Origin: a candidate division WOR-1 bacterium RIFOXYB2_FULL_45_9
Lineage (GTDB): Bacteria > Margulisbacteria > WOR-1 > O2-12-FULL-45-9 > XYB2-FULL-48-7
Assembly (NCBI GenBank): GCA_001771575.1
Contig: MEUD01000001.1
Location: forward strand, 894,815 to 958,814
DNA: 64,000 bases
Reading direction: 5' to 3'
The notes below the pieces were generated by a model. The model worked only from the letters and a program-made list of their open reading frames with translations. It did not search any database and was not told where the DNA came from. The position numbers and the translations under genes were made by a program. Of this stretch, positions 1 to 64,000 are shown piece by piece; position 1 is the first letter of the stretch; the number at the start of each line of letters is the position of its first letter.

Positions 1-1047
1 GTTAAAGGATTAGCCGGACTGATCGAAAAGAACGGGATCGAGATAATTTATGGCCAAGGAGAAGTTGTTGCTCCAGGATTAATTAAGATCAATAACCGCG
101 ACGTTCAGTCGCGGGCCATAATCCTGGCGACCGGTTCGCTTCCTGCCTCTCTTCCGGGGGTTGCTCATGATGGTAAAAAGTTTATCTGCAGTGACGAAGC
201 CCTGGAACTAGCGATCCCTCCTGCCCGGCTCGATATTATCGGCGGCGGGGTGATCGGGATCCACTTCGCCATGATCTATAGCTCCCTGGGGACCGCGATA
301 ACGATCTATGAGGCGCAACCGGAGATCCTGCCGGGGGTCGACGACGAGGTAGTGGCAATGGTCAAGCGGCTTTTAAAGCGAAAAAAAATTGAAGTGCTAA
401 CGGGAACCTTCTTTGATCCGCAAAAAGCCGGCGAGGTTTCACTGATCTGCGTCGGAAGGACGCCTAATCTGACAGGCATTGAGGCTTTAGGCTTAAGGCA
501 AGAGGGAAAGAGAGTCTGGGTTAACGAGAAAATGGAGACCAGTCTCCCAAACATTTACGCTGTCGGCGACCTGGTCAGCCTGAAACAATTCGCTCACGTC
601 GGTTATGAACAGGGAGTGGTCGCGGCGGAAAACGCGCTGGGAGGGAACAGAAGCTACAATTACGATTGTGTTCCCTATGGCATTTACACCCAGCCGGAGA
701 TCGCCGGGGTCGGCCTAACCGAGAAGGAGGCACGAGTCAAAAACCCCAATATCAAAACCGGCAAATTCCCCTTCGGCGCTCTTGGGATCGCCCAGGCGAT
801 GGGCGAGATCGAAGGATTCGTAAAATTCGTCGCCGACGAAAAAGGAAAGATCCTCGGGGTCCACATTATCGGACCGGAAGCAACCGCTCTGATCGGCATG
901 GCGACGCTGGCGATAAAAAACAATTTAACGATTGAACAGTTCGGCTCGACCTTCCAGGCCCACCCCTCCTATCCCGAAGGGATGCAGGAAGCGGCCGAAG
1001 CGGTCTTAAATCGGGCACTGCATATAGAAATTCGAGGCTTGGCCTAA
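1..1047 (+). CDS. lpdA: Dihydrolipoamide dehydrogenase, C-terminal part (partial)
   Basis: The reading frame is open from base 1, so the gene starts before the window. The visible part has the end of the FAD domain (ATGSLP), an NAD-binding Rossmann loop (IIGGGVIGIHFA), the second FAD-contact motif (NIYAVGDL) and the C-terminal dimerisation domain. The active-site His-Glu pair appears in the segment AHPSYPEG. The family oxidises protein-bound dihydrolipoamide with NAD+ in 2-oxoacid dehydrogenase or glycine-cleavage complexes. The redox-active Cys pair lies outside the window, so a related flavoprotein disulfide reductase cannot be fully excluded. Confidence 0.88.
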   Translation, partial: VKGLAGLIEKNGIEIIYGQGEVVAPGLIKINNRDVQSRAIILATGSLPASLPGVAHDGKKFICSDEALELAIPPARLDIIGGGVIGIHFAMIYSSLGTAITIYEAQPEILPGVDDEVVAMVKRLLKRKKIEVLTGTFFDPQKAGEVSLICVGRTPNLTGIEALGLRQEGKRVWVNEKMETSLPNIYAVGDLVSLKQFAHVGYEQGVVAAENALGGNRSYNYDCVPYGIYTQPEIAGVGLTEKEARVKNPNIKTGKFPFGALGIAQAMGEIEGFVKFVADEKGKILGVHIIGPEATALIGMATLAIKNNLTIEQFGSTFQAHPSYPEGMQEAAEAVLNRALHIEIRGLA

Positions 1048-1051
1048 TTTA

Positions 1052-1369
1052 TTAGAAACGATATGCATTTAAAAGAGTCCATAGGTCATTGGCTCTCAGG
1101 TCCCAGACCGCTCTGATATCTCCCGGAGTGCAAGTGTAGGGATTTACTCTTCTGGCGGCTTCCCCGGCGCGTCCGCTTCTTATCAAATACTCAAGATTAT
1201 TGGTCAAAGCCCATGAGTATTCAGTCCGTGGGGCCATGTCTTGACCCCCAAATACTTGGTTAAACTTCGCGGAAATTTCTACCGCTCCGATCCTTGTTGA
1301 CATTAGTACTCTGGCGGCATGCCCCAAGGCCAAAGAAGGATGAGGACGGCCAACAAATTTAATATTCAT
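1052..1369 (-). CDS. Small hypothetical protein (105 aa)
   Basis: The function is not recognised. The frame is open further upstream (to 1462), but the ATG at 1369 has a good ribosome binding site (AGGTGAG, five bases before the ATG), so the 105-aa form is chosen. The protein has no signal peptide, membrane segment or Cys motif. It contains an Arg/Ala-rich middle and ends in an aromatic stretch (WTLLNAYRF). It is convergent with the lpdA gene, four bases away, and lies downstream of gpmI on the same strand. Confidence 0.55.
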   Translation of the reverse strand: MNIKFVGRPHPSLALGHAARVLMSTRIGAVEISAKFNQVFGGQDMAPRTEYSWALTNNLEYLIRSGRAGEAARRVNPYTCTPGDIRAVWDLRANDLWTLLNAYRF

Positions 1370-1475
1370 AAAACTCACCTCCCAGAAAAAACATTTAACA
1401 AGCCCATTGACACGCACCCTTAGTTGTCTAAGAAAAACCAGAAAAATTTCAGTTGAATTCAATTATTAGGGGATT

Positions 1476-1503
1476 TTAACCGATGAATTAATTCATCGGT
1501 TAA
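1476..1503. repeat. Perfect 28-bp palindrome, copy 1 of a three-member family
   Basis: Ends TTAACCG/CGGTTAA surround a core AATTAATT, with the paired trinucleotides ATG and CAT between them. The gpmI stop codon (TGA, 1493-1495) lies inside it. Copies 2 and 3 are at 3149-3178 and 20922-20955. No T-run follows it on either strand, so it does not look like an ordinary intrinsic terminator. Confidence 0.85.
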
Positions 1504-3127
1504 CTAATGAATGAGCGGTCATCGCTTTGGGGATCGGCAGACCGATCAGGTAAAGAATAGTCACGCCGATATCGGGAATAATCCCTTTTTCTTTCAGTTT
1601 AGCAGCCGAACCCAAAGCCCAAAACGGGACCGGATTGAGCGAATGCTGGGTGCTGACTACTTCTTTGCCTTTATTTTCAATCTTCATTTCATCGGCATTA
1701 CCGTGATCGGCAGTAATGATAAAAACTCCGCCTTTCGCCAGCCAGGCGGGGACCAGCTTTTCCAGGCATTTTGAAAGATCGGCGATCGCTTCGGTCGCCG
1801 CCGCCAGGTTGCCGGTATGGCCGACCATGTCGCCGTTCTGGAAATTGTGGACGATCAAAGAGTAATTTTTTTCGGCGATCGCTTTAAGCGCGTAATCGGT
1901 CTCGAGAAAGGCGGTCATCTCCGGCACCCAGTCATAATGCTTCCCCCCCTCGGTCCGCTCCTTGAGGGTCAGGTCCTGGGCGAGATGGCGCTCCTCCCCC
2001 GGGAAAGGATCGCTCCGGCGTCCGGAAAACCAGCCAGTGACGTGGGCGAACTTTTCCGGCCCAGCCAAACGCAACTGGGTTAAACCAGCCTTAGATACGA
2101 TCTCTCCTACCGTTTCGGGGATCTCTTTTTCCGGAAAGGCAGTCAAAGCATTAACTCCGTGATAATATTCAGTCATGGCGACAAAGACCGATTGTTTCAA
2201 TTTAGCCCGCAGCGCCTGGATCTGGGCATAAACCTCATCGTCGATCGGCTTGGTCCCCTTCTTATAATTAAAGAACTTTTTATCGCTCTCACAAAAACCG
2301 ACGGTCAACTGGATCGTCCGGTCCTGGCGAAAATTAAAATAGACTATCGAATCGACCGGTCCCATCCCGGTATACCCGCTGACGACCGTCGGCCGGATGA
2401 ATTCGTCGGTCTCGCCCCGCAAGTAGGACGACTCAATCGCTTCGCGCGGAGTATTTGCCTTATGTTCTCCTCGCCCTTCGATCAGACACTTCATCGCCAG
2501 CAAGGTCTTGTCCCAGGAGGTATCCCGGTCCATCGCCAGTTCGCGCCCCATGACCGTGGCGATTTTCACTACCGAGGTTAAGCCGAGATCGGCAATTTTA
2601 TCTTCCAACATCTTGAGATAAATCTCCCCCGCCGCCTTTGGGTTGGTATCGCGGCCATCGGTAAAAAGATGAATATACACCGTTTGGAGCCGCTCTTTTT
2701 TCGCCAATTCTAAAAGAGCAAAAAGATGTTTGATACTGGCGTGGACCGTCCCGCTGTGTCCCTGGAGAAGTCCCATAAGATGAAGCGCGCTGCCATTCTG
2801 TTTGGCATTGCGGGCAGCGGCAAGCAAAGCTTCGTTGGCAAAAAAGCTCCCATCTTCGATCGCCACGTTGATCCGTTCAATCGACTGGTAAACTATCCGG
2901 CCCGCCCCCATATTGAGGTGGTTAACTTCAGAATTCCCCATCGTTCCTTCAGGCAGGCCGACCGCCAGACCGGAACATTCCAGCTTGGCATAAGGGTGTT
3001 TTTCAAACAGCTCTTTAATGAAAGGGGCTTTCCCCTGTTCAATAGCATGATAAATGGCGTTCGTTTCGCTCTTCTTACCAATGGCAAAGCCGTCGAGGAT
3101 ACATAAATAGACCGGGGTGTTTTTCAT
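1493..3127 (-). CDS. gpmI: 2,3-bisphosphoglycerate-independent phosphoglycerate mutase
   Basis: This 544-aa protein interconverts 3- and 2-phosphoglycerate in the cytosol through a phosphoserine intermediate, using two Mn2+ ions. It has the alkaline-phosphatase-superfamily start (CILDGF), the catalytic-serine segment (GTMGNSEVNH, where most homologues read GNSEVGH) and metal-binding motifs (FTDGRD, ITADHGNADEM). It is slightly longer than the usual ~510 aa. It is divergent from tRNA-Gly and enolase, the next glycolytic step. A TATAAT box ends seven bases before the ATG, so the mRNA may be leaderless. Palindromes lie at both ends of the gene. Confidence 0.95.
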   Translation of the reverse strand: MKNTPVYLCILDGFAIGKKSETNAIYHAIEQGKAPFIKELFEKHPYAKLECSGLAVGLPEGTMGNSEVNHLNMGAGRIVYQSIERINVAIEDGSFFANEALLAAARNAKQNGSALHLMGLLQGHSGTVHASIKHLFALLELAKKERLQTVYIHLFTDGRDTNPKAAGEIYLKMLEDKIADLGLTSVVKIATVMGRELAMDRDTSWDKTLLAMKCLIEGRGEHKANTPREAIESSYLRGETDEFIRPTVVSGYTGMGPVDSIVYFNFRQDRTIQLTVGFCESDKKFFNYKKGTKPIDDEVYAQIQALRAKLKQSVFVAMTEYYHGVNALTAFPEKEIPETVGEIVSKAGLTQLRLAGPEKFAHVTGWFSGRRSDPFPGEERHLAQDLTLKERTEGGKHYDWVPEMTAFLETDYALKAIAEKNYSLIVHNFQNGDMVGHTGNLAAATEAIADLSKCLEKLVPAWLAKGGVFIITADHGNADEMKIENKGKEVVSTQHSLNPVPFWALGSAAKLKEKGIIPDIGVTILYLIGLPIPKAMTAHSLVNR

Positions 3128-3134
3128 GTTTTAA

Positions 3135-3140
3135 ATTATA
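3135..3140 (-). promoter_or_regulatory. gpmI -10 box (TATAAT)
   Basis: A perfect TATAAT on the minus strand ends seven bases before the gpmI ATG, and no Shine-Dalgarno sequence fits in between. No clear -35 box is present, and that position is taken by the palindrome at 3149-3178. Confidence 0.6.
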
Positions 3141-3146
3141 TCATAA

Positions 3147-4661
<1,515 letters not shown>

Positions 4662-4680
4662 GCAGATCGCTATTATTAGT

Positions 4681-4725
4681 AAAAAAAGGAGCCTGAGAAT
4701 GAATTCTCGGCTCCTTTTTATTTTT
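4681..4725. terminator. Bidirectional intrinsic terminator after eno
   Basis: The stem is AGGAGCC-GAGAAT paired with ATTCTC-GGCTCCT, with a single bulged T. It is flanked by seven A on the left and a T-rich tract on the right, so it can stop transcripts from eno and from the convergent small zinc-ribbon gene. Confidence 0.88.
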
Positions 4726-4734
4726 CAATTAGCT

Positions 4735-4772
4735 TTTTCAGGAACCGAGACTTTAGTCTCAGGTTCCTGAAA
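4735..4772. terminator. Second hairpin between eno and the zinc-ribbon gene
   Basis: This long inverted repeat pairs TTTTCAGGAACC-GAGACT with AGTCTC-A-GGTTCCTGAAAA. It matches the upstream terminator stem base by base except for paired substitutions, with the bulge moved to the other arm. It has no long T-run, so it may act as a backup terminator or protect 3' ends. Confidence 0.6.
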
Positions 4773-4786
4773 ATTAACGGGCTTAC

Positions 4787-4993
4787 TTAATCTTGCACCA
4801 GATCGTACTTAACAATGCCGCGTTCGAGGATCTTCTTGGTGACGTTATTCTCGGGGATCTCGTAAACGATGACGGTTTCATCCTGGTAAAGGTTCATGGT
4901 CTTGCACTTTGGGCACTTGATCTCTACCCGACTGCCGTCGCCGACCTTGGCCAGAAGCCGATGGCAAAATTTACATCTGAAATCCTTTAACAT
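4787..4993 (-). CDS. Com-like small zinc-ribbon protein (68 aa)
   Basis: Two Cys pairs (C7-x2-C10 and C27-x2-C30) form a zinc ribbon like that of the Mu-phage Com translational activator family (KDFRCKFCHRLLAK, IKCPKCK). Chromosomal copies are common and their role is unknown; nucleic-acid binding is inferred. AGGAGGAT lies about ten bases before the ATG. The gene is divergent from polA and convergent with eno, with two hairpins between. Confidence 0.75.
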   Translation of the reverse strand: MLKDFRCKFCHRLLAKVGDGSRVEIKCPKCKTMNLYQDETVIVYEIPENNVTKKILERGIVKYDLVQD

Positions 4994-5052
4994 AGCTCTC
5001 TATCCTCCTCTTTACGGGGTTGTATAGCTCCAAATGGTTATCGGGGGGCTTT

Positions 5053-5068
5053 CCCTGAAATTTCAGGG
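5053..5068. repeat. 16-bp perfect palindrome upstream of polA
   Basis: CCCTGAAATTTCAGGG is self-complementary. It lies between the divergent zinc-ribbon gene and polA, 12 bases before the polA -35 box, so it is a candidate dimeric-regulator site. It is not followed by T residues. Confidence 0.5.
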
Positions 5069-5079
5069 GATTTAAAGAT

Positions 5080-5108
5080 TTGCCCTTTGACCGCCTATCT
5101 CTTATAAT
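5080..5108 (+). promoter_or_regulatory. polA promoter
   Basis: The -35 box TTGCCC (5080-5085), a 17-base spacer and a perfect -10 box TATAAT (5103-5108) predict a start near 5115. This argues that translation begins at the second ATG (5133), which has GGAGA upstream, rather than at 5115. Confidence 0.72.
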
Positions 5109-5132
5109 GCCTTTATGACCGGAGATAAAAAG

Positions 5133-7808
5133 ATGGTCCTGATCGATGGGAATTCGCTCGCTTACCGGGCTTTTTACGCCCTCCCCGACACCATGCGGAC
5201 AACGACCGGGATCACTACCAACGCCATTTACGGTTTTACCACCATGCTGATCAAGGTTCTCGATGGCCAGCCAGATTTCGTCGCCATCGCCTTTGACCGG
5301 CCGGAACCGACCTTCAGGCATACTGAATATAAGGAATATAAGGCAACCCGGCAAAAAGCTCCCCCTACTCTTCATGAACAAATGCCCTACGTAAAAGAGG
5401 TCGCGTCAGCCTTTAATATCCCAATTTACGAGCTGGCCGGCTATGAGGGGGACGATATTATCGGGACCCTGGCGGTTGAAGCGGGAAAAGAAGGCTACGA
5501 CGTCACGATCCTGACCGGGGACCTTGACCCCCTCCAACTGGTCAATGATAAGATCAAGGTCCTCGCCACCAGAAAAGGGATCACCGATACCATGCTCTAT
5601 GGGCCAAAAGAGGTCGAGGAACGCTATGAGGGATTAAAACCAGAACAATTGATCGACTACAAAGCTCTAAAGGGGGACACATCGGATAATATCCCCGGCG
5701 TCCCAAAAGTCGGCGAAAAAACCGCGATCGAGCTTTTAAAAGAATACGGGACCCTGGAAGGAGTCTATGATAACCTCGACAAAATAAAAAAGCCGGCCCT
5801 CAAAGAGAACCTCAAAAACAACCGCCATTTGGCTGACCTTAGCCGCCGGCTGGGAACGATCGTTACCAACGCCCCGATCCAGATCGATTTCGAACATAGC
5901 CGCCGCGCCCCGATCGATTGGGAAAAGATCCTGCCGGTCCTTAAGAAATTCGAATTTGGGAGTTTATATAAAAAATACAGCCAGGGATTGATCAATTATC
6001 AACCGGAAAAAGTTATCGAGCGAAAACGGGAAGAGATCGCCAAACTAAATTTCACCTGCGTTAAGGACGAAGCCGCGCTCGACCAAATGATCAAAGTTTT
6101 AAGCCAGGCGGAAGTTTTTGCTTTTGACGTCGAAACGACCAGCCTGAACACTTTTGAAGCAGAGCTGGTCGGGATCTCCTTCTCCTGCGAAAGTAAAAGC
6201 GCCTACTACGTCCCTCTCCAGCATAAAAACCAAACTCAATTGCCGCTGCAACCGACCCTGGAAAAACTTAAGCCACTTTTTCTCTCCAAAAAACTAAAGA
6301 TCGGCCATAACCTGAAATATGACATCGAGGTCATGAACAACCACGGCGTTGAAGTCGCCGACCCCCTCTTCGATACCATGGTCGCCGCTTACCTGCTCGA
6401 TCCGATCAGCGGCAAGCTTGGGCTCAAGGTCCTGGCCAAGCAGTTCCTCGGCCGGGAGATGATCGAACTGACGGAACTGATCGGCAAAGAGGCCGGTAGT
6501 TTCAACGAGGTCCCGATCGACCTGGCGACCGACTACGCCGCAAGCGACGCGGAAGCAACTTTCGGACTATACGAGATCTTTCAGCTCGCTCTTAAGGGAC
6601 AGAAGCTCGATCGTCTCTTTAACGAAGTGGAAATGCCGCTTCTATCGGTCCTGATCAAAATGGAAGAGACCGGTGTAAAGATCGACGTAAATCTGCTGGC
6701 CCGGCAATCCAGCGAGATCGACCGGGAACTCAAGGAATTGGAGCGGCATATCCACGCGATCGCAGGGGAAGTATTCAATATTAATTCAACCAAACAGCTG
6801 GGCCAGATCCTCTTTACCAAACTGATGCTTCCGGTGATCAAGAAAGGAAAGACCGGCCCCTCGACCGACTTTGAGGTGTTGGAAGAGCTGGCGGCCCGCA
6901 AGTTTGAGATCGCCGAGAAACTGATCGACTACCGCCAGCTGACCAAGTTGAAAAACACTTATATTGACGTCCTGCCAACCCTGGTCAACGCCCGGACCGG
7001 CCGGATCCATAGCTCATTTAACCAAACGATCACCGCGACCGGTCGGCTCTCCAGCTCCGACCCCAACCTTCAGAATATCCCGGCCCGCGGCGACTGGGGA
7101 AAACGGCTCCGCTCCGTCTTCGTTCCGGAAAAAGACGATCAGCTGATCATCGCGGCCGATTATTCCCAGATCGAACTGCGGGTCCTCGCCCACTTAAGCT
7201 CGGACCCGGTCCTGCTGGAAGCGTTCAATCAGGAGACCGACATCCACCGTAGAACGGCCGATGAACTCGGTATCTCTCGCGCTGACGCTAAAACGGTCAA
7301 CTTTGGCATTATCTACGGCATTTCCGATTTTGGGCTGGCCAAACAGCTGAAGATCAAACGGACCGAGGCGGCCGGGATCATTGAGCGTTACTTTGCCCGC
7401 CACCAGGGGGTCAAAGCCTTTATCGACCGAACAATCAAAGAGGCCAAAGAAAACGGGTATGTCACTACTATGCTGGGACGCAAACGTCCCGTTCCCGACA
7501 TTAACAGCCCGAATGCCGGATTGCGCGCGGCGACGGAACGAATGGCGATCAACACCCCGGTCCAGGGAAGCGCGGCCGATATGATCAAGCTGGCAATGAT
7601 AAAAATCAACCAACAACTAACAACCAACAACTTAAAGGCAAGGATGATCATGCAAGTTCATGACGAATTGGTGTTTGAATGCGCCGGGGATGAAGCGGAT
7701 ACGGTCAAAAAAATAGTGACCCAGGAGATGGAAAACGCAGTTAAATTAAGCGTACCGGTCAAAGTTGATATCGGCGCCGGCAAGAATTGGGGGGAAGCTA
7801 AAGGTTAG
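5133..7808 (+). CDS. polA: DNA polymerase I
   Basis: This 891-aa repair and Okazaki-fragment-processing polymerase has three domains. The 5'-3' exonuclease (about 1-290) begins MVLIDGNSLAYRAF. The 3'-5' exonuclease (about 320-490) keeps its metal residues (FDVETTS, GHNLKYD, YAASDAE), so proofreading should be active. The polymerase domain has motif A (DYSQIELRV), motif B (KTVNFGIIYG) and motif C (QVHDELVFE). The start at 5133 is chosen from GGAGA eight bases upstream and the promoter position; a start at 5115 would add six residues. Confidence 0.96.
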   Translation: MVLIDGNSLAYRAFYALPDTMRTTTGITTNAIYGFTTMLIKVLDGQPDFVAIAFDRPEPTFRHTEYKEYKATRQKAPPTLHEQMPYVKEVASAFNIPIYELAGYEGDDIIGTLAVEAGKEGYDVTILTGDLDPLQLVNDKIKVLATRKGITDTMLYGPKEVEERYEGLKPEQLIDYKALKGDTSDNIPGVPKVGEKTAIELLKEYGTLEGVYDNLDKIKKPALKENLKNNRHLADLSRRLGTIVTNAPIQIDFEHSRRAPIDWEKILPVLKKFEFGSLYKKYSQGLINYQPEKVIERKREEIAKLNFTCVKDEAALDQMIKVLSQAEVFAFDVETTSLNTFEAELVGISFSCESKSAYYVPLQHKNQTQLPLQPTLEKLKPLFLSKKLKIGHNLKYDIEVMNNHGVEVADPLFDTMVAAYLLDPISGKLGLKVLAKQFLGREMIELTELIGKEAGSFNEVPIDLATDYAASDAEATFGLYEIFQLALKGQKLDRLFNEVEMPLLSVLIKMEETGVKIDVNLLARQSSEIDRELKELERHIHAIAGEVFNINSTKQLGQILFTKLMLPVIKKGKTGPSTDFEVLEELAARKFEIAEKLIDYRQLTKLKNTYIDVLPTLVNARTGRIHSSFNQTITATGRLSSSDPNLQNIPARGDWGKRLRSVFVPEKDDQLIIAADYSQIELRVLAHLSSDPVLLEAFNQETDIHRRTADELGISRADAKTVNFGIIYGISDFGLAKQLKIKRTEAAGIIERYFARHQGVKAFIDRTIKEAKENGYVTTMLGRKRPVPDINSPNAGLRAATERMAINTPVQGSAADMIKLAMIKINQQLTTNNLKARMIMQVHDELVFECAGDEADTVKKIVTQEMENAVKLSVPVKVDIGAGKNWGEAKG

Positions 7809-9969
7809 ATCTTTTCAGGACTGCCAGGTTGGTAATGTTTTCCTTTGACAAGGGGGTAAAATTTGTCACCCCATCGGTAAAGCGAAGGATCGTCGCAATC
7901 TGCATGTTTTCTATCTCACCCACATCTCCCGCCGTCCCCTCAACGACCAAATTAACGACCCCCCGGCTCACCCCATCGATCTTCTGGGAATAAGAAAGGC
8001 AAAATGATATGTTCATCCCATGGGCCGCGATCCCTCCGGCAATGCTCCCCATCAATCCCGGCTCGTCTTTGCCGACGATCTTAAACCCGATCGGGGCCCG
8101 CGCCCGATGCTGGTCGCCGATCGTCGCGTAATACTCTTCCATAAAACCGCCCAGAAAGCGGTCGACCCTGCGAATTTTCCCCCGGCCAACGGCGGTTAAA
8201 AAACCCATCCACGTCTCATGTCCATGCCTGGCTAAATAATCCCCAAAATATTTTGAGGAAATAAAAGCTTTGATCGGCAGAAAAGACTCCAACAATTTAG
8301 CCTTTAAGTAATTAATGGCGAGGTCGCGTGCCTGGATGTCGGAAAGGGAGTTGAAATACTTTTCCAGAGACACCCTCGCTTCAGGGGTTCGAACATGCTC
8401 CAGCCACTTCAAATCAGGCTTAGCTTTCTGGTCAGTTTCAATATAGACCCTGTCGCCGTCTTTTAGAGGATCGGACAGCGGCCGTCCTGTGTGGCCATTG
8501 ATCTTGGCGCTGACCGCCCGCAGGGCCCCTTCCGGTCTTAACTTAAAAGCAAAATCAAGAGCGGTCGCCCCCCGAGGAAATTGGAAAGGACGTCCGCGAT
8601 TCGGGGTATACGCGGTGATCGGAACGCTTTCAGCGGCAACTATAGTATAAAGATCCTCATCGCTCAAACTATATTCGCTTTCCAGATGCTTCCTAAGGGC
8701 TTCCAGCCAGCGCCGGTTGAGCCCGTGCCAATCACGATTTTTACCGACTCCTGCCAGGACACCGCCATGGTACTCCCGGTACATCACTGTGTCCCTGATC
8801 TGGACCAAAAGCTGGCCGCCGGGGCCTTGAACGTAAGTATGCAGGAAGCGATGACCGTTGGGACACGCTTCATTGACGTGGTCCTCGATCTTTTGGTTCT
8901 GGGCCGGGTGATAAACGCCATGAATAATTCCCATCGCCAGATAACAACCATATTTTTTTTCGTTTGGCACGATAACAATAACTCTCCAGATATCGTCAGC
9001 CGCGATATCGGTCAGTTTTTTCCCCCGCAGTTCGAACCGCTGGCAAAGCTCAAAGACCCCTCTGATTTCCAGCCTTACCCTTCCGGCAATGCCATGTTCG
9101 GCTAGCGCCATCTCAATATCGGCCATTATCTCTTTGACCCGCGGTTCGCTTTCCCTGACAATAGCGTCCCGATACTCTCTAATGGCGTAAAAGTTTTCCG
9201 GCTCAAGATATTTATAGGCCAGATCTTCAAAATTACGCTTCAAAGTCCAGATCCCCAAAATATTGGCGATCTGGCTGTAGACGTATAATGTTTCCGCCGC
9301 TTTTTTCTTGGCCGATTCACTTTGGGTGTAGGCGAGCGTTCGCATGTTATGAAGCCGATCGGCAAATTTAATGATCAGCACTGCCAGGTCAAGAGAGGCG
9401 GCGGAAAGCAATTTGCGCATGATATATTCCTTGGAGGGTTTCTTCCCGACATAATCCGGTTCTTTCCCCAGTTCGGTAATGCCGTCAACCAAATGGGCGA
9501 CCCGCTCGTTAATGAGCTTGCCAAGCTCCTCTTTGGTAATGTTAAACCCCGCGATATAGCCGTCCTCGATCACGTCATGCAACACCGCCGCCGCCACTTC
9601 TTCGGCTCCTAACCCCCAGCGCTTGACGATCTTCGCCGTCTCCATCACGTGAACTATGTATGGTTCGCCGCTTTTGCGAAACTGCCCATTGTGCGCCCGC
9701 CAGGCAAGTAAAAAAGCATCCTCAATCAAACGCCTTTCCGGCTCGGAACAGCCGCTCATCAACCATTGCAGTTCACGCCGGCACAGAGCTAAAGCTCGGT
9801 TCATCACCGAAAAATCTCGACCGAGCAGGTTTGCGGTTAAGAATTTAAACCAGTTGGGTTTAGCTGAAGGGAGGATCTCACGGCGCAAGACCAGGGCAGT
9901 ACTCCGGCCGGCGGAGGCTGGGCCTGGCGGAAAAGGGAGATTTAATTGCCGACTTTTTTGAATTCTCAT
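7798..9969 (-). CDS. RelA/SpoT homologue with intact hydrolase and degenerate synthetase
   Basis: The 723-aa protein has RSH order: HD hydrolase (about 90-250), synthetase-like region (about 320-410), TGS (about 450-510) and a C-terminal ACT domain (about 650-715). Hydrolase residues are present: H107, HD at 131-132, ED at 135-136 and DRLHN near 204-208. In the synthetase part the GRxKDYI motif is absent (QKIEDHV), the NGYxSLHT tyrosine is His373, and the catalytic Glu of EVQIRT is Leu388. It probably only degrades (p)ppGpp or a related nucleotide. It is convergent with polA, overlapping by 11 bases. Confidence 0.85.
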   Translation of the reverse strand: MRIQKSRQLNLPFPPGPASAGRSTALVLRREILPSAKPNWFKFLTANLLGRDFSVMNRALALCRRELQWLMSGCSEPERRLIEDAFLLAWRAHNGQFRKSGEPYIVHVMETAKIVKRWGLGAEEVAAAVLHDVIEDGYIAGFNITKEELGKLINERVAHLVDGITELGKEPDYVGKKPSKEYIMRKLLSAASLDLAVLIIKFADRLHNMRTLAYTQSESAKKKAAETLYVYSQIANILGIWTLKRNFEDLAYKYLEPENFYAIREYRDAIVRESEPRVKEIMADIEMALAEHGIAGRVRLEIRGVFELCQRFELRGKKLTDIAADDIWRVIVIVPNEKKYGCYLAMGIIHGVYHPAQNQKIEDHVNEACPNGHRFLHTYVQGPGGQLLVQIRDTVMYREYHGGVLAGVGKNRDWHGLNRRWLEALRKHLESEYSLSDEDLYTIVAAESVPITAYTPNRGRPFQFPRGATALDFAFKLRPEGALRAVSAKINGHTGRPLSDPLKDGDRVYIETDQKAKPDLKWLEHVRTPEARVSLEKYFNSLSDIQARDLAINYLKAKLLESFLPIKAFISSKYFGDYLARHGHETWMGFLTAVGRGKIRRVDRFLGGFMEEYYATIGDQHRARAPIGFKIVGKDEPGLMGSIAGGIAAHGMNISFCLSYSQKIDGVSRGVVNLVVEGTAGDVGEIENMQIATILRFTDGVTNFTPLSKENITNLAVLKRSNL

Positions 9970-10034
9970 AAATCATCCGGGGAATAACCCTTCATTTCTT
10001 CGCTTAAGAAATGGGGAAATTTCAGGTGGTTGGA

Positions 10035-11042
10035 CTATTTTCTGGCTTGATATCCCTCAACCGCTTTTTCAACAAGGCTGATCGGCAAGGCCAAATTATG
10101 GAAAATTAACGCTGATTTTTCCCCAGCCTCTCTTCTGATCAGATCGGCTGAATGTCCTTCATTTTGCCGAAAATACGCCTGCGCCATTTCATAGCCTGAT
10201 AAAAATCCCCGCATAATAGTTTCATTTAGCGTGAAAGAACGGCCTTCTCTTTTAAATGGACCAGGCGTAAAAAACGAAAAGGCGTTCCAAAAACCCGGAA
10301 AGCCGCGGTCAAAAACTCTCTGGTCCAAAGAGGAAGAAAGATCGATATTTTGACAAACCACTTTGCTCCCCGCCTTCACTTCGGAAATAGCGGCCGATTC
10401 AAGGGCCAACAAATCAAATCTGATGCCGCCAAAACGGTCCCTGGCCCCAATAATATAGGCGTGAGCCAGCGCGATCCCGATCCCAAAGAACAATTTTTCC
10501 CGCCATTCCTGGTTCCCCGCAACTTCCTCAAGCAAACCGTTTTCTTTCGCGGAAAGAAGATCGATTCCCGGAATAAAACCAAAATATTCGTAATCTCTGC
10601 CGCGGGCCATCGCGCTATAGCCTGGGGCGCCGATCGCCGAAAGGAGCAGGGATCCGGAAATTTCATCGGCCGGGTGCAGGGGAACCGGCCCCTCGTCGCT
10701 TTGATGAACAAATTGTTCGGGCGAATATTTTTTCGCGACCAATAGTCTGCCGGCTTGATCGGCAATTAAATGGGGAGGGTTTACCCTGAACTCTTCCTGC
10801 GCGTGCTCTTTGGTATAACGTGAGACAAGCGCCCCGGAACCATCCCTTAGGACAGTGATCATGCCATTTGAATCACGAGCGACCAGTTTAGCAAAGCGAT
10901 CGGCCTCACTACCGGAAAGATGTTTGATTGGATCGGCGACTTGCCGCATCGCGGCGCGAATGAGTTGGGAATCTATTCCATTCCGGCACGGTAATGATCG
11001 AAAAGCCCTTATACTATTAAGATGCGCGCTGATTGCGTTCAT
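10035..11042 (-). CDS. Hypothetical protein with possible degenerate kinase fold (335 aa)
   Basis: No family is recognised with confidence. It has no signal peptide or membrane helix. Features that recall protein/lipid kinase-like enzymes are a Lys pair after hydrophobic residues (LLVAKKYS, about 101-108), a catalytic-loop-like AYIIGARDRFGG (about 195-206) and an NIDLS segment (232-236) placed like a metal-binding DFG. The Asn expected after the catalytic Asp is replaced by Ile. Function is unknown and the kinase idea is inference only. The gene is leftward, with AGGGA upstream of the ATG. Confidence 0.6.
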   Translation of the reverse strand: MNAISAHLNSIRAFRSLPCRNGIDSQLIRAAMRQVADPIKHLSGSEADRFAKLVARDSNGMITVLRDGSGALVSRYTKEHAQEEFRVNPPHLIADQAGRLLVAKKYSPEQFVHQSDEGPVPLHPADEISGSLLLSAIGAPGYSAMARGRDYEYFGFIPGIDLLSAKENGLLEEVAGNQEWREKLFFGIGIALAHAYIIGARDRFGGIRFDLLALESAAISEVKAGSKVVCQNIDLSSSLDQRVFDRGFPGFWNAFSFFTPGPFKREGRSFTLNETIMRGFLSGYEMAQAYFRQNEGHSADLIRREAGEKSALIFHNLALPISLVEKAVEGYQARK

Positions 11043-11107
11043 ATGTTCCCTGCTATATATCGTGAATAAACAGCGATTATTTCACCTATTTATCGGTCTT
11101 TTTGAGT

Positions 11108-11113
11108 TATAAT
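11108..11113 (+). promoter_or_regulatory. -10 box (TATAAT) six bases before the rRNA methyltransferase ATG
   Basis: A perfect TATAAT ends six bases before the ATG at 11120, so transcription should start at or next to the A of the start codon. No Shine-Dalgarno sequence is present and the -35 match is poor. Confidence 0.55.
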
Positions 11114-11119
11114 AAAGAA

Positions 11120-12415
11120 ATGCTAGAAACCGTCGTTATTGGTTCTTTTAATGATAAAGGCAAAGGCTTAGGAGAAAGAGCGAACAAAACCTCTCGCCTG
11201 ACCGTCCCATTCGCTTATCCCGGAGACCGTCTGGAAGTTATCGTCACCAGCCGAAACAAGAAGTTGGCCGAGATCATTGAGATCGTCGAACCATCACCCG
11301 ACCGGATCACCCCCCCCTGCCCTTACGCCGGCCATTGCGGGGGCTGTCCCTGGCAGGGCTTGAGCTACCAGGCCCAGCTCAAATATAAGGAAGAGTTGAA
11401 CAAACAGCTCTTTGGTGAAAGCGAACCGATCGTCCCGTCTCCAAAACAATATTTCTTTCGGAACCGGATGGATTATGCCTTCGGTCCTAATTTTACCCTT
11501 GGCCTGCGCCGCGGGCGGAGCGGCATCCTTGACCTGGAAAAATGCCTTTTGCTCTCCGAAAAAAGCAATCTCCTGATGGCCCGATTAAAAGCTTTTGCCA
11601 TCAAACATGACCTCAAGTCTCATCCAGAGGGGCTCCTCCGTCACGCCGTTATCCGCGAAGGAAAAAAGGTCTCCAACGCGATTTTAAATATTCTGACTAA
11701 TGAAAGCCCTGTTTTTCCGTTTGATGAACTCTGGCAGGAACTTCAAGACGATCTTGCTGGAATTTCCTGGAGCATCAATCGCTCGCCGGCCGACCTGTCG
11801 GTGGGCGAAGTCCAGGGGACCAGGGGGCGGGACCATTACTTTGACGAGCTTGGCGGACTTCGCTTTAAAATCCCGGTCCAATCATTTTTTCAAACCAATC
11901 CGGAACAGGCGGAAAGATTGCTCATGACCGTGGCCGAATTGCTCAACTTACAGGGAGGGGAAACGCTCCTCGATCTTTATTCCGGGACCGGTAGCATTGG
12001 ACTCTCCCTCGCGGCCAAAGCCAAGACGGTAATCGGTTTCGAGGAAGACCCCCGCGCGACCGCTCTTTCGATCGAGAACGCCAGTTTGAACGGGATCGGA
12101 AATTACTCGGCCATCGCCGGTCGAGCGGAAGAGGCCTTTCCCGCGTTTGAAGGGAAAGTCGACGCGGTAGTCGTTGATCCGCCAAGGCCGGGGCTGCATA
12201 AAAAGGTGATTAGGAAATTAGGTGAATTGAGACCGGAAAAGCTGGTTTACGTTTCGTGCAATCCACGAACGCAAAAAACAGACGTTGAGGCTTTCAAAGA
12301 GTTTGGTTATCGGATCAACCGCTGTCAGCCCCTCGATATGTTCCCCCACACCCCCCACATCGAGAACGTTCTTCTCCTTACTCGCCGAGCGACTCCAAAT
12401 AATTCTCGCCAATGA
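11120..12415 (+). CDS. rlmD: RlmD/TrmA-family RNA (uracil-5)-methyltransferase
   Basis: This 431-aa SAM-dependent enzyme probably makes 5-methyluridine in 23S rRNA. It has an N-terminal TRAM-like region, a four-Cys iron-sulfur motif (CPYAGHCGGCPW plus a later Cys), SAM-binding LLDLYSGTGSIGLSLA, the VVVDPPRPGL motif and the catalytic cysteine in YVSCNPRTQ. A TTG at 11102 is in frame but overlaps the -10 box, so the ATG at 11120 is preferred, giving a likely leaderless mRNA. The exact target (RlmD, RlmCD or TrmA) cannot be told from sequence alone. Confidence 0.88.
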   Translation: MLETVVIGSFNDKGKGLGERANKTSRLTVPFAYPGDRLEVIVTSRNKKLAEIIEIVEPSPDRITPPCPYAGHCGGCPWQGLSYQAQLKYKEELNKQLFGESEPIVPSPKQYFFRNRMDYAFGPNFTLGLRRGRSGILDLEKCLLLSEKSNLLMARLKAFAIKHDLKSHPEGLLRHAVIREGKKVSNAILNILTNESPVFPFDELWQELQDDLAGISWSINRSPADLSVGEVQGTRGRDHYFDELGGLRFKIPVQSFFQTNPEQAERLLMTVAELLNLQGGETLLDLYSGTGSIGLSLAAKAKTVIGFEEDPRATALSIENASLNGIGNYSAIAGRAEEAFPAFEGKVDAVVVDPPRPGLHKKVIRKLGELRPEKLVYVSCNPRTQKTDVEAFKEFGYRINRCQPLDMFPHTPHIENVLLLTRRATPNNSRQ

Positions 12416-12770
12416 TCACCGCGGCATGATCGTCGACCGGGACCGGCGGCACTCGGAAGGTCGTTGGGATAAGCCTTAGCCAGCCGGTCGGCGGGTTATC
12501 CTGCCAATATCGGCTTCTCGCCAGCCTGGTGGAGTTTTTCTCGGAAACTGCCGTCGACACCAGTCCGACGGCGGAAAGTTCCTTTTGGATGTTTTTCCCT
12601 TCGGAGCTTTTACCGATAACGACCGAGAATGGGGCGTATTTGCGAAACATTTCCCGGACCTCGCCGATTACCGTCTGGCGGGAGACCACTTTTTTCTCGC
12701 TCACTCTGCGGGCATTATCCATGGCGGCCAGGCCGCATTTATCCTTGCCGGGATCGATCGCCAGAATCAT
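12378..12770 (-). CDS. YqgF/RuvX-like RNase H-fold protein
   Basis: The 130-aa protein has an RNase H-like fold with the first acidic motif in ILAIDPGKDKCGLAAMD and a C-terminal acidic pair in VDDHAAVIIGENYL. The segment YWQDNPPTGWLRLIP matches a subgroup known from cyanobacteria and other bacteria, often annotated as pre-16S rRNA processing nuclease or resolvase. Its actual substrate is uncertain. It is the last gene of the leftward trpD-lptB operon and overlaps the end of the convergent rlmD by 38 bases. Confidence 0.75.
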   Translation of the reverse strand: MILAIDPGKDKCGLAAMDNARRVSEKKVVSRQTVIGEVREMFRKYAPFSVVIGKSSEGKNIQKELSAVGLVSTAVSEKNSTRLARSRYWQDNPPTGWLRLIPTTFRVPPVPVDDHAAVIIGENYLESLGE

Positions 12771-13798
12771 TTCGCCACCGTTTTAAAATCGACCTCAAGC
12801 GGACCGATCATAAAAATCTCTTTTTTCGCAACGACCTTCAGCGTGACCGGTTTTTTCCCCGCCTTGATCTTCTTGGCCAGTTCAAAGATCTGGGAATAAG
12901 GAAGGGAACCGATCGAGCCGGTATTGTCCGGAATGATCCCGGCAGTTCGGGCGGAAAGATGGACAGACTTAAGCAAGCTCATGATCTCCTGCTGGATCTT
13001 TTCTTCCGACAGTCCAGCCGGGATCTCCCGCTCCCCTATTTCTTCGCCGCCGGGATAGATCAATTGGTTGAGCTCAAAATCAAAAGCAGCCGGGACCTTT
13101 TCCCCCCAAAGAACGTTCCGTCCGGCGATCAATTTAACGATATAAACCCCAACTTTGCCCGTCAGACTATCAACGGCATCGTCAAATTCTTCAGGCAAAA
13201 CAGCAATTACCCCCCCCTGGACCTTGATCCCCATCGTCATCAATTCAAGATCAGCGCCAGCAATGATCCGCCGCAGGCCGTCGATTAATTTATCGTGGTC
13301 CGGCCCCGCCTGGATCAAAGAGACGCTAATGATATCGCCGTTTTTGAACAAGAGCTGGCCCTGGCGGGTCGTTTTGATCTCCTGGGAGAGCTTCGCCCGA
13401 GCCGTCTGCAAGACGGCAATCTCATTTTTGGCGCCGGTCAGTTTTGCTTCCAGCTCTTCCTGCTGGGCTCTTTTCCGCTCGAGCTCATTATTAAGGTCGA
13501 TTAACGCCCGGTTAGCCGCTTTGACCTCCTGGTTTTTTAGCTCCACTTGTGTTTTTAGCCGCTCCAGGCCCAGGATCGCGGTCCGGGCGTCCTGGGAAAT
13601 AGTGATGACGATCAAAAAAGTAAACAAAGCGATCAAACTGCCCGATATCACGGTGATCGTCATGGCGGTGTGGCGCGGCCGAAGGTTAAACAGGGTGAGC
13701 CGCCGCTTACCGATCGACTTGCCGACCAGATTGCCGATGTAGGCGACCACCCCTCCAACCAGAACAAGAAGGATAATGATCTGCGCGATAAAAGTCAT
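12767..13798 (-). CDS. DUF3084 membrane/coiled-coil protein
   Basis: The 343-aa protein has two N-terminal membrane helices (about 5-25 and 45-68) flanking the family signature GKRRLTLFNLRPRHTAM. A long coiled coil (about 85-145, rich in Glu, Leu and Lys) and a soluble C-terminal domain follow. DUF3084 proteins have no established function. The four-base overlaps with its neighbours in the Lpt operon suggest an envelope role. Confidence 0.85.
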   Translation of the reverse strand: MTFIAQIIILLVLVGGVVAYIGNLVGKSIGKRRLTLFNLRPRHTAMTITVISGSLIALFTFLIVITISQDARTAILGLERLKTQVELKNQEVKAANRALIDLNNELERKRAQQEELEAKLTGAKNEIAVLQTARAKLSQEIKTTRQGQLLFKNGDIISVSLIQAGPDHDKLIDGLRRIIAGADLELMTMGIKVQGGVIAVLPEEFDDAVDSLTGKVGVYIVKLIAGRNVLWGEKVPAAFDFELNQLIYPGGEEIGEREIPAGLSEEKIQQEIMSLLKSVHLSARTAGIIPDNTGSIGSLPYSQIFELAKKIKAGKKPVTLKVVAKKEIFMIGPLEVDFKTVAK

Positions 13799-14886
13799 TA
13801 TTTCTCCGACGATTTTTTGAGAATAAACCAGGCTACCCCGCCGGTCACGATGTTCGGCGCCCAGGCGGCAACCAACGGAGTAAACAATTTCATCTCGCCC
13901 AGCGACATAGAGAGAAAAGTCGCGATGTAATAGAAAAAGATCACGATGATCGAAAGGCCAAGCCCGACCGAGCCGGAGGCCCGGCGCGGAGAGATCCCGA
14001 GAGGCGCGCCAAGCAGGGCGAAAACGAGCGAAGCGAACGGGATGGCCATTTTCATGTAAAGTTGGATGGTCAGACTGGTAACATCGGTCCCCATTTTCTG
14101 TTTAAGCGCGATGTAATCGCGCATCTGCCGCATGGTCATATCATCCGGGTTGCGCTCTTCGGTAAAAAAATCGGCCGGAGTATATTTGATCGAGATAAGC
14201 TGTTCGCTGAACTTGATCAAATGCTTGTATTCTCCCCCCTCAAGAAGATAGATCGTCCCTTGCTTAAAAAGCCACTGGTTCCTGTCACCCTGCCACATCG
14301 CCTGCGCGGCGTTGATCAGCTGGACCAGTTTCCCGCCGGTGAATTCCTGAACGATCACCCCGGTCATCATCCCCCCCTCGATCGATTCCGCGTAAAAGAT
14401 CCGGCGAAGCTCTCCTTTTTCCAGCTCGGGGACAAAAACGTTCTTTTGGAATTTCGGCTTGGTCGTAACCGACGTCTGGACCACTAGGTTCTTGGCCGCC
14501 TTATTGGCCTCCGGAACGACGATCTCGGAAAAAGCGAGGTTGGTAAAAGCGACCAGCAGGCCAAGCGCGGCGACCGGAACGACAAGGCGATAAAGCGACA
14601 CACCCGAGGCCCGGAAAGCAATGATCTCCGAATCATGGGACAGGCGGGAAAAAGCCAGGATCGCGCCAAGCAGAGTCGCCATGGGAAAAATAATGATGAT
14701 GATCGCCGGCAGTTTAAAAACAAAAAGCTGGAGCGCGACGATCAGCGGCATCCCTTTTAAAACGACCGCCCGGACCAGGTCGAACAGGATCATGGAGGCC
14801 GAAAGAATAGCGGTAAACGATCCCAGGCCGAAAAAGAACGGCTCGAACAGCTCGCGGAAAATATAGCGGTCGATTATTTTGATCAT
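13798..14886 (-). CDS. LptF/LptG-family lipopolysaccharide export permease
   Basis: The 362-aa YjgP/YjgQ-type inner-membrane protein has an N-terminal IIDRYIFRELFEPFFFG motif, three helices, a periplasmic beta-jellyroll (about 130-260) and three C-terminal helices. With LptB it powers lipopolysaccharide transport to the outer membrane. Only one permease gene is here, so the partner must lie elsewhere or the protein acts as a homodimer. The ATG at 14886 is chosen because it starts four bases after the lptB stop; the frame extends upstream through lptB without supporting signals. Confidence 0.9.
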   Translation of the reverse strand: MIKIIDRYIFRELFEPFFFGLGSFTAILSASMILFDLVRAVVLKGMPLIVALQLFVFKLPAIIIIIFPMATLLGAILAFSRLSHDSEIIAFRASGVSLYRLVVPVAALGLLVAFTNLAFSEIVVPEANKAAKNLVVQTSVTTKPKFQKNVFVPELEKGELRRIFYAESIEGGMMTGVIVQEFTGGKLVQLINAAQAMWQGDRNQWLFKQGTIYLLEGGEYKHLIKFSEQLISIKYTPADFFTEERNPDDMTMRQMRDYIALKQKMGTDVTSLTIQLYMKMAIPFASLVFALLGAPLGISPRRASGSVGLGLSIIVIFFYYIATFLSMSLGEMKLFTPLVAAWAPNIVTGGVAWFILKKSSEK

Positions 14887-14890
14887 TCTA

Positions 14891-15613
14891 CTACAGCTGG
14901 AACTCGTCTCCGAGGTAAAACTTTTTCGCCTCGGGATTGGCCGCAACTTCCCTGGAATTACCGGAAACGAGGACCTCTCCCTTATGAACTATGTAAGCCC
15001 TGTCGGTGATCGCCAGGGTCTCCCGGACGTTGTGGTCAGTGATCAAAATGCCGATCCCTTTTTGTTTGAGCCGGTTAATGATCTCCTGGAGATCGGTAAT
15101 GGTTTTCGGGTCGATGCCGGTAAACGGCTCGTCGAGCAGAAGGAACTGCGGATCGGTCGAAAGGGCCCGGGCGATCTCCGCCCGGCGCTGTTCGCCGCCG
15201 GAAAGAGAATAAGCTTTTTGCTTGCGCAGATGGGTGATCCCAAGCTCATCAAGCAATTTGACCAGCCGCTCCTCATACTCTTTTTTAGGGATCTCCGGCA
15301 TCAGCTCCCAGAGAACATAGATGTTTTCTTCGACGGTCAATTTGCGGAAGATCGACTGTTCCTGCGGCAGATAACCGATCCCCATCTTCGAGCGCTGGTG
15401 CATCGGGAAATAAGTGATATCGTGATCGCCAAGAAAGACCTGTCCGCTGTTTGGGCGGACCAAACCGACGACCATATAAAAGGTGGTCGTTTTTCCGGCC
15501 CCGTTCGGCCCGAGAAGCCCTACTACTTCCCCCCGGCTCACGCCGATCGAGATCTCGTTGACCGCGAGCTTGGGACCGTAGCGTTTAATTAATTTTTCTG
15601 TCTTGAGGTGAAT
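14891..15613 (-). CDS. lptB: Lipopolysaccharide export ATP-binding protein LptB (apparent ATT start)
   Basis: This 240-aa ABC ATPase has Walker A (GPNGAGKTT), Q-loop (YLPQEQSIFRKLT), signature (LSGGEQRR), Walker B (LLLDEPFTGID) and the H-loop (ITDHNV). The first ATG/GTG/TTG in frame is GTG at 15541, which would remove strand 1 and the A-loop Tyr. The frame continues upstream as IHLKTEKLIKRYGPKLAVNE, which matches LptB N-termini. An ATT at 15613 has GGAGGA nine bases upstream, inside trpD, so ATT is taken as start. The gene overlaps trpD by 25 bases. Confidence 0.88.
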   Translation of the reverse strand: MHLKTEKLIKRYGPKLAVNEISIGVSRGEVVGLLGPNGAGKTTTFYMVVGLVRPNSGQVFLGDHDITYFPMHQRSKMGIGYLPQEQSIFRKLTVEENIYVLWELMPEIPKKEYEERLVKLLDELGITHLRKQKAYSLSGGEQRRAEIARALSTDPQFLLLDEPFTGIDPKTITDLQEIINRLKQKGIGILITDHNVRETLAITDRAYIVHKGEVLVSGNSREVAANPEAKKFYLGDEFQL

Positions 15614-16611
15614 CGGACCAGTTCCTCCAGTTTATTTATTGCCGCTCCGGAAGCGAGCGATTCGGCCGCTTTATCAATCCCTTCTTTTAATCCGCCGGCC
15701 AAACCGCCGACGTAAATAGCGGCCCCGGCGTTAAGTAAAACGATCTCTCGCTTCGCCCCTTTTTCTTCGTTGTTCAGGAGTCGGATCGCGATCTCGGCGT
15801 TGGCCGCCGCGTCCCCACCCCGCAGCTCTTCTGCCCCAACTCGAAGTATACCAAAATCCTCCGGCTTCACGAAATAGGTCTTTAGGTCGCCGCCATGGAG
15901 CTCCGTAACTCTGGTCTTCTCACAAACTGAAAGCTCATCTAAGCCGTCGTTCCCGTGAACGACCAGCGCGCGCTTCGTCCCCAGGTTTTTGAGGACCGCC
16001 GCCATAACTTCGGTCAACTCTTCGTGAAATACCCCTAAAACTTGAACTGAAGCGTTGGCCGGGTTGGAAAGCGGGCCAAGAATATTAAAGACCGTGCTGA
16101 TCCCGATTTCCCTGCGAGTCGGAGCGGCAAAGCGCATCGCTTTGTGAAAATTCGGCGCGAAGATAAAACCGATCCCAACCTGATTAATGCACTCTTCAAC
16201 TAGCTTCGGCTCAATATCAACTTTGATACCAAGCGCCTCCAGCAGATCGGCTGAACCGCAACGGCTGGTGATCGAGCGATTCCCATGTTTCGCTACCGCA
16301 ACCCCTGCCCCGGCCGCGATAAAAGCGGCGATCGTTGAGATGTTGAAGGTCCCGGCATGGTCGCCGCCGGTCCCGCAGGTATCGACCAGATTATCGGATC
16401 GCGGAAATATTTTGATCGCGTGCTCCCTCATCTTTTCGGCAAATCCGGTGATCTCGTCGACGCTCTCCCCTTTGGTGTGCAAGGCTGTGATAAAAGCGGC
16501 GATCTGCGACGGGGTCGCGTCACCCCTCATTATAGTATCCATCGCTATCCCGGCCTCTTCCCTGGTCAGATTATGCCCTTCAACAACTTTACGGATCGCT
16601 CCCTTGATCAA
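15589..16611 (-). CDS. trpD: Anthranilate phosphoribosyltransferase
   Basis: The 340-aa enzyme joins anthranilate to PRPP in tryptophan synthesis. It shows VDTCGTGGDHAGTFNIST (PRPP loop), KHGNRSITSRCGSADLLEALG, the anthranilate-binding GIGFIFAPNFHKAMRF and FNILGPLSNPA. It starts at TTG with GGAG five bases upstream. No other trp gene is in the window, and trpD heads the Lpt operon. A paralogue with another phosphoribosyl substrate is possible, though the motifs are canonical. Confidence 0.9.
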   Translation of the reverse strand: MIKGAIRKVVEGHNLTREEAGIAMDTIMRGDATPSQIAAFITALHTKGESVDEITGFAEKMREHAIKIFPRSDNLVDTCGTGGDHAGTFNISTIAAFIAAGAGVAVAKHGNRSITSRCGSADLLEALGIKVDIEPKLVEECINQVGIGFIFAPNFHKAMRFAAPTRREIGISTVFNILGPLSNPANASVQVLGVFHEELTEVMAAVLKNLGTKRALVVHGNDGLDELSVCEKTRVTELHGGDLKTYFVKPEDFGILRVGAEELRGGDAAANAEIAIRLLNNEEKGAKREIVLLNAGAAIYVGGLAGGLKEGIDKAAESLASGAAINKLEELVRFTSRQKN

Positions 16612-16665
16612 TTGGACTCCTTATTTTCCTGACGAACTGAAATTTTTTCAAACCCTAACGATAAA

Positions 16666-16694
16666 ATTATAGCACCCGATCGAGCCGGGTGCAA
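16666..16694 (-). promoter_or_regulatory. Promoter of the trpD-lptB operon with inverted repeat in the spacer
   Basis: On the minus strand, TTGCAC (-35), a 17-base spacer and TATAAT (-10) lie ahead of trpD. The spacer holds an inverted repeat, GCACCCG/CGGGTGC (16672-16678 and 16686-16692, seven-base loop), a plausible repressor site. On the plus strand the same repeat could form a hairpin ahead of the small gene at 16717. Confidence 0.6.
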
Positions 16695-16716
16695 AGGCAT
16701 TAGAGGGAGGAAACAA

Positions 16717-16890
16717 ATGGAAGCGAACATTATTTTAAAACTCGGACGTTCAACGCCTTACGCGAGTTCAAACATCGGCAGATTAAAGCTGGTCTTGCTT
16801 AAAGCGACACCTATCGTCCGCGAGGTTTTAATTCAAGTATTAGGAACCGCTAATCTCGACCGGCATATCAACGCCAGGGGTTATATTTAA
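16717..16890 (+). CDS. Small hypothetical protein (57 aa)
   Basis: The ATG has a strong ribosome binding site (GAGGGAGG, six bases upstream) and the frame runs 57 codons to TAA. The product begins MEANIILKLGRSTPYASSN and is basic (Arg/Lys) with no membrane segment or Cys. No family is recognised. It stands alone between the divergent trpD operon and the convergent zinc-ribbon gene. The ribosome binding site is the main support. Confidence 0.5.
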   Translation: MEANIILKLGRSTPYASSNIGRLKLVLLKATPIVREVLIQVLGTANLDRHINARGYI

Positions 16891-16972
16891 CGGTGGAAAA
16901 ACCTTCGCGCCGCAACCGACCATCCTTAATCCCGGGCGCTTGGGGATCTTTGTCGTTGTTGAACAATAATTT

Positions 16973-17176
16973 TTAATGCCCGCCGCAGCCTGAAGAACAA
17001 CTTCCGGAGGAGCAGCTGCCGCAGGAACTGGCCGTGCCGGTCAGGGAGGGAGCGGAAAAGACTCTCTCCGCCAATCCCCCGCATTTTGGGCATTGAGGAA
17101 TGGTCTTGTCGTTCATCCCTTTTTTGATCTCGAATTTTTTGCCGCAATCGCCGCATTTGTAATCGTAAAATGGCAT
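16973..17176 (-). CDS. FmdB-family zinc-ribbon protein
   Basis: The 67-aa protein has C8-x2-C11 and C29-x2-C32 ([17 protein letters not shown]) and a C-terminal tail rich in Cys, Gly and Ser that may bind a further metal. FmdB/CxxC-CxxC-SSSS regulators are widespread and usually named putative regulatory proteins; the true role is unknown. It is divergent from glyQ. Confidence 0.85.
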
Positions 17177-17184
17177 GTTATAAT
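17157..17184 (+). promoter_or_regulatory. glyQ promoter
   Basis: TTGTAA (17157-17162), a 16-base spacer and a perfect TATAAT (17179-17184) lie before glyQ. The -10 box ends six bases before GTG 17191, so transcription should begin at the start codon. Confidence 0.6.
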
Positions 17185-17190
17185 TGTATC

Positions 17191-18045
17191 GTGAAACAGC
17201 TTTCTTTTCAAGAAATCGTCCAAAATCTCAATAATTTCTGGGCCGGCGCCGGCTGCGCCATCCGCCAACCCTACGACGTAGAAAAGGGAGCGGCGACCAT
17301 GTCCCCAACCACTTTTTTTGGCGTCCTCGGACCCAAACCATGGAACGTCGCTTATATCGATCCGGTCCGGCGTCCAACTGACGGCCGTTACGGCGAAAAC
17401 CCCAACCGGCTTTTCCATTATTACCAATATCAAGTAGTGATGAAACCTTCTCCCCTGGAAATCCAGGAGCTTTATCTTAATTCCCTCCGGGCGATCGGCA
17501 TTGAACCGGCCAGGCACGATGTCCGTTTTGTCGAAGACAACTGGGAATCCCCGACCCTGGGAGCGTGGGGAACCGGCTGGGAAGTTTGGGCGGAAGGGAT
17601 GGAGATCACCCAGTTCACCTATTTTCAGGAATGCGGCGGATTCCCGTGCAGACCGGTCGCGGTCGAGATCACTTACGGGTTAGAGCGCCTCGCGATGTTC
17701 ATCCAAAAAGTTAACAGCGTCTATGACATCAAGTGGAACGACCGGATCAAATACGGCGAGATCTATCTCTCGCAGGAGCGACAGCATTCCAAATATAATT
17801 TTGAAGCGGCCAACGTCGACCGACTGCTTCAGCTTTTTCAGCTCTACGAAAAAGAAGCCTGGTCGCTGATCGACCAAAAACTCGTCCTTCCAGCCTACGA
17901 TTACGTCTTAAAATGCTCCCACGCATTCAATTTACTTGACGCCAGGGGGGCGGTCTCGGTCAGCGAACGGATGGGCTATATCCTGAAGATCAGGAAGATG
18001 GCGCGCAACTGCGCAAGGTTGTATGTCGAGGCCCAGGATAAATGA
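17191..18045 (+). CDS. glyQ: Glycyl-tRNA synthetase alpha subunit
   Basis: The 284-aa catalytic subunit of the alpha2beta2 enzyme charges tRNA-Gly. Class II motifs are clear: [51 protein letters not shown] and [16 protein letters not shown] 17191 is preferred because the predicted transcription start falls there and homologues begin near SFQEIV. An in-frame ATG at 17170 would add seven residues (ACYNCIV) but lies upstream of the -10 box. It overlaps glyS by four bases (ATGA). Confidence 0.94.
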
Positions 18046-20147
18046 CCAAAGATAAATCTCAAATGAATGTATTATTGGAAATTGGCTGTGAGGAGATCCC
18101 GGCCCGTTTTATGCCGGGATTTTTGGCAGACCTTAAAGCGAAAGCGGAAGATAAGCTGAAGCGGGAGAGGCTTAGCTTTGGCCAGATCACGACTCTCGGG
18201 ACCAATCGCCGGTTGGCTTTGTTCGTCGAAAATTTGGCCACCGCCCAAACAGACCTATCGGAAGAGGCCAAAGGGCCGCCGGCCGATATCGCCTTTGATC
18301 AATCCGGTAATCCCAAACCTCCGGCGATCGGATTTGCCAAAAGCCAGGGAATTGATCTTAAAGAGATCATTGTTAAGCCGGTTGGCGAAAAAAAATATCT
18401 CTTTGCCAAAATCGAACGTAAAGGAGAAAAGACAGCCCGTCTCCTTCCCACCCTTCTCCCCGAGATCATTACTTCTCTTTATCAACCGCTGGCGATGCGC
18501 TGGGGAGACCTCGACTTTAAGTTCATCCGCCCCATTCATTGGATCGTCGCGCTTTATGGAACGAAGGTGGTTAACTTCGAACTGGCCGGGATCAAGACCG
18601 GCGCCAAAACACTTGGCCATCGTTTTGCCGGAGCATCGGCCGTCCTTAAAATTAAAGAAGCGAACCTCTCCGCGTATCAAAAACAGCTATTAAAACTCGG
18701 CGTGATCGTCGACCAGGAAGCAAGAGCCTCGTTGATCAGGGAACAGGTTGAGGCGATCGCAAAAAAAGCCGGGGCCAAAGCCCTGATCCCTGACGATCTA
18801 TTAACCGAGGTCAACTTTTTAGTAGAAAAACCGATCACTTATCTTGCCGCCTTTGATCCCAAATTTCTAAAGCTCCCGTCCGAAGTCCTGATCACCTCGA
18901 TGAAAAAGAACCAAAAGTACTTCCCGCTGGTCGATAAGACCGACACTTTGATCGCTAAGTTCGCGGTCGTCACCAACGGCTGTCGCGAAAAAGAGGTGAT
19001 CGAAGGGAACCGCAAAGTTTTAACCGCGCGTCTTTCGGACGCGCGCTTCTTTTTTGAAGAAGATAACAAGCTCCCCCTCAAAATGCGGATTGCCGACCTG
19101 GCCGGGATCGTCTTTTTTGAAAAACTCGGCTCGCTGGCAGATAAAACGGAGCGGGTCGCCAGGCTGACCGCCTATATTGGCAAGCATCTGGCGCTCAGGA
19201 ACGGCTCTCTGGAACTTGCCGACCGGATCGCCCGACTTTGTAAGGCAGACCTAACCACGAAAATGGTCTATGAATTCCCTGAATTACAAGGGACCATGGG
19301 AAAGATTTACGCCCTCGCTTCCGGTGAAGACCCGATCGTCGCCCAGGGGATAGCTGAACATTATTTCCCGCGCTTTGGCGGCGACGACCTGCCGCTGACC
19401 CCTGAAGGAACGACGGTCGCCCTGGCCGACCGGCTCGATTCGCTTATCGGCTATTTTTGCGTCGGCGCGGTCCCGACCGGGTCCGTTGACCCTTACGGCT
19501 TGCGCCGGGCGGCCCTGGGGATCATCCGGATCATACTGGAAAAGAAGATCAGCCTTCCGCTCGATGAAGCGATCGAACACGGTTATAATTTGTTCAATAA
19601 AGGGGAAACGGGCCATCAAGATTTCCCCAAGATCAAACGCCAGCTTTTGGATTTCCTGTTCTCCCGTCTTAAGCCGATCCTGATCGACCGGGGGATCCGC
19701 TACGATATCGCCGACGCCGTTTTAACCGACTGCTCCGACATCAGCCTCTGCGCCGAAATCGCCGACGCCGTCATGAAAACAGCGGACGAAAAATGGTTCC
19801 AGGATATCGTCCGTTCCGCAGACCGGATCGGGCGGATCGCCAAAGAAGCGCGGCGGGAATCGGTCGTGGCCGGCGACCTGATCGAAAAAGAAGAAAAAGA
19901 ACTCCACGAACTCTACCTCAAGGTCAACTGGGAAACCGCGGCCTCGATCCGCGACGGACAATGGGAAACGGTCCTGCGCCAACTCTCCAAACTGACCCCG
20001 GCGGTCGATCTTTTTTTTGATAAGATCCTGGTCATGCATCAGGAAGAGCGGATCAAAACCAATCGTTTGGCCCTGCTTAAAGCCTTGGAAAAGACCTATC
20101 GCCTCGTCGCCGACTTCAGCAAGATCGTGATCGACGGCAAGAAGTAA
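18042..20147 (+). CDS. glyS: Glycyl-tRNA synthetase beta subunit
   Basis: The 701-aa tRNA-binding subunit has the family start [35 protein letters not shown], the HD-like region around [10 protein letters not shown], the [17 protein letters not shown] signature and a C-terminal anticodon-binding domain. The start at 18042 overlaps the glyQ stop (ATGA). A second ATG at 18063 is close to the usual N-terminus. Translational coupling with glyQ is likely. Confidence 0.94.
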
Positions 20148-20917
20148 TGCCCCGTTATTTGGCGGCCGGCCTGCTCGGACTTCTTTTACTTTCCCTCCCG
20201 GCTTCCGCCAGGTTCATCAGCCTGCGAACATCGATTACCGCTTCGGTCTCCGGTAAAACAGCTCTGGTCGAAATTTCCGCGGTAAATAAAGGGGATGAAG
20301 CGGCCTATGGCGTTTGGAGCGAGTTTTCTGTTTTGGGGGAAACCTATACCGACCTCAACAAGCGCGACCTTCCCCCAACAGCCAAATATCGGGTCAGCCG
20401 CGCTATCCCGCTGGCCGGGCAAAAAGGGAGCTACCCTCTGCTTCTCACTCTTCATTACACCGACGCCAATCAGTACCAATTTTCCACCCTCTCCGCCGTG
20501 CTCCTTAGCATTGGCGGCGAACCGAAACCACCCGTTCTGGGAGTGCTCAAACCGGCCGCTTTCTCCGGGGATGGGAAGTTGGAGCTTGGGTTAAAAAATC
20601 TATCCACCCGGGAAACGACCGTCCACCTGGATCTTTTCCTGCCGCGGGAGCTATGTACGGATTTTCATCCGATCGACATCAAGCTGGCGGCCGGTTCGAG
20701 CCGAACAATGAAGGTCGAAGTTACGAACTTTTCCGCCCTGCCGGGAAGCACCTATCAATTATTTCTTATCGCCGAAACGGATGGGAGCAAGCACGCGACG
20801 GCGATCATTCCCGGAAGGGTCCGGATCGAAGAACCCGGGATTAACCCGGCCTGGCTGATCGTACCACTTGCTTTTTTGGGGGTATTTTTTCTTGCGGCAC
20901 AATTTATTAAAAGATAA
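20147..20917 (+). CDS. Secreted, C-terminally membrane-anchored protein of unknown function
   Basis: The 256-aa protein has a signal peptide (LLGLLLLSLPASA), two beta-rich domains that look Ig-like (about 25-125 and 130-225, with LKNLSTRETTVHL and VEVTNFSALPGSTYQL) and a C-terminal membrane helix (WLIVPLAFLGVFFLAAQF) with a basic end. It starts one base inside the glyS stop. Together with the next genes (membrane protein, two glycosyltransferases) it suggests a cell-surface glycan or export function. No named family is recognised. Confidence 0.7.
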   Translation: MPRYLAAGLLGLLLLSLPASARFISLRTSITASVSGKTALVEISAVNKGDEAAYGVWSEFSVLGETYTDLNKRDLPPTAKYRVSRAIPLAGQKGSYPLLLTLHYTDANQYQFSTLSAVLLSIGGEPKPPVLGVLKPAAFSGDGKLELGLKNLSTRETTVHLDLFLPRELCTDFHPIDIKLAAGSSRTMKVEVTNFSALPGSTYQLFLIAETDGSKHATAIIPGRVRIEEPGINPAWLIVPLAFLGVFFLAAQFIKR

Positions 20918-22940
20918 AACCAATTTAACCGCGCAATTAATTGCGCGGTTAAATTTAGTAGACCTGATCGGTTTGTTCCTTATTTTCGCATATCTCCTAA
21001 CATATTTTGACCCACGGCTTCTCTTTTCTAAAACTATAACGACCGGCGGCGACACCGGCTCTCATTATTACACCGCCGTTTATTTAAAGGAAATCCTCCT
21101 GCCGCAAGGGAAGATCATGGGGTGGCTACCGGGCAATTACGCCGGATTCCCTCTTTTCTATCATTATTTCCCTCTCCCTTTTCTTTTAATTGTTCTGGCA
21201 AGCTATCTGATCCCCCTGCCGGTCGCCTTTAAACTGGGGACGGTCATTGGGACCTTCCTTCTCCCGCTGGCCGCCTATTACGCGTTTCGGAAATTGCGCT
21301 ATCCTTTTCCGATCCCGATCTGCGCCGCGATACTAACCCTTCCCTTCCTTTTTATGGAAGCGAACAGCATGTGGGGAGGAAATATTCCAAGCACCCTGGC
21401 GGGGGAATTTTCTTACAGTCTGGGGATCGCCCTCCTCTTTTTCTTTTTTGGTTCACTGTATGACGGGATAAGAAACAACACTAAACTACTTCTCAATGGA
21501 ATATTGGTCGCTTTGATGGCGCTAAGTCACGGCTACGCGGTCATTTTTTCGATCGTCATCGGCAGTTATTTTCTATTCAATCGCGCTGCCTTCCGCCGGA
21601 ATGCATGGTACTTGATCCGTGTTTTTGGCCTCGGTTTCCTGCTTAGCTCTTTTTGGCTCATCCCCTTTCTCTTTACCCTCCCCTACGTCACGGAATTTGT
21701 CACCGCCTGGCGGATCAATTCGCTCCTGGAAGTTTTGCCGATCATCCTCTGGCCCGGGATAACCTTAAGCCTGGCCGCCTTGTTATTGAACCGGGCCGAC
21801 GAGCGGACCCGATATTTCGCTTACTGCGCCGGATCATCTCTCCTGCTTTATTTTCTTGCCCCGCGGATCGGGATGCTCGATATCCGTTTTATCCCGATCC
21901 TGCAGATCTTTGCCGCGATCTTTGGAGCAACCGTCATTCTCCCTGTCCGGCGCCGGATCAAACAGATCAGGCTCCTCCCCGCGATCGTCTTGCTGGCATC
22001 GCTCCTTTTTACCGGAGCTAACGTCACCTATATCAAAGGATGGATAAATTGGAATTACCAGGGGTTTGAAGGGAAGGGAAGCTGGCCGCTTTTCCAGCAG
22101 ATCAATAACTATCTACGCTCAAACGGCTCCGGCCGGGTGGTTTACGAACACTCGCCGCTGACCAATGTCTTTGGGACCGAAAGAGCGTTTGAATCGCTTC
22201 CTCTTTTTTCCGGCCGGAACACCCTGGAAGGGCTCTACATGCAGTCAACCATCAGCTCCCCATTTGTTTTCTTTATCCAATCGCAGGTTTCCAGTGTCTG
22301 TTCCGCCCCTTTCCCGCAATACCGGTACGGCCGGCTCAACCTGAAATCGGCGATCCCAAGATTAAAACTTTTTAACGTCGGCCAATACATCGCCAGAAGC
22401 CCGGAAGCCAAGGGAGAGGCGAACCGGCTCAAAGAATTCCGTCTGGAAAAAACTTTTGGAGAATATAATATATATCAATTGACCGTTAATTCTAACCGCT
22501 ATGTTGAGCCGCTCGACCGTCAGCCGATCGCCGTTAACCCAAACAATTGGAAACGGGAATTTTTTATCTGGTTCGCTTCCGATCAAGTGAGCGGACCGCC
22601 GCTGGTCGCCGCCGAAAACCGGGAAGCAAAACAAACGTATCCGCCGCTAAACCACCACAGGATCACGGAAGAGCTAAGACCGGAAGAGGTCGTTTTTACC
22701 ACCGCTCACGTCGGATATCCCCACCTGATCAAGATCTCCTATCACCCTAACTGGCAAGTCGTTGGCGCGAAAAGGATCTATCTTGCCTCTCCCTCTTTCA
22801 TGCTGGTCTATCCCGACCAGCCCGAGGTCAAAATATTTTTCAGCCGGGGTTTGCCGGAATATTTCGGCGGCGCTTTAACCCTGGCCGGTATTTTCTTGTT
22901 GATCTTTGGTATAATTGCCGGCAATGGCAGAAAACGTTGA
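20868..22940 (+). CDS. Polytopic membrane protein of the PTPS-related / GT-C-like type
   Basis: The frame encodes up to 690 aa with about 11 membrane helices. An early GGDTGSHYYTAVYLKE loop and GYPHLIKISYHPNW near the C-terminus resemble membrane proteins annotated as 6-pyruvoyl-tetrahydropterin synthase-related, which have a GT-C glycosyltransferase layout with an acidic first loop. The start is uncertain: the 20868 TTG overlaps the upstream gene by 50 bases, and a TTG at 20973 directly before the first helix is also possible. The 34-bp palindrome lies inside the first 30 codons of the long form. It probably acts on a lipid-linked sugar, with the next two genes. Confidence 0.65.
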   Translation: MLFWGYFFLRHNLLKDKTNLTAQLIARLNLVDLIGLFLIFAYLLTYFDPRLLFSKTITTGGDTGSHYYTAVYLKEILLPQGKIMGWLPGNYAGFPLFYHYFPLPFLLIVLASYLIPLPVAFKLGTVIGTFLLPLAAYYAFRKLRYPFPIPICAAILTLPFLFMEANSMWGGNIPSTLAGEFSYSLGIALLFFFFGSLYDGIRNNTKLLLNGILVALMALSHGYAVIFSIVIGSYFLFNRAAFRRNAWYLIRVFGLGFLLSSFWLIPFLFTLPYVTEFVTAWRINSLLEVLPIILWPGITLSLAALLLNRADERTRYFAYCAGSSLLLYFLAPRIGMLDIRFIPILQIFAAIFGATVILPVRRRIKQIRLLPAIVLLASLLFTGANVTYIKGWINWNYQGFEGKGSWPLFQQINNYLRSNGSGRVVYEHSPLTNVFGTERAFESLPLFSGRNTLEGLYMQSTISSPFVFFIQSQVSSVCSAPFPQYRYGRLNLKSAIPRLKLFNVGQYIARSPEAKGEANRLKEFRLEKTFGEYNIYQLTVNSNRYVEPLDRQPIAVNPNNWKREFFIWFASDQVSGPPLVAAENREAKQTYPPLNHHRITEELRPEEVVFTTAHVGYPHLIKISYHPNWQVVGAKRIYLASPSFMLVYPDQPEVKIFFSRGLPEYFGGALTLAGIFLLIFGIIAGNGRKR
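20922..20955. repeat. Perfect 34-bp palindrome, copy 3
   Basis: This is the longest family member. Ends AATTTAACCG/CGGTTAAATT flank core AATTAATT, with variable trinucleotides CGC and GCG. It starts five bases after the stop of the upstream gene and lies near the uncertain start of the large membrane protein. Confidence 0.85.
22910..22915 (+). promoter_or_regulatory. -10 box (TATAAT) before the glycosyltransferase at 22924
   Basis: A perfect TATAAT sits inside the end of the upstream gene and ends eight bases before ATG 22924. No -35 match is convincing, so it may be a weak internal promoter. Confidence 0.4.
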
Positions 22941-23835
22941 ACTTTCGGTTATTCTTCCGGTCCGCGACGAGGCAAAAAACCTTCCGGATCTTTTTTCTCG
23001 TCTGACTCGGGTCCTTCAGCCGCCGATTAGTTATGAACTTATCCTGATCGACGACGGAAGCCGCGACCGCTCCTGGGAACTGATCAAAAATGCCGCCGTA
23101 ATCGACCCCAGGATCAAGGCCCTCCGTTTTTCCCGCGGCTTTGGCCATATGGCGGCCCTCACCGCCGGACTTGACCTGGCGGCGGGAAAAGCGATCGTGA
23201 TGATGGACGCCGACCTCCAGCATCCTCCGGAATTGCTCCCCAAACTCGTTGAAAAATGGCGCGCCGGCGCGGAGATCGTCACTACCGTCAGACGAAAAAA
23301 CAGCCTGGCCTCCCGATTGTTCTATCGGTTGATCAATTTACTCGGCAAACTGACCCTGCCGGATGGAGCGGCCGATTTTCGCCTGCTGGACCGGCGGGCG
23401 GCCGATTCGCTCAAAGGACTGCGGGAACAAGCCCGCTTCTTAAGGGGACTGGTCAACTGGCTCGGTTTTCGCCAGGAGATCGTCGAATACCAGGCGCCGG
23501 CCCGTCCTAACGGAAAAAGCAAATATTCGTTCCGCAAAATGGTCTCTTTTTCTCTTGACGCCATTTTTTCCTTCTCGGTCCTCCCATTGCGGCTGGCAGC
23601 GATATTCGGGCTCCTGGCCGCGGCGGCCAGCTTTATTTATTTGGGCTATACCCTCTACATCCGCTTCTTTACCGACAAAGCGATCGAAGGCTGGGCCTCC
23701 GTCCTGGGAGCCCTCCTTTTTATCGGCGGGATCCAGCTCGCCTTCCTGGGACTTCTTGGCGAATATATCGGCCGGATCTACGAAGAAGCGAAACAGCGAC
23801 CCCTATATATCATAAGCGAAAGGACCGGAAAGTAA
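22924..23835 (+). CDS. Family 2 glycosyltransferase, GtrB/DPM1-like
   Basis: The 303-aa protein has a GT-A domain: LSVILPVRDEAKNL, LIDDGSRDRSW, an MMDADLQHPPE metal-binding site and DFRLLDRRA. Two C-terminal helices follow (about 225-250 and 262-290). Such enzymes move a sugar from a nucleotide to undecaprenyl or dolichyl phosphate at the cytosolic face, supplying lipid-linked sugar for GT-C enzymes such as the upstream gene product may be. The ATG at 22924 is preferred; it overlaps the upstream gene by 17 bases. Confidence 0.88.
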   Translation: MAENVELSVILPVRDEAKNLPDLFSRLTRVLQPPISYELILIDDGSRDRSWELIKNAAVIDPRIKALRFSRGFGHMAALTAGLDLAAGKAIVMMDADLQHPPELLPKLVEKWRAGAEIVTTVRRKNSLASRLFYRLINLLGKLTLPDGAADFRLLDRRAADSLKGLREQARFLRGLVNWLGFRQEIVEYQAPARPNGKSKYSFRKMVSFSLDAIFSFSVLPLRLAAIFGLLAAAASFIYLGYTLYIRFFTDKAIEGWASVLGALLFIGGIQLAFLGLLGEYIGRIYEEAKQRPLYIISERTGK

Positions 23836-23838
23836 CCG

Positions 23839-24552
23839 ATGAAGATAATTGTCGTCATGCCGGCGTATAACGCGGCCAGGACGATCGAGAAAACTTATCG
23901 CGATATCCCGGCCGGCTCGGTCTCCGACATCGTTCTTGGCGATGATTGTTCCACGGATAATACCGTCGAGATCGCCAGGCGGCTCGGCTTAAGGGTCTTA
24001 AAGACCGAGCAGAACGTCGGCTACGGCGGCAACCAAAAAATGCTCTACCGGGAAGCGCTCGCCCGCGGCGCCGACGTCATCGTCATGCTCCACCCTGACT
24101 GGCAGTATGACGCGACCAAAATCCCGGAGCTGGTCGCCCCCATTTTGCGCGGCGAAAAAGATCTAATGATGGGTTCGCGCCTCCTGGGAGGGAAAGACGG
24201 GACCCTGGCCGGCGGCATGCCTCTATATAAATATATTTCCAATCGTTTTCTCTCGTTTGTTGAGGAGCGCTCCTTCGGCCTCCATCTTTCCGAATACCAT
24301 TCCGGTTTTCGGGCTTACAGCCGCAGGGTCTTGACCAGCATCCCTTTTGAGCGCTTTTCCAACGACTTTGTTTTTGACACGGAGGTCCTGTCCGGGGTCG
24401 CCGCCGTCGGCCTTTTCGCCGGGGAGATCGCAGTCCCCTGCCGCTATTTTCCCGAAGCTTCGGAGATAAATTTTCGCCGGAGCCTGATCTACGGCCTGGC
24501 GACCCTCTGGGTCTGCGTTAAGCATTTTTTCCGTAAACAATTACCCGCTTGA
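23839..24552 (+). CDS. Family 2 glycosyltransferase, soluble
   Basis: The 237-aa enzyme has only a GT-A domain: IIVVMPAYNAARTIE, VLGDDCSTDNT, NVGYGGNQK, an MLHPDWQYD site (DxD replaced by HPDWQYD), HSGFRAYSR and DFVFDTEVL. It follows the membrane-bound glycosyltransferase by three bases, so the two likely work on the same surface glycan or lipid-linked sugar. The donor is unknown. Confidence 0.85.
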   Translation: MKIIVVMPAYNAARTIEKTYRDIPAGSVSDIVLGDDCSTDNTVEIARRLGLRVLKTEQNVGYGGNQKMLYREALARGADVIVMLHPDWQYDATKIPELVAPILRGEKDLMMGSRLLGGKDGTLAGGMPLYKYISNRFLSFVEERSFGLHLSEYHSGFRAYSRRVLTSIPFERFSNDFVFDTEVLSGVAAVGLFAGEIAVPCRYFPEASEINFRRSLIYGLATLWVCVKHFFRKQLPA

Positions 24553-24576
24553 ATTTACCCATCATGATGCTAGAAT
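24549..24576 (+). promoter_or_regulatory. Promoter of the pilin cluster
   Basis: TTGAAT (24549-24554), a 16-base spacer and TAGAAT (24571-24576) end nine bases before the first pilin ATG, which has no Shine-Dalgarno sequence. Confidence 0.65.
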
Positions 24577-24585
24577 TCATGCTAA

Positions 24586-25104
24586 ATGAAGTCACAGCGC
24601 CCAGCGCGCCGCATCCGATCCGGATTTACGACAATCGAACTGATCATCGTCATGGTCGTTATGGTGATCGTCGCGACCTACACTTTTATTTCCATTACCC
24701 CTTATCGCGGGGTCAAGCTCGACTCAGCGGCAAAAAAAGTCGCTTTTGACCTCTCCTACGCCAGGAACATGGCACAAGTCATGACCGAATGGTACGGCGT
24801 CACTTTTGAAGCGGCGCCGAACAATTCATACACCATTTACAAAACCGACGGGACGACCGATTCCATCATAGCCGACCCCTCTGGAGGACCATTTAGTGTC
24901 AATCTCGCCCAGGTCTTTAACGGGGTTGAGATCTCGGTTATAAATATCACTGGCGGCAAAAAGGTTGAGTTCAACCCTTTGGGAGCTCCCTACATCAACA
25001 AAGGAGGGGCCGCGGTTTCTTCTGAAGCGACCATCACCTTAAGCTTCCAGGGAAGGACCAAAAACATTTACATCACCCCAAACACCGGGAGAATTCACGA
25101 CTGA
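24586..25104 (+). CDS. Type IV pilin-like protein (GspH/FimT type)
   Basis: The 172-aa prepilin has a basic leader and a class III cleavage site before FTTIELIIVMVVMVIVATY (Gly-1, Glu+5), then a beta-rich globular domain. This pattern fits a minor pilin or pseudopilin that primes pilus assembly. It heads a run of four overlapping genes with pilin-like N-termini. Confidence 0.85.
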   Translation: MKSQRPARRIRSGFTTIELIIVMVVMVIVATYTFISITPYRGVKLDSAAKKVAFDLSYARNMAQVMTEWYGVTFEAAPNNSYTIYKTDGTTDSIIADPSGGPFSVNLAQVFNGVEISVINITGGKKVEFNPLGAPYINKGGAAVSSEATITLSFQGRTKNIYITPNTGRIHD

Positions 25105-25487
25105 TGAAAAAAGGCTTTTCCTTAATTGAACTGGTCATCGCCATCGCTCTCCTGGGGATAGTCATGTATTCCTTGATCACGATCTACATCACCACCGGGC
25201 TGAAAGGCTCGACCGCCGAGATCTACACCGTCGCCCAATATCTGGCGGCGGAAAAGCTGGAGCAAACGCTCGGCGGGTCGTTTGCCCTGGTAACCAACCA
25301 GGCGCAGACTAATTTTACCGGCGACTTGAATCAGTACACTTTTCAGATCAGTTTCAACTACACCACTCCCGCAGATTTCAACGCCAGCGTCACCGGACCG
25401 ACTGATTATAAAAAAGTCGCCGTTTTGATCCGTCATCCCAGACTGGGGAGCCCGCTTGAGCTCGCGGTCATCAGGGCCAATTACTAA
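25104..25487 (+). CDS. Minor pilin (PilV/GspI type)
   Basis: The 127-aa protein has a short leader and the prepilin motif KKGFSLIELVIAIALLG (cleavage after Gly, Glu+5). A tyrosine/threonine-rich C-terminal domain follows. The ATG overlaps the stop of the preceding pilin gene (TGATG). The family helps start pilus fibres. Confidence 0.85.
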   Translation: MKKGFSLIELVIAIALLGIVMYSLITIYITTGLKGSTAEIYTVAQYLAAEKLEQTLGGSFALVTNQAQTNFTGDLNQYTFQISFNYTTPADFNASVTGPTDYKKVAVLIRHPRLGSPLELAVIRANY

Positions 25488-25488
25488 C

Positions 25489-25968
25489 ATGAAAAAAGGT
25501 TTTTCTTTAATTGAAAGCATCATTGTAATAACGCTTCTCGGCCTGATGTTTTCCGGGATCGCGATCTTTATCCAGGAAAGTATCAACTCCTGGCTCTTTT
25601 TCAGCACGCAAAAAGAGCTCCTCTCCGAAGCAACCGGGGCGATGAGCCGAATGACCAGGGAGCTAAGGCTGGCCGATAAAAACGTCAACATCATCGTCTA
25701 CACCACAACGCAGGTGACCATTCGTGACGTTCAGGGAAATGAGATCACCTTCGCGCAGGACGGCGCTTATCTTAAACGGAACAACGATATTCTCGCCGGA
25801 AACCTGACCGTTCCCGGCGGGCTGTATCTCCGCTATTTGAAAGAGGACGGGACCGACGCCTCAAACATGAACGCGGTCCGCTCCATCTGGATCCGTTTGA
25901 CCATGGTCAGGGAAAATAGCAAAGTAGTCCTTGAATCGTCGGCTAAAATAAGGATAAAAAAACTATGA
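25489..25968 (+). CDS. Minor pilin (PilW/GspJ type)
   Basis: The 159-aa protein starts MKKGFSLIESIIVITLLGL, with the class III prepilin signature and Glu+5. The ATG at 25489 is preferred to an upstream start at 25456 because it is one base after the previous stop and gives a standard leader. The globular part begins near TQKELLSEATGAMSRM, as in GspJ-like pseudopilins. Confidence 0.85.
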   Translation: MKKGFSLIESIIVITLLGLMFSGIAIFIQESINSWLFFSTQKELLSEATGAMSRMTRELRLADKNVNIIVYTTTQVTIRDVQGNEITFAQDGAYLKRNNDILAGNLTVPGGLYLRYLKEDGTDASNMNAVRSIWIRLTMVRENSKVVLESSAKIRIKKL

Positions 25969-27164
25969 ATAGACGCGGAGTAACTCTGGTTGCGGTAATG
26001 TTTATCATTTTGACAATGACCATGCTGGTCATCTCCTTAAGTTCCCTCTTTTACTCCAGCAGTTCCCTGGCGGTCAGGGGCTATTATTCCCTCAAGACCT
26101 TCTATATCGCCAACACCGGCCAGGAATATTATTTCAAGCTATTAAGCCAGGACCTGGACTGGTCAAATCCCCCTTTCCCTGAAACAAAGGCTTTTAACGG
26201 CGGTTATTTTTCAATCGCCACATCCAGCGCATCCAAGGATTCCATCGTCGTAACCGTCACCGCCGTCCTAACCGCGGAGGGAACAACCTATATTCGGATC
26301 ATCAGGCCGTCATACGGCAGGTCCATAGGAAGCGGCTGGGCTAATTATTCACTATATTTCGCCGGCACCGCGATCGGTGATGATGAAACGGACATAGGGA
26401 ACAACGTCGTCATCAACGGAGACATTTTCTTAAATTCCGATGTCGACCTGGGAAGCAACGTTGATGTCAACGGTGATCTATTGGCCACCGGCTGGATCGA
26501 CGGCTCAACCAGCGAGGTCGCCGGCGTCGCCAGTCCGTATGAAGCGACCCCGGAAGGGTTCCCGGTCCTTGATACGACTTATTACGACGCGGAGATCGCC
26601 AGTGCGGAAGCCCTCCCACCCCTAAACCGGACCCTATCCGGCACCATCAGCGGAACTTATTATGTTAACGGCAATTTAATAATCGGCCAAAACTCCACTG
26701 TTCAAAATAACGCTAAGTTTGTCGCTTCCGGCAATATCACGATCAACAACAATGTCAACATCGGGGACAACACAACTTTCATCTCCGGCGGAACGATCAC
26801 CATCAACAACAACGTCGAGATCGGGACGGGAGGTCTCTTTTTCGCTTCGATCGGCATTTCGATCAATAATAATTTGGAGGCCGGCACCGTCACGGTCGGC
26901 GGAGGAACCACCTTCCTGACCCCCGGTTACGTTGACATCAACAACAACTGCGACATCGCCGGTTTCATATACGCCGGCACATCAGTTGATATCGGGGAAA
27001 ACGCCAACTTTACCGGGAACATCATTGGCGGGTTCCTGGACAGCATCGGCAACAACAGCACGATCACCCTAAGCGGCACCGTAGTCGATTATGACGCCAT
27101 TTCCGGTCTCCCCGCCACAACCGATGCCAGTATCGACGTGACCGGCTGGGAAGAGATCTACTAA
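25965..27164 (+). CDS. Pilin-associated protein with predicted beta-solenoid (399 aa)
   Basis: The N-terminus (RGVTLVAVMFIILTMTMLVI) resembles PilX/GspK-type pilins but lacks the usual Glu+5. Residues about 230-385 hold repeated strands of the type INNNVNIGDNTTF, with recurring Asn-Asn and Gly every 16-24 residues, like bactofilin or pectin-lyase solenoids. It overlaps the minor pilin gene by four bases. It may be a tip adhesin-like component or envelope scaffold; that role is inferred. Confidence 0.7.
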   Translation: MNRRGVTLVAVMFIILTMTMLVISLSSLFYSSSSLAVRGYYSLKTFYIANTGQEYYFKLLSQDLDWSNPPFPETKAFNGGYFSIATSSASKDSIVVTVTAVLTAEGTTYIRIIRPSYGRSIGSGWANYSLYFAGTAIGDDETDIGNNVVINGDIFLNSDVDLGSNVDVNGDLLATGWIDGSTSEVAGVASPYEATPEGFPVLDTTYYDAEIASAEALPPLNRTLSGTISGTYYVNGNLIIGQNSTVQNNAKFVASGNITINNNVNIGDNTTFISGGTITINNNVEIGTGGLFFASIGISINNNLEAGTVTVGGGTTFLTPGYVDINNNCDIAGFIYAGTSVDIGENANFTGNIIGGFLDSIGNNSTITLSGTVVDYDAISGLPATTDASIDVTGWEEIY

Positions 27165-27182
27165 AACCAGCCGGATGTCGAA

Positions 27183-27210
27183 TTGACAATCGTCCCTTTT
27201 CCGATATAAT
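27183..27210 (+). promoter_or_regulatory. Consensus promoter of the pilMN-O-P-Q operon
   Basis: Perfect TTGACA (27183-27188), a 16-base spacer and perfect TATAAT (27205-27210). The -10 box ends eight bases before the ATG at 27219, so the message should be leaderless or nearly so. Confidence 0.82.
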
Positions 27211-27218
27211 TACCGTAA

Positions 27219-28820
27219 ATGCCGTGGAAAAGATCAGCCTTAGGGATTGACCTCCGTGTAAGTTCAGTTAAAGTGGTCGAGGTCGAAATTACTGAACAAG
27301 GCCCGACCGTAAAGAACTGGGGCATTACCGAAATTCCCGCCGAGCTTTTGAATAAACACCCCGAAATTGAAAACGCTAAAGCCGACGCCCTGCGCAAACT
27401 TCTCAACACCCACAACATCAGAACCACTGAAGCCTATGTGGTCGCCGGAGGCGAAGTAACCGCCGTCAAATTGGTCCCTATGGTCGGCGTCGGAGAATCG
27501 GAAGTCGCGGAAGCGATCAAATGGAAGTTCGCCCAGGACATCCCCTTCCCGATCGAAGAAGCGATCGTCGACTTTTATCCTCTCCCGAAAGAAAAGACCC
27601 CGGCCGGAGAAAAGACCAACTACGTCTCCGCTTGCCTTAGCACTAAAACGTATCATCAGTATCAGCATATTTTATCCAAAGCCGGCCTAAATTTGGCCGG
27701 CATCAACGTTCTCCCGCTCGCCCTGCAAGAACTCTATCAGGAAGAACTGGCGAAAAGCGCCGATAAATTGGTCGCGGTCATTTACCTGGGAAAACGAAGC
27801 ACCAATATCAGCATTTTCCGCAAAGGGATCTTTGAGTTCAACCGCGAGCTGGCGATCGGCGGTGACGCGATCACCCTGGCGATGTCGGGGATCCTGGTCT
27901 CCGCCGAGGGAAAGATCGAAATTTCCCAGGACGAAGCCGAAAAAATAAAGATCAGCCAGGGAATCCCAATAAGCGTTGAAAATTATCCCAAAGTTCGAGA
28001 CATCCCGATCGCCCAGCTTCAAGCGATGGTTAGGCCCGCTCTGGAAAAGGTCTTGAACGAGATCGCCCGCACAATTGAGTATTACAAGGGGCAGAGCGGC
28101 GAAGCAACCGTCAATAAAATTATCCTGACCGGCGGGAGTTCGCTTACCCCAAATTTCAAGGAATTTCTGGAGGCCGGGCTGGGGATCCCAATTGAAACCC
28201 CAAAACTCAAGTTTGATCACAATCCGCGGATCTCCGCCGCGATCGGCGCGGCGCTGGCCGGCAAAAACAAGATCAATCTTCTGCCGGAAGATGTAAAAAA
28301 CCGCTGGAAATTGATCTCCAGCAAATTATTAAAGCCGATGTTTTTGTTCCCCGCTTTTTTTGGGGTACTGGCCGCCATCTATTTTATCTTCTGGATCCAG
28401 GCGGTCACCCTCCTGCAGGAGATCAATTACATAAACAGCAAGTTAAGCCTCTACAAGCCGCGGCTAACCCAGTTTGACCGGATCGAAAAGGCGTCGGCCG
28501 AAGAAGAACAAAAAAAGCTGATGATGACCTCCTTTAAAGATAAACGGACCCAGATCCCGAGGGTTTTTGAAGAGATCAGTAAATTCATCCCGAACAGCGT
28601 CACTATCAACAACATTAAACTGACCATTAACAGCATCCACCTTTGGGGGACCGCCTTTAAATACGGCGACTCGGCGGAAAACACCCTTTCCCGGTTTGTC
28701 CTGGCCCTTTCGGCCTCTCCGGTCCTCGAAGACGTCCAGCTGGTCCAGGCGGTAAAAAACTATCAATACAACCTGGAATCGTTCAATTTCGAGATCGTCG
28801 GAATAATCAAGGAGCGATAA
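27219..28820 (+). CDS. PilM-PilN fusion protein
   Basis: The 533-aa protein joins two pilus proteins. Residues 1 to about 345 are PilM, an actin-like ATPase (ALGIDLRVSSVKVVEVE, VAVIYLGKRSTNISIF, ILTGGSSLTPNF). KINLLPEDVKNR (about 351-362) is the PilN peptide that normally docks in the PilM groove. A membrane helix (about 372-393), coiled coil and ferredoxin-like PilN domain follow. In most species these are separate genes. It is translated from a start-codon-proximal promoter and overlaps pilO (TAATG). Confidence 0.9.
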   Translation: MPWKRSALGIDLRVSSVKVVEVEITEQGPTVKNWGITEIPAELLNKHPEIENAKADALRKLLNTHNIRTTEAYVVAGGEVTAVKLVPMVGVGESEVAEAIKWKFAQDIPFPIEEAIVDFYPLPKEKTPAGEKTNYVSACLSTKTYHQYQHILSKAGLNLAGINVLPLALQELYQEELAKSADKLVAVIYLGKRSTNISIFRKGIFEFNRELAIGGDAITLAMSGILVSAEGKIEISQDEAEKIKISQGIPISVENYPKVRDIPIAQLQAMVRPALEKVLNEIARTIEYYKGQSGEATVNKIILTGGSSLTPNFKEFLEAGLGIPIETPKLKFDHNPRISAAIGAALAGKNKINLLPEDVKNRWKLISSKLLKPMFLFPAFFGVLAAIYFIFWIQAVTLLQEINYINSKLSLYKPRLTQFDRIEKASAEEEQKKLMMTSFKDKRTQIPRVFEEISKFIPNSVTINNIKLTINSIHLWGTAFKYGDSAENTLSRFVLALSASPVLEDVQLVQAVKNYQYNLESFNFEIVGIIKER

Positions 28821-29332
28821 TGTTTATCTTTAAATTGTCAAACAGGGAAAAGAACCTGCTCATCGTCATGGCGATATTCATCTCCATTTATTTTTTCGAC
28901 AACCTTTTCTTTTCTCCGATCCTCCAGGAGGTTAAGCGCTCTAAAGACAAGCTTCGGGACTTTCGCATGGAGCTCCGGGTGGCCGAAGGAAAGATCAGGA
29001 TCCTGGAAACATTGCAAAAAAAAGTGGGGATAATATACGACGAAAGCTCAAACACCCGCCAGACCCGGGCCCTGCAAGCTCTGCAGAACATCTCCTATGT
29101 TACGACCAAATCAAAGCTCAACCTGATCACGGTCCGTCCGATCCTTGGCCAGGAACAAGGGAACCTGAAGTTTGGCCTTTCCTGCACCGGTAAATATAAA
29201 AACCTCTATGACTTCATGGTCTATTTGAACGAACTCCCAATGATGGTTATAATAGATGTGCTTGACTGCACCTCCAATGGAGCGGTCGACCCGATACTTG
29301 ATGTCAAGATGACTGTAACGGCCTATTACTAA
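28820..29332 (+). CDS. pilO: Type IV pilus assembly protein PilO
   Basis: The 170-aa bitopic inner-membrane protein has an N-terminal helix (NLLIVMAIFISIYFFDNLFF), a coiled coil and a C-terminal ferredoxin-like domain (YDFMVYLNELPMMVII). It pairs with PilN in the alignment complex between PilM and the secretin. The ATG overlaps the PilM-PilN stop by one base. Confidence 0.85.
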   Translation: MFIFKLSNREKNLLIVMAIFISIYFFDNLFFSPILQEVKRSKDKLRDFRMELRVAEGKIRILETLQKKVGIIYDESSNTRQTRALQALQNISYVTTKSKLNLITVRPILGQEQGNLKFGLSCTGKYKNLYDFMVYLNELPMMVIIDVLDCTSNGAVDPILDVKMTVTAYY

Positions 29333-29353
29333 AAAGAAGCGAGTGAGCGAAAC

Positions 29354-29863
29354 ATGAGAATAATAATATTATCAATTGCCTTGATCGCTTCCGTGTTTTA
29401 CGCGGCCTATACTTATTGGCCGGGCGCCTTCCCTTTCATCAAACAGCCTCAACAGCAAAAAACTGCACCGGCGGCTCATCTTGTCATGCAAACCCCCGCT
29501 CCGGAAAAAACGGTAGCCGGCACAACGGAAGCCGCTCCAAAACCCACACTCCCACCCCCGCCATCACCAGAAGCGGAAAAAGAAAAAGAGCTGGTCGACC
29601 CATTCGCGTTGAGGATCAAAGTCAAGGGAGTAGGCGAAGCCGCTCCCGCCAAGCCCGTTTCCACGGAACCAAAGGAGGCGGTTCCCCTCCCAAAACTGGA
29701 AGGGATCTGGTGGGACGCGGATATGAAAGTCGCTTTTATTTCAGGCCAGGCGATTCCGGTCGGTGGATCGATCATGGGATGGAAAGTCGTCGCTATTAAT
29801 AAAGATCGGGTCGTAATTCGAAAAGGATCATCGGAAAAAACCTTAAAAATGGAGGAAAAATAA
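29354..29863 (+). CDS. PilP-like pilus lipoprotein/linker
   Basis: The 169-aa protein has an N-terminal membrane segment without a lipobox Cys, a Pro/Ala/Lys-rich linker (about 35-85) and a small beta-domain (PKLEGIWWDADMKVAFISGQ) like the PilP domain that binds the secretin N0 region. Position between pilO and the secretin supports the call. Similarity is weak, so it is named PilP-like. Confidence 0.72.
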   Translation: MRIIILSIALIASVFYAAYTYWPGAFPFIKQPQQQKTAPAAHLVMQTPAPEKTVAGTTEAAPKPTLPPPPSPEAEKEKELVDPFALRIKVKGVGEAAPAKPVSTEPKEAVPLPKLEGIWWDADMKVAFISGQAIPVGGSIMGWKVVAINKDRVVIRKGSSEKTLKMEEK

Positions 29864-29864
29864 C

Positions 29865-31148
29865 ATGAAAAACAATTTTGGAGCCACGATACTATGCTTA
29901 ACGCTTCTATTCTGTCTGCTCGGTGGATCGGCGGTCCCGGCTAAAGAGATGGAGAACGTCAGTATCAGCAAGGGAAAAGTATATATAAATTTGAGGGATG
30001 CCGACGTAAAATCTGTCCTTCAGATCTTCGCCAAAGCGACCAAGGTCAACATTGTCGCGGCGGACGACGTCACTGGAAAGGTCACGGTCACATTTTCCGG
30101 TATCGCCCCGAAGGAAGGTCTTGAGGCGGTCTTGCGGACCAAAGGGCTGGATTGGTTTGAAGAATCGGGGACGATCTTTGTCTCGACCAAAAAGATCATG
30201 CGCACCTATTACCTGGCCAACGCCAAACCGACCGATCTCCAAACCACGCTGACCACCATTCTGCCGGCCGGCAGTACCGTGACCGCCGATGACGCTTACA
30301 ACGTTTTAGTCGTCCAAACTTCTTCGGATTACCTCCCCCGGATCGAGCGATTGATCAAGGAGCTCGACGTGCCGCCGATCCAGGTCATGGTCGAAGCCAA
30401 GATCATTGAGATCCGCTCCAGCAACAACGCCAATCTGGGGCTTGACATCAAAGCGACCAAGGCCACCAACGCCAATGACGTGGTGCAGACCAAGAACTTG
30501 TCCGGCCGTCCGACCGACAACCCCGCCCAGGGGCTTTATGGCCAGATCTTTAAGGCATATACCGACGTGAACGTGGAAAGCTATCTTTCCGCCATGGCCA
30601 CCAACACCAATTACAATGTCATCGCCACGCCTAAGATCACCACCATGAACAACAAGGAAGCGACAATATTGATTGGCGCTAAATACGGCTATAAAACGAC
30701 CGTTATCTCGGACACGACCACCACCCAGGTAGTCAACTTTCTTTCCGTTGGAACATCGCTCTCCATCACTCCAAATGTTTCCAAGAACGGTTTGATCAGG
30801 ATGAAGGTCGCCCCTAAGGTCAGCGAGGGGTCGGTAGTTGGCGACCTGCCGCAGGAAAACACGACCGAAACAAAGAACGAAGTCGTCGTCAATGATGGTC
30901 AAACTTTCGTCATCGGCGGACTGACCAAAGACAAAGACGTCCAGACTGATTACGGGGTTCCTTTTTTGATGGATATTCCGCTGGTCGGCTCACTTTTCCG
31001 GAAGTCGGTCATCACCAAGGAAAAAAACGAGCTTCTGGTCTTTGTCACCCCCCATATCGTGACCAAGGAATTTTTAGACTCAATGAACAAACCGAAGGAT
31101 GAATTGGAAAAAAAGAGCGCGGAACAAAAAGCCAAACTAATCCATTAG
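29865..31148 (+). CDS. pilQ: Type IV pilus secretin PilQ-like
   Basis: The 427-aa protein has a signal peptide (ILCLTLLFCLLGGSAVPA), an N0/STN-like domain (VYINLRDADVKSVLQIFAK), an N1-type repeat (TYYLANAKPTDLQTTL) and a secretin domain (VMVEAKIIEIRSSN, IATPKITTMNNKEA, VPFLMDIPLVGSLF). It forms the outer-membrane pore for the pilus. It is shorter than typical PilQ (over 600 aa) because AMIN domains are missing. GGAGGAAA at the end of the upstream gene serves as ribosome binding site. Confidence 0.9.
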   Translation: MKNNFGATILCLTLLFCLLGGSAVPAKEMENVSISKGKVYINLRDADVKSVLQIFAKATKVNIVAADDVTGKVTVTFSGIAPKEGLEAVLRTKGLDWFEESGTIFVSTKKIMRTYYLANAKPTDLQTTLTTILPAGSTVTADDAYNVLVVQTSSDYLPRIERLIKELDVPPIQVMVEAKIIEIRSSNNANLGLDIKATKATNANDVVQTKNLSGRPTDNPAQGLYGQIFKAYTDVNVESYLSAMATNTNYNVIATPKITTMNNKEATILIGAKYGYKTTVISDTTTTQVVNFLSVGTSLSITPNVSKNGLIRMKVAPKVSEGSVVGDLPQENTTETKNEVVVNDGQTFVIGGLTKDKDVQTDYGVPFLMDIPLVGSLFRKSVITKEKNELLVFVTPHIVTKEFLDSMNKPKDELEKKSAEQKAKLIH

Positions 31149-32134
31149 GATATTTCGGAAGCAGCGTCGCGGTTCATTAATTCAGCTATCGCGTCATAAG
31201 GCTTTTTGCCTTGATGAATTACGTTATACACTTGCTCGGTGATCGGCAGTTCAACCCGAAATTCCCTGGCCAGCGCAAGCGCTGAAGCGGAAGTCGCCAC
31301 CCCTTCCGCGACCTCCTTTTTCCCAGCCAGGATCTCTTTGATATTTTTTCCTTCGGCCAGGCTCTGGCCAACCTGATGGTTGCGCGACATTTGGCTGGAA
31401 CAGGTTGTGATCAAGTCCCCCATGCCGGACAATCCGGCAAAAGTCTCTCTTCTCCCTCCCATCGCCACCCCCAACCTGGTGATCTCGGCAAGCCCACGAA
31501 CCAGCATCGCCGCTTTCGCGTTATCTCCAAGCCGCAAACCATCTACGATCCCCGAAGCGATGGCGATCACGTTTTTTAGGGCTCCCCCCAGCTGGACCCC
31601 TACAACATCGTCGTTGGTGTAAACTCTAAACCTCTGGGAAATAAGGCGTTTTTGGACCGCCGCCGCCGTACTAATGTTAGCCGCGGCAACGACCGCCGCC
31701 GCCGGAAGTCCTTTGGCAATCTCTTTTGACAAATTCGGTCCGGAAAGCGCCGCTACTTCTGCTCCACCAAGCTCATCGCTGATTATTTCAGCCGGCAAAC
31801 ACCTGGTTCCTTCTTCGATCCCCTTGCCCGCGGAAACGATCAAGCTTTTTCGGTTGATCATCCCTTTGGCTTCTTTGACCACCCTCCTTAGGTACTGGGT
31901 CGGAACGACAAAAATGGAAAGGTCAGCGTCTTTCAGGCATGTTAGGCGGGGCGATGCTTCAATTAAAGCGGGGAGCTGAAACCCGGGAAGAAAAAGCTTG
32001 TTCTCACGCGACTCATTGATCGAGAGAGCGACCTCTTCCTCCTTCGCCCAAATGGTTACCGGGTATTTATTTTCCGCGAATAACAAAGCAAGGGTCGTCC
32101 CCCAGGCACCGGCGCCGACGATCGCAACCTTCAT
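31145..32134 (-). CDS. gpsA: NAD(P)-dependent glycerol-3-phosphate dehydrogenase
   Basis: The 329-aa cytosolic enzyme reduces dihydroxyacetone phosphate to sn-glycerol-3-phosphate for phospholipid synthesis. It shows KVAIVGAGAWGTTLALLFA, a SAGKGIEEG loop, LSGPNLSKEIA, the catalytic-lysine segment GGALKNVIAIASGIVDGL and RGLAEITRLG. ATG 32134 overlaps the plsY stop (ATGA), which fixes the start; the frame is open further upstream inside plsY. It is convergent with the secretin gene, overlapping four bases. Confidence 0.95.
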   Translation of the reverse strand: MKVAIVGAGAWGTTLALLFAENKYPVTIWAKEEEVALSINESRENKLFLPGFQLPALIEASPRLTCLKDADLSIFVVPTQYLRRVVKEAKGMINRKSLIVSAGKGIEEGTRCLPAEIISDELGGAEVAALSGPNLSKEIAKGLPAAAVVAAANISTAAAVQKRLISQRFRVYTNDDVVGVQLGGALKNVIAIASGIVDGLRLGDNAKAAMLVRGLAEITRLGVAMGGRRETFAGLSGMGDLITTCSSQMSRNHQVGQSLAEGKNIKEILAGKKEVAEGVATSASALALAREFRVELPITEQVYNVIHQGKKPYDAIAELMNRDAASEIS

Positions 32135-32715
32135 TTGTTTTCTCCAATCCGCGGCTCGGTCCCGTTTATCAACCGTTTGATATTGGGAAGATGGCGAACT
32201 AAAATAAAGATCGCGGCGGCAACGGTCAGGTACAAATACGGAGCCGGTTTGCCCATTAAATACATTAATAAAGCCGTAAACCATGGGGTAATGATTGACG
32301 CGAGCGAAACATACCTGGTCGCGTAAATAATAATGGCGACCAATAGAAGGGCGAGGCCAAAGACGTCCGGGGTTATCCCGGCCAATATCCCAAAACCGGT
32401 CGCCGCTCCTTTGCCGCCGCGAAATTTAAGAAAAACGGGAAAAGTGTGCCCCAGCAAAGCGGCCGACCCCAGAAGAATAATGGTCAATGGATCGCCGCTT
32501 ACCAAACTGCCGAGCAAAACCGCTCCCCATCCTTTGGCAAAATCGAAAAAAAACGCCAATACTCCAGGCATCAGGCCGGCGGAACGGAGAACATTGGTCG
32601 CTCCGATGTTCCCGGAGCCGACGCGGCGGAGATCGACCCCCCATATTTTGGCTATAATAAAGCTAAAAGGGATCGAGCCGAGGAGGTAACAAGTCGGAAC
32701 AAGCAAAAAGATCAT
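32131..32715 (-). CDS. plsY: Acyl-phosphate:glycerol-3-phosphate acyltransferase PlsY, copy 1
   Basis: The 194-aa integral membrane enzyme transfers an acyl chain from acyl phosphate to glycerol-3-phosphate. Family loops are intact: GSIPFSFIIAK, GSGNIGATNVLR and KFRGGKGAATG, with about five helices. It is coupled to gpsA, which makes its substrate. A second copy lies at 42767-43384. The transcript probably starts at the ATG (see promoter). Confidence 0.93.
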   Translation of the reverse strand: MIFLLVPTCYLLGSIPFSFIIAKIWGVDLRRVGSGNIGATNVLRSAGLMPGVLAFFFDFAKGWGAVLLGSLVSGDPLTIILLGSAALLGHTFPVFLKFRGGKGAATGFGILAGITPDVFGLALLLVAIIIYATRYVSLASIITPWFTALLMYLMGKPAPYLYLTVAAAIFILVRHLPNIKRLINGTEPRIGENK

Positions 32716-32721
32716 GTTTCA

Positions 32722-32750
32722 ATTCTACTTTACTTGAAATTGACCGTCAA
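32722..32750 (-). promoter_or_regulatory. plsY-gpsA promoter
   Basis: On the minus strand TTGACG (-35, 32750-32745), a 17-base spacer and TAGAAT (-10, 32727-32722), which ends six bases before the plsY ATG. It interleaves with the efp promoter, so the two cannot easily be bound at once. Confidence 0.7.
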
Positions 32751-32762
32751 GCTTGGTATAAT
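32734..32762 (+). promoter_or_regulatory. efp promoter
   Basis: TTGAAA (32734-32739), a 17-base spacer and TATAAT (32757-32762). The ATG is 12 bases after the -10 box, leaving a leader of about five bases. It overlaps the divergent plsY promoter. Confidence 0.7.
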
Positions 32763-32774
32763 TTTAATTCCTTT

Positions 32775-33329
32775 ATGGCAATATCAATCACCGAAGTCAG
32801 GCCCGGCACGACCGTGGAGATCGACGGCAAGATCTACAAATGCCTTGAGTACAACCACATCAAGTGGGCCCAGCAGGCCAGGGTTAAGACCAAGTTCAAG
32901 GACTTGCGAAGCGGCGCGATCATTGAACGGACCTTCAATGTTGACGATAAAGTTGAACGGGCCAGGATCGAGTACCAGCCGATGCAATTCCTCTACTCCG
33001 ACACCGAAGGTTTTCATTTTATGAACCAGGCCACTTTTGAACAGATCACCGTCCCTGAAGGGAAGATCGGAGACCAAAGCAAATATTTAAAAGAAGGGTT
33101 TGTCTGCAACGTCTCCTTCTACGGCGAAGAGGTTTTAGACATTGACCTGCCGGCTACCGTTGAGCTGAAAGTTGTCGAGACCTCTCCCGGTTTCAAAGGA
33201 GATACCGTTTCCGGAGGAAAACCGGCCACCCTCGAAACTGGAGCGGTAGTGCAAGTTCCTTTCTTCATCAACGTCGGCGAAGTTTTAAAAGTAGATACCA
33301 GCGAAGGCAAATACCTCGGGAGGGTCTAA
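32775..33329 (+). CDS. efp: Elongation factor P with atypical loop tip
   Basis: The 184-aa factor relieves ribosome stalling at polyproline. It has the three-domain layout: KOW-like domain I ([17 protein letters not shown]), domain II, and domain III ending [17 protein letters not shown]. The loop that reaches the peptidyl-transferase centre usually reads PGKGG or PGRGG; here it reads IKWAQQA, one residue shorter, with Gln at the tip instead of Lys or Arg. Known lysylation, rhamnosylation or aminopentanol modification would not be possible in the usual way. Confidence 0.93.
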
Positions 33330-33333
33330 AATT

Positions 33334-33777
33334 ATGTTAGATTGGGACGTTCTTAAAAAGCTGATCAAACTGGTCAAAGAAGAAGATATCTCCGGCTTGT
33401 CGATCGAAGAAAAAGGGGTCAAATATGATGTCCGCCGCGACGGGGGAAAACCCTCCACCGCTCACATTGCCGCCCAGGAACCGGTCCCAACCGCTTCCAC
33501 ACCGACCAAATCAAGCGCCGTCAGCGAAGAAGACGGGCTTGCCGCCATCACTTCCCCGATGGTCGGCACTTTCTATCGCTCCCCTTCCCCCGAATCCCCT
33601 CCCTTTGTCGAGGTCGGCGACAGCGTTCAGCCGGGCAAAGTAATTTGCATTATCGAGGCGATGAAGCTGTTCAACGAGATCGAAGCGGAAATGAGCGGCA
33701 AGATCGTTAAGATCCTCGTCGAGAACGGCAAGCCGGTTGAATACGGGCAAAAGCTTTTTCTGATCAAAAAAGCATGA
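33334..33777 (+). CDS. accB: Biotin carboxyl carrier protein of acetyl-CoA carboxylase
   Basis: The 147-aa protein carries CO2 on biotin for malonyl-CoA synthesis. It has an N-terminal segment, a Ala/Pro/Thr-rich linker (about 45-75) and a biotinyl domain with the target Lys in [17 protein letters not shown] and the thumb loop [20 protein letters not shown]. It follows efp by four bases, a common gene pair. accC is not next to it. Confidence 0.93.
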
Positions 33778-34643
33778 TCCCCATCCTGCTCTCTCTCCGG
33801 CCAAAGCAGTGGACCAAGAATTTCTTCGTTTTCGCCGGGATAATATTCTCGCTTGAATTTTTTCATCTTGCTCCACTGCTCAAGGTCATTGACGCATTTA
33901 TCGTTTTTTGCGCTATCTCCAGCGCGATGTACCTGGTCAACGACATCAAAGACCTGGAATTTGACAAAAAACATCCCCTCAAAAAACTTAGACCGATTGC
34001 CAGCGGCAAGGTTTCTCCCTCGCTGGCCATTTTTTTCGCTTTTTTACTGATCTTAACCGCTCTGCCGATCTCATTTATGCTGAATTCCCTTTTCGGCTGG
34101 GTAGTTGTTTCATATTTGGTCCTAATGTTCAGTTATACGTTTTTTCTTAAAAATATAGTAATTTTAGATGTTTTTTCGATCGCCGCCGGCTTTGTCCTGC
34201 GAGCGATCGCCGGGGTGGTGGTAATTGATGTTATCCTCTCTCCCTGGTTGGTGATCTGCACCATCCTGCTCGCCCTTTTTATCGCCTTAGGCAAGAGGCG
34301 CCATGAACTGCTCTCGCTTGACCTGGCGGCCGAACACCGCCAAATTTTGGATGAGTATAATCCGCGACTGCTTGACCAACTGATCTCGGCGGTTGCCGGC
34401 TCGACCGTCATGGCCTACGCCCTTTATACCCTTTGGCCGGAAACGATCGCAAAGTTCGGCACAAACAGCCTGGTCTACAGCATTCCATTTGTTCTTTACG
34501 GGATCTTTCGTTATTTATATCTCATCTATAAAAGAGACGAAGGGGGACAACCGGAGAAGACCCTGCTTTCCGACCCGCCGTTATTAATTGACATTTTTTT
34601 ATGGATCGCCGCGCTGACCCTGATAATTTACGTCCGCCTTTGA
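33774..34643 (+). CDS. UbiA-superfamily prenyltransferase, decaprenyl-phosphate phosphoribosyltransferase-like
   Basis: The 289-aa polytopic protein has about nine helices, an N-terminal [16 protein letters not shown] and the Asp-rich motif [20 protein letters not shown]. This NDxxDxxxDxxHPxKxxRPIA form is typical of enzymes that join polyprenyl phosphate to PRPP (DPPR synthase of actinobacteria) rather than quinone prenyltransferases. It overlaps accB by four bases. The phosphoribosyl role is inferred from the motif. Confidence 0.75.
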
Positions 34644-35000
34644 TCACCAAAAGATCAGCCGCAAAGAGATCATCAGAAAAACCACTCCGAATAGTTTTCG
34701 CAGGAGATCGGGGGAGATTAAATTAGCCCAGTAGGCGCCGATCAAACCGCCGAAAAAAAAGCCGACGCACAAAAGCATCGCCCAGGGGAAATTGACCTGG
34801 CCGTTTTTCCAATAATGCCAGGCAGCCAAGAGGCCGATTGGCGGGATCATCATCGCCAGGGTGGTCCCCTGCGCCAGATGCTGGCTTAAACCAAACCCGA
34901 GGACCAAAACCGGGATAACGATCGTCGCGCCGCCAATGCCAAACAACCCGCTGAATATCCCGGCCATAAAACCGGTCAGGACCAGCCAGACCGAGGTCAT
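34644..35000 (-). CDS. TSUP (TauE/SafE)-family membrane protein, half-size
   Basis: The 118-aa protein has four helices and the family start TGFMAGIFSGLFGIGGATIVIP. Full-length members have two such repeats (about 250 aa), so this one would need to dimerise. The family exports sulfite, sulfonates or other organic anions. Its stop lies one base from the end of the convergent UbiA gene; it overlaps yqeY by four bases. Confidence 0.8.
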   Translation of the reverse strand: MTSVWLVLTGFMAGIFSGLFGIGGATIVIPVLVLGFGLSQHLAQGTTLAMMIPPIGLLAAWHYWKNGQVNFPWAMLLCVGFFFGGLIGAYWANLISPDLLRKLFGVVFLMISLRLIFW

Positions 35001-35440
35001 TTCAATATTTCCCTGACATATTGGCTGACCAGCTTGCCGTCAATGCTCGGATAGTTGACGGTGATCTCTTTCATCACTTTTCCCATCTCCTTGATCGAAG
35101 ACGCCCCCAAGCTGGAGATCGTTTGCGAAACTGCGGCTTTCACTTCTTCAGGGGACATTTCTTTCGGCAGGTACTCCCGCACAATGGTCAATTCCTTCGC
35201 GGTGTTCTCCACTTCAGCCGTCCGGCCGATCTTGCCGAACTCTTCGATCGATTCTTTCAGTTCTTTGGCGTATTTATTAACGACCTTGACTGCCTCGGCT
35301 TCCGGCATCTCCCCTCTGGCATTGACGTACAGGATCTTGCTTTTCATCATCCGCAAGACCGCTAGGCGGAATTCGTCCTTGTTTTTCATCGCCAGCATCA
35401 AATCGGCATTGATCCTTTTTAATAGTTCACTCTGATCCAT
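34997..35440 (-). CDS. GatB/YqeY domain protein
   Basis: The 147-aa helical protein matches the YqeY family, related to the tRNA-binding C-terminal domain of amidotransferase subunit GatB (LLKRINADLMLAMKNKDE, LRMMKSKI, REYLPKEMSPEE, MGKVMKEI). Its role is not settled; tRNA-dependent amidation is suspected. It starts two bases after the tautomerase stop, with a G-rich ribosome binding site in the end of that gene. Confidence 0.88.
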   Translation of the reverse strand: MDQSELLKRINADLMLAMKNKDEFRLAVLRMMKSKILYVNARGEMPEAEAVKVVNKYAKELKESIEEFGKIGRTAEVENTAKELTIVREYLPKEMSPEEVKAAVSQTISSLGASSIKEMGKVMKEITVNYPSIDGKLVSQYVREILK

Positions 35441-35442
35441 AT

Positions 35443-35622
35443 TTAGCCCCCCTGTTTGCCGTTTTGGCCCCAGTTCTCTTTCGGGATGTCCTCGATCACA
35501 ACGATAACCGCTTCCGGCGGGGACTTCGCGACTTCACAAACGGTTTTAGTCACTTCCTGGATCAGTTTAGCTTTGGTCTCTTTGTCGCGCCCAGCCCACA
35601 TTTCAATTCTAACGATCGGCAT
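35443..35622 (-). CDS. 4-oxalocrotonate tautomerase-family protein (59 aa)
   Basis: The product begins MPIVRIEMWAGRDKETK. After Met removal Pro-1 is the catalytic base and Arg-11 is present, as in 4-oxalocrotonate tautomerase; the region VIVVIEDIPKENWG is also typical. The second active-site Arg (Arg-39) is not conserved, so the substrate may differ. Length is normal for the family (about 60 aa). GGGGGTGGG precedes the ATG, and a TATAAT box lies about 17 bases upstream. First gene of a three-gene leftward operon. Confidence 0.82.
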   Translation of the reverse strand: MPIVRIEMWAGRDKETKAKLIQEVTKTVCEVAKSPPEAVIVVIEDIPKENWGQNGKQGG

Positions 35623-35679
35623 GATAACCCACCCCCTGCAAATGATTATAGCAATTTTTATCTCTCTTTCCGAGCGTGT

Positions 35680-35685
35680 TATAAT
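35680..35685 (+). promoter_or_regulatory. -10 box (TATAAT) before the beta-lactamase-fold gene
   Basis: Perfect TATAAT ends eight bases before ATG 35694, with no Shine-Dalgarno sequence between. The -35 match is weak. Confidence 0.5.
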
Positions 35686-35693
35686 TATTCCTC

Positions 35694-36683
35694 ATGCGGC
35701 AAGCCCTCTTACTAATACTAGTTATTCTATTCTGCCAACCGGCCAATGCCGAATTGTCCCAGCGCTTTGCCGCGCTGACCAGGAATCACGGCCAAAAAGT
35801 CGGGGTCGCTTTTATTGATCTTAAAACAGGCCGGGAGCTGACCGTCAATGGAACGGCTGAATTTCCGACCGCCTCTGTCGGCAAGGTCCCGGTCATGGCG
35901 GCCGCTTACGCCTTGGCGGATAAAAGCCAGTTAAACCTTGATACCAAAGTTCGTTATCTGGCTGAAGACCGCCTGGGAGGATCAGGTCTCTTGCAATGGA
36001 CCAAATGCGGACGCTACTATTCGCTCCGCCGGTTGATCTCATTGATGATAACGCACTCCGACAACACCGCGACAAAGATGATAGTCGACAATTTGGGGTT
36101 AGCCGCGATCAACGATTATTTACGATCTCAAGGGTTGAACGATATTGTCATCGCCGATCCAACCATGTTGCGCGAACCGCCGCTCCCAGGGCGAAACCTG
36201 ACCACTCCGCTGGCCATGGCCCACTTAGTCACCAGGATCGAACAGCGCCGGGGGTTCAGTGAAACCTCCACCGCGGAGATGCTTAAATTTATGCGCAACC
36301 AGAAATATCGCTGGGGACTATGGCAGGGGGTCCCGCCCGGGACCACGATCGCGGATAAGACCGGAAACCTGACCGGGATTTTAAACGACGTCGGGATCGT
36401 TTACACCAAAGCCGGCAATTACGTGCTAGCAATCTTTACCCAGGGATTCAGCCAAAAAAATAACGCCCGCCGCCTGATCAATCAGCTCTCGCAAGCCGCC
36501 TATGAAGAATATACCGGAGAAAAAGTGGTCTTCCCAAAACCAGTAAAAAAGAAACCAGTAAAGAAACGGACAATAAAACGGCGAAAAAAAATTAAGCGGC
36601 GCTACAAAGCGGCGATCACCGCATCGGCCATTTGCGAAGTTGAAACCGCGGTCGGATCGTTCCGATCGGCTTTAAGATCGTAG
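35694..36683 (+). CDS. Secreted serine hydrolase of the class A beta-lactamase fold
   Basis: The 329-aa protein has a signal peptide ([15 protein letters not shown]) and active-site motifs S61-V-G-K64, S122-D-N124, a Glu-161 omega-loop candidate (REPPLPG) and K222-T-G224. It could be a beta-lactamase or a peptidoglycan-acting relative; the omega-loop lacks the usual Asn. Residues about 280-305 form a Lys/Arg-rich tail. The last 26 codons run antisense into the end of icd (82-base overlap), which is unusual. Confidence 0.8.
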
Positions 36684-37681
36684 GTAACGCTCTTCTTTTC
36701 GGCGATCACTTTGGCGACCGCCTTCTCAAGCTTCGCGGACGCTTCTTTCTCTCCCAAATGATCCAGCATTAATACCGCCGAAAGGATCATGGCGGTCGGA
36801 TTGACCTTGTTTTGCCCGGTATATTTGGGGGCCGATCCATGGATCGCCTCAAAAACCGCGATCTCTTTGCCAAAATTAGCCCCCGGCGCGACCCCTAACC
36901 CGCCGACCAAACCGGCGCACAGGTCGGAAAGAATATCTCCATATAAGTTAGGAAGAGCTAACACATCAAAGCCGCCGGGGTTTTGGACCAATTGCATGCA
37001 GATCGCGTCGATCAGCCGCTCTTCGTATTCGATCCGGCCTTCATATTCCCTGGCGACTTCCCTGGCGGCGGCGTAAAAAAGGCCGTCAGTAAACTTCATA
37101 ATGTTCGCCTTGGAGACAGCGGTCACTTTTTTTCGTTTATGCTTGACCGCATAGTCAAAAGCGTACTTAATGATCCTTTTGGTCCCGGATATCGAGATCG
37201 GCTTGATCGAGATCCCCGAATCGGGATTGATCTTTTTCTTTGACAAAGCCTCAATTTCGCCGATCAGCTTCCTGGTCTCGGGCTTCCCTTCTTCAAACTC
37301 GATCCCGGCATAGAGGTCTTCGGTATTCTCGCGAACAACGACCAGATCGACGCTCTCAAAGCGGCTTCTGACCCCCTGGTATGTCTTGCAGGGGCGCAGG
37401 CAGGCATAAAGGTCGAGCTCCTTGCGGATCGCAACGTTGACCGAGCGGAAACCGGTCCCGATCGGCGTGGTCAAAGGCCCTTTGAGGGCGACTTTATTCC
37501 TTCTAATAGACTCCAGGGTTGCTTCCGGCAAAGGGGTCCCGTATTTTGCAATAACATCGGCACCCGCTTCGGCAATCTCCCAATCGATCTTGACCCCGGT
37601 CGCGTCAACACACCGTCTGGCCGCCGTGGAAACTTCCGGACCGATCCCGTCGCCGGGTATTAGGGTTATTTTGCGCGCCAT
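36602..37681 (-). CDS. icd: NAD(P)-dependent isocitrate dehydrogenase (IDH3-like)
   Basis: The 359-aa enzyme oxidises isocitrate to 2-oxoglutarate. It has [13 protein letters not shown], the substrate serine in [52 protein letters not shown] and [18 protein letters not shown]. The short length and motif order fit the eukaryote-like NAD form rather than the 415-aa E. coli NADP enzyme; homoisocitrate or isopropylmalate dehydrogenase are less likely. It is divergent from ddl, with interleaved promoters. Confidence 0.88.
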
Positions 37682-37686
37682 ATTTA

Positions 37687-37715
37687 TTGATTATACTTTT
37701 TTTCAATGATAAAAT
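37687..37715 (+). promoter_or_regulatory. ddl promoter, interleaved with icd
   Basis: TTGATT (37687-37692), a 17-base spacer and TAAAAT (37710-37715), which ends eight bases before the ATG at 37724. The -35 box shares bases with the icd -10 box. Confidence 0.72.
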
Positions 37716-37718
37716 CAA
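37690..37718 (-). promoter_or_regulatory. icd promoter, interleaved with ddl
   Basis: Minus strand: TTGATT (37718-37713), a 17-base spacer and TATAAT (37695-37690), which ends eight bases before the icd ATG. Each -35 box overlaps the -10 box of the opposite promoter. Confidence 0.72.
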
Positions 37719-37723
37719 TTTGC

Positions 37724-38659
37724 ATGAAATCCTTAAAAAAACTCAAAATTGCCGTCCTTTGTGGCGGTAGATCCCGTGAACGAGACGTTTCGCTCCGCTC
37801 CGGCAAACGGATTTACGAATCGTTGAAAGGTCAGGGTTATAACGTCATTAGTCTCGACCTGACCGATAATCTGGCCACCGATCTCAAGAAAAACAAGATC
37901 GATCTGGTCTACAATACTCTGCACGGGAAGTTTGGCGAAGACGGCTCGGTCCAGGGCCTGCTGGAATTGGCCGGCATCCCGTATACCGGATCAAAGGTAC
38001 TGGCTTCCGCGCTGGCCATGAACAAGCTTGCCGCAAAAAGGATCTTTGACGCGGCGAACATCCCCACCCCGCGCTACCTGCCGATCGATCGGGAAGCCGA
38101 CATTAGAGAGGAAGCGGCCAAGATCCGCAGGATCTTTCCCTTCCCGCTGGTCATTAAACCGGTTTCCGAAGGATCGAGCTTTGGCGTGACGATCCTTAAG
38201 AACTGCGAGGAGCTGGAGGAGGTCTTGAAAAAGTCGCTTCAGGAATACAAAGAACTTTTTATCGAAGAATTCATTAAAGGGAAAGAGATCACGGTCGGCA
38301 TCATCGGCACGGGGAAGAACATCCAATCCCTGCCGATCCTGGAGCTGGTCCCGAAAAATGAATTCTATGATTTTGAGGCTAAGTACACCTCCGGTCTGAC
38401 CGAATTTATCGTCCCCGCCCGCCTCCCCGAACCGCTCTACAAACAAGCCCAAAGCATCGCGCTGGCCGCGCACAAAGCGCTCGACTGCCACGGTGTTTCC
38501 CGGGTCGACATGATTGTTTCCCACGACCATATCCCCTACGTCACCGAAGTCAACTCTCTCCCCGGAATGACCGAGCACTCTGACCTGCCGGCGGAGGCGG
38601 CAAGCGCCGGCATCACTTTCGACCAGCTGGTGGTTAAAATCCTTGAAAGCGCGTTCTAA
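37724..38659 (+). CDS. ddl: D-alanine--D-alanine ligase
   Basis: The 311-aa ATP-grasp enzyme makes the D-Ala-D-Ala dipeptide of peptidoglycan. It shows IAVLCGGRSRERDVSLRSG, YNTLHGKFGEDGSVQGLLE, PLVIKPVSEGSSFGV, and Mg/substrate motifs SRVDMIVS and EVNSLPGMTEHSDLP. ATG 37724 is preferred over 37706, since the -10 box lies between them. It overlaps ftsQ by 17 bases, and ddl-ftsQ-ftsZ is a remnant of the division and cell-wall cluster. Confidence 0.94.
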   Translation: MKSLKKLKIAVLCGGRSRERDVSLRSGKRIYESLKGQGYNVISLDLTDNLATDLKKNKIDLVYNTLHGKFGEDGSVQGLLELAGIPYTGSKVLASALAMNKLAAKRIFDAANIPTPRYLPIDREADIREEAAKIRRIFPFPLVIKPVSEGSSFGVTILKNCEELEEVLKKSLQEYKELFIEEFIKGKEITVGIIGTGKNIQSLPILELVPKNEFYDFEAKYTSGLTEFIVPARLPEPLYKQAQSIALAAHKALDCHGVSRVDMIVSHDHIPYVTEVNSLPGMTEHSDLPAEAASAGITFDQLVVKILESAF

Positions 38660-39389
38660 GAAAAAAAGAAACCGCTTCCGTTGGCTGTTATTCTCCGCCA
38701 TCGCGCTGATCGGCATCGGCTACTACGTCCTCTCTCTTTCCATCTGGAACATCCAGGAGATCTCAATCGAAGGGACCGCCATGATCAGTCCGCAAGAACT
38801 GCGCGAATTAAGCGGCCTGCCGATCGGCAGGAACCTTTTCTTCACCAGCTTCCGGACCGCCAGGACAAATCTTGACCAGGTTGGCGCGATAAAAAAATAC
38901 CGGATCAACCGCCGGCCTCCGGCCACCGTTTTGGTCCGCGTGGAAGAGCGCCGTCCGATCGCGATCCTGGTCGTCAACGGACGCTTTACCATCGTGGACC
39001 GTGATGGATTTGTTTTGAATAATGACCCCCGTCTCAACCTTCACTTGTTAAACAGCGTTGAGCTCCCGGTCATCACCGGACTGGGGTCCGGCGAGATCGT
39101 TGCCGGCAAACGAATCGCCCCGAAGCTTTCTTTTTTAATAAACGACACGGTCGTCGAGCTGGCCAGCCTGCTGGGCTCCCGGCGGATCAACCTGGAGGTC
39201 GGCAGCTACCGCCGGATCAGCATCCTGCTCGACGACGTCCTCCGAATCAACCTTGGCCAGGACACGCAGGTCAAGACCAAGATATCCGTCGTCAAACGTC
39301 TCCTGCCGCTGATCGGCGGGCGCTGGAACGAAGTTGAATATATCGATGTCCGTTTCCCGGAAACGCCGGTCATAAAATACAAATCATAA
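38643..39389 (+). CDS. ftsQ: Cell division protein FtsQ (POTRA domain)
   Basis: The 248-aa bitopic protein has a basic cytoplasmic start (KARSKKKRNRFRW), one membrane helix (LLFSAIALIGIGYYVLSL), a POTRA domain (WNIQEISIEGTAMIS, GRNLFF, VEERRPIAIL) and the FtsQ beta domain. It links division proteins at the inner membrane. The start is TTG 38643 inside the ddl end; no ATG precedes the helix. Confidence 0.88.
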   Translation: MKARSKKKRNRFRWLLFSAIALIGIGYYVLSLSIWNIQEISIEGTAMISPQELRELSGLPIGRNLFFTSFRTARTNLDQVGAIKKYRINRRPPATVLVRVEERRPIAILVVNGRFTIVDRDGFVLNNDPRLNLHLLNSVELPVITGLGSGEIVAGKRIAPKLSFLINDTVVELASLLGSRRINLEVGSYRRISILLDDVLRINLGQDTQVKTKISVVKRLLPLIGGRWNEVEYIDVRFPETPVIKYKS

Positions 39390-39460
39390 GCACAGTTCCC
39401 GTTGCATTTTCGGGGCCGTATGTTAAAATTACCTAAATTCCCTGACAAGGAGAAGCGCAC

Positions 39461-40519
39461 ATGGGTGGTCAAGGTTTCGCGACAATAAAAGTTTTTGGCG
39501 TCGGCGGAGGCGGGACCAACGCCGTTAACCGGATGATCAGCAGCGGCGTGGTTGGCGTCGAGTTTTGGGCGGCCAACACCGATCTGCAAGCCTTAAGCGT
39601 TTCACTGGCCGACCACAAACTTCAGCTTGGCGCTAAACTGACCAGAGGATTGGGGGCTGGCGCCAATCCGGAGATCGGACAAAAAGCGGCGGAAGAGAGC
39701 CGCGACGACGTCAAGCTGGGCCTGCAGGGGGCCGACATGGTCTTTCTGACCGCCGGGATGGGTGGCGGGACCGGGACCGGCGCTTCGCCGATCATCGCTG
39801 AAGTCGCCAAAGAATTAGGCTGTTTGACGATCGGGGTCGTGACCAGACCGTTCCGCTTCGAAGGTCCGGTCCGCAATTCCCAGGCTGAATCCGGGATCGC
39901 CCTCCTCAAAGAAAAGGTTGACGCGCTTATCGTTATTCCAAACGACAAACTTCTTCAGGTGGTCGAGAGAAAAACCTCGATCATTGAAGCGTTTAAGATC
40001 GCCGACGACGTCCTTCGCCAGGGGGTCAAAGGGATCTCCGACCTGATCACCGTACCGGGGCTGATCAACCTTGATTTCGCCGACGTCAGGACCATTATGT
40101 TCGAGGCCGGCTCCGCCATGATGGGGATCGGCAGCGGCAGCGGAGAGAATCGTGCGGTCGAGGCGGCCGAAAAAGCGATCGCCTCCCCTCTTCTGGAAGA
40201 GACGATCACCGGCGCCAAAGGTATCATCTTCAACGTGACCGGCGGCTCCGACCTTACCCTCTACGAAGTCAATGAAGCGGCCGAAGTCATCTACAACGCC
40301 GGCGATCCCGACGCCAATATTATCTTTGGCGCAACGATCGACGAGAAGCTCCAGGGAGAGGTCACCGTCACCGTCATCGCCACCGGCTTTAAAGCGGCTT
40401 TGAACCGGGAAAAAGAGAGCGTCTCTTTCATTCGGCCGCGGCAAAACCAACCGGTCCAGCCCAAGCCGGCGGCAGACAGCCACAAAGACGACATCGAGCT
40501 TCCGCCGTTCATGCGCTAA
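39461..40519 (+). CDS. ftsZ: Cell division GTPase FtsZ
   Basis: The 352-aa tubulin homologue builds the division ring. It has [15 protein letters not shown], the GTP signature [11 protein letters not shown], the T7 loop [11 protein letters not shown] and a C-terminal tail with the partner-binding peptide [19 protein letters not shown] precedes the ATG, unlike the leaderless genes nearby. No ftsA is next to it. Confidence 0.97.
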
Positions 40520-40522
40520 ACG

Positions 40523-41113
40523 ATGGAGCTTTTTTTCTTTCCATTTTTAAAATCGCTGATCGCTCTTTTCATCATTACCGATTCACCGGGGAACCTCCCT
40601 TTTTTCATGGGGCTGACCGAAGGGCTAAGCCTGAAAGAAAAAAGGTCGATCTTCGCGACCTCTATCCTGACCGGCTTTTTCACTCTGATCGCCTTCATTC
40701 TGGCCGGCAAAGCGGTCTTTGACCTGTTCGGCATCACCTTGGACGATTTCCGGATCGCCGGCGGTATCCTCCTCTTTTGGATCGCCATTGAAATAATGCT
40801 GCGGGGTAGAGTGAACTTCGAACATAAAGAAGATGTCGGGATCGTTCCTCTCGGCTGTCCCTTGCTGGTCGGGCCGGGGGCGATCACCGCTTCGCTGGTC
40901 ATGCTGCAAACTTACGGTTACGCCATAACCTTAAGCGCGATCGGCGGTTGTTTTTTTCTGATCTGGCTGGTCCTGCATTTTGCCGACAACATATATTCTT
41001 TTTTGGGGAAGAACGGTTCGCTGATCTTAACTAAGATTTCCGCTATCTTGATCGCCGCGATCGCCATCCAGTTTGTGCGCGAAGGTATTTTTGGAATCTT
41101 CAAGCTCTTTTAA
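40523..41113 (+). CDS. MarC-family integral membrane protein
   Basis: The 196-aa UPF0056/MarC protein has six helices and the motifs DSPGNLPFFMGLTEG and PLGCPLLVGPGAITASLV. Transport function is not proven in the family. It starts three bases after the ftsZ stop and overlaps the convergent phosphatase gene by four bases. Confidence 0.88.
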   Translation: MELFFFPFLKSLIALFIITDSPGNLPFFMGLTEGLSLKEKRSIFATSILTGFFTLIAFILAGKAVFDLFGITLDDFRIAGGILLFWIAIEIMLRGRVNFEHKEDVGIVPLGCPLLVGPGAITASLVMLQTYGYAITLSAIGGCFFLIWLVLHFADNIYSFLGKNGSLILTKISAILIAAIAIQFVREGIFGIFKLF

Positions 41114-41751
41114 TAATAATCTTTAAATTCTGCGCGACCGGCCGCGTCCGGATCAAGGAAATATATTAAATTCCGGTACGCCGGGCTCCTTTTAAGTCCG
41201 CCAAGCTCGCCGGCGTGACTCCCGCCGCTGATCACCGCCTGCCAGGCTTCAACGGTAGCGTAGCCGCTCTCTTCGATCAAATAACGGGCGATAACCGCTC
41301 CGGTCCGGTCAGCTCCCCAGCGGCAATGGAGGTAGACGGGGCCTTTCAGCTTTTCTTTGATCTTCAGCCATTCGTCATTGGTCGGCACCTTGGAGGAGCT
41401 CATCGGGACATGCAGTCTCGACATCCCTGCCTTTTTCAAAAGCCTCGCGTATCTTTTTTGGGCGTTTTGGGAATTCTCAAGGTCAACAACCTCCCTGACC
41501 CCCATCTCTTTCAAAAAATTCATTATCGACATGACTTGCCGATCACTATTATCTAATTTTTTCGGGCCCAAGGGATGTCCGCCGGCCCAGATGTGTCCGT
41601 CGATCAACCGGCAATTATATGGAAGCGGTCCGCGACCGGATATTTTCGCGGCTGGAAATTTTTGGCAAATTGAAAGTTCGGCAAAAGCAAGTACACTAAA
41701 GAGAAGCAGGCCCGCGGTTATTAAGATAGCTCGTTTTGTTATAAATACCAC
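41110..41751 (-). CDS. Exported dual-specificity/tyrosine phosphatase
   Basis: The 213-aa protein has a signal peptide (AILITAGLLLFSVLAFA) and the phosphatase P-loop HCRWGADRTG with nucleophilic Cys and Arg. The upstream general acid may be in NAQKRYARLL to SKVPTND. It should act in the periplasm, on a phosphoprotein, phosphoinositol or sugar phosphate. It starts at GTG 41751. Confidence 0.8.
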   Translation of the reverse strand: MVFITKRAILITAGLLLFSVLAFAELSICQKFPAAKISGRGPLPYNCRLIDGHIWAGGHPLGPKKLDNSDRQVMSIMNFLKEMGVREVVDLENSQNAQKRYARLLKKAGMSRLHVPMSSSKVPTNDEWLKIKEKLKGPVYLHCRWGADRTGAVIARYLIEESGYATVEAWQAVISGGSHAGELGGLKRSPAYRNLIYFLDPDAAGRAEFKDYY

Positions 41752-41765
41752 CCAAAATTATGGGA

Positions 41766-41832
41766 ATATCGGGGCGATCCGCCTTTGGCGGACGACCTTC
41801 CCGATCGGATCGGGACGCTCTACCAAGTAAAC
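41766..41832 (-). pseudogene. tRNA-Pro remnant with palindromic arms (67-bp unit)
   Basis: This 67-base block is a direct repeat of 41833-41899, sharing ATATCGGGGCGA at one end, CGCTCTACCAAG at the other and CGACCT in the middle at the same offsets. Between them the T-arm is replaced by the palindrome TCCGCC-TTT-GGCGGA and the anticodon arm by TCCCGAT-CGG-ATCGGGA. The 5' acceptor strand is missing, so it cannot be a working tRNA. Confidence 0.7.
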
Positions 41833-41835
41833 ATA

Positions 41836-41899
<64 letters not shown>

Positions 41900-41909
<10 letters not shown>

Positions 41910-42145
41910 ACAATAAACAGACTTCCCAGATACTTCCGACTTTTCTGCGCTTTAAGAAAGGCTTCTCTATTCCGCGCTTCAATTAAGGTCTTATACTCTT
42001 CTTGATAAACCAATTCGAACGGCCTAAAATACCTGTTCCCTTTGGTTTCTCCTGCGTTGTGCTCCGCAAGTCTTCTTTTAAGATTCGATGTGCAGCCGAT
42101 ATAATACCGACCACTTTTCAAGCTCTTTAAAATATAAACAAACAC
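41900..42145 (-). CDS. Small GIY-YIG nuclease-domain protein (UPF0213-like)
   Basis: The 81-aa protein is a single GIY-YIG domain: VYILKSLKSGRYYIGCTS, the Arg of LKRRLAEHN and the metal-binding Glu in EARNREAFLKAQK. Chromosomal members are presumed DNases or structure-specific nucleases of unknown target. The gene lies directly before tRNA-Pro on the same strand, its last ten bases being the tRNA 5' end, and tRNA fragments follow on its other side. Confidence 0.88.
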
Positions 42146-42177
42146 CGCCCCCCCTCACCCCACTGTCCACTTCTTTA

Positions 42178-42285
42178 CACTCTACCAAGTCCCGACTTAT
42201 CAATTATATATAATGCGGAAAGTCGGGATCCCGATGATTCCATAATTATTATAATCAATGACCATCGGGACTAAGCTACGCCCCG
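42178..42285 (-). pseudogene. Split tRNA-Pro 5' end with an 81-bp palindromic insertion
   Basis: CTCTACCAAG (42180-42189) and CTAAGCTACGCCCCG (42271-42285) are adjacent in the intact tRNA-Pro, in its D-loop. Here they are split by 81 bases made of two inverted repeats: TCCCGACTT/AAGTCGGGA and TCCCGATG/CATCGGGA with AT-rich loops. The rest of the tRNA is missing. The area 42146-42345 holds no gene. Confidence 0.7.
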
Positions 42286-42345
42286 CTGTCATTAATTGCT
42301 CTATTCTATCATTATTCAGTCAAGTTGTTAAATGCTAACGAACTG

Positions 42346-42747
42346 TTAACGCAAGCCGTGCTCGTTAAAGCAACGAGTATATTGCTTATCTATAATAATC
42401 AGGTGCTCGGTCAGCCAAGTCTCCATAAACTCGACCATTTGACCGACTATATCGGTCTCCCCTTTTTCAAACCTCGCCACAAATTCCGCGATCTTACCCA
42501 ACAATTCCTGATGGATTTTCTTATGCTCCATCGCTCCTTCATAATTGAAAAGATCAAAATATTTTTCTTCGGTGCTAAAGTGGAGTTTCGCGTATGCTAA
42601 TAATTTATTTATCGAGTCGCCCAAAACCAACTTTTTATGAAAATAATACGCCTCGTAAAGTTCGTTAAGCAGCCCTAGAAAATATTGATGCTGCTCGTCA
42701 ATTTCTTTGACGTTAACGCTCATTTCCTGTGTCCATTTTATCGACAT
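42346..42747 (-). CDS. Bacteriohemerythrin
   Basis: The 133-aa four-helix protein binds O2 at a di-iron site. Iron ligands are visible in EIDEQHQYF, LHFSTEEKYF, MEHKKIHQELL and LTEHLIIIDKQY. The family stores, senses or delivers oxygen. It stands alone between the tRNA locus and plsY copy 2. Confidence 0.92.
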   Translation of the reverse strand: MSIKWTQEMSVNVKEIDEQHQYFLGLLNELYEAYYFHKKLVLGDSINKLLAYAKLHFSTEEKYFDLFNYEGAMEHKKIHQELLGKIAEFVARFEKGETDIVGQMVEFMETWLTEHLIIIDKQYTRCFNEHGLR

Positions 42748-42766
42748 ATTAACGCCACTCTGGTAA

Positions 42767-43384
42767 TCATTGTTTCAGAAACTTGCGCAACGCCTCGCCG
42801 ATCGTAGTGTCTTTGCCGCTAAAATACCACTGGAGATCAAAACGATGGACATAGACCGCCAGGACCGCCCCCACCGCGGCAAAGGTTATGTATTCTATCC
42901 CCCAGGAACCAAGCCAAAGCAAGACCGGAAGCAGACAAATGATCAGGACGGTCGCAGGGATAAAATAACGAACGACCAAAAAACTGAACAGCCAAAATAA
43001 AACGACCACCAGGGTCAGGAAAGGATCCAGCGCCAATAAGATCCCGCCGGTTGTCGCCACCCCTTTCCCTCCTCGAAATCTCAAAAAAACCGAAAAATCA
43101 TGCCCAACAATCGACGCCAAACCAGCCAGGGCAATCCCCCAATCGGTCAAACCGATCAAACGGGCCCCCACAATCGCCAAATACCCCTTGGCAATATCAC
43201 CGAACAGAGAGAGAAGCGCTGGCCATGGACCGGCAACAACCAAAACATTGGTCGCCCCAACATTACCGGACCCTTCCTCGCGAACATCTTTTCCTTTTAT
43301 CTTACTCGGGAAAAAATGGCTAAAGGGGAGGCTCCCAAGTAAATACGCAAACAGAAGATAGCCTAACGTCAGAATATAGACCAT
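42767..43384 (-). CDS. plsY: Acyl-phosphate:glycerol-3-phosphate acyltransferase PlsY, copy 2
   Basis: The 205-aa membrane protein has all family loops (GSLPFSHFF, GSGNVGATNVLV, RFRGGKGVATTGG). It is clearly diverged from copy 1 (32131-32715) and is not next to gpsA, but four bases after the aspartate kinase stop. It may prefer another acyl chain or serve a different lipid. Confidence 0.9.
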   Translation of the reverse strand: MVYILTLGYLLFAYLLGSLPFSHFFPSKIKGKDVREEGSGNVGATNVLVVAGPWPALLSLFGDIAKGYLAIVGARLIGLTDWGIALAGLASIVGHDFSVFLRFRGGKGVATTGGILLALDPFLTLVVVLFWLFSFLVVRYFIPATVLIICLLPVLLWLGSWGIEYITFAAVGAVLAVYVHRFDLQWYFSGKDTTIGEALRKFLKQ

Positions 43385-43388
43385 CTAT

Positions 43389-44633
43389 TTAGGAAACTTT
43401 TTCCAGTCCAAAGGCCTGGTGCAGAACTTTAACCGCTTTTTTCCCTTGTTCAGCCTTAATTACGCAGGAGATCTTGATCTCGGAGGTACTGATCATTTGG
43501 ATGTTAATGCCGTTTTCCGCCAGCGCGCCGAACATTTTTGAAGCGGTACCGGGCTGGCTGACCATACCGACCCCGACCAGAGAAACCTTGCTGACGTCGG
43601 CGTCAGCGACAACTTTATCGGCATGAAGTACCCTGGCGACCTTTTCGGCCGCCTCGACCGCTTTTTTTAGGTCGGTTTTTTCCACCGTGAAAGCCATGTC
43701 GGCGTGGGTCCCTTGCGAATTTATCGCCTGGACGATCATGTCGACGTTGATCTTCTCTTTTGCCAGCGCACCGAACAGTTGGGAGGCGATCCCCGGCTTA
43801 TCGGGCATTTTAAGAATGCCGATCTTGGCGACATTGTCATCAAGCGCGATCCCCCTCACCGCTTCCGTTTTTTCCATTTTTCCCGCCTCCTTAGCGATCC
43901 TGGACGGCGACATGATATAGGTCCCCTCGTCGTCTTTCAAACTCGAACGGAGATGGATGACCATGTCGTATATACTGGCGCATTCGACGGAACGAGGGTG
44001 CAGGACCTGCGCGCCCAAACTGGCCAGCTCCAGCATTTCTTCGTAAGAAATGTATTTAATTTTGCGGGCATCCGGAACGATCCGCGGATCGGTCGTATAA
44101 ACCCCGTCAACGTCGGTATAAATATCGCAAACGTCAGCTTTTAGGGCGGCGGCCAGGGCAACGGCGGAAGTGTCTGACCCACCTCGGCCAATGGTTATAA
44201 TGTCCCCTTTGCTGTCAATCCCCTGAAAACCGGTGATCACCACGACTTTTCCGTCTTTAAGTTCCTTTTTTAACCGGTCCAGCCTGATCTCTTTTATCCG
44301 GGCTTTTTTATAGATATCTTCCGTGACAACCCCCGCCTGTCCGCCAGTCAGGGAAATTGCCGGGCAACCGGCCGTTTGCAGGGCCATCGCCAAGAGGGCC
44401 GCGGAAACTTGCTCTCCCGTAGAGACTAACATGTCGTATTCGCGCGGGTCGGGATTTTCGGTCACGCAGTTCATTAGCTCGATCAGTTCATCGGTGGTGT
44501 GTCCCATGGCCGAAACGACAACAACCACGTCGTACCCGGCTGATTTGGCTTTTTTGACCCGCTCCGCGACCTTTTTGATCTTTTCCGGGTCACCGACAGA
44601 GGTTCCGCCGTATTTGTGAACGATTATTGACAT
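43389..44633 (-). CDS. lysC: Aspartate kinase
   Basis: The 414-aa enzyme phosphorylates aspartate at the head of the Lys/Thr/Met pathway. It has VHKYGGTSVGD, VSAMGHTTDEL, TIGRGGSDTSAVALAAAL, YTDVDGVYTTDPR and two C-terminal ACT domains (ILKMPDKPGIASQLF, VGVGMVSQPGTASKMF) for feedback control. ATG 44633 is chosen from family length and from the TATAAT nine bases upstream; the frame extends further upstream without support. Confidence 0.95.
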   Translation of the reverse strand: MSIIVHKYGGTSVGDPEKIKKVAERVKKAKSAGYDVVVVVSAMGHTTDELIELMNCVTENPDPREYDMLVSTGEQVSAALLAMALQTAGCPAISLTGGQAGVVTEDIYKKARIKEIRLDRLKKELKDGKVVVITGFQGIDSKGDIITIGRGGSDTSAVALAAALKADVCDIYTDVDGVYTTDPRIVPDARKIKYISYEEMLELASLGAQVLHPRSVECASIYDMVIHLRSSLKDDEGTYIMSPSRIAKEAGKMEKTEAVRGIALDDNVAKIGILKMPDKPGIASQLFGALAKEKINVDMIVQAINSQGTHADMAFTVEKTDLKKAVEAAEKVARVLHADKVVADADVSKVSLVGVGMVSQPGTASKMFGALAENGINIQMISTSEIKISCVIKAEQGKKAVKVLHQAFGLEKVS

Positions 44634-44642
44634 GACCTGGAA

Positions 44643-44648
44643 ATTATA
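44643..44648 (-). promoter_or_regulatory. lysC -10 box (TATAAT)
   Basis: Perfect TATAAT on the minus strand ends nine bases before the lysC ATG. It overlaps the end of the upstream ROK kinase gene (44644), so lysC has its own promoter, with a leader of about two bases. Confidence 0.55.
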
Positions 44649-45621
44649 GCACGGGATTATAAAACGAGAAATCCCTTGTCTCTGCCAGTACAGCCGCTCC
44701 CAATAAACCTGCATCGTCGCCTAATTCCGAGAGGACGACTTTTGAGGCCAGATCATTCTGCCGCGGCCAGGAAACGACCCCCGGCGAGCGGAGCATTATT
44801 CTCAATGTATCCAACAGCGGTTGACCGATCTGCGCCACTCCCCCACCCAAAACGTGGAGACCATTTAACGTCAAAGCGTGGCCGGTCGAAATATTCATCG
44901 CCAGATAAGCCATCGCCTGGTGGACCACCTTGACCGCGACCTCGTTCTTTGAAAGAAAAGCGGCGCCAACTTCTTCTCCGGTCAGGCGATTACCCGTTAA
45001 TTGAAAATAATGTTCGGACATGGCAGTTCCGCTGACGTAAGCTTCAGCACAGCCGCGAGCGCCGCAGCCGCATTCTTTGGCGGATCGATCCAGGATTGGG
45101 TTGACGACCTTAAAGTGCCCTCCTTCATTGGCCCGGGGGAAGATCTCTTGCTCGCCGTCAACTATCGCGAACCCGTATCCGGTGCCGATACCGTGCCAGA
45201 TCACGACATCCCGCTCCCGACCGGCGCCAAACATCGCTTCCCCCATCACGGCGGAACGCGCGTCATTGAACCCGAAGATCCTCATCCCAGCCGCCCTCGA
45301 CAAAGCGTCAATAAACCCTTCAAAACCAAAACTTAAATTCGGAGGCGAGAATAAGGGTTCGCCGCTTTTTTCGTCTATCGGGCAGGGAAAGCCAATCCCG
45401 CCGACGGCAACGTCATTGATCCCAAACCGGGAAATTTCCAGGGCGGATCTTTCTGCCAGCGCTTGAGGGCTGGAGAACTCTTTCATCGGCACGCGGACGC
45501 TCTTTTCGATTGCTCCTCGTTCCACCACGGCCAAACGTAAATTTGTGCCGCCGATATCCCCGGCCAGGACCCGGCGCGCCGGCCGCGCGGCATAATTAGA
45601 AACCCTCGTACACACATTCAT
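44644..45621 (-). CDS. ROK-family sugar kinase (glucokinase-like)
   Basis: The 325-aa protein has the ATP phosphate loop LAGDIGGTNLRLAVVE, substrate region FNDARSAVMGE, GIGTGYGFAIVDG and the ROK zinc site CGCGARGCAEAYVSG. It probably phosphorylates glucose or N-acetylmannosamine. AAGGAGAAAAAT precedes the ATG. Precise sugar specificity cannot be told. Confidence 0.85.
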   Translation of the reverse strand: MNVCTRVSNYAARPARRVLAGDIGGTNLRLAVVERGAIEKSVRVPMKEFSSPQALAERSALEISRFGINDVAVGGIGFPCPIDEKSGEPLFSPPNLSFGFEGFIDALSRAAGMRIFGFNDARSAVMGEAMFGAGRERDVVIWHGIGTGYGFAIVDGEQEIFPRANEGGHFKVVNPILDRSAKECGCGARGCAEAYVSGTAMSEHYFQLTGNRLTGEEVGAAFLSKNEVAVKVVHQAMAYLAMNISTGHALTLNGLHVLGGGVAQIGQPLLDTLRIMLRSPGVVSWPRQNDLASKVVLSELGDDAGLLGAAVLAETRDFSFYNPVL

Positions 45622-45715
45622 ATTTTTCTCCTTTGCGATTAAACATAGATCGCATAATTATCCCCGTTTTCATTAAATAATTTCAATAAAAAATAAATAT
45701 GAGAAAAAAAACAAA

Positions 45716-46411
45716 TTAAGCGATAAGCGAGGAGATCTCAACGGCCGTCAAATATCGCCATTCCCCAGGCCGCAGGTCGCCCAAAGATAATCCTCCCATT
45801 CGGACCCGACGCAAAGCGACAACTTCGTTCCCCAGCGCCTCCATCATCTTTCTGATCTGGCGGTTTCGCCCTTCCTTGATGATCATTTTAACCCGCCTGG
45901 GATCAATGACTATCACCTTGGCCGGCAGGGTTTTCTTCCCTTCAAGATAGATCCCCCGTCTAAGCTTATCAATTTCCGTGGGCGAAAGCGGGGTTAACAC
46001 AACAACATCATATTCCTTTTCATGCTCGTAGCGTGGGTGGGTCAACTTCAAAGCGACCTCTCCATCGTTTGTGATCAGAAGCAAACCTTCAGAGTCCCGG
46101 TCAAGACGACCCACCGGAAACAATCTTCCTTCAACCCCTTTTAGCAGGTCTATAACCGTGGTCATTTCTCCTTGCGCGCAGGTTGAAACGACCCCTCTTG
46201 GCTTGTTCAATAATATGTATATTTTCTTGCTGTTATTTGATATTTTAACATCGTCGACCTTGATCTCATCCTTTTCCGGATCGATCTTGACTCCCTGAGA
46301 ATCGATCACAACCTCGTTGACCTTCACCCGACCATCCGAGATTATTTCCTCCGCCCGGCGGCGGGAAGCGTAGCCGCAATCGGCCAAGTATTTTTGCAGT
46401 CTTATCAGCAT
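45716..46411 (-). CDS. RsuA/RluB-family rRNA pseudouridine synthase
   Basis: The 231-aa enzyme has an N-terminal S4 domain (RLQKYLADCGYASRRRAEE) and the catalytic-Asp motif GRLDRDSEGLLLITNDG. The family modifies 16S U516 (RsuA) or 23S U2605 (RluB); sequence alone does not decide, though length fits RluB-type. A TAAAAT box ends nine bases before the ATG. Confidence 0.9.
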   Translation of the reverse strand: MLIRLQKYLADCGYASRRRAEEIISDGRVKVNEVVIDSQGVKIDPEKDEIKVDDVKISNNSKKIYILLNKPRGVVSTCAQGEMTTVIDLLKGVEGRLFPVGRLDRDSEGLLLITNDGEVALKLTHPRYEHEKEYDVVVLTPLSPTEIDKLRRGIYLEGKKTLPAKVIVIDPRRVKMIIKEGRNRQIRKMMEALGNEVVALRRVRMGGLSLGDLRPGEWRYLTAVEISSLIA

Positions 46412-46538
46412 ATTACTGTTATTTTAGCATATTGGCGGAAATCCCCCGTTATTTAAGCTTGTCAGCCTCTCCCCACTATGTTAAAATTCTAATGGTTTGA
46501 GGAAAAGGAATAAATTGGGTTAATCTGCGGTGTTTTAA

Positions 46539-47066
46539 TTGAAAAAATATATCGATTCATTTAATCAAATATCATTAGCGAATAAAATAACGTTGTTGAG
46601 GTTAGCCCTAGTTCCGGTCTGCGTGACATTTCTGTTGCTTGGCTTATATGGCCTGGCGGCCGTCACCTTCCTTTTCCTCTCTTTTTCCGACGCTCTTGAC
46701 GGTTATATAGCACGTAAATATTATCAGGTCTCGGAGATTGGAAAATTGCTCGATCCCTTAGCGGATAAGATCCTTGTGATTTCTGTATTGATAGCGCTAA
46801 CTGGTTTAGGAAAAGCTGATCCTGTTCCGGTCATTTTGCTTTGCGCGCGGGAGTTCATCATTGCCAGCGTTCGCGGGCGGCAGATCTTTGCCGCGAGCCC
46901 GGTCGCTAAATGGAAGACCGTTTTCCAGGTCCTGGCGGTTTTCATGATCATTTTGAATCTCCCGCTCTCAGGATTAGCTCTCTGGATCGCCGTGGCGCTG
47001 TCGCTTTTTTCTGGAGGCGCCTATTTATGGCAGAGCGATCTGGTCAAACAGCTGAAAACAACTTAG
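46539..47066 (+). CDS. pgsA: CDP-diacylglycerol--glycerol-3-phosphate 3-phosphatidyltransferase
   Basis: The 175-aa membrane enzyme makes phosphatidylglycerol phosphate. The CDP-alcohol phosphotransferase motif is intact (DALDGYIARKYYQVSEIG, then KLLDPLADK). It starts at TTG 46539 because a stop codon directly precedes it. It overlaps pncC by 40 bases. Confidence 0.9.
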   Translation: MKKYIDSFNQISLANKITLLRLALVPVCVTFLLLGLYGLAAVTFLFLSFSDALDGYIARKYYQVSEIGKLLDPLADKILVISVLIALTGLGKADPVPVILLCAREFIIASVRGRQIFAASPVAKWKTVFQVLAVFMIILNLPLSGLALWIAVALSLFSGGAYLWQSDLVKQLKTT

Positions 47067-47581
47067 GTTTTTTTAGTCAGGTCCTGGCGGCCCTTGGCCG
47101 GAATACCGACCAACAGGTAAGCGAACTTCTGCGCGAGCGGCGCTTGACCGTCGCGGTCGCCGAATCGCTGACCGGAGGCCTGATCTCCAGTCGATTGACC
47201 AACCTCGCCGGAAGCTCCGATTTTTTTATCGGCGGAGTTGTTTGTTACTCACCCCGGATCAAAGTTTCCCAGGTCGGCGTATCCCCCGCCCTCATCAGCC
47301 AGTTCGGCGTCGTCAGCCGCGACGTCGCCGTCGCCCTGGCTGAAGAGGTCAGGAAACGCTTTAAAAGCGACATCGGCGTTGGCGCGACCGGCGTCGCCGG
47401 ACCGGACCCGATCCCTCCGGCCCCGGTCGGCAAGGTTTTTGTCGCCGTTTCCGGTAAAGACGGGACTGACTGGAAAGAGTTAAACTTAGACGGTAAGCGC
47501 GAAGAGATCAGGGAAAGATCGGCCGCCGCCGCGCTCGGCCTGCTGTGGCTTCATTTAGGCGGAAAAATCGACGAAAAATGA
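47027..47581 (+). CDS. pncC: Nicotinamide-nucleotide amidohydrolase (CinA C-terminal domain type)
   Basis: The 184-aa protein is a stand-alone CinA C-terminal domain: VAVAESLTGGLISSRLT, GGVVCYSP, VGATGVAGPDP. PncC turns NMN into nicotinate mononucleotide in NAD recycling. ATG 47027 has GGAGG ten bases upstream. The pgsA-pncC-recA order is widely conserved. Confidence 0.88.
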   Translation: MAERSGQTAENNLGFFSQVLAALGRNTDQQVSELLRERRLTVAVAESLTGGLISSRLTNLAGSSDFFIGGVVCYSPRIKVSQVGVSPALISQFGVVSRDVAVALAEEVRKRFKSDIGVGATGVAGPDPIPPAPVGKVFVAVSGKDGTDWKELNLDGKREEIRERSAAAALGLLWLHLGGKIDEK

Positions 47582-47741
47582 CCGCGTGTTCCGCGAGTTG
47601 AAAGGCTCGCGGTAGTAAAAACAAAACTTAAGGAGTTGAAATAATAAGCTTTCAAGGGAAAGGCTGCCAGGCCTTTATCTTGGGGGAGTTTGCGTCAATT
47701 ATTTAACGGCCCATTCGAATATTTTTAAGGAGGATACATAT
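47582..47741 (+). other. recA upstream region with hairpins
   Basis: This 160-base gap holds a stem CCGCGAG/CTCGCGG (47591-47612) and a smaller stem AAAGGC/GCCTTT near 47660-47680, then a strong AAGGAGGAT. The first stem lacks a T-run. No riboswitch or LexA-box consensus was recognised. Confidence 0.45.
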
Positions 47742-48764
47742 ATGGTCAGCGAAAAAAGCGTTGAAAAACTCGCCGAGAAAAGCAGTGAAAAGTCCAAGGC
47801 CCTGGGGATTGCGATCGCCCAGATCGAAAAGAATTACGGCAAAGGTTCGATCATGAAATTGGGAGAAGCGTCCAAGTTGAACGTCGAGGTCATTCCGACC
47901 GGCGCCCTCTCCGTCGACGCGGCCCTTGGGGTCGGCGGGTTTCCTCGCGGCCGGATCATTGAGATCTACGGCCCGGAAGGCGGAGGAAAGACCACCGTCT
48001 CTTTGCACGCAATCGCCGAGGCCCAAAGACGCGGCGGCGTGGCGGCGTTCATTGACGCCGAACATTCCATGGACCCGGCTTACGCCAAGAAATTGGGGGT
48101 CAACATCGACAACCTCCTGATCTCACAACCTGATTACGGCGAGCAGGCGCTGGAGATCGCCGAGACCTTGATCCGCTCCGGAGCGATCGACATTATCGTC
48201 GTCGACTCGGTGGCGGCGCTGGTCCCGAAAGCCGAAGTTGAAGGGGAAATGGGGGACGCGGTCATGGGGCTGCAAGCCAGATTGATGTCCCAGGCCCTGC
48301 GCAAATTGACGTCGGTCATCAGCAAGTCCAAGACCGTGATGATCTTCATTAACCAACTGCGCGAAAAGATCGGGGTCATGTTCGGCAATCCGGAGACGAC
48401 ACCGGGGGGCCGGGCGCTCAAGTTCTACTCCTCGGTCAGGCTCGACGTCCGGGCGGGAGAAAAGATCAAGGAGAACGAGAAGATCATCGGGACCAGGGTC
48501 AAAGTTAAGGTCGTCAAGAACAAGGTGGCGCCGCCGTTCCGCGAAGCCAGCTTCCTCCTGATCCACGGTGAGGGACTGCTCCGGGAAGCCGATATCCTTG
48601 ACCAGGCGGTAAACCTGAACCTGGTCGAAAAAAGCGGCTCCTGGTTTTCTTATGGCGGGGAAAAGATCGGTCAAGGATTCGACGGCGCGGTCAAGTATTT
48701 GAAAGAGAACGGCAAGGTCGCGGCCAAGATCGAAGGAGAGATTCGCAAATCGTTGTCCCATTAA
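47742..48764 (+). CDS. recA: Recombinase RecA
   Basis: The 340-aa ATPase drives homologous strand exchange and SOS signalling. It has the Walker A loop [16 protein letters not shown] (usually GPESSGKTT), [17 protein letters not shown], Walker [23 protein letters not shown] and the [22 protein letters not shown] motif. No intein is present. AAGGAGGAT lies before the ATG. Confidence 0.97.
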
Positions 48765-48795
48765 AAAGCGGTAATTTTCTAGAGGGGGTTTAATT

Positions 48796-50343
48796 ATGTC
48801 GGTATATTCATTGTTTTACGTGGTGATAGTTGCGGTCGTCGTTTTCGGGCTGGCGATCGCTTATCTGCTGATCAAACAGCAGCTGGCGGGCCAAAAGCTC
48901 CGGATCGCCGAAGAATCGGCCCGGAGAGTGACCGAAGAGGCCAAGAAAGAGGCGGAACGGATCAGGAAGGAATCGATCCTGGAAGCCAAGGATGAGGGGA
49001 TCCGCCAGCGGGCGGAACTGGAGCGCGAAGCCAAAGAGCGGAAGAACGAATTGACCGCGATGGAACGCCGTCTCCAGTCCCGGGAAGATCACCTGGAAAA
49101 CAAAGAGAAGAATATCGATACCCGCGAAAAACAGATCAAAAAGATCGAGGACGACCTGGTCAAGCTCAAAGAGACCTTGCTGTCCGCCAAAGAGCAGTTG
49201 ATCGTCCAGCTGGAAAAGATCGCCACCCTCTCCAAGGAGGAAGCGAAAAAGGAACTGCTGGAAAAGCTGGACAAGGAGCTGGAGGTTGAAGTCGCTAAAA
49301 AGATCAAGTCAAGCGAAGAAGAGGTCAGGAAAGAGTCCGACCGGCGGGCCCGCGAGATCCTGGCGACCGCGATCCAGCGCTGCGCCGTCGACCATGTCGT
49401 GGAGACCACGACCTCAATGGTTGAGCTCCCCAGCGACGACATGAAGGGACGGATCATCGGTCGGGAAGGACGCAACATCCGCTCCTTTGAGACCAAGACC
49501 GGCGTTGACCTGATCGTCGACGACACTCCGGAAGCGGTCATTCTTTCGAGCTTTGACCCCCTGCGCCGCGAAACGGCAAGGCTTACCCTGCAAAAACTGA
49601 TCGCGGACGGTCGGATCCACCCAGCCAGGGTGGAAGAGATGTACGAAAAATCGAAGACCGAGCTCAAAAACGCCATGTGGGAGCACGGTGAGCGGGCCGC
49701 CATGGAGACCGGCGTGCATGGGGTTCCACCGGTAATCATCCAATTGCTTGGCCGGCTTCATTATCGGACCTCCTACGGCCAGAACGTCCTGCAACATTCT
49801 ATTGAAATGGCCCACCTGGCCGGGATGCTGGCGGCCGAGCTCGGAGCCAACGTCGCGCTGGCCAAACGGGCCGCCCTTCTGCACGATCTGGGAAAAGCGA
49901 TCGACCAGGAAGTGGAAGGAACGCACGTCCGCCTTGGCGTAACATTCGCGCAAAAAGCTGGAGAATCTCCGGAGGTACTCCACGCCATGGAAGCCCATCA
50001 TAACGACGTCGAGCCAAAGACCATAGAAGCGGTCATCGTCCAGGTCTGTGACGCCATCTCCAGCGCCCGGCCGGGCGCGCGGCGCGATTCACTGGAAGCC
50101 TACGTCAAGCGGCTGGAGAAGCTGGAAAGCGTCGCCAACTCGTTTGACGGGGTCGAAAAGACCTTTGCCATTTCGGCCGGACGGGAAGTCAGGGTCATCG
50201 TCCAGCCGGACAGGATATCCGACGACCTGGCGACCAAACTGGCCCATGACATCGCTAAGAAGATCGAGGCGGAGCTGGAATACCCAGGCGAGATCAAAGT
50301 AACGGTCGTCCGGGAGATCAGGGCTTCGGATGTCGCCAGATAA
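48796..50343 (+). CDS. rny: Ribonuclease Y
   Basis: The 515-aa membrane-anchored endoribonuclease initiates mRNA decay. It has an N-terminal helix, a long charged coiled coil (about 25-190), a KH domain ([17 protein letters not shown]) and an HD domain ([23 protein letters not shown]). It is followed by ymdB with a 14-base overlap, a pairing seen in many bacteria. Confidence 0.96.
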
Positions 50344-51148
50344 GCTCAAACTTTTATTTATCGGGGATATCGTAGGCGCCTTTGGGCGAGCGGTCGTCAG
50401 GCGCCTGCTACCCGATCTGAAAAGCGAATACTCCATTGACGTAACAATCGCCAACGGCGAAAACTGCGCCCACGGTTTCAGCATCACCGAAAAGATATAT
50501 AACGATCTCCTTAGCGCCGGAGTTGACGCCTTCACCATGGGAAACCACGTCTGGGAAAAGAGAGAAGTCGTCAACAAAGCTCATTTGTTTGACAAAATGG
50601 CCCGTCCGGCTAATTACCCTCCGGGGACGCCAGGCAACGATCACCTGATCATCGACGTTAAAGGGGCGAAGCTCGGCCTGCTCAACCTGAACGGCCGGGT
50701 CTTTATGCAATGCATGGATTGCCCTTTTCAGGCAGCCGAGCGGATCATCCCCAAAATAAAAGAGAAGACCAATTTGATTCTGGTCGATATGCACGCCGAA
50801 GCGTCGTCGGAAAAATGCGCCATGGGTTATTTTTTGGACGGCAAAGTCTCCGCGATCATCGGCACGCATACTCACGTTCAAACCGCCGACGAGCGGGTCT
50901 TGACCGGCGGAACGGGCTTTATCTCTGATGTTGGCATGACCGGGCCGCTTGATTCGATCATCGGCATGAAGAAAGAGCAGGTCATGCGCCGGATAATCAA
51001 ACAAATGCCGGAACGGCTGGAACCAGCCTCGGAAGGCCCGGGACTTTTTAACGGCGTGGTCGTCACGCTCGACGTTAATAGCGGAAAAACATTAGAAATT
51101 GCCAGGATCAAGAGGATAACCGAACCGCTAAAAGTAGAAGAAAACTAA
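50330..51148 (+). CDS. YmdB-like metallophosphoesterase (TIGR00282)
   Basis: The 272-aa protein has a di-metal phosphodiesterase core: [48 protein letters not shown] and [14 protein letters not shown]. The B. subtilis homologue YmdB cleaves 2',3'-cyclic nucleotides and affects biofilm choice. Overlap with rny supports an RNA-turnover link. Confidence 0.93.
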
Positions 51149-53820
51149 CCCAGGTCTTTAATCCGCTCCGAAAGCGCCTTAACCTTTTCACTATACTCAA
51201 TCTGACGTTCTTTTTCTTTTTGGACCGCTTCCGGATTGGCCCGAGCAACAAAATTGGCATTACCCAGCCGTTCGGTAATTTTAATGATCTCGGCTGCAAG
51301 TCTCTCCTTTTCCTTGGTCAGGCGGGCAACTTCCTTGTTCAGGTCAATAAAACCTCCCAGCGGGACGTATATGGTCGCTCCGGTGATCGTGGCGGAAGCT
51401 GATTGCGCCGGTTTGGCGTCAAGTTTAGCCACAATCGTTAGCTTGCTGACCTTGGTCAGGGCTTTAACATACATTTCGACCGGTTGACGATTCGAAACAA
51501 TGACCACTTCCACCTCGCCGGTATGCGGTACGTTAAATTCCGCCCTGATGTTCCTGATCGCCCTGATCACTTCCATGGAAAAAGCCATCGCCTCCTCCGC
51601 CTTGGGATCGATCAATGATCGGTCGGCTTTAGGCCATGGTTGGACCATGAGCGATTCCACCGGTTTGACGACCGTCCGCCCGTTTAGCCTTTGATAATTT
51701 TCTTCGGTAATAAACGGCATAAAAGGATGGAGGATCTTCATCGTCCCTTCCAAAACGGTCAGCAGAACCGCTAACGTTGTTTCTTTAGCCTCAAGATCGT
51801 CACCATACAAGCGGATCTTGGCAAGTTCAACGTACCAGTCGCAGAATTCCGACCAGATAAAGTCGTACAAAGTTTTGGCCGCTTCGCCAAATTCATAGGC
51901 TTCAATGGCGGCGGAAACTTTGTCGATCGTCGAGTTGTAACGAGAAAGGATCCAACGGTCAACTAGCTCACTCCCTCCCGCCTGCGGCGGGTTTCCCCTT
52001 CTCTTGTTAAGAGAGGGGGAGGAAGGGGGTGAGTTAAGAAGCACAAACCTGCTGACATTCCAGATCTTGTTGGCAAAGTTACGGGCCTCGGTGATCTTTT
52101 CTTCGGAAAGTTTAACATCCTGCCCCTGACCAGCGATCAGCGAAATAAAAGCAAAGCGGAGAGCATCCGCCCCCGCTCGGTCGATAACTTCCAGCGGATC
52201 AATAACGTTCCCCCATGATTTGCTCATCTTTTTACCGTGAATATCTTTCACTAAGCCATGGATATAGACCGTATGAAACGGCTCATTTTTCATAAAATGC
52301 AGACCGGCCATGATCATCCGGGAGACCCAGAAAGTAATAATGTCGTAGCTGGTAACTAAAACATCGGTTGGATAATGGTTTTTAAGGTCACCCGTCTGAT
52401 TAGGCCAGCCTAACGTGGAAAATGGCCACAACGCCGAGCTGAACCAAGTGTCAAATACGTCAGGATCTTGAACCCAGCCGTCACCCTTTGGCGGTTCTTC
52501 ACCGACGTAGATTTCGTCCCCTTTATACCAAGCCGGGACCTGATGCCCCCACCAAAGCTGGCGGGAGATACACCAGTCACGCAAATTGGTCATCCACTGG
52601 AGATAGACCTTAGTCCAGCGTTCCGGAACATACTTGATCCGGCCATCTTCCACCGCGGCGATCGCTTTTTCGGCGAGCGGTTTCACTTTTACGAACCATT
52701 GATCTGAAAGATATGGTTCAATAACAGTTTTACAGCGATAACAGTGCCCGACGGAGTTTTGATAATCTTCGACCTTTTCCAAAAAGCCTTGTTCTTCAAG
52801 CAATTTAACGATCAATTCTCTGGCTTTTCCCCGATCCATCCCTTCAATCCCTACTACTCCCTGTCGCTCCTCATCACTCCCAAATTCGCCAAGCGTGATC
52901 TTCCCATCAGGGGTTAAGACGTTGATGAAGGGGAGATTATGCCTCATTCCCATTTCATAATCGTTGGGGTCATGCGCCGGGGTGACTTTAACGGCGCCGG
53001 TCCCAAATTCCTGGTCGACAAATTGGTCTTTGATGATCGGAATATGCCTGCCAACCAGAGGCAAGATCAAGTTCTTGCCGGCCAGGTGTTTGTAGCGTTC
53101 ATCCCGGGGATTGACGGCAACCGCGGTGTCACCCAGCATTGTTTCCGGCCGGGTGGTGGCGACAACGACAAATTCCTTACTCCCCTCAACCGGGTATTTT
53201 ATATGCCAAAGTGACCCGTTCTTGTTCTCGTGTTCAACTTCGATGTCTGACAGGGCTGTTTGACAGCGGGGACACCAATTTATGATCCGCTTTCCACGGT
53301 AAATTAATCCCTCGTTGTAAAGCTGGACAAAATGGCGCTTGACCGCCCGCGACAACCCTTCATCCATCGTGAAGCGTTCGCGCGACCAATCGCAGGAAGC
53401 GCCTAAACGGCGCAACTGGCAAGTGATCCGTCCGCCGTACTCTTTTTTCCACTCCCAGACCTTCTCGACGAATTTGTCCCGTCCCAGATCTTCTTTCTTC
53501 TTCCCCTCTTTTTTTAATTCTCGCTCGACCACGTTCTGCGTGGCGATCCCGGCGTGATCGGTCCCCGGGACCCAAAGGGTTTCAAAGCCGTTCATTCTTT
53601 TGTAGCGGATCAGCAGGTCCTGAATGGAGTTGTTTAAAGCATGGCCCATGTGAAGTGAACCGGTGACATTGGGAGGAGGGATTACAATCGTAAAGGTCTT
53701 CCCAGCCCCTAGTCCCTTAGTCCCTGCGGCAGGCTTGAATAGACCAGTCCCTTCCCAAAAAGCGTACCACTTTTGTTCGACTTCGGCTGGATTATAGACT
53801 TTAGCTAGTTCTTCGCTCAT
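51145..53820 (-). CDS. valS: Valyl-tRNA synthetase with in-frame palindromic insertion
   Basis: The 891-aa class I enzyme has the HIGH-type motif PPNVTGSLHMGHALN, editing domain (VATTRPETMLGDTAVAV), KMSKS loop (GKKMSKSWGN), anticodon-binding region (FVLLN to ELVDRWILSRYN) and C-terminal coiled coil. Between FVLLN and ELVDRW are about 22 extra residues (about 597-618) encoded by a palindromic element. A smaller Pro/Ala/Gly stretch lies near residues 31-41. A TATAAT box is 22 bases before the ATG and GAGG serves as ribosome binding site. Confidence 0.95.
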   Translation of the reverse strand: MSEELAKVYNPAEVEQKWYAFWEGTGLFKPAAGTKGLGAGKTFTIVIPPPNVTGSLHMGHALNNSIQDLLIRYKRMNGFETLWVPGTDHAGIATQNVVERELKKEGKKKEDLGRDKFVEKVWEWKKEYGGRITCQLRRLGASCDWSRERFTMDEGLSRAVKRHFVQLYNEGLIYRGKRIINWCPRCQTALSDIEVEHENKNGSLWHIKYPVEGSKEFVVVATTRPETMLGDTAVAVNPRDERYKHLAGKNLILPLVGRHIPIIKDQFVDQEFGTGAVKVTPAHDPNDYEMGMRHNLPFINVLTPDGKITLGEFGSDEERQGVVGIEGMDRGKARELIVKLLEEQGFLEKVEDYQNSVGHCYRCKTVIEPYLSDQWFVKVKPLAEKAIAAVEDGRIKYVPERWTKVYLQWMTNLRDWCISRQLWWGHQVPAWYKGDEIYVGEEPPKGDGWVQDPDVFDTWFSSALWPFSTLGWPNQTGDLKNHYPTDVLVTSYDIITFWVSRMIMAGLHFMKNEPFHTVYIHGLVKDIHGKKMSKSWGNVIDPLEVIDRAGADALRFAFISLIAGQGQDVKLSEEKITEARNFANKIWNVSRFVLLNSPPSSPSLNKRRGNPPQAGGSELVDRWILSRYNSTIDKVSAAIEAYEFGEAAKTLYDFIWSEFCDWYVELAKIRLYGDDLEAKETTLAVLLTVLEGTMKILHPFMPFITEENYQRLNGRTVVKPVESLMVQPWPKADRSLIDPKAEEAMAFSMEVIRAIRNIRAEFNVPHTGEVEVVIVSNRQPVEMYVKALTKVSKLTIVAKLDAKPAQSASATITGATIYVPLGGFIDLNKEVARLTKEKERLAAEIIKITERLGNANFVARANPEAVQKEKERQIEYSEKVKALSERIKDLG
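51967..52033. repeat. 67-bp palindromic element inside valS
   Basis: Outer inverted ends CTCACTCCCTCCC and GGGAGGAAGGGGGTGAG enclose two hairpins: CCCGCC-TGC-GGCGGG and CCCCTTCTCTT-GTT-AAGAGAGGGG. It is read in frame as Ser/Pro-rich then basic residues (SPPSSPSLNKRRGNPPQAGG). It resembles Rickettsia palindromic elements in behaviour, not in sequence. Confidence 0.75.
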
Positions 53821-53842
53821 TGTTTTCCTCGATTATCGTCTA

Positions 53843-53848
53843 ATTATA
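53843..53848 (-). promoter_or_regulatory. valS -10 box (TATAAT)
   Basis: Perfect TATAAT on the minus strand 22 bases before the valS ATG, leaving room for a short leader with GAGG. No good -35 box. Confidence 0.5.
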
Positions 53849-53935
53849 GCAAAGATATGGCGATTCTGGAACAAGAGCTGAAATTCCGGCATATTTTATT
53901 GGATAATCTTGTAGTTATAGTGAAAGGAATTAATT

Positions 53936-54370
53936 ATGATCAGGATAGGCAAGGTCACTGTTTCGACCGTAAAAAAACAAATCTATTGTTTGATCCGGCC
54001 AAACATTGCAAAGTTAGCCGCTAAAGCTTCCGCCGGAACATTGAACATGAACGAACTGCTCCACCTGGTCATATTTTTAGAAAAAAAACCTCAAGCGTTC
54101 GATCTTGAGGAAACAAGAATGATCAAATATGATATCCTGACCCAGGTTATTGATGAATATCGGGAAAGCATGAGGGAAGTAGCCTTACACGGTCGCAATT
54201 TATTAGACGGTCAATCCCGATCATTCCCTTCAGTGGTCAATGAGGACACGCTTTCTTTCGGTCATCCTTCTCCGACCACCTCCGCCGATCCTGAATTAAG
54301 CGGGGTTGTCGTCAATGTCGAGGAACTGCCAAACTCGCACCGCGTTTATTACCATCCGGAAAAGAAGTAG
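53936..54370 (+). CDS. Hypothetical protein (144 aa)
   Basis: No family is recognised. It starts basic and helical, with LNMNELLHLVIFLEKKPQAFD and a helix ILTQVIDEYRESMREVALHGR, then a Ser/Pro-rich C-terminal half. It has no signal peptide or Cys. AAAGGA precedes the ATG. It is divergent from valS and convergent with ftcD, two bases away. Confidence 0.6.
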   Translation: MIRIGKVTVSTVKKQIYCLIRPNIAKLAAKASAGTLNMNELLHLVIFLEKKPQAFDLEETRMIKYDILTQVIDEYRESMREVALHGRNLLDGQSRSFPSVVNEDTLSFGHPSPTTSADPELSGVVVNVEELPNSHRVYYHPEKK

Positions 54371-54372
54371 CT

Positions 54373-55251
54373 TTACAAGTAATGTTCAATGATCATTTCT
54401 TCGGTCAAGCGATTTAGCCGCAAATAATCCTTCATCCCCTCAAAACAAGCGGAGGCCGGGATCAACCCGACCAGTTCCGAGCCTTCTATCTCGACTTCAT
54501 ATTCTTTCGCCCATTTATTGATCTCGTCAAAGAGCTTTTTGAGCGAGGTTTTCTGATGATCGACGATATTAACCGAGACCTGGGTCAGGCCCCGGCTAGG
54601 AAGCTCTAATCCAAGCGCTCTGACTCCCGGCAGGCCGCCGTTTTTCTCCCTAATATTCTTGGCAATCGATTGCGAAAGGTCACGTTCTCTGGCTTTCAAG
54701 TTAACATTAAAAGCGATCAGAAACTCCCGGGCCCCAACTGCCACAGCGCCAGCGCTTGGGTTAAGCCCATGTCCAACGTCAGGACAGCGCGCTGGAGTGT
54801 TTATTTCCTGCTTAAGGGCTCCATAGCCCCCTTTGCGGACCATTGGGAGGTCGCGACGTTCCTTGAGAATGGCCGCTTCGCCGTAGAAATAAACAGGAAG
54901 CTTTAATTTCTCCCAAAGTTCATTCCCCAATTCTCTGGCTAAGTCGGCTGTTTCCGCCATTGAACAATCTCGCAGTGGAATAAAAGGGATAACATCGACC
55001 ACGCCAATATAGGGGTGAACTCCCGCGTGGTCTCGGATATCAAGAAGTTGCATTGCCCGTTCGGTCAGTTCAAACGCGGCTTGTTTGATCGCTCGCGGCT
55101 CCCCCCACATAGTGACAACGGAGCGATTATGATCGGGATCGGAGTGGAGGTCTCGCACTTTGGCAGACCTAACAGCGAAAACTATTTCTTCAATTATCCC
55201 GCTATCGGCCCCTTCAGAAAAATTGGGGACGCATTCGATAAGCTTAGTCAC
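54373..55251 (-). CDS. ftcD: Glutamate formimidoyltransferase
   Basis: The 292-aa protein matches the formiminotransferase domain: LIECVPNFSEG, HSDPDHNRSVVT, HAGVHPYIGVVDVIPFIP, GHGLNPSAGAVAVGAREFLIAFNVNL. It transfers formimino (or formyl) groups between glutamate and tetrahydrofolate in histidine breakdown or folate metabolism. GTG 55251 is chosen because it gives the family start; it overlaps the ftsH stop by eight bases. The cyclodeaminase domain is absent. Confidence 0.9.
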   Translation of the reverse strand: MTKLIECVPNFSEGADSGIIEEIVFAVRSAKVRDLHSDPDHNRSVVTMWGEPRAIKQAAFELTERAMQLLDIRDHAGVHPYIGVVDVIPFIPLRDCSMAETADLARELGNELWEKLKLPVYFYGEAAILKERRDLPMVRKGGYGALKQEINTPARCPDVGHGLNPSAGAVAVGAREFLIAFNVNLKARERDLSQSIAKNIREKNGGLPGVRALGLELPSRGLTQVSVNIVDHQKTSLKKLFDEINKWAKEYEVEIEGSELVGLIPASACFEGMKDYLRLNRLTEEMIIEHYL

Positions 55252-57037
55252 CCTGCAGCCCTTTGAGCGCCTCCTCCAGGATGCTGTTCTCCAGGGTCTC
55301 TTTTTCAATGAGCAGTTTGGCCATCTCTTCGACCTTCCCCCGGTTCTTTGAGAGAAGCGCTCTCGCCCGGTCGTGGCATTCAGAAATGATCCTCTCGATT
55401 TCGTGATCTATTTCATCGGCGGTCTGCTCCGAATAATCCTTCATTTCGGCAATGTCGCGACCCAAAAAGATCTGCCGGTCTTTGCGGCCAAAGGTCCGGG
55501 GGCCAAGCTTGCTCATGCCAAACTCGGTCACCATCCGCTTGGCCAGGTCGGTCGATCGCTCCAGATCGTTATGAGCGCCGGAGCTGGGCTCGTTAAAGAT
55601 CATTTCTTCAGCCACTCGTCCGCCTAGCAGAACGGTAATCTCTTCCGTCGCCTGGGAACGGGTCACCAGGTATTTGTCCTCCATCGGTAGTTGAAGGGTG
55701 TAACCAAGGGCCATACCGCGCGGCAGGATCGAGATCTTGTGCACTTTATCGGTGTTCTTTAAGATCTGTGAAAGAACCGCGTGACCAACTTCATGATAGG
55801 CGACCCTTGATTTTTCGTTATCGGAAATAACTTTGCTTTTCTTTTCCGGTCCGGCGATCACCCGATCGACCGCTTCTTCAACTTCCTCGATCCCAACCTC
55901 TTTTTTATCGGTCCGCGCCGCCAGGATGGCCGCTTCGTTCAAAACATTCTCCAGATCAGCGCCGGAAAATCCGGGGGTCCTTCTGGCAACTACCGACAGT
56001 TCCACATCTTTGGCAAATGGCTTCCCTTTGGCGTGGATCTTTAGAATATCTTCCCGTCCTTTAAGGTCTGGTTTATCAAGAACGATCCTCCGGTCAAACC
56101 TTCCGGGACGAAGCAAGGCCGGATCAAGGATATCGGGCCGGTTGGTCGCGGCGATCACGATCGTATTGGCCTTAGGATCAAAACCGTCCATCTCGACCAG
56201 CAATTGGTTGAGAGTTTGTTCGCGCTCGTCATGCCCGCCGCCAAGTCCGGCGCCGCGATGGCGGCCGACTGCGTCAATTTCATCCATAAAAATGATCGAT
56301 GGGGTCTGTTTTTTGGCCTGTTCAAACACTGAACGAACCCGAGAAGCGCCGACCCCCACGAACATTTCCACAAAGTCAGAACCGGAGATCGAAAAGAAGG
56401 GAACCCCGGCTTCGCCGGCGATCGCCCTGGCTAATAATGTTTTTCCGGTCCCTGGAGGCCCCATTAAAAGCAGCCCCTTGGGGATCTTTGCCCCTAATGC
56501 TTGATATTTGGCGGGATTCTTGAGAAAATCAACGATTTCTTTAAGTTCTTCCTTTGCCTCGTCAACGCCGGCAACATCGGCAAAAGTCACCGTAACTTTG
56601 CCGGTCTGCTGTTTCGCGTTTGCCCGGCCAAAAGACATCGCCTGGCTATTGGCCCCTTGCGCCTGCCGCATAATCAGCCACCAGAGAAAAAAGAAGAAGA
56701 CGATCGGAAAAAGGAGCTGGATCGCCAGGTTCCAGGCCCAGCTTGATTCGACCGGTGATTCAACCTTAATGGAAACCCCTTTTTCACGGAGCATCGGGAC
56801 AAGATTTGGGTAATTGAGGGCATGGGTGCGAAAGCTGGTCTTATCTTTCAACTCCCCGGTGATCACGTCGCCGGAAATCGTAACCTGGCTGATCTTCCCC
56901 TGGTCAGAGCTATCAAGAAAACTGGAGAAAGGAAGTTCCGTGACCTTTGATTCCGTGTTGAAAAGGGGGGCAATGATCGCCGCTCCCAACAAGAAAACGA
57001 TCAGATATGTGGTAATTACGCGCCAGTTGGCTTTCAT
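55244..57037 (-). CDS. ftsH: ATP-dependent membrane zinc protease FtsH
   Basis: The 597-aa protease degrades membrane and short-lived proteins. It has two N-terminal helices flanking a periplasmic domain, an AAA domain ([30 protein letters not shown], second region of homology [18 protein letters not shown]) and the zinc site HEVGH plus a downstream Asp in [19 protein letters not shown] box ends seven bases before the ATG. Confidence 0.97.
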
Positions 57038-57044
57038 AGAGAGT

Positions 57045-57050
57045 ATTATA
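57045..57050 (-). promoter_or_regulatory. ftsH -10 box overlapping the mazG stop codon
   Basis: Perfect TATAAT on the minus strand ends seven bases before the ftsH ATG. The TAA that ends mazG (57048-57046) is part of this box. No clear -35 box. Confidence 0.55.
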
Positions 57051-57858
57051 CCATTTTTTCGGACGCTTTGACCTGTTTCCAGAGCGAATCCATCTCGGAA
57101 ACGGTCATTTGCCTGGCGGAGAGATCGTCCTCGATCCCGCTAAAGCGCCGGATAAATTTTTTATTCGCCTGCTGGAGGGCGTCTTCGGGATCGATCTCCA
57201 GCTTGCGCGCGACATTGACGACAGAAAAGAGAAGATCCCCTATCTCCTCTCGGATCATCTTTTTTCTGCTTTTTTGCTTATCGCTTACCGCTTTCCCGCT
57301 TTTCCTAAGCAACTCCGCGATCTCGGCCCGTTCTTCGTCAACCTTCTCCCAGGCGCCGGCGACATCGTCCCAGTCAAAACCGACCCGAGCCGCCTTTTTC
57401 TGGATTTTATCCGCCCGGGAAAGGGCCGGCAATGACTTAGGAATACTATCCAACATCCCTTTCCCTGTCCCGTAAACCGTCGACCGTTTCTCCTCTCTCT
57501 TAATCTTTTCCCATCTCCGCCAAACCTCTTCTTTATTCTTAGCCTTTGCCTTCCCAAAGACATGAGGATGCCGTCTGATCATCTTTTCGGTAATAACTTT
57601 AACAACCTGATTAATGTCAAATTTCCGCTTTTGGCTGGCAAATACTGAAAGCATCACTATATGAAGGAGCATATCTCCCAGCTCTTCGCAAAGGTGGTCA
57701 AAGTCCTTATGGTCAATCGCCTCTATCGCCTCATATACTTCTTCAATAAGAAAAGGCTTAAGGCTCGCAAAGGTCTGCTCTCGATCCCAAGGGCATTTCT
57801 TCCTAAGGATCGCCACAACTTTCACCAGTTCTTCAAATGATTGGCCGGTCTTGTTCAT
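57046..57858 (-). CDS. mazG: Nucleoside triphosphate pyrophosphohydrolase MazG
   Basis: The 270-aa all-alpha enzyme hydrolyses NTPs to NMP and PPi. The first domain has LRKKCPWDREQTFASLKPFLIEE-type sequence and EELGDMLLHIVM; the second has EEIGDLLFSVVNVARKL. The metal-binding EExxD pattern is in both. A TATAAT ends seven bases before the ATG. Confidence 0.93.
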   Translation of the reverse strand: MNKTGQSFEELVKVVAILRKKCPWDREQTFASLKPFLIEEVYEAIEAIDHKDFDHLCEELGDMLLHIVMLSVFASQKRKFDINQVVKVITEKMIRRHPHVFGKAKAKNKEEVWRRWEKIKREEKRSTVYGTGKGMLDSIPKSLPALSRADKIQKKAARVGFDWDDVAGAWEKVDEERAEIAELLRKSGKAVSDKQKSRKKMIREEIGDLLFSVVNVARKLEIDPEDALQQANKKFIRRFSGIEDDLSARQMTVSEMDSLWKQVKASEKMV

Positions 57859-57865
57859 AACATGT

Positions 57866-57871
57866 ATTATA
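57866..57871 (-). promoter_or_regulatory. mazG -10 box (TATAAT)
   Basis: Perfect TATAAT on the minus strand ends seven bases before the mazG ATG, with no Shine-Dalgarno sequence between. Confidence 0.55.
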
Positions 57872-58017
57872 CTACACGCTCTGCGTTCGCTTCAGCCTTT
57901 TGTCCCTCCTTCTGTCCCGCCCTTGCCCGTGCCTTTGCCTTAGCCTTTTCCTCTCCCCCCATGCAAGTTTTTACCATTTGGAAACGATAAATAAGTGAAC
58001 GGACAAGCAAACAAACT

Positions 58018-58296
58018 ATGACAAATAACGGACAAGAAGAGAAAAAAAGCGGCCCGAACCTCCAGGCTTTGGGCCTGAAATCGTCGATGGAAGTCATCGA
58101 CATTTTAGGCCTGCTCCGGATCGACGGCGAACCGGTCGTAAAAAACGACCAAGCGCTCCTCGACCCGAAGGAAAAGGCCCGGACAGTCATTGAATATTTT
58201 GTCGAGAAGCATAATTTGAAGCCAGGGGAATTGCCCTATTTGGCCGCCGCGATCAAAACTGAATTAAAGAGCGGCCGCCTGGCGTGGAGAAAATAA
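58018..58296 (+). CDS. Hypothetical protein (92 aa), first of three
   Basis: No family is recognised. It is charged and soluble, with a helical middle (SSMEVIDILGLLRIDGEP) and a C-terminal region KARTVIEYFVEKHNLKPGELPYLA, here broken only by description. Its stop overlaps the next ATG (TAATG). Support comes from tight packing with two more genes and from coding-like composition. The opposite-strand reading here is Lys/Ala low-complexity and is not believed. Confidence 0.6.
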   Translation: MTNNGQEEKKSGPNLQALGLKSSMEVIDILGLLRIDGEPVVKNDQALLDPKEKARTVIEYFVEKHNLKPGELPYLAAAIKTELKSGRLAWRK

Positions 58297-58685
58297 TGCC
58301 GCCAATCACATCTAGAATAGGACAGGTTGACCAAGCCCAAAGACAGACAAGCGTCCTGCCCCACCTTAACTTGTCCAGAGAAAAGCTTGACGGATTGATC
58401 GCCGATGTTCGAAGTCTTTTGTCCAGAAGCTCGAACGGCGGGGTTTACATCCGCCGCTTATCCACGGAAACACCGGCGGCGGCACAAACCCCGGCGATCA
58501 CCAGAACGACCATTAATCTTCACCCTGACATAGAAGCCACGCCGGCAACCTACCAGCCGGCCTTCTCCCTGGCCCCCGGAGCAACCGATCTGGAAGCTCT
58601 GGCCACTCTTGCCCCGCAATTTAGACCGCTGGCGGCGCAACTGGTCAAAGAAAGGGCCGCGTTAAAAAATGGAGGAACAGCCTAA
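58296..58685 (+). CDS. Hypothetical protein (129 aa), second of three
   Basis: No family is recognised. It has a Gln/Arg-rich start, a helical segment (LSREKLDGLIADVRSLL), a Thr/Ala/Pro-rich linker (about 50-95) and a C-terminal helix (LAPQFRPLAAQLVKERAAL). The ATG overlaps the stop of the first gene, and its stop overlaps the next ATG (TAATG). Confidence 0.6.
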   Translation: MPPITSRIGQVDQAQRQTSVLPHLNLSREKLDGLIADVRSLLSRSSNGGVYIRRLSTETPAAAQTPAITRTTINLHPDIEATPATYQPAFSLAPGATDLEALATLAPQFRPLAAQLVKERAALKNGGTA

Positions 58686-59008
58686 TGTCTGAAGAAAAAA
58701 GCGCTTTAGAAAAATTAGAGGAATCTTTAAAAGAATTCTGGCGTCAGAGCGGGCAGGCGTCGGTCATTGCCGCCAAGCACACCGAATTTGTTATCGAACC
58801 GAAGGTCTTTATGGGCGATAAGCTCAATCCGGAGATCCTTAAACTCCTCGTCTTGAACTACCTAACCCAGACCTCCCGGCAGGATTCTGGAATAGGCAAT
58901 ATTGAAGTCGCAACCGACAAATTGATCATCAAAAGCCCCAAGGGAAAACCGCTCGTCATCGTCAACGACCAACGGATCGTTCAGCAATATATCAATTCCC
59001 GACAGTAA
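58685..59008 (+). CDS. Hypothetical protein (107 aa), third of three
   Basis: No family is recognised. It is acidic at the N-terminus with a helical region (EKLEESLKEFWRQSG) and then an alpha/beta part (NPEILKLLVLNYLTQ, KLIIKSPKGKPLVIVND). It is the last gene of the three-gene operon and overlaps the end of convergent mfd by 17 bases. Confidence 0.6.
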   Translation: MSEEKSALEKLEESLKEFWRQSGQASVIAAKHTEFVIEPKVFMGDKLNPEILKLLVLNYLTQTSRQDSGIGNIEVATDKLIIKSPKGKPLVIVNDQRIVQQYINSRQ

Positions 59009-61955
59009 GCGCCTTCTCCGCCAGCGAGATAATGTCTTTCCCGGTTATTTTAAAAAGCTTCGCCTTGCCGCTTTGCCATTCCACTTTGATCAAATTGCCG
59101 GCTTCTTTTACACTTTTAACCTCATTATTTAAAGCTTTAACTTTTAGCCGCATGATCCGCAAAAGGGTTTCCAGGGGGGCTGGGATCGGCCCAAAGCGGT
59201 CTTTGAACTCACCTTTGATCTCTTCTACCCCATCGAGCGAGGAGATCATGTTCAGCCGCCTATAGAGCGCGACCCGCTGACGGTCATCGGTCACGTACTC
59301 GGGCGGGATCGAAGCTTCAACTTTCAGGTCGATCTCCACCTCTCGTGGGGGGGAGACCTTCTCCCCTTTCGCCTCCCTGACCGCTTCTTCCAAAAGCTCG
59401 CAATACAGGTCAAAACCAACCTCATAGATATGTCCAGACTGTTCAGCCCCAAGCAGGTTCCCGGAACCTCTGATCTCCAGATCGCGCATCGCCAGCTTGT
59501 AACCCGATCCGAGGGCGGTAAAATCCTGGATCGCTTTAAGCCGCTCCAACGCCAACTCCGATAGTCCCCGCTCCGGATGGTAAAACAAATAGGCGTAAGC
59601 CCTGACCGGCGAGCGCCCGACCCTTCCCCGGATCTGGTAAAGCTGGGAGAGGCCAAAGCGATCAGCATTATCAATGACGATCGTATTCACGTTCGTAATG
59701 TCCAGACCGGACTCAATGATCGAGGTACAGACCAGAACATCATATTTCCGCTCCATAAATTCCTGCATCGTTTTTTCAAGTTTTTTCGCGTCCATCTGGC
59801 CGTGGCCAACCGCCACTCTGGCCGATGGGACCAATTTTTTCAACCTGGCGGCCAGTCCAACGATCTTGTCAATGGTGTTGTGCACAAAATAGACCTGGCC
59901 TCCCCGATCGATCTCCCTGACGACCGCTTCGCGCAAGACATCGTCGGAATAGGGTAAAATGTAGGTTCGGATTGGCGAGCGGTCTACCGGCGGAGTAGTA
60001 ATAAGGCTGATCTCCCGCAAGCCGGCCAGGGAGAAGTAAAGGGTACGCGGGATCGGCGTCGCCGAGAGGGTCAAAACATCAACGCTCTTTTTGAGCTGTT
60101 TTAATTTCTCTTTATGCGCGACCCCGAAGCGCTGTTCTTCATCGACGATGAGCAACCCCAGGTCTCTGAATTTGATATCTTTGGAGAGAAGGCGGTGGGT
60201 CCCAATAACGATATCGACCCCGCCAAACTCCAACCCCCTGGCCACCGCTTTCTGATCCCTGAGAGAGCGGAAGCGAGAGAGCATTTCGATGACAAACGGG
60301 AGATTTTTAAAGCGCTCCTTAAAATTATTAAAATGCTGTTCAACCAGGATCGTCGTCGGCGCCAGAATGGCGACCTGCTTCCCGGCGCTGGCCGCCTTGG
60401 CCGCCGCCCTGATGGCAACCTCTGTTTTACCATAGCCGACGTCGCCGCAAACCAGCCGGTCCATCGGACGGGACGCCTCCATGTCTTTTTTAACGGCGGC
60501 GATCGCCTTAGCCTGGTCGATGGTCTCTTCATAGGGAAAGGTTGCTTCCAGCTCCTTTTGCCAAACGTCATCCGGAGGGAAAGAGGCGCCGGGAAATTTC
60601 TCCCGGGCGGCGTAGAGGACCGTCAGTTCGCGGGTCATATCGCGAAGCGCCTTTTTGACCCGACCTCTGGTCTTGACCCATTCATTGCTCCCCAAACGGG
60701 AAAGACGGGGTTTGGCTTCGCCACCGCCGGAATATTTCTCGACCAGCCCGATCATCGTCGGCGGAACATAAAGAAGGTCGGCGTTCTTGAACTCGATCAG
60801 CAGGTATTCCTGGGTCGCGCCGCCCAACTCCATATTTTTCATGCCGCGGTAGATGCCGATGCCGTAGTTTTCGTGAACGACAAAGTCGCCGTATTTAAGG
60901 TCGGATAACAGTTCGTCCGCCACCCCTTCTCTCGCGGCGGCCGGCTTCTTTCTCGCCAGCTGGTGCTCGCCGAAGAGCTCCTTGTCCGAAAGAACGGTTA
61001 ACCCATTGATCACGAACCCGCCGGAAAGCTTCCCTTCAATAATCGCGCGTCCCGCAAGCTCTTCCCGCAGGCGATGAGGATGACGGCTGACCAGGAGCGC
61101 CTCCCCGGGGACCAGCGCTAGGCGATCAAGATAACTATCGGCCGGCTGGCAAAGCCCTTCTTCCCCCGGCAAGGCAAAACTGGATAGCTCAACACGGGCC
61201 GCTTCCCCCAACTCCTTAAAAGAGGCCTCTGCCTTCTCCGCCAAAACGATCAGCGATCCGGAAGGAAGGGCCTTAAAGAACGGGATCGAAGCGCTTTCTC
61301 TGGCCGGCAGGACCGACACCGCGGCGAGCTTTTCGGTTGAGCGCTGTGAATAAGGATCAAAATAGCGGATCGATTCAACGGTATCCCCGGAAAATTCCAG
61401 GCGGACCGCCCGCTCCAGGTTGACCGGATAGACGTCGACAATGCCGCCGCGGACACTGAATTCTCCACGCTCACCGACAATGTCAAACCGGCGATAGCCA
61501 AAGTCGACCAGTTTTTTCAGCAAACCGTCTCTTTCGATCTCACCCCCAACAGTGACCTCAAGGGGATGGAGGCTTTTAGGAGGCTGGCAATTTGACGTTG
61601 CCGCCCGAGCTGAAGCGACAACGATCAAATTACGGCGGCTAAGCTCATTTAGAATCCCAAGACGCTCTCCCGCCGTTTCGGAAAAATTATCGGCGCCGAA
61701 GAGCTCCGGCGGAGGAAAATGAAGGGTCCGGCCGCCAATAAAAAGGTCGATCTCCTGGCACAGGCCTTCCGCTTTTTCAACGGTCGAAGCGACGACCAGC
61801 ACGACCGGAAAATCCTTTGCCAGAGCGGCAGAAACGGCGGCAAAAGCACCTCCGGGAAGGTCGGTTAAACTGACTTTTTCGTTCTTTTTGAGGCGGGCGA
61901 CGGAGCGGCGGAAAAGATCGCTCCCGGCGATCGCGGCTAATACTTTATCAAGCAT
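58992..61955 (-). CDS. mfd: Transcription-repair coupling factor Mfd
   Basis: The 987-aa translocase removes RNA polymerase stalled at DNA damage and recruits UvrA. It has a UvrB-like N-terminal part (FVVVLVV region, ARAATSNC), the RNA-polymerase-interacting CarD-like domain ([20 protein letters not shown]) and RecG-like helicase motifs ([56 protein letters not shown]). It is shorter than E. coli Mfd (1148 aa). It overlaps pth by eight bases. Confidence 0.95.
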
Positions 61956-62508
61956 TAAATTTATTCATCGCGGAGGCCGGGCCGTGGCTAATGATCTCAA
62001 GGGCGGCGTCAGCGGCCGTTTCGATCGCCGCGGCAAGTGAATCACTCTGATCTTTTGAGATCAACCCCAGAACATAAGAAGCGACATCTCCGCTAACCGT
62101 CGGCCGGCCGATCCCAACTCTCACCCTGATAAACGCTCCGGAATTAAGAGAGTTCATGATCGATTCGATCCCATGATGGCCGCCGGCGGAGCCGCTCTCC
62201 CTGACACGGACCACCCCGGTCTCAAGGTCAACATCATCGTATATTACGATCATCCTGGCTGGAGGTATTTTATGCCAGGAGAGAAGCTCCTGGGCCGCCT
62301 GGCCGGAATTGTTCATGTAGGTCTGGGGCTTAGCGAGGACAACCTTATGCTCGCCGATCATCGATTCGGCGGTAAAAGAGCGGTGCTTGGATTTAAATGA
62401 AGATATTTTTAACCTGGACGCCAGTTCGTCAACGACCATAAATCCAAGATTATGACGGGTCCGGGCGTATTCCTCACCCGGGTTTCCCAACCCAACGATC
62501 AAGAACAT
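61948..62508 (-). CDS. pth: Peptidyl-tRNA hydrolase
   Basis: The 186-aa enzyme recycles peptidyl-tRNA. It has LIVGLGNPGEEYARTRHNLGF with the catalytic His, the KPQTYMNNSG motif and IYDDVDLETGVVRVRESG followed by AGGHHGI. It sits between the envelope protein gene (two bases upstream) and mfd. Confidence 0.96.
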   Translation of the reverse strand: MFLIVGLGNPGEEYARTRHNLGFMVVDELASRLKISSFKSKHRSFTAESMIGEHKVVLAKPQTYMNNSGQAAQELLSWHKIPPARMIVIYDDVDLETGVVRVRESGSAGGHHGIESIMNSLNSGAFIRVRVGIGRPTVSGDVASYVLGLISKDQSDSLAAAIETAADAALEIISHGPASAMNKFNA

Positions 62509-62510
62509 GT

Positions 62511-63356
62511 TTATCTCCCGATCGACATGTCGATCCCGAACCGGATATCGGACGAAACCGTCTGTTGAGCAGCCGCAGGCTTGTCCTTTAAATATGAGAC
62601 CGACAGAACTTCGGCAAAGAGCTTCACTTTTTTAAGCGGCGATTCGTTATCGGCGGTATTGCGCCACGGCTCGAACCTGATCCCAACACCGAAGGCGGCA
62701 ACGTTCTGCCAGTAATAGTTTTTATTGGAATAGGTCAAGTCAGCCTTGACATATGGTTCGATCCCCCGGCCAAGGTGTCGGCCGATCTTCGGCTGGAAAA
62801 AAAAGAGCCAATCGTTGTAATCGGAGATGGTAAAGCTGGTCGTCCTAAACGCAAGGTTGGTCCAGAGCTCACCCCAATAGTCGTTTAGGTTCGGCTGGTC
62901 GAGGTTCCAAACATGCCAGATTTCAACCCCGTAGCGGGTATCATTTTTGGGGAGGCCGGCTGCTTCTGCTACCGCCGCGTTCTTCTGGTAAGTAGCGGAG
63001 AGCGATTCAACGAACAATTTCACGTTCGGGAGCCATTCATTTGTCCAATCGCGCGGTTTAAAATCATAAAAAGGGCGAAACCTCGCTCCCAGGCCATAAA
63101 ACAAGGAATTGTCCCAGTAATCGCTGGTCTGCGAAGCGGTCCCGTAATAAACACCGTAAAGATCAAAGGGAGAATTCCCGACATTAAAACCGGCCTTCCC
63201 TTCGTAGCGCAGAAGCAGAGCGGAAAAATCCTGTTGTTCGACATTGGTTGTGTAATAAGCGAGGTTGTTCCATAACTCGGCAAACGGTTTCATGGAAGCG
63301 GCGGCTGAGCTTACAAAAATAAGCCCAGCCGCGATGCTAATTAATAAAGTTCTCAT
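62511..63356 (-). CDS. Predicted outer-membrane beta-barrel protein (281 aa)
   Basis: It has a signal peptide (LLISIAAGLIFVSSAAA) and many alternating aromatic strands (LYGVYYGTAS, WDNSLFYGLGARFRPFYDF, KVKLFAEVLSVSYL). It ends IRFGIDMSIGR rather than in a terminal Phe. Repeated phrases on equal spacing (KLFVESLSATY, KLFAEVLSVSY) suggest a duplicated half. No named family. It lies two bases after the partial gene at the window edge. Confidence 0.7.
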   Translation of the reverse strand: MRTLLISIAAGLIFVSSAAASMKPFAELWNNLAYYTTNVEQQDFSALLLRYEGKAGFNVGNSPFDLYGVYYGTASQTSDYWDNSLFYGLGARFRPFYDFKPRDWTNEWLPNVKLFVESLSATYQKNAAVAEAAGLPKNDTRYGVEIWHVWNLDQPNLNDYWGELWTNLAFRTTSFTISDYNDWLFFFQPKIGRHLGRGIEPYVKADLTYSNKNYYWQNVAAFGVGIRFEPWRNTADNESPLKKVKLFAEVLSVSYLKDKPAAAQQTVSSDIRFGIDMSIGR

Positions 63357-63358
63357 CC

Positions 63359-64000
63359 TTACTCAATGATCAGCGCGACGTTGTCAATGTCAAACCCTAT
63401 CTTCCCTTTTGACTTGTTCGCGATGCAAATAAGCTGAACCTGAAGAAGTCCCCCGGAATTGCTGATCTGATGAGGGTTCCAAATATCATCGCCGATCGCC
63501 GGGTTCTCGTCAACGAAGTCGGAGAGCGGTACGATTACCCGCCGCCAGCCGCTCCAATCAACCTTGATCTCGTTGGTCCATTTGTCGTCGTAGAAAGGAA
63601 CATAGTTTTTGGTCTTGTCCTGTTCTATCTGCCAGTTGCCATTGTCGTCGTCATAGAGTTCGATCTTCAAAGAGCCGGAATCGGGGCCCATGCCGTAAAC
63701 ATCGATCTGGACGGAATTATATTTGGAAAGGTCCTGCCCTTCTTTAGCCAAATAAGAGCCGATCCCTCCAACGTAAAAGTTGCTGGCCGGACCGGTCAGT
63801 GAAAGAGATTTCATTCCAACATCCAGAGACTCGCCGTTTTTCAAGGCGTCGGTCGGCACGATATCGGCTTTAACATCAAAAATCCACCAATCGCGCGGCG
63901 ACTTCAAACTGCCGGACTCAAAATCATCGATCAAGAAAACTTTTTCCGCGAACGCGGCCGGCTTGGTCGATTCGACCTGCTTTTCCGGTCCTTTTGGAGA
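63359..64000 (-). CDS. Extracytoplasmic protein with carbohydrate-binding-like domain (partial)
   Basis: The reading frame is open to the window edge, so the N-terminus is outside. The visible 213 residues begin with a linker (TKPAAFAEK), then FLIDDFESG, SVQIDVYGMGPDSGSLKIEL, WSGWRRVIVPLSDF and a final IGFDIDNVALIIE. This matches galactose-binding-like jellyrolls (CBM11/CIA30 type) that bind sugars. A secreted or outer-membrane site is inferred from the neighbour. Confidence 0.65.
   Translation of the reverse strand, partial: SPKGPEKQVESTKPAAFAEKVFLIDDFESGSLKSPRDWWIFDVKADIVPTDALKNGESLDVGMKSLSLTGPASNFYVGGIGSYLAKEGQDLSKYNSVQIDVYGMGPDSGSLKIELYDDDNGNWQIEQDKTKNYVPFYDDKWTNEIKVDWSGWRRVIVPLSDFVDENPAIGDDIWNPHQISNSGGLLQVQLICIANKSKGKIGFDIDNVALIIE

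Follow-up and report, generated by a model that had tools for sequence, protein, structure and literature searches.

A fused PilM-PilN gene shared across a class of Margulisbacteria, probably of a type IVa pilus, with a leaderless-type promoter

The window, the whole 64,000-nucleotide stretch of DNA analyzed here, comes from candidate division WOR-1 bacterium RIFOXYB2_FULL_45_9 of the Margulisbacteria (GenBank assembly GCA_001771575.1, contig MEUD01000001.1, positions 894,815 to 958,814 of the forward strand); the genes and sites given below with window coordinates lie on its + strand. The gene pilMN (27219..28820) is one open frame from ATG to TAA and encodes a fused PilM-PilN protein of 533 amino acids, in which PilM is followed by a short linker, an INLLP peptide, a basic stretch, one hydrophobic segment, and PilN. 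The PilM domain (residues 9-325; 27243..28193) matches PF11104 (PilM_2) with 105.7 bits against a cut-off of 27 and the pilM model TIGR01175 with 137.3 bits, only just above its cut-off of 133. The INLLP peptide (residues 352-356; 28272..28286) precedes a single predicted transmembrane segment (residues 375-393; 28341..28397), the top 19-residue hydropathy window of the protein at 2.28, an arrangement expected of PilN. The PilN periplasmic domain (residues 448-524; 28560..28790) matches PF05137 with 36.6 bits (cut-off 22.8). When the window protein was aligned with 31 of 35 candidate relatives (L013 and L015, which are cut at the locus end, and L029 and L030, which are longer or weak, were omitted), PF11104 matched 32 of 32 members and PF05137 matched 29 of 32 at an E-value of 0.001. 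A profile of this family searched against the PDB retrieved PilM chains with E-values down to 5.4e-57 and the PilN chain 3jc8_Na at 6.6e-6. The original prediction of a PilM-PilN fusion, with INLLP directly downstream of PilM in the same chain, is thus borne out, as both domains exceed their Pfam cut-offs in one frame and the peptide begins at residue 352 where PilM ends at 325.

Four prepilin-like genes (24586-25104, 25104-25487, 25456-25968, and 25965-27164, together 24586..27164) lie upstream of pilMN, the first three recognized by prepilin-signal matches and the fourth by eye only, from its N-terminus. Beyond its prepilin-like N-terminus, the fourth (25965-27164) carries a repetitive region whose beta-helix/bactofilin matches are weak. 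Downstream, a Shine-Dalgarno-like AAGGAG (28809..28814) precedes a PilO/GspM-like gene of 170 amino acids (28820..29332; T2SSM 19.9 and PilO 17.1 bits, both below cut-off). An ORF of 165-183 amino acids directly follows the fused gene in all 23 orthologs with sequence at that position, two further ortholog loci ending before it, and the PilO-like name was profile-tested in the window only. Next come a PilP/GspC-like gene of 169 amino acids (29354..29863), named mainly by its position and with only a weak GspC_delta match (E 0.017), and a secretin of the PilQ/GspD type with 427 amino acids (29865..31148; PF00263 148 bits; TIGR02515 232.7 and TIGR02517 215.2, both below cut-off). The PilO-, PilP-, and PilQ-like partners stand in the right order, with scores that are below the curated cut-offs and fall between the pilus and type II families.

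Family searches found one PilM match and one PilN match in the genome, and it is very likely, judging from sequence comparison, that the single chain stands in for both PilM and PilN of the type IVa pilus alignment complex. The genome also encodes one PilT, the type IVa retraction ATPase, at 430 bits (cut-off 319.1), and PilT was found in 28 of the 31 genomes of the class. In this genome, pilT does not adjoin pilMN. Elsewhere in the phylum the arrangement can be different from that seen here, as in four cases (G044:C10, G054:C80, G055:C7, and G045:C2) pilT shares a contig with a fused gene of a diverged kind, the two being 1.6-4.4 kb apart. An ATPase, a platform protein, and a pilin occur together at another locus (L096). 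The ATPase is best matched by PilB (623.9 bits, cut-off 675.65), with GspE close at 611.2; the platform protein by GspF (351.6, cut-off 424), with the PilC models at 321.1 and 288.2 (cut-off 700); and the pilin by GspG (40.3 bits, cut-off 88.85). Scattered elsewhere in the genome are another secretin, another PilC/GspF, and a short GspE-like ATPase, so the pairing of PilMN with PilB and PilT is one that we infer. These scattered parts resemble a second filament system divided among L097, L130, and L131, which between them hold the short GspE-like ATPase, a GspC-like gene (by eye) with the secretin, and a short GspF with a pilin; by eye, no PilM, PilN, or PilO was seen in the surroundings of these components.

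The second-best reading, that pilMN acts in type II secretion as the L component, is unlikely, though the one-chain layout is the same as that of GspL. It also draws on the GspF- and GspG-like best matches of the platform protein and pilin at L096, on the ambiguous scores of the minor pilins and secretin, and on the GspL model, which weakly matches the fused gene in 9 of the 74 phylum genomes (best 38 bits, cut-off 65). However, that model (TIGR01709) does not match the pilMN protein at an E-value of 0.1 and exceeds its cut-off in none of the 74 genomes, GspL_C (PF12693) has no match in this genome, the PDB profile search gave 5.4e-57 for PilM compared with 1.8 for GspL (4pht), and PilT is present above its cut-off. 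By profile scores, assignment to the GspL families TIGR01709 and PF12693 was rejected. Comparison of the family profile with E. coli GspL, HofM, and HofN was uninformative (6.4, 12.9, and 17.8% probability, respectively). A type IVa pilus therefore appears to be the likeliest machine, and the pilus alignment complex named in the original prediction is supported as the most likely setting by the PilM scores, by PilT, and by the lack of GspL_C in the genome.

The INLLP peptide is presumably the PilM-binding peptide of PilN, which normally sits in a groove of PilM, as the chain in PDB 5EOU supports. Across 23 orthologs, N353, L354, and P356 do not vary and position 355 is Leu in 57%, while the five residues ahead of the peptide are 26-48% conserved. 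Between the GAA at the end of PilM and the Asn of the motif, the alignment columns give 7 residues in 24 of 32 members, 8 in 7, and 9 in 1. As read from the alignment, the joint holds its length but varies in sequence, while the peptide is conserved in sequence; nine diverged rows have a looser motif, such as LSLMP or INLLK. Because the linker is short and near-constant in length, it would fit docking of the peptide in cis, but docking may instead occur in trans. An AlphaFold model of the window protein alone had a pLDDT of 34.8, too low to read the fold or the docking, and a literature search for the INLLP motif together with PilM found no paper. It is highly improbable that PilN is additionally made as a separate protein, through an internal start or cleavage of the one-chain product, given that the linker is conserved in length rather than sequence; a separately started PilN beginning at INLLP is unsupported, since codons 326-356 contain no in-frame ATG, GTG, or TTG by eye.

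Relatives of pilMN carry the same fusion. Combining the family searches, 46 fused PilM+PilN frames were found in 36 of the 74 phylum genomes, including 28 of the 31 genomes of the class, this genome among them; by the stricter count requiring both domains to exceed their own cut-offs, 39 fused frames remain in 31 of the 74 genomes. A search with the pilMN protein itself matched 37 of the 74. Frames were scored as fused when PilM and PilN rows shared contig, strand, and frame length and lay no more than 1500 bases apart, using all 55 PilN rows and 56 of 77 PilM rows; the 21 omitted PilM rows were marked below cut-off, and none was on a contig with a PilN row. Nine genomes have more than one fused frame. 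Among the three class genomes lacking a fused frame, the PilM part reaches the locus end in one (G058), and the other two (G047 and G051) have no PilM match. Ten PilM rows have no PilN in the same frame; some of these are about 400 amino acids long and match the profile only partly, and these may be FtsA. In six genomes, G011 not counted, a PilN row occurs in a frame of 294-323 amino acids without an adjoining PilM row. G011, which lies outside the class, has a fused PilM-PilN gene (L067) whose PilM part contains an in-frame TAG, which may reflect a pseudogene, an error, or recoding. The single locus from a scan of genome contigs (L031) is, by eye, FtsA next to an FtsZ-like ORF and was not used, and 38 stretches in viral contigs that fit a pattern yielded no confirmed case. 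A sequencing or assembly error that fused two genes, the reservation attached to the original prediction, has a negligible probability and is ruled out because relatives carry the same fusion, with stop-free frames in the class and 21-84% identity to the window protein over the 31 aligned relatives; nothing was found in its support, and the lone TAG in G011 points the opposite way. As far as the genomes compared can tell, the join of PilM and PilN is real and old in this lineage.

Immediately upstream of pilMN, a -35 box TTGACA (27183..27188) and a -10 box TATAAT (27205..27210), separated by a spacer of 16, form a perfect promoter (27183-27210; 12 of 12 consensus positions). No other perfect site with a spacer of 15-19 occurs in the window, and shuffled sequence gave a mean of 0.01 (100 shuffles). 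Transcription generally starts about 7 nt past a -10 box. With 8 nt between the end of this -10 box and the ATG, the pilMN mRNA is probably leaderless, with its 5′-end at or beside the ATG. There is no Shine-Dalgarno word ahead of this ATG, and a probably leaderless transcript would account for its absence. Thus, the full-consensus promoter and the missing Shine-Dalgarno sequence of the original prediction are both as described, though they were given as two facts and are probably one.

A similar site, with 11 or 12 of 12 matches, lies in the same place, 7-10 nt from the ATG, in 20 of 25 orthologs. For each of these, none of 300 shuffles reached its score, and all 20 lack a Shine-Dalgarno word. 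The remaining five (L011, L012, L023, L024, and L025) lack the promoter site, and two of them have Shine-Dalgarno-like words. The test covered these 25 orthologs and nine diverged paralogs, with a null in which 60 bases were shuffled singly; one row (L027) is uninformative, as the start used was not a start codon, and no promoter of this kind at this spacing was found in the eight paralogs tested soundly. At L036, such a promoter lies farther upstream and a Shine-Dalgarno word precedes the ATG (by eye). Most of the diverged paralogs at L026-L028, L066, L075, L076, and L090 have, by eye, a GTAAACT-like box shortly upstream of the start. Within the window, 8 of 47 ORFs have a perfect TATAAT whose end is 5-11 nt ahead of the ATG, compared with 0-2 ORFs at each of 15 other offsets; allowing five of six matches weakens the contrast (14 vs. 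0-8 ORFs). A Shine-Dalgarno word was found in 9 of the 47. These ORFs were defined mechanically, with a minimum of 150 amino acids counted from the first ATG; some starts are therefore incorrect, and the same starts were used in the shifted control. Genome-wide, there are 17 perfect promoters, vs. 1 for a reversed control pattern, and in 5 of the 17, pilMN included, 6-11 nt separate the promoter from the first start codon of a frame that is 60 amino acids or longer. These counts suggest that leaderless genes are a widespread habit of this genome. A literature search for leaderless genes with Margulisbacteria found no paper. The leaderless-type promoter would account for the absent ribosome site at pilMN, and methods that predict gene starts in this lineage should allow for leaderless genes.

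It can be proposed that a strong promoter of its own drives transcription of pilMN into a leaderless mRNA, while translation of the downstream PilO-like gene would start from its Shine-Dalgarno sequence. In the resulting chain, the PilM groove would still be occupied by the INLLP peptide, which would hold PilM at the membrane beneath the PilN-PilO ring, and PilMN would link the assembly ATPase to the periplasmic ring, like GspL in type II secretion. The 1:1 stoichiometry and tethered ring of the original prediction follow from there being one chain. The stoichiometry adds little, however, because Thermus PilM and PilN, which are separate proteins, already associate in equal numbers, at about 1:1 and 3:3 by native gel and 2:2 in earlier work, according to a passage of PMC6325625. 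We tentatively propose, as a possibility well short of even, that a retracting type IVa pilus took up the GspL design independently, that the near-fixed linker keeps INLLP docked in cis so that PilM could not be released, and that the conserved leaderless promoter would give pilMN a start free of a Shine-Dalgarno sequence, apart from the Shine-Dalgarno-driven gene that follows.

The fusion of PilM and PilN is known in kind, and what is new is a further lineage that carries one. A class-wide conserved case is thereby added to a fusion known in type II secretion and some pili, and it offers a natural test of whether PilM must release PilN for pilus extension and retraction.

Among known systems, the PilM-PilN chain of PDB 5EOU, which we take to be a man-made construct from Pseudomonas aeruginosa, resembles pilMN in placing the N-terminal peptide of PilN behind PilM, and the family profile aligns across the joint to INLLP. 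It differs in having 12 residues (manual count) from the GAA position to the Asn of the motif, compared with 7-9 in the pilMN family. The PilM-like part of pilMN also matches the Amuc_1101 family (NF045709) with 119.9 bits, but this is far under the cut-off of 650, and the match stops at residue 327. In type II secretion, PulL/EpsL is described in passages of PMC10191384 and PMC6325625 as a PilM-PilN fusion, and a passage of PMC3815138 has two regions of GspL corresponding to PilM and PilN. In both GspL/PulL/EpsL and pilMN, one chain runs from a cytoplasmic part like PilM through a single transmembrane helix to a periplasmic part like PilN; pilMN differs in that it scores as PilM, has INLLP, and belongs to a genome with PilT. 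The type IV pili of Campylobacterota have a fused pilM-pilN as well, in most of the pilus clusters according to a passage of PMC11870540, though the lineage differs in all likelihood and the likeness is one of description only. Likewise, a passage of PMC6916266, citing Melville and Craig (2013), gives Clostridioides difficile a fused PilM-PilN; this organism differs in being a monoderm, and the same source suggests that its PilN uses another motif for the interaction.
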